Below, in pieces: positions 1 through 12,293 of a DNA stretch of 12,293 nucleotides. The stretch spans positions 1 to 12,293 of the forward strand of contig MGXX01000083.1 in NCBI GenBank assembly GCA_001801515.1, in the 5' to 3' direction. The notes under the pieces are model-generated. The model was not told where the DNA came from, searched no databases, and worked only from the letters and a program-made list of their open reading frames with translations. Position 1 is the first letter of the stretch. Each line of letters opens with the position of its first letter. The position numbers and the translations under genes were made by a program. Origin of the DNA: Gammaproteobacteria bacterium RIFCSPHIGHO2_12_FULL_38_11 (GTDB lineage Bacteria; Pseudomonadota; Gammaproteobacteria; Coxiellales; Coxiellaceae).

Positions 1-313
1 GCGCAGAAAGATAAATTTTTTTAGTGTTGGGAGATGGTGTGGTGATTGCAGTGCTGAATGTGGTGGCTTGCGTCGTTGTTCTGCTCATCGTCAGTGTCTC
101 TAAATTTTTATTTTGATGGGTGTTATTGTACAAATCGATTGTTAAGAGTTTCTTCAAAATGGCAGAAAAAATCAGCAATTCGATGAACCCAAATCCATTC
201 ATTTTTTGCATATCTTCGCACAATTTCCTAAACAGTTAGAAATTTTTTTCGTACAATGCGCCCTATAGTAATCTACTGCGCTATTTCAATTTCTATTCAA
301 GGGCGATAAAATT

Positions 314-343
314 TTGCAGCATATTCAAAAAATATGGTAAAAT
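314..343 (+). promoter_or_regulatory. Sigma-70-type promoter with extended -10
   Basis: TTGCAG (314-319) and TAAAAT (338-343) are 18 bp apart, and TGG directly before the -10 gives an extended -10 motif. Transcription would start near 350, leaving a leader of about 130 nt before the DUF4160 gene. Assigned by motif only. Confidence 0.4.
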
Positions 344-427
344 TTGTGGTTTTTTTCGTATTCGTAAAAAGTGATTTGAAAATTTTTAGAAAAAATTTAT
401 GTGAGCTTCAGTTCACCGGGAATTGCT

Positions 428-447
428 GATAAAACGAGGGTTTTATC
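428..447. repeat. Inverted repeat upstream of DUF4160 gene
   Basis: GATAAAAC (428-435) and GTTTTATC (440-447) are perfect complementary arms around a GAGG loop. It lies 36 bp before the start codon at 484, inside the transcribed leader if the promoter at 314-343 is right. It could be an operator or an RNA hairpin. No T-run follows, so it is not a terminator. Confidence 0.4.
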
Positions 448-483
448 GAATTTGGTTGTTATGAATGGGTGAGGATGGCAAAA

Positions 484-720
484 ATGCCAACTGTATTGAG
501 AATTAAAGGCTATCGTTTCTTCTTTTTCAGTTTAGAAGGAAGCGAACCGCCACACATACACGTGGAACATGACGACAAAGTGGCGAAGCTTTGGTTAAAA
601 CCTATCAACCTGGCAAGCTCGTCCGGTTTTAGAAGTCACGAGTTGACTGAAATTAGGGCGATTGTTATCGAAAACAGTAAAATATTTTTGGAGAAATGGT
701 ATGAGCACTTTGGCCGTTAA
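484..720 (+). CDS. DUF4160 domain protein
   Basis: A 78-residue protein with the hallmarks of the DUF4160 family: it opens MPTVLRIKGYRFFFF, continues with EPPHIHVEH, and has the C-terminal pattern ELTEIRAIVIENSKIFLEKW. The molecular function of the family is not established. I chose ATG 484 because GGTGAGG (468-474) is 9 nt upstream and because family members start at MPTVLR. The alternative starts at GTG 469 and ATG 475 would lack a properly spaced Shine-Dalgarno. The gene overlaps the following DUF2442 gene by 20 bp, so the two are almost certainly co-transcribed and probably translationally coupled. Small DUF4160/DUF2442 pairs recur widely in bacteria and resemble toxin-antitoxin modules in layout, but that role is an inference here. 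Confidence 0.85.
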   Translation: MPTVLRIKGYRFFFFSLEGSEPPHIHVEHDDKVAKLWLKPINLASSSGFRSHELTEIRAIVIENSKIFLEKWYEHFGR

Positions 721-946
721 ATTTGATGATCATGCAGTTGATGTCAGTTTTACAAAAAATGCGCTGCATTTGGTATTAGCCGACGGTAGAGAAGTTTCTG
801 CGCCACTCGAATGGTTTCCAAAATTACGTGATGCGACTGAAAAAAATCGCGGTAATTGGCGCTTAATAGGCAATGGTATTGGCGTGCATTGGCCAGAAAT
901 TGATGAAGATATTGCTGTTGGTACGATTATGAAAGGGCATGATTAA
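701..946 (+). CDS. DUF2442 domain protein
   Basis: An 81-residue protein that fits DUF2442. It opens with an 'AVKFDDHAVDVSFTKNALHL' type N-terminus, followed by LADGREVSAPLEWFPKL, then NWRLIGNGIGVHWPEIDEDI, which is the usual family signature. The family is thought to be a small beta-rich fold, often partnered with DUF4160, and its biochemical role is unknown. ATG 701 is preferred over the in-frame ATG at 662 because GGAG (690-693) sits 7 nt upstream and the conserved domain begins right after it. The 20-bp overlap with the preceding gene implies coupling. It ends 9 bp before the stop of the convergent 603-aa gene, with no terminator between them. Confidence 0.85.
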   Translation: MSTLAVKFDDHAVDVSFTKNALHLVLADGREVSAPLEWFPKLRDATEKNRGNWRLIGNGIGVHWPEIDEDIAVGTIMKGHD

Positions 947-955
947 CGGGGTAAA

Positions 956-2767
956 TCAAAAACCGGCCACTTCTGAAGATTGCTCCAGGGAACTGAGCAA
1001 CTGCGAGACTGGTGTGATTTCGAAGGCTGCGTAAGTTTTCCAAGCGTGATGCTTTTGTTCGACATAAGTTTTGAAAACAGTACAAACGACGTTAGTGGCG
1101 GTCGCCGACTTCGATGTGACGGGGTTGATGCCCGCCGCAAATTTAAATCCCCAACCATCAATGCACGACGGAATTGAAAGAGAGACATCAACGAGGACAT
1201 CGCGAATAACACTATAATCACGGCGATCATAATCATTGAAGCGGGACTGCCGAGGAGCAGCGCGAAGCTCTTTTTTTTCTACTACTACTAAACAGTAAGT
1301 ACCTTGACGCATACCTTGTCTATAAGTTTCTGAGGCGAAACGTTGTGGTGTACCCACGCCCATTGACCAGGTGATATCGCGCTTTTTGGTATTTGTATCA
1401 GAGCCGGCGCGCTCCATCGTCCGATATTTTTCATGGCCAATATCAAGCGCGTTTTGAATATGATTGGGATTAATAATGATTTCGTCATCCATGTGTAATT
1501 TTAATTCTTCCCGATAACGATTCATTTTTTCAAATAAATTTAATTGATTAAATGGTTTATTGCGGCACGCATCGGTTTGCGTAAATGAAGTATCAGTGGC
1601 GAGTATTGCATCATCGAGTGCTTGTTGTGTGGTAGTGGTGATGATTCTATGCAGTGCATCGATTTCTGCAGGCGTTGCTGATTCAATCGCCTCAAAATAG
1701 GGCCTTGTATCAAATTGATTGTCAATTTGGGCCTGGAGATGGGCTTTCTCAAGGATTTCGATGCTTTTATTTTCATCTGTTTCACTGCGACTTTCGATAA
1801 ACGCTTTTGTATAAGCTCGCACATTGTTTTGTGCTTTTTTGATTTTTTCTTCGATGTCTTTATGTGTAGCGGTATAGTTGGGATCATCTTGTTTCAATTC
1901 TGATTGCAGAGTAATTAAGCGAATGATTTCGGTTTTTTGTTTATTCAAATAATTTTGTAAGCTTTTGGTGTAAATTTCTTGGTATTGTCTTTTCATTTCA
2001 CCCATCCCATCGATAGGCTTGCCTTCTAAATCCACTGTTAAATGCGCAAATTGTTCCGCCATCATTTTACACATATCATCGTCACCACAAGCGAGCGCGG
2101 CTTGAAAGGGGGTGAGTTGAATTCGATTACGCGCGGCAGCTAAAAGACCAGTGAATGGCGCGCCAACTGAGCTGTGTGTGCGAAGCGCATTAGGAATTTC
2201 GCTTAAGTTCAATTTTTTTAATAAATAAAGTGGATTTGAATTTAAAATGTGTTTTACCTTGTCTTCATCAGCACGAACAACAGCATCAATCACTTGATCA
2301 AGGCTCATTTCAATCTGTGCAAAAGTAGATGCTCTATTGATGGCAAGGGCGTAGTGGCCTAATTCTTCTACTTGATCGTGTTGCAAAATACCAAGCGTGA
2401 ATTGGAAAATGACTTTCCAGACGTCAGGGACCATCCATGTGATATGCGCTTCCACTCCATCTGTAGGCATGACGCCACGACACCAAATATTGCCCTGAGA
2501 AAATAAAATATTCATCAAAAACCATGCGCCGCTTATGGTTTGAGTTTGAGTTGATTTTTTTTTGTAAATTATTTTTCTGTTGCGCGTCATTGATGCGTCA
2601 AATTCATCCTGCTTGGCATTCAAAAGAACGGATTGGTCAGTGAGCGATTTTGAGCTGATGATTTGTCTTTTTTGGCCATCAACATCGGTAACCGGCGTGA
2701 CACAAATATGGCGACTTAGGTTTGTTGTTAATTGTGAGGCATTTGTGGCAGTGGCGCTTCGGTTCAT
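956..2767 (-). CDS. Large ankyrin-like, coiled-coil protein of unknown function
   Basis: A 603-residue protein with no signal peptide and no clear membrane segment. I do not recognise a named family. Residues 155-182 (SLDQVIDAVVRADEDKVKHI and following) and 217-240 (LTPFQAALACGDDDMCKMMA) look like degenerate ankyrin-type helical repeats. Residues 258-325 are rich in K, E and Q and look coiled-coil forming. The C-terminal third (about 465-603) mixes basic stretches and hydrophobic strands. Large soluble proteins of this build are common among candidate effectors of Legionella and Coxiella, but no secretion signal can be proven here. The start ATG overlaps the stop of the upstream 190-aa gene as ATGA (2764-2767), so the two are translationally coupled. 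A TGA at 956-958 ends it, almost touching the convergent DUF2442 gene. Confidence 0.8.
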   Translation of the reverse strand: MNRSATATNASQLTTNLSRHICVTPVTDVDGQKRQIISSKSLTDQSVLLNAKQDEFDASMTRNRKIIYKKKSTQTQTISGAWFLMNILFSQGNIWCRGVMPTDGVEAHITWMVPDVWKVIFQFTLGILQHDQVEELGHYALAINRASTFAQIEMSLDQVIDAVVRADEDKVKHILNSNPLYLLKKLNLSEIPNALRTHSSVGAPFTGLLAAARNRIQLTPFQAALACGDDDMCKMMAEQFAHLTVDLEGKPIDGMGEMKRQYQEIYTKSLQNYLNKQKTEIIRLITLQSELKQDDPNYTATHKDIEEKIKKAQNNVRAYTKAFIESRSETDENKSIEILEKAHLQAQIDNQFDTRPYFEAIESATPAEIDALHRIITTTTQQALDDAILATDTSFTQTDACRNKPFNQLNLFEKMNRYREELKLHMDDEIIINPNHIQNALDIGHEKYRTMERAGSDTNTKKRDITWSMGVGTPQRFASETYRQGMRQGTYCLVVVEKKELRAAPRQSRFNDYDRRDYSVIRDVLVDVSLSIPSCIDGWGFKFAAGINPVTSKSATATNVVCTVFKTYVEQKHHAWKTYAAFEITPVSQLLSSLEQSSEVAGF

Positions 2768-3336
2768 GATGACAATCCCGTTAATAATGAGGCATTTATT
2801 TTTTTACAGATAAGGTCGCGTACTGATTTTTTCTTAAAATCCGCAGGCAGAGAGAAAGAGGTAGGTGTCCGCGTTCTGTTTTTTGAAAGAATATAATCTC
2901 GTAATTCAACGGCATGCTCGCGATTCCATGCCCATAATACTTTTCCATGCCGTATTTTCCACTGAAAAAATGCATCGGTGGGCCAGCGTAAAAAATGCTT
3001 TTTTCTTAATAAACAGTGATCGCATATCGCTGTTCCATTGTCTATGCTTTCGTTTCCTGTCCATCTTGAGGTGGGTTGATCATCAGGAGCGGCAGATAAA
3101 TAACTCGCGTCTGGTTCATGCAATCCTGGAAAATAAACGGCATAATAGTCGACACCCACTGTTGTAGGAACAGAAAAACATAAGCCAAAACTTGGATGTT
3201 TTTCAAATAATGGAATATCTTTTTTGCAAATTTTTTTGGAAATGCCTGAAATAAAAATAGCTTGTTTTGCGCAGGTTGGACAAATAATAGCTAAAATAAT
3301 AGGACGTGGTTTATTTTGTGAAAAAAGCAATGACAT
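2764..3336 (-). CDS. Putative zinc-ribbon protein, unknown function
   Basis: A 190-residue protein with two CxxC pairs, C19-PT-C22 and C105-DH-C108, spaced as expected for one split zinc-binding site. The middle (45-75) holds strand-like hydrophobic stretches including YYAVYFPGLHEP. A tryptophan-rich region, RWPTDAFFQWKIRHGKVLWA (117-136), is followed by WNREHAVELRDYIL. I recall similar motifs in uncharacterised bacterial proteins, but I cannot name a domain. The start ATG at 3336 is supported by AGGTG about 8 nt upstream on the minus strand. It is the first gene of a two-gene operon with the 603-aa protein, joined by a 4-bp ATGA overlap, so the two products probably work together. Zinc binding is predicted, not shown. 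Confidence 0.8.
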   Translation of the reverse strand: MSLLFSQNKPRPIILAIICPTCAKQAIFISGISKKICKKDIPLFEKHPSFGLCFSVPTTVGVDYYAVYFPGLHEPDASYLSAAPDDQPTSRWTGNESIDNGTAICDHCLLRKKHFLRWPTDAFFQWKIRHGKVLWAWNREHAVELRDYILSKNRTRTPTSFSLPADFKKKSVRDLICKKINASLLTGLSS

Positions 3337-3420
3337 TTAAATTTCACCTGTGAGGCTTCCTTGCGACAGTTTCAACTGACAAATTTAGGTTAAATAGCTT
3401 ATTTTTTAGCTTCGTTTGCA

Positions 3421-3510
3421 TTGTATCAAGCTCTCCTTAAGTGGGCAATTCAATTGTATGAATTTGGTTTCGATCGTGAAAAGGTTGAAGCGATATTTCG
3501 CAAGCATTAA
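3421..3510 (+). pseudogene. Possible 3' remnant of a degraded gene
   Basis: A frame open from 3394 reads LYQALLKWAIQLYEFGFDRE and then KVEAIFRKH before TAA 3508-3510. It has natural-looking composition but no start codon with a ribosome binding site. The pattern LYExGxxxxxVxxIF vaguely resembles the C-terminal part of Rpn-type (PD-(D/E)XK) nuclease/transposase proteins. It is most likely a leftover tail of a lost gene, and chance cannot be excluded. Confidence 0.25.
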
Positions 3511-3601
3511 TCTTTCCTTGAAATAAGGAAAGATTTATTATAATCTTTACTTAATATCAGGATAGATTTAGTCGAATCTATCCTTAGTTTAAGGAAAGAT
3601 T
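3509..3601 (+). repeat. Array of three inverted repeats, 33-bp period
   Basis: Three 27-bp inverted repeats start at 3509, 3542 and 3575, exactly 33 bp apart. Each has an 11-nt left arm of the type AATCTTTCCTT and a right arm of the type AAGGAAAGATT, around 5-nt loops. Unit 1 (3509-3535) is perfect over 11 bp, unit 2 (3542-3568) is degenerate, and unit 3 (3575-3601) has one mismatch. The right arm of unit 2 (3559-3568) also pairs perfectly with the left arm of unit 3 (3575-3584). The last arm contains the Shine-Dalgarno AAGGA (3591-3595) and ends one base before the ATPase start codon. A multi-site operator or an RNA switch controlling the ATPase gene is the natural reading. Confidence 0.85.
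3518..3544 (+). promoter_or_regulatory. Possible promoter of the AAA+ ATPase gene
   Basis: A perfect -10 hexamer TATAAT lies at 3539-3544, across the junction of repeat units 1 and 2. TTGAAA at 3518-3523 is the best -35, but the spacer is only 15 bp. Transcription would start near 3551, so repeat unit 1 would overlap the promoter and unit 3 would lie in the leader RNA. Confidence 0.4.
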
Positions 3602-4861
3602 ATGATCGAAAAAGAACTGCTTGAAATGTTATTGGGTGAGTTTCGTGATAAATTACAATATGTTAGCATTATTCGCCGAAATGCTGTTTTTCCGGTAGCA
3701 GATAACAAGATCAAAGTTGCTATTGGCATGCGGCGCGCAGGCAAAACATCATTTTTACTTCAAACAATACAATCCTTACTGGCTGAAGGTATCCCGATTA
3801 CGCAAATTTTGTATATCAATTTTGAGGATGATCGATTAATGCCGTTGACCCGTGAAAAATGCGCGAAACTTATCGAAGCTTTTTATACTTTGCATCCTGA
3901 AAATCATGATCACCGATGTTATTTTTTTCTGGATGAAATTCAAATGGCGCCGGATTGGGCGATTATCATTCGTCGTTTCCACGATACCAAAAACGCGGAT
4001 ATTTACTTATCGGGCTCATCGGCAAAATTGTTGAGTAAAGAAATTCATACCAGTTTGCGAGGACGTTCAATATCAACTGAAATTTGGCCGTTGAGTTTTA
4101 AAGAATTTTTAACAACAAGGAAAATAGATCATCAGTCGGATTTATTTTCCCTTAAAAAACAAGATCAATTAAAAAAATATTTTGAAACGTATTTGATGGG
4201 TGGCGGATTTCCAGAGGTGATTGATTTTGATTCTGATGTACGTATCAAAACGCTGCAAGAATATATTGATGTTGTTATTTACCGCGATATCATTGAGCGT
4301 CATGGTGTAAAAAATACGACGCTATTAAAATATTTAATTCTTTTTATTATTCAAAATAGCGGCGCATCATTTTCAATTAATAAATTTTATAATGATGTTA
4401 AATCACAAGGTTATCAAATAAACAAAGATGCTTTATATGATTATATGCACTATATCGAAGATGCGTATTTGGCTTTTTCAATTGGTCTTTATGATAGATC
4501 ATTGCGTAAGGTTCAAACTAATCCAAAAAAAGTTTATGCGATTGATCCTGGTTTAATTAATGCGGTGACATTAAATAAGCAATATGATTTTGGTCGATTA
4601 TTTGAAACGGTTGTTTATTTGGATTTAAAGCGACAAGGATGTAAAGTGAATTATTATTTAACACATAAACGTTTTGAAATTGATTTTCTAGCGCAAACAA
4701 TTGATGGCCGGCAAAAATTAATTCAAGTATGTTGGGATGCTTCAGATAAAGATACGTTTGAACGCGAGGAACGTGCTTTATTAGCGGCAAAAAAAGAATT
4801 AAATATTGAAGGTGAGATAATAACACTCAGCAGCTATTTGAAAAATGGTATTATTTTTTAG
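3602..4861 (+). CDS. AAA+ ATPase with DUF4143 C-terminal domain
   Basis: A 419-residue member of the AAA_14/DUF4143 family of P-loop ATPases, cytoplasmic, with no agreed function. The Walker A motif GMRRAGKTS is at 42-50, Walker B is YFFLDEIQ (107-114, D111 and E112), a sensor-type LSGSSAKLLS is at 136-145, and LRGR (152-155) may hold an arginine finger. GGGFPEV (200-206) is typical of the family. The C-terminal part resembles a restriction-endonuclease-like fold, with E335, the EID around 359-361, and IQVCW at 374-378 where an active nuclease would have E-x-K; I infer it is catalytically dead. ATG 3602 has AAGGA 6 nt upstream, inside the third repeat of the palindrome array. The gene stands alone and overlaps the convergent 2TM gene by 11 bp. 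Such ATPases are often mobile accessory genes. Confidence 0.9.
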   Translation: MIEKELLEMLLGEFRDKLQYVSIIRRNAVFPVADNKIKVAIGMRRAGKTSFLLQTIQSLLAEGIPITQILYINFEDDRLMPLTREKCAKLIEAFYTLHPENHDHRCYFFLDEIQMAPDWAIIIRRFHDTKNADIYLSGSSAKLLSKEIHTSLRGRSISTEIWPLSFKEFLTTRKIDHQSDLFSLKKQDQLKKYFETYLMGGGFPEVIDFDSDVRIKTLQEYIDVVIYRDIIERHGVKNTTLLKYLILFIIQNSGASFSINKFYNDVKSQGYQINKDALYDYMHYIEDAYLAFSIGLYDRSLRKVQTNPKKVYAIDPGLINAVTLNKQYDFGRLFETVVYLDLKRQGCKVNYYLTHKRFEIDFLAQTIDGRQKLIQVCWDASDKDTFEREERALLAAKKELNIEGEIITLSSYLKNGIIF

Positions 4862-5111
4862 CCTGTTCTTTTAGTTTTTTATATTCCTCATCAACAGATT
4901 TCCCATGAAAAACTTGCAAATATTGTATAACCAATCCCAGTCCCCAGCCCAAGATAACCCACAGCGGCCAGAAATGACCTTGTCCTGTGAAATACCAAAC
5001 AGCAATTAAAAATAAATTAATTACAATATAAGATTGAAAATTTCGACGAAAGCCTAATCTGCCTTTTGCTATTTTCCAGAGCAAGTGGTCTTTTTTATTT
5101 TCAGTGTTCAT
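4851..5111 (-). CDS. 2TM domain membrane protein
   Basis: An 86-residue protein matching the 2TM domain family. It has an N-terminal charged segment (LWKIAKGRLGFRRNF, 11-25), a first hydrophobic helix (about 28-41, IVINLFLIAVWYFT), a short GQGHFWPLW turn, and a second helix (about 49-65, ILGWGLGLVIQYLQVF). A charged cytoplasmic tail rich in K and E follows. The family occurs as a stand-alone inner-membrane protein or fused to regulators; its function here is unknown. ATG 5111 has GGAG 8 nt upstream on the minus strand. Its 3' end overlaps the convergent ATPase gene by 11 bp. It runs divergently from groES, with its start region close to the heat-shock promoter. Confidence 0.85.
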   Translation of the reverse strand: MNTENKKDHLLWKIAKGRLGFRRNFQSYIVINLFLIAVWYFTGQGHFWPLWVILGWGLGLVIQYLQVFHGKSVDEEYKKLKEQAKK

Positions 5112-5156
5112 TCCTTGATCTCCGAGTGATTGTTTAAGAAATCATATCAGTCAGCC

Positions 5157-5184
5157 CTTGAATTTCCAAGCATTGCCCTCATCT
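5157..5184 (+). promoter_or_regulatory. Sigma-32 heat-shock promoter of groESL
   Basis: CTTGAAT (5157-5163) matches the sigma-32 -35 consensus CTTGAAA in 6 of 7 bases. After a 13-bp spacer, CCTCATCT (5177-5184) matches CCCCATNT at 7 of 8 positions. The predicted start of transcription is near 5191. The position directly before the chaperonin operon agrees with known heat-shock control in gammaproteobacteria. Confidence 0.8.
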
Positions 5185-5190
5185 CATTTT

Positions 5191-5212
5191 CATCAGGACG
5201 GTTGTTCTGATG
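5191..5212 (+). promoter_or_regulatory. Hairpin at the predicted groESL mRNA 5' end
   Basis: CATCAGGAC (5191-5199) can pair with GTTCTGATG (5204-5212), a 9-bp stem with one G-U pair and a GGTT loop. It starts where sigma-32 transcription is predicted to begin, so the mRNA would open with a stem, a known way to slow 5'-end decay. It leaves the ribosome binding site at 5224-5230 free. Confidence 0.55.
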
Positions 5213-5237
5213 AGAAAATAATTGAGGAGAATGAAAC

Positions 5238-7243
<2,006 letters not shown>

Positions 7244-7341
7244 GACAGTATCGGGTCAGTGTGAGTTTTACTTGCACTGGCCTCAATTGTCCAAGTTATT
7301 TCGTACATGTTCCTTATATTTCATAAAACTTTTACCCCAAT

Positions 7342-7371
7342 AAAAAAACCCCGCTAAAGCGGGGTTTTTTT
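7342..7371. terminator. Bidirectional intrinsic terminator
   Basis: CCCCGC (7349-7354) and GCGGGG (7359-7364) pair around a TAAA loop, and seven A and seven T residues flank them (7342-7348, 7365-7371). The stem is therefore perfect with a U-tract on either strand. On the plus strand it ends the groESL operon; on the minus strand it would end the proposed small RNA. Confidence 0.93.
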
Positions 7372-7456
7372 AAAGCATTAAACGAAAAATGTTTAGCTTT
7401 AGTCGAGGGCTGAACGTTTACGCCTAACGCTGGTAATATCAATGTCGGTTGATGTA
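7342..7456 (-). ncRNA. Candidate small RNA, about 115 nt
   Basis: On the minus strand a promoter with a perfect TTGACA is followed by about 115 nt ending in a perfect intrinsic terminator, and the stretch between is full of stem-loops. A 5' hairpin has TTGAT (7449-7453) with ATCAA (7438-7442) around a 6-nt loop. A second stem has AACGTT (7413-7418) with AACGCT (7426-7431) around a 7-nt loop. A third has AAAGC and TAAAC (7372-7383) with GTTTAGCTTT (7391-7400), a 10-bp stem with a 2-nt bulge. No known RNA family was recognised: it lacks tmRNA, 6S, 4.5S or GGA-repeat (RsmY-like) signatures. The only frame through it would begin at TTG 7463, inside the -10 box, so it is unlikely to be translated. 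Confidence 0.55.
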
Positions 7457-7462
7457 AAGTCA

Positions 7463-7492
7463 ATCCTACTCCTTAAAAAATAATGTTGTCAA
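7463..7492 (-). promoter_or_regulatory. Promoter of the candidate small RNA
   Basis: Read on the minus strand, TTGACA (7492-7487) is a perfect -35. TAGGAT (7468-7463) is a 4-of-6 match to the -10 consensus after an 18-bp spacer. Transcription would start near 7456. An inverted repeat (7504-7539) lies just upstream, centred about 65 bp before that start. Confidence 0.55.
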
Positions 7493-7503
7493 GAAGTTAA
7501 TCA

Positions 7504-7539
7504 AAACAGTGTCAGATTTTATATTTTCTGACCCTGTTT
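7504..7539. repeat. Inverted repeat upstream of proS and of the small RNA promoter
   Basis: AAACAGTGTCAGA (7504-7516) and TCTGACCCTGTTT (7527-7539) pair at 12 of 13 positions around a 10-nt AT loop. The loop carries TATATT (7520-7525), which with TTAATC (7497-7502) is a weak candidate proS promoter. AGTGTCAG (7508-7515) can also pair perfectly with CTGACACT (7547-7554), giving a competing structure. It may be an operator placed between the two divergent transcription units. Confidence 0.55.
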
Positions 7540-7624
7540 ACTGATGCTGACACTTTCGCGCTTGCATTCACTCACTAATATGATTGAAAATAAACCTTTT
7601 TCACATTCTAAAGGAACGACTAAC

Positions 7625-8908
7625 GTGCTCACCAGTCAATTTTTATTAGCAACACTTAAAGAAACACCAGCTGATGCCGAATTAATTAGTCATCAGTTGA
7701 TGTTGCGTGCGGGACTTATTCGTAAATTAGCAAGTGGATTGTATACGTGGCTACCGTTAGGTGTGCGGGTATTAAAAAAAGTAGAAAATATTGTCCGCGA
7801 TGAAATGAATCGTGCGGGCGCACTGGAAATTTTAATGCCTGCTGTTCAGCCAGCGGAATTATGGATTGAATCAGACCGTTGGGAAAAATATGGCAATGAA
7901 TTATTAAAAATAAAAGATCGCCATGAGCGTGAATTTTGTTTTGGTCCAACGCATGAAGAAGTGGTGACACATTTGATGCGTAATGAATTAAGCAGTTATA
8001 AACAATTACCGATTAATCTCTATCAAATTCAAACAAAATTTCGTGATGAGATTCGTCCTCGGTTTGGCGTGATGCGTGCACGTGAATTTTTAATGAAGGA
8101 TTCTTATTCATTTCATGTCGATACGGATTCACTGAAAGAAACTTATCAGGTGATGTATGACGCTTATACAAAAATATTTACGCGTTTAGGATTGCAATTT
8201 CGCGCGGTGTTTGCAGACACTGGGCAAATTGGTGGCGCGTTCTCACATGAATTTCAGGTGATAGCAGAATCGGGCGAAGATATTATTGTTTATAGTGATG
8301 GCAGTAATTATGCGGCAAATATTGAACGTGCTGAAAATTTAGAAAAAACACAACCGGTCAAAGAAGGCGATAATAGCCCTGATGGAAAAGGTAAATTATA
8401 TTTTGCGCGTGGTATTGAAGTGGGCCATGTATTTCAGTTGGGTGATAAATATAGCAAAGCAATGAATTTAACTGTGCTTACCGAAGAAGGAAAAGCGCTG
8501 CATCCGCAAATGGGTTGTTATGGTATTGGTGTATCACGAATTGTTGCTGCGAGCATTGAACAAAATCATGATGATAAAGGCATTATTTGGCCGGATGCCA
8601 TGGCACCATTTCAAATTGCGATTGTCCCCATGCAAATGCATAAAGCGCATCGTGTGCGCGAACAGGCCATGAAATTGTATGATGAATTAAAATCATTGGG
8701 CTTTGATGTGTTATTGGATGATCGTAAAGAACGTCCTGGTGTGATGTTTGCAACGATGGATTTAATCGGTGTAGCGCATCGCATTGTGATTGGCGAGCGT
8801 GGAATCGATGAAGGAACAGTAGAATATAAACATCGTACAAATGAGGCAGTAGAAAATATTGCATTTGAAAAAATCATTCCGTTGTTGCAAGAGCGTATTA
8901 GGAAATAA
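7625..8908 (+). CDS. proS: Prolyl-tRNA synthetase lacking the editing domain
   Basis: A class II synthetase that charges tRNA-Pro with proline. With the start at GTG 7625 it has 427 residues, against about 570 for the usual bacterial enzyme. It opens [20 protein letters not shown], as in ProRS, with AAGGA (7611-7615) 9 nt upstream; the frame extends 27 codons farther up without family similarity. [13 protein letters not shown] (38-50) belongs to the motif 1 region, GPTHEE is at 107-112, motif 2 is [18 protein letters not shown] (138-155), and motif 3 is GCYGIGVSR (297-305). The C-terminal anticodon-binding domain covers about 328-427. Between [10 protein letters not shown] (228-237) and [10 protein letters not shown] (261-270), where the YbaK-like editing insertion normally sits, there are only about 25 residues. 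Both flanks are intact, so this is a clean domain loss as known in alphaproteobacterial ProRS, not a broken gene. Confidence 0.95.
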
Positions 8909-9434
8909 CACACTCTAGACAATTAAACTTAGATTCCTTGATGGACTTTTTTTTGAGGGTTGCGCTGGGTTTTGCTGATTCAAAAAACGCGACCGAATGA
9001 TCTATCAACGGTGATTGCGTTTTTACGCGTCTGACAGGTGAGGCAGGCGATATGGGTGGCTTTAAAAAGGTGCATTGTGGTTTGTAGTTAATAGGTGAGG
9101 TAATGTTTATTTCTTCAGGGCTAAAAGCAGCCTGATGTTTTAGAAAAATATTATTCAACCATTTTTCATATGTCGTATTATCGTCCTTCGGCGGTATAAT
9201 ATTTCTGAAAACCAACTGCCGGACTATCAGTTCATTTGTGTTGCCATATCTTGGATTATTTGCAATAAAAGTTTGGCTCAGGTTGCCGGCATAAATGTAG
9301 TTTAATTGAACTTCTTGAGGACGATTCGAATTGTATTGCACGAAAAAAATGATATTGTTGTTTTTAGCATAAGCTGTTTGAAGTAATTGGGGTGGAATGT
9401 CTTCTTCATAGATGAAGCAAGTTGTTCGGGACAT
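8898..9434 (-). CDS. Hypothetical protein, unknown function
   Basis: A 178-residue protein I do not recognise. It opens [20 protein letters not shown], has an asparagine- and tyrosine-rich first half ([34 protein letters not shown]), and a Pro/Ser/Lys-rich, probably disordered second half (about 115-170) ending NCLECVIS. No signal peptide, membrane segment or catalytic motif is visible. It appears to be real: AAGGA lies 8 nt before ATG 9434 and a near-consensus promoter is at 9468-9496. Its 3' end overlaps the convergent proS by 11 bp, and it is divergent from tolA, sitting where tolQ and tolR would be expected. It could be a lineage-specific accessory gene or an effector; the sequence gives no direct support for either. 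Confidence 0.65.
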
Positions 9435-9467
9435 AAGGCAATTCCTTTTCTATATGATCCGATCTCC

Positions 9468-9496
9468 ATTATCCACTCGATTTGTGTATATTTCAA
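9468..9496 (-). promoter_or_regulatory. Promoter of the 178-aa hypothetical gene
   Basis: On the minus strand TTGAAA (9496-9491) and GATAAT (9473-9468) each match consensus at 5 of 6 bases and are separated by an ideal 17 bp. Transcription would start near 9461, giving a leader of about 27 nt with the AAGGA site. A short palindrome (ACCAA-G-TTGGT, 9496-9506) adjoins it on the tolA side. Confidence 0.6.
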
Positions 9497-9524
9497 CCAA
9501 GTTGGTGAGCTATAGGATTTTAAC

Positions 9525-10406
9525 ATGATGCGTCTGCCTGAAAATTATCGTAAACCCTGCCTCATCGCCATTTTGGTGCATGTGGTTGTGTTAATGCTAT
9601 TGCTCTTTAATTTTGCAGCTTCACAGTTTCGTGCGCCTCCGTCGTCATCTCCACAGAAAATTATTCATGCAACGGCGATTATTCAGCATTCAGAACAGCC
9701 CAGAGTTCCGAGCGTTAGTGAGCAGAAGCTTTCAGAACAGCTCAGAGCCCAGAGTGTGAGCGAGCAGAAGCTACAAAGCGCGCGCGAGAATCATGCGAAA
9801 ATGCTGCAGTTAGAAAAAGTAGAAACAGCGAAACTACAAAAATTGGCTGCATTAAAAGCCAGTGAAGCAAAAAAAGCAGCGCAGGAAAAACAAAAAAAAT
9901 TACTTGCACAAAAAACCTTAAAAAAAGAAATAGAAGCGCGCGCGTTAGCAAGTGCGGAATTGGCAAAGCAAGAAAAACAAAAAACATTAAAAGCGTTAGC
10001 AAAAAAAAATAAATTACTTGCTGAACAAAAAAAATTACAAGAACAATTAATGCAGCAGCAGCTAAACAGTGAACAAAAAAACATTACACAAGTGCAATCC
10101 CTCGCGCAACAAGGTGTTATTGATAAATACAAAGCACAAATTTTAGCGACAATTCAATCAAATTGGCGAATTGATAAAGTGGACAGCAAATTAAAATGTA
10201 TTTATTCGATTGCATTGGCGCCAAATGGTGATGTGTTGTCTATTAATTTAGTGAAAAGCAGTGGTGATACGGCCTTGGATCAATCAGCGCAACAAGCGAT
10301 TCAGCAGTCATCACCGTTGCCGGTGCCAAGCAATCCTTCATTGTTTGGCAATTTTCGTCAATTGGTTTTGACCTTGAGTCCGCAGGGGTATTTACAGAAT
10401 ACGTGA
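9525..10406 (+). CDS. tolA: TolA, Tol-Pal system inner-membrane linker
   Basis: A 293-residue TolA, shorter than E. coli TolA (421). It is anchored in the inner membrane and spans the periplasm, passing energy from TolQR to TolB-Pal at the outer membrane during cell constriction. The single membrane helix is residues 12-32. Residues 85-190 are an Ala/Lys/Glu/Gln-rich coiled coil. The C-terminal domain (about 195-293) has the TolA/TonB-like features IDKYKAQILATIQSNWRID, APNGDVLSINLVKSSGD, and LPVPSNPSLFGNFRQLVLTL. Between helix and coil, residues 56-69 and 70-83 are a tandem 14-residue repeat (SEQPRVPSVSEQKL, SEQLRAQSVSEQKL) derived from a dispersed DNA repeat. ATG 9525 has TAGGA 7 nt upstream. 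tolB follows after 76 bp. tolQ and tolR, normally just upstream, are absent here, and no strong promoter was seen. Confidence 0.93.
   Translation: MMRLPENYRKPCLIAILVHVVVLMLLLFNFAASQFRAPPSSSPQKIIHATAIIQHSEQPRVPSVSEQKLSEQLRAQSVSEQKLQSARENHAKMLQLEKVETAKLQKLAALKASEAKKAAQEKQKKLLAQKTLKKEIEARALASAELAKQEKQKTLKALAKKNKLLAEQKKLQEQLMQQQLNSEQKNITQVQSLAQQGVIDKYKAQILATIQSNWRIDKVDSKLKCIYSIALAPNGDVLSINLVKSSGDTALDQSAQQAIQQSSPLPVPSNPSLFGNFRQLVLTLSPQGYLQNT
9689..9772 (+). repeat. Tandem 42-bp repeat inside tolA
   Basis: Two copies, 9689-9730 and 9731-9772, are 42 bp each and match at 35 of 42 positions. Both begin TTCAGAACAG and end GAGCAGAAGCT. Their length keeps the reading frame, giving 14 residues per copy. 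The core CAGAGxxCCGAGCGTTAGxG of copy 1 recurs at 11822-11851 in non-coding DNA (25 of 30 identical), and copy 2 shares the flanking GCTACxAAGC with that locus. Confidence 0.85.
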
Positions 10407-10482
10407 TCTTCAATACTCTTCTGATTTTCTTGTTTTTGAGTATAAAACGAGTAATATTGTTCAAAATATTGCGAGGTTTGTG

Positions 10483-11811
10483 ATGCGATTCTGTCGGAAA
10501 ATTCAATTGTGGCTAATCGCTGGGCTGTTTTTTCAGTTGCCGGCACAAGCGGCGTTACAGCTTGAATTAACACAAGGTATGAATGCAGCCATTCCAATTG
10601 TAATTGTCCCTTTTGCAAACCAAACCAGTAATGTGTCGGGTAACACAACTTTGTCGCAAGTCATTTCAAATGACTTGCAAAATAGCGGCGAATTTAACGT
10701 AAAAGCACCGGGAATGTTGGCGTCATTGCCCGTTCAAGTTTCACAAATTAATACAACTTATTGGCAAAAGCAGGGTGCCAACGATATCGTGATTGGACAA
10801 GTTCATCCGTTGAGTGCTGGAAAATATGAAGTGCTGTTTCAGTTAGTTAATTTATATGCGCCCGTTAATCCGCAAAATCCCAATGCAGCTGTTTTATTAA
10901 ACCAAGGATTCACAGTGAATCAAGCGGGCATGCGCGGACTCGCCCATCACATTAGTGATATGATTTATCAAAAATTAACAGGGGTTCGCGGTATTTTTTC
11001 AACAAAAATCGCCTACGTGTTGGCGCAACATTATAATAACGGATCGGCATATTATCGGCTTATTGTTGCCGATGAAGACGGATTTGGTCCACAAACATTG
11101 CTGTCATCTGGGCAACCCATTATGTCGCCGACTTGGTCACATGATGGACATAGTTTAGCTTATGTTTCTTTTCAAGGACATTATCAGAATATTTATTTGC
11201 AAAATTTATTATCTGGTAGTCGTCAAGTTGTTGCCAATTTCCCTGGAATTAATAGTTCACCGGCTTTTTCGCCGAACAATCGACGTCTTGCGATGGTGTT
11301 AACGTTGAATACGGGAAATCCCAATATTTATGTTATGGATTTGGCTACGCACCACTTAACACAAATCACAAATGATACGGCAATCGATACTGAACCAACT
11401 TGGTCACCGGATGGTAGCGCATTGTTTTTTACGTCGAGTCGTGCAGGGGGTCCTGAGATTTATCGTTATAATTTTGCAGATCATCAGGTTGCACGTGTGA
11501 CCTTTGATGGTGGATATAATGCAAGGGCTTGTTTAACGCCGCATGCAAATACATTGGTTATTATTCATGCTGATGGTTCGGGTTATAATATTGCAAAACA
11601 AGATTTAAATTCAGGTCGCTTAAGTATTTTGACAGGTGGCGGGTCTGACGACTCGCCGAGTTTGGCGCCGAATGGAAAAATGATATTATACGGAACACGA
11701 TTTGCTGGACATGAAATGCTGGGGCTGGTGTCGATGGATGGTCGCGTGAAATTGCGTTTGCCATCGCAGCAAGGCGATGTGCAAGATCCGTCATGGTCAC
11801 CTTTTTTATAG
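10483..11811 (+). CDS. tolB: TolB, periplasmic Tol-Pal component
   Basis: A 442-residue TolB, a soluble periplasmic protein that binds Pal and the TolA C-terminal domain. Residues 1-23 are a Sec signal peptide (MRFCRKIQLWLIAGLFFQLP, then AQA before the cleavage site). The mature N-terminus ALQLELTQG is where the TolA-binding box lies in E. coli. The N-terminal domain runs to about 170 and ends with the typical GIFSTKIAYV (170-179). A beta-propeller follows with repeated signatures: SPTWSHDGHSLAY (215-227), SSPAFSPNNRRLA (258-270), TEPTWSPDGSALFF (303-316), and SPSLAPNGKMILYGTR (391-406). QDPSWSPFL closes it. I chose ATG 10483, with GAGG (10473-10476) 6 nt upstream; GTG 10480 would be only 3 nt away. 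Length is near the family norm. Confidence 0.97.
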   Translation: MRFCRKIQLWLIAGLFFQLPAQAALQLELTQGMNAAIPIVIVPFANQTSNVSGNTTLSQVISNDLQNSGEFNVKAPGMLASLPVQVSQINTTYWQKQGANDIVIGQVHPLSAGKYEVLFQLVNLYAPVNPQNPNAAVLLNQGFTVNQAGMRGLAHHISDMIYQKLTGVRGIFSTKIAYVLAQHYNNGSAYYRLIVADEDGFGPQTLLSSGQPIMSPTWSHDGHSLAYVSFQGHYQNIYLQNLLSGSRQVVANFPGINSSPAFSPNNRRLAMVLTLNTGNPNIYVMDLATHHLTQITNDTAIDTEPTWSPDGSALFFTSSRAGGPEIYRYNFADHQVARVTFDGGYNARACLTPHANTLVIIHADGSGYNIAKQDLNSGRLSILTGGGSDDSPSLAPNGKMILYGTRFAGHEMLGLVSMDGRVKLRLPSQQGDVQDPSWSPFL

Positions 11812-11819
11812 GCACTGCG

Positions 11820-11865
11820 CTCAGAGCCCCGAGCGTTAGCGAGTGGAAGCTACGAAGCACGAAAC
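11820..11865 (+). repeat. Dispersed repeat copy between tolB and pal
   Basis: Non-coding DNA here starts CTCAGAGCCCCGAGCG and continues TTAGCGAGTGGAAGC, TACGAAGCACGAAAC. It is homologous to the tandem copies inside tolA (9689-9772), matching copy 1 at 25 of 30 positions in the core. It includes CGCTC/GAGCG arms (11818-11822, 11831-11835) and a GAAGC-TAC-GAAGC direct repeat. It sits in the 117-bp gap of a likely co-transcribed unit. Confidence 0.75.
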
Positions 11866-11928
11866 TAAAATAATTTTAAAATGTAGTTTAATTTTTTTTA
11901 AACGTAAGACATCAAGGAGATAAAAAAT

Positions 11929-12293
11929 ATGAAAAAAGCATTAGTGAGAGTAGCAGTCATTGCCGTGGCGGCAATCGGCATGATGGCTTTGTCATCGTGT
12001 TCAAAAAAACCGAGTGCAAACATGAATGATAGTGGTTCGGGTTCCGATGGCAGTCAAACGTACGGTATGAATGCTGGCAACACAGATTCAGACGGTTTCA
12101 AAATCAATTCGATGAAAGCACCTTCAAATCAAACTTATTATTTTGCGTTAAACAGCAGTGACTTGCGTTCGCAGGATATGACAGCACTGATGAACCAAGC
12201 GAATTATTTGGCATCACATGCGTCTGCGCATATTCGTTTAGAGGGTAATACTGATAATCGTGGTAGCCGTGAATACAATATTGGATTAGGATG
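11929..12293 (+). CDS. pal: Pal, peptidoglycan-associated lipoprotein (5' part)
   Basis: The first 121 codons of a gene that runs off the right edge. Pal is an outer-membrane lipoprotein that binds peptidoglycan through its OmpA-like domain and engages TolB. The N-terminus MKKALVRVAVIAVAAIGMMA is a lipoprotein signal peptide with lipobox LSSC, so C24 would be lipidated. A Ser/Gly/Asn-rich linker (about 28-65) follows, then the OmpA-like domain: YYFALNSSDLRSQDM, and RLEGNTDNRGSREYNIGLG, which matches the canonical Pal stretch GHTDERGTPEYNxxLG with N in place of H. ATG 11929 has AAGGAG (11914-11919) 9 nt upstream. It lies 117 bp after tolB with no terminator between, so co-transcription is likely. 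The peptidoglycan-binding residues beyond this point are not in the window. Confidence 0.95.
   Translation, partial: MKKALVRVAVIAVAAIGMMALSSCSKKPSANMNDSGSGSDGSQTYGMNAGNTDSDGFKINSMKAPSNQTYYFALNSSDLRSQDMTALMNQANYLASHASAHIRLEGNTDNRGSREYNIGLG

Follow-up and report, generated by a model that had tools for sequence, protein, structure and literature searches.

Phased palindromes in the promoter of an AAA_14–DUF4143 ATPase gene, a probable autogenous operator in the PDC-S01 family

The DNA examined in the present study, referred to below as the window, is a 12,293-nucleotide stretch of contig MGXX01000083.1 from Gammaproteobacteria bacterium RIFCSPHIGHO2_12_FULL_38_11. On its plus strand it carries an ORF for a 419-amino-acid ATPase, which was assigned by ORF, Pfam and PADLOC models to the AAA_14–DUF4143 class and to the PADLOC family PDC-S01, and which is directly preceded by an array of three palindromes. 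The features of this locus, given in window coordinates, are as follows.

3509..3535, no strand: putative operator unit 1, dyad centre 3522, arm pairing 11/11
3518..3523, plus strand: −35-like TTGAAA at the unit 1 dyad, with the −1.5-nt phase of the relative L002, assigned from relatives
3539..3546, plus strand: −10-like region, either TATAAT at 3539–3544 (15-bp spacer) or TAATCT at 3541–3546 (17 bp)
3542..3568, no strand: putative operator unit 2, dyad centre 3555, arm pairing 8/11
3575..3601, no strand: putative operator unit 3, dyad centre 3588, arm pairing 10/11, adjoining the start codon
3591..3595, plus strand: Shine–Dalgarno AAGGA, within the right arm of unit 3
3602..4861, plus strand: AAA_14–DUF4143 ATPase gene (PDC-S01), 419 amino acids
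4316..4576, plus strand: winged-helix domain in predicted models, residues ~239–325, the proposed DNA-binding part
4577..4858, plus strand: C-terminal α/β domain with the PD-(D/E)XK-like residues E335, D361 and Q375, and C377 at the motif lysine

Elsewhere in the window, a DUF4160 gene and a DUF2442 gene overlap head-to-tail at 469–946, a pair that presumably recalls a toxin–antitoxin module, and two adjoining minus-strand frames of 603 and 190 amino acids (956–2767 and 2764–3336) gave no Pfam match at an E-value of 0.001. A 43-nt repeat was also seen at 9698–9782 and 11819–11861, the copies having 65% and 84% identity to the reference one; it occurs twice within a frame that we take from its translation to be tolA-like and once directly after a presumed tolB-like gene, and may represent a repetitive element that has been inserted.

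Both Pfam assignments of the ATPase lie above the curated cut-offs (AAA_14, 120.8 bits against 27; DUF4143, 70.2 bits against 28.1), and these were the only domains returned by the Pfam scan of the protein, the ParA-type ATPase domain being absent. Seven PDC-S01 models of PADLOC match it, the best with an E-value of 2.6e-108, so that by family membership it is a phage-defence candidate; we take COG1373 to be the COG of this family. No matches were found in PHROGs or NCBIfam and no solved structure was matched by sequence. By the predicted models and their fold matches an AAA+ module is followed by a winged helix, the order of STAND/Orc-type P-loop ATPases (presumably the clade named MNS). For the whole model the nearest structures are 2qen and 2fna, both archaeal ATPases, and the matches that follow include STAND and Orc1/Cdc6 proteins; 2qen, 2fna and the STAND proteins have 15–16% identity with the window ATPase, and we know of no DNA site for any of them. 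By fold comparison, the predicted winged-helix domain has its closest solved structures among repressors of the Fur/PerR/PadR type. As for the C-terminal domain, to which we assign the PD-(D/E)XK fold and motif on our own assumption, the window ATPase has C377 in place of the motif lysine of an active PD-(D/E)XK nuclease, and lysine occupies that column in 7 of 137 members.

An earlier note, made from the sequence letters of the window, had described three 27-bp inverted repeats at an exact 33-bp period ending on the start codon, and this layout is confirmed: the units begin at 3509, 3542 and 3575, are 27 bp each with spacings of 33 and 33 bp, and end at 3601, with the ATPase ATG at 3602. Its finer points were found as described, i.e. 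perfect pairing between the facing arms of units 2 (right) and 3 (left) (3559–3568 with 3575–3584, 10/10), a single mismatch between the arms of unit 3 itself, a TATAAT at the junction of units 1 and 2 and an AAGGA within an arm of unit 3. Unit 2 is the weakest palindrome of the array. Phased-palindrome analysis of the window showed that the linkers between units are dyads too, and the array can therefore be read as a row of half-sites that alternate in orientation every ~16.5 bp. The top phased palindrome pair of the entire window lies in this array with a score of 24.5, compared with a mean of 19.04 (S.D. 0.64, maximum 20.5) in 40 whole-window shuffles and with 19.0 for the best pair outside the array.

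A protein search returned 6,856 relatives among 7,997 scored candidates, and a genome scan was performed from which the 80 best loci among 386 relatives were kept (L001–L080), in records titled as gamma-, alpha- and deltaproteobacteria, Chlamydiae, Dependentiae, Verrucomicrobia, Lentisphaerae, Margulisbacteria and others. In the 62 upstream regions of relatives that were inspected, the array recurs repeatedly. Phased palindromes were found upstream of 28 of 74 ATPase genes (the 80 loci less seven without a usable start, plus the window) compared with 2 of 322 other ORFs in the same loci. With 73 of these 74 regions, 54 lay above the 99% shuffle level, and the combined palindrome score was best at a lag of 33 in 39 and at a lag of 34 in 19.

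Further genomes were then searched and paralogues fetched, giving 257 genes that passed filters on score, coverage and upstream length, 208 without repeats and, with a cut at 90% identity, 200 ATPase genes; 300 random neighbour ORFs of L001–L080 served as controls. An array at z ≥ 2.5 was found upstream of 138 of the 200 ATPase genes and of 9 of the 300 controls. The earlier note had proposed an alignment of homologous upstream regions for a conserved 33-bp period as a check, and had named orthologous upstream regions without palindromes as the outcome that would speak against it. A lag of 32–34 bp, where lags of 24–45 were allowed, was best for 153 of 200 ATPases and 46 of 300 controls, and most relatives do have palindromes upstream. 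From the most distant to the closest relatives by model score, the fraction with an array was 14/28, 35/57, 28/37, 31/40 and 30/38. Eight close members had no array call; by eye some of them have a degenerate array (e.g. L009) and others have none, and the count of 138 of 200 is for this reason probably conservative. On these sequence comparisons the array is a widely conserved feature, extending beyond the window locus.

The 33-bp rule is not universal among DUF4143 ATPases and fades in distant members. Three of 11 weak relatives reached z 2.5, as did 10 of 27 genes in the phylum of genome G014 (27 of 30 loci having a usable start), five of them among the 6 genes that scored above 250 bits and five among the 21 with lower scores. 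In a plasmid sample of 10 regions from 321 matching plasmid records, with an assumed start for the E. faecalis gene, one member reached z 2.5, namely that of Listeria seeligeri pLIS51 (z 2.7, best lag 28), and one had its best lag at 32–34, with a z of 1.8. By eye, one long palindrome lies upstream of position 1444 in pLIS51 (L333), and the distant members L320 and L326 have other palindrome or repeat layouts with repeated motifs; these three loci suggest that self-sites are present in distant members in a different geometry. We also observed a very high paralogue load, 11 to 20 PDC-S01 matches per genome with up to 20 candidates scored in each, in genomes that include G014, G592, G594, G595, G608, G612, G616, G620, G623 and G628.

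The relationship of the array to the promoter was assessed in 105 arrays with at least two units, using the opposite strand as the control. A sigma70-like promoter was present on the coding strand in 58 and on the opposite strand in 35. A −35 box with its centre no more than 3 nt from a unit dyad, and with a −10 box at 19–23 nt downstream, was found in 37 arrays compared with 6 on the opposite strand, both the 19–23 nt window and the 3-nt limit having been fixed after the peak was seen; the best −10-like hexamer lay 20–22 nt from the dyad in 44 compared with 12. In the broader linker window set originally, −10-like hexamers were not enriched (48 compared with 43 on the opposite strand in the 105 arrays). 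Seven arrays (L117, L137, L138, L142, L212, L229 and L260) have TTGACA as the dyad-centred −35, and in these the consensus box is thus the core of the palindrome. The scan's own rules called no promoter in the window, so that the assignment there is made by analogy: the −10-like position is near the −10 phase of the relatives. Such a layout of dyad and promoter is what would be expected of a repressor excluding RNA polymerase.

While the spacing is kept, the half-sites vary widely between subfamilies. In genome G002 the three scored members have the half-sites ATCTTTCCTT, CCTCTCATTG and GTCTCCATTG, and in genome G110 four members have TTTAGCCTTCC, CTTCATATTG, CTGTTCATTC and GTATACGATA. Three family members of an environmental deltaproteobacterium (genome G324; L079, L180 and L241) likewise differ in their operators. 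Operators are clearly not shared within a genome. The operator comparison covered 137 of the 138 arrays, with genome labels assigned by hand and with the dyad register shifted by hand from linker to unit in four entries (the window, L005, L007 and L017). When all gene pairs are taken together, operators are more alike the higher the ATPase identity, with a match of 1.9/8 below 20% (12 pairs) and of ~6/8 above 60%. The 52 same-genome paralogue pairs, from 21 genomes, had an operator match of 3.13/8 compared with 3.56 in identity-matched pairs (P for a lower value, 0.031). At 35–50% identity the 14 same-genome pairs matched at 3.07 compared with 4.46 of 8 expected (P = 0.0035), and there was no difference in the 34 pairs below 35% (2.85 compared with 2.96 of 8) or in the 4 pairs above 50% (5.75 compared with 5.49 of 8). 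These data give a weak hint that co-resident paralogues are actively diverging in their operators, weak because the 35–50% band was picked after the pair table had been seen and because same-genome pairs are not independent.

Covariation between ATPase residues and operators was analysed by mutual information, partial correlation and a branch-wise parsimony test. High ranks went to residues 275, 276 and 279 of the predicted recognition helix, but also to residues elsewhere in the protein; the permutation P value for enrichment in this helix was 0.14, and the signal is dominated by kinship. In the gene neighbourhoods, for which we used the 73 loci of L001–L080 with a usable start, no non-ATPase neighbour recurs widely within 5 kb (less at contig ends), the ATPase itself being common because the loci were selected for it. 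The six non-ATPase neighbours that recur most often, in no more than 10 of 73 loci each, are frames on the strand opposite the ATPase gene or a fragment of it, and further ATPases of the same family lie nearby in several loci.

The earlier note had also suggested a genome search for the arm, with scatter of the same arms as an unrelated mobile repeat as the unfavourable outcome. Such scatter was not seen: in the genomes of 39 relatives, the exact pattern of the window operator class was found at 11 places, in 8 of the genomes, with no control match. By contig and position, 7 of these 11 places are ATPase promoters and 4 lie elsewhere, a distribution on which we rejected a scattered mobile repeat. 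With a pattern that had a 6-base loop, which also showed three of the four places outside ATPase promoters, control matches equalled or outnumbered true ones in 6 of 11 genomes, and the counts given here rest on the exact pattern. Matches occurred in 19 phage records; in viral contigs 44 stretches matched a pattern and none was confirmed. The four places outside ATPase promoters are as follows, the gene names being our reading of translations.

L103, ~3989–4050: operator place of two units, between another ATPase-like and a transporter-like gene
L104, ~4115–4213: operator place of three units, before a Kef-like antiporter frame
L105, ~4587–4680: operator place of three units, adjoining a murE-like start; on the other strand a frame of ~20 codons, by eye
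L106, 2451–2474: operator place beside a C-terminal ATPase fragment

These four places, which have no intact family gene, may be remnants or extra targets.

We consider it probable that the array serves as an autogenous operator on the DNA, to which the ATPase itself binds through its predicted winged helix. Phased sites that bind a protein, perhaps the ATPase, were one of two readings offered by the earlier note, and this is the one that the comparative evidence favours. We infer that the ATPase is the binder because the operators are gene-specific, because no other gene is widely shared and because the protein has a predicted winged helix. ATPase dimers, each protomer having an AAA+ module, the winged helix and a degenerate PD-(D/E)XK-like domain, would bind the units via the winged helix and repress their own gene. 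In the layout seen most often the −35 box lies at the centre of one unit and the −10/start region would be covered by the next, so that co-operative filling of units 33–34 bp apart would exclude RNA polymerase, and a unit adjoining the ATG would act as an additional block. The affinity may be set by the nucleotide state or by oligomerization. Each ATPase gene would travel with its own operator, and the operators of co-resident paralogues would differ enough to prevent cross-regulation.

The other reading in the earlier note was an RNA switch, in which units 2 and 3 would form alternative leader hairpins that hide or free the Shine–Dalgarno sequence, and this has become very improbable. A fold of the region as RNA, which the note had called for, is indeed strong (−47.7 kcal/mol, z −6.4), the AAGGA sits inside an arm and, with the TATAAT at 3539 as the −10 box, the leader would comprise unit 3 and approximately half of unit 2. 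However, any DNA palindrome of this kind would fold strongly, and where the arms were kept as RNA pairs, with G–U tolerated over A–C as in a riboswitch-like element, a bias should appear in the arm mismatches of the mRNA strand. No such bias was found (G–U compared with A–C, 41 compared with 41 in first units and 48 compared with 42 in last units), and on this wobble count the RNA switch is not supported. In addition, the proposed −10 box lies downstream of unit 1, and in the 37 of 105 arrays with a dyad on the −35 box that dyad is outside the transcript. The distance from the end of the −10 box to the ATG has a median of 27 nt in the 50 arrays with their best −10 at 19–23 nt from the dyad, which makes most of those leaders too short for a full unit, and the window has no Rfam match at the gathering score. 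The window leader could nevertheless hold unit 3, and a local effect on translation could follow there.

It is also improbable, in our view, that a host regulator rather than the ATPase reads the sites. Many repressors bind palindromes that overlap promoters, and the case for the ATPase as the binding protein is built from sequence, which leaves room for such a regulator; however, one common host regulator predicts shared operators, whereas co-resident paralogues have different ones, and similar ATPases share operators across records titled as different phyla. A dedicated regulator for each gene would then be required, yet no non-ATPase neighbour recurs widely. A further alternative takes the array as a cis element of mobility or replication (an end, an iteron or an origin-like site) on which the ATPase acts as Orc1/Cdc6 does at origins, the overlap with the promoter being secondary. 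The resemblance of the ATPase model to DNA-bound Orc1/Cdc6 would suit this, as would the patchy and multi-copy spread of the gene, the four operator places off intact family promoters (one of them adjoining an ATPase fragment) and the listing of COG1373, in the available text of PMC10782964, among genes inferred to have been transferred horizontally between genera in gut genomes. Against it, the window has no arm-like match (≤2 mismatches) from the array to 5389, so that the ATPase gene is not flanked on both sides; the exact places are few per genome, and placement is tied to the −35 and −10 boxes in the 37 arrays already mentioned. We therefore hold a cis element of this kind to be highly unlikely.

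Autogenous operators of a comparable kind are known from partition ATPases. For type Ia ParA, the available part of PMC8465637 proposes that three dimers bind co-operatively to inverted repeats in the ParA promoter, with a flexible winged HTH (helix–turn–helix), and co-resident RepA proteins of repABC bind their own palindromic operators specifically, with ADP (PMC4492784, available part). The likeness lies in a winged-HTH ATPase with inverted repeats in its own promoter, for which binding is here proposed; the differences are that the window ATPase is of the AAA_14 class, that there is no widely recurrent partner gene in the 73 loci within up to 5 kb, and that here two to three palindromes recur at 33–34 bp and a dyad coincides with the −35 box. 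By this analogy, the mode of regulation is most likely that known from ParA and RepA, in a different class of ATPase without a known partner gene. In AbiE, a type IV toxin–antitoxin system, negative autoregulation involving AbiEi likewise proceeds via inverted repeats (PMC7319586, available part), but AbiE is bicistronic according to the portion of PMC3985639 at hand, in contrast with the single gene here.

According to the accessible text of PMC12988326, PDC-S01 is the fourth most common defence across prokaryotes (29,494 bacterial and 9,986 archaeal) and most PDCs await experimental validation; that text mentions no operator for PDC-S01. In the available part of a rumen survey, PDC-S01 is the most frequent individual locus (PMC13356809), and the corresponding parts of PMC3861447, PMC4406477 and PMC2635572 merely name the domain or the COG. 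No such operators appeared in the titles and abstract starts of the open-licence literature on DUF4143, COG1373, PF13173, PF13635 and PDC-S01.

An autogenous operator also invites a bolder extension, which we put forward tentatively and think rather unlikely in full: an entire lineage within the PDC-S01 ATPases might consist of self-addressed, mutually insulated autoregulators, portable cassettes of promoter, private operator and ATPase, in which the operator-bound ATPase would act as the sensor and, once infection or an altered nucleotide state set it free, would raise its own dose, with genomes collecting cassettes and driving their operators apart. For the PDC-S01 family as a whole, the predicted DNA targets beside each gene would provide a directly testable biochemical activity, together with a natural set of protein–operator pairs that may not cross-talk, and thus a way into a very common family of candidate virus-defence proteins.
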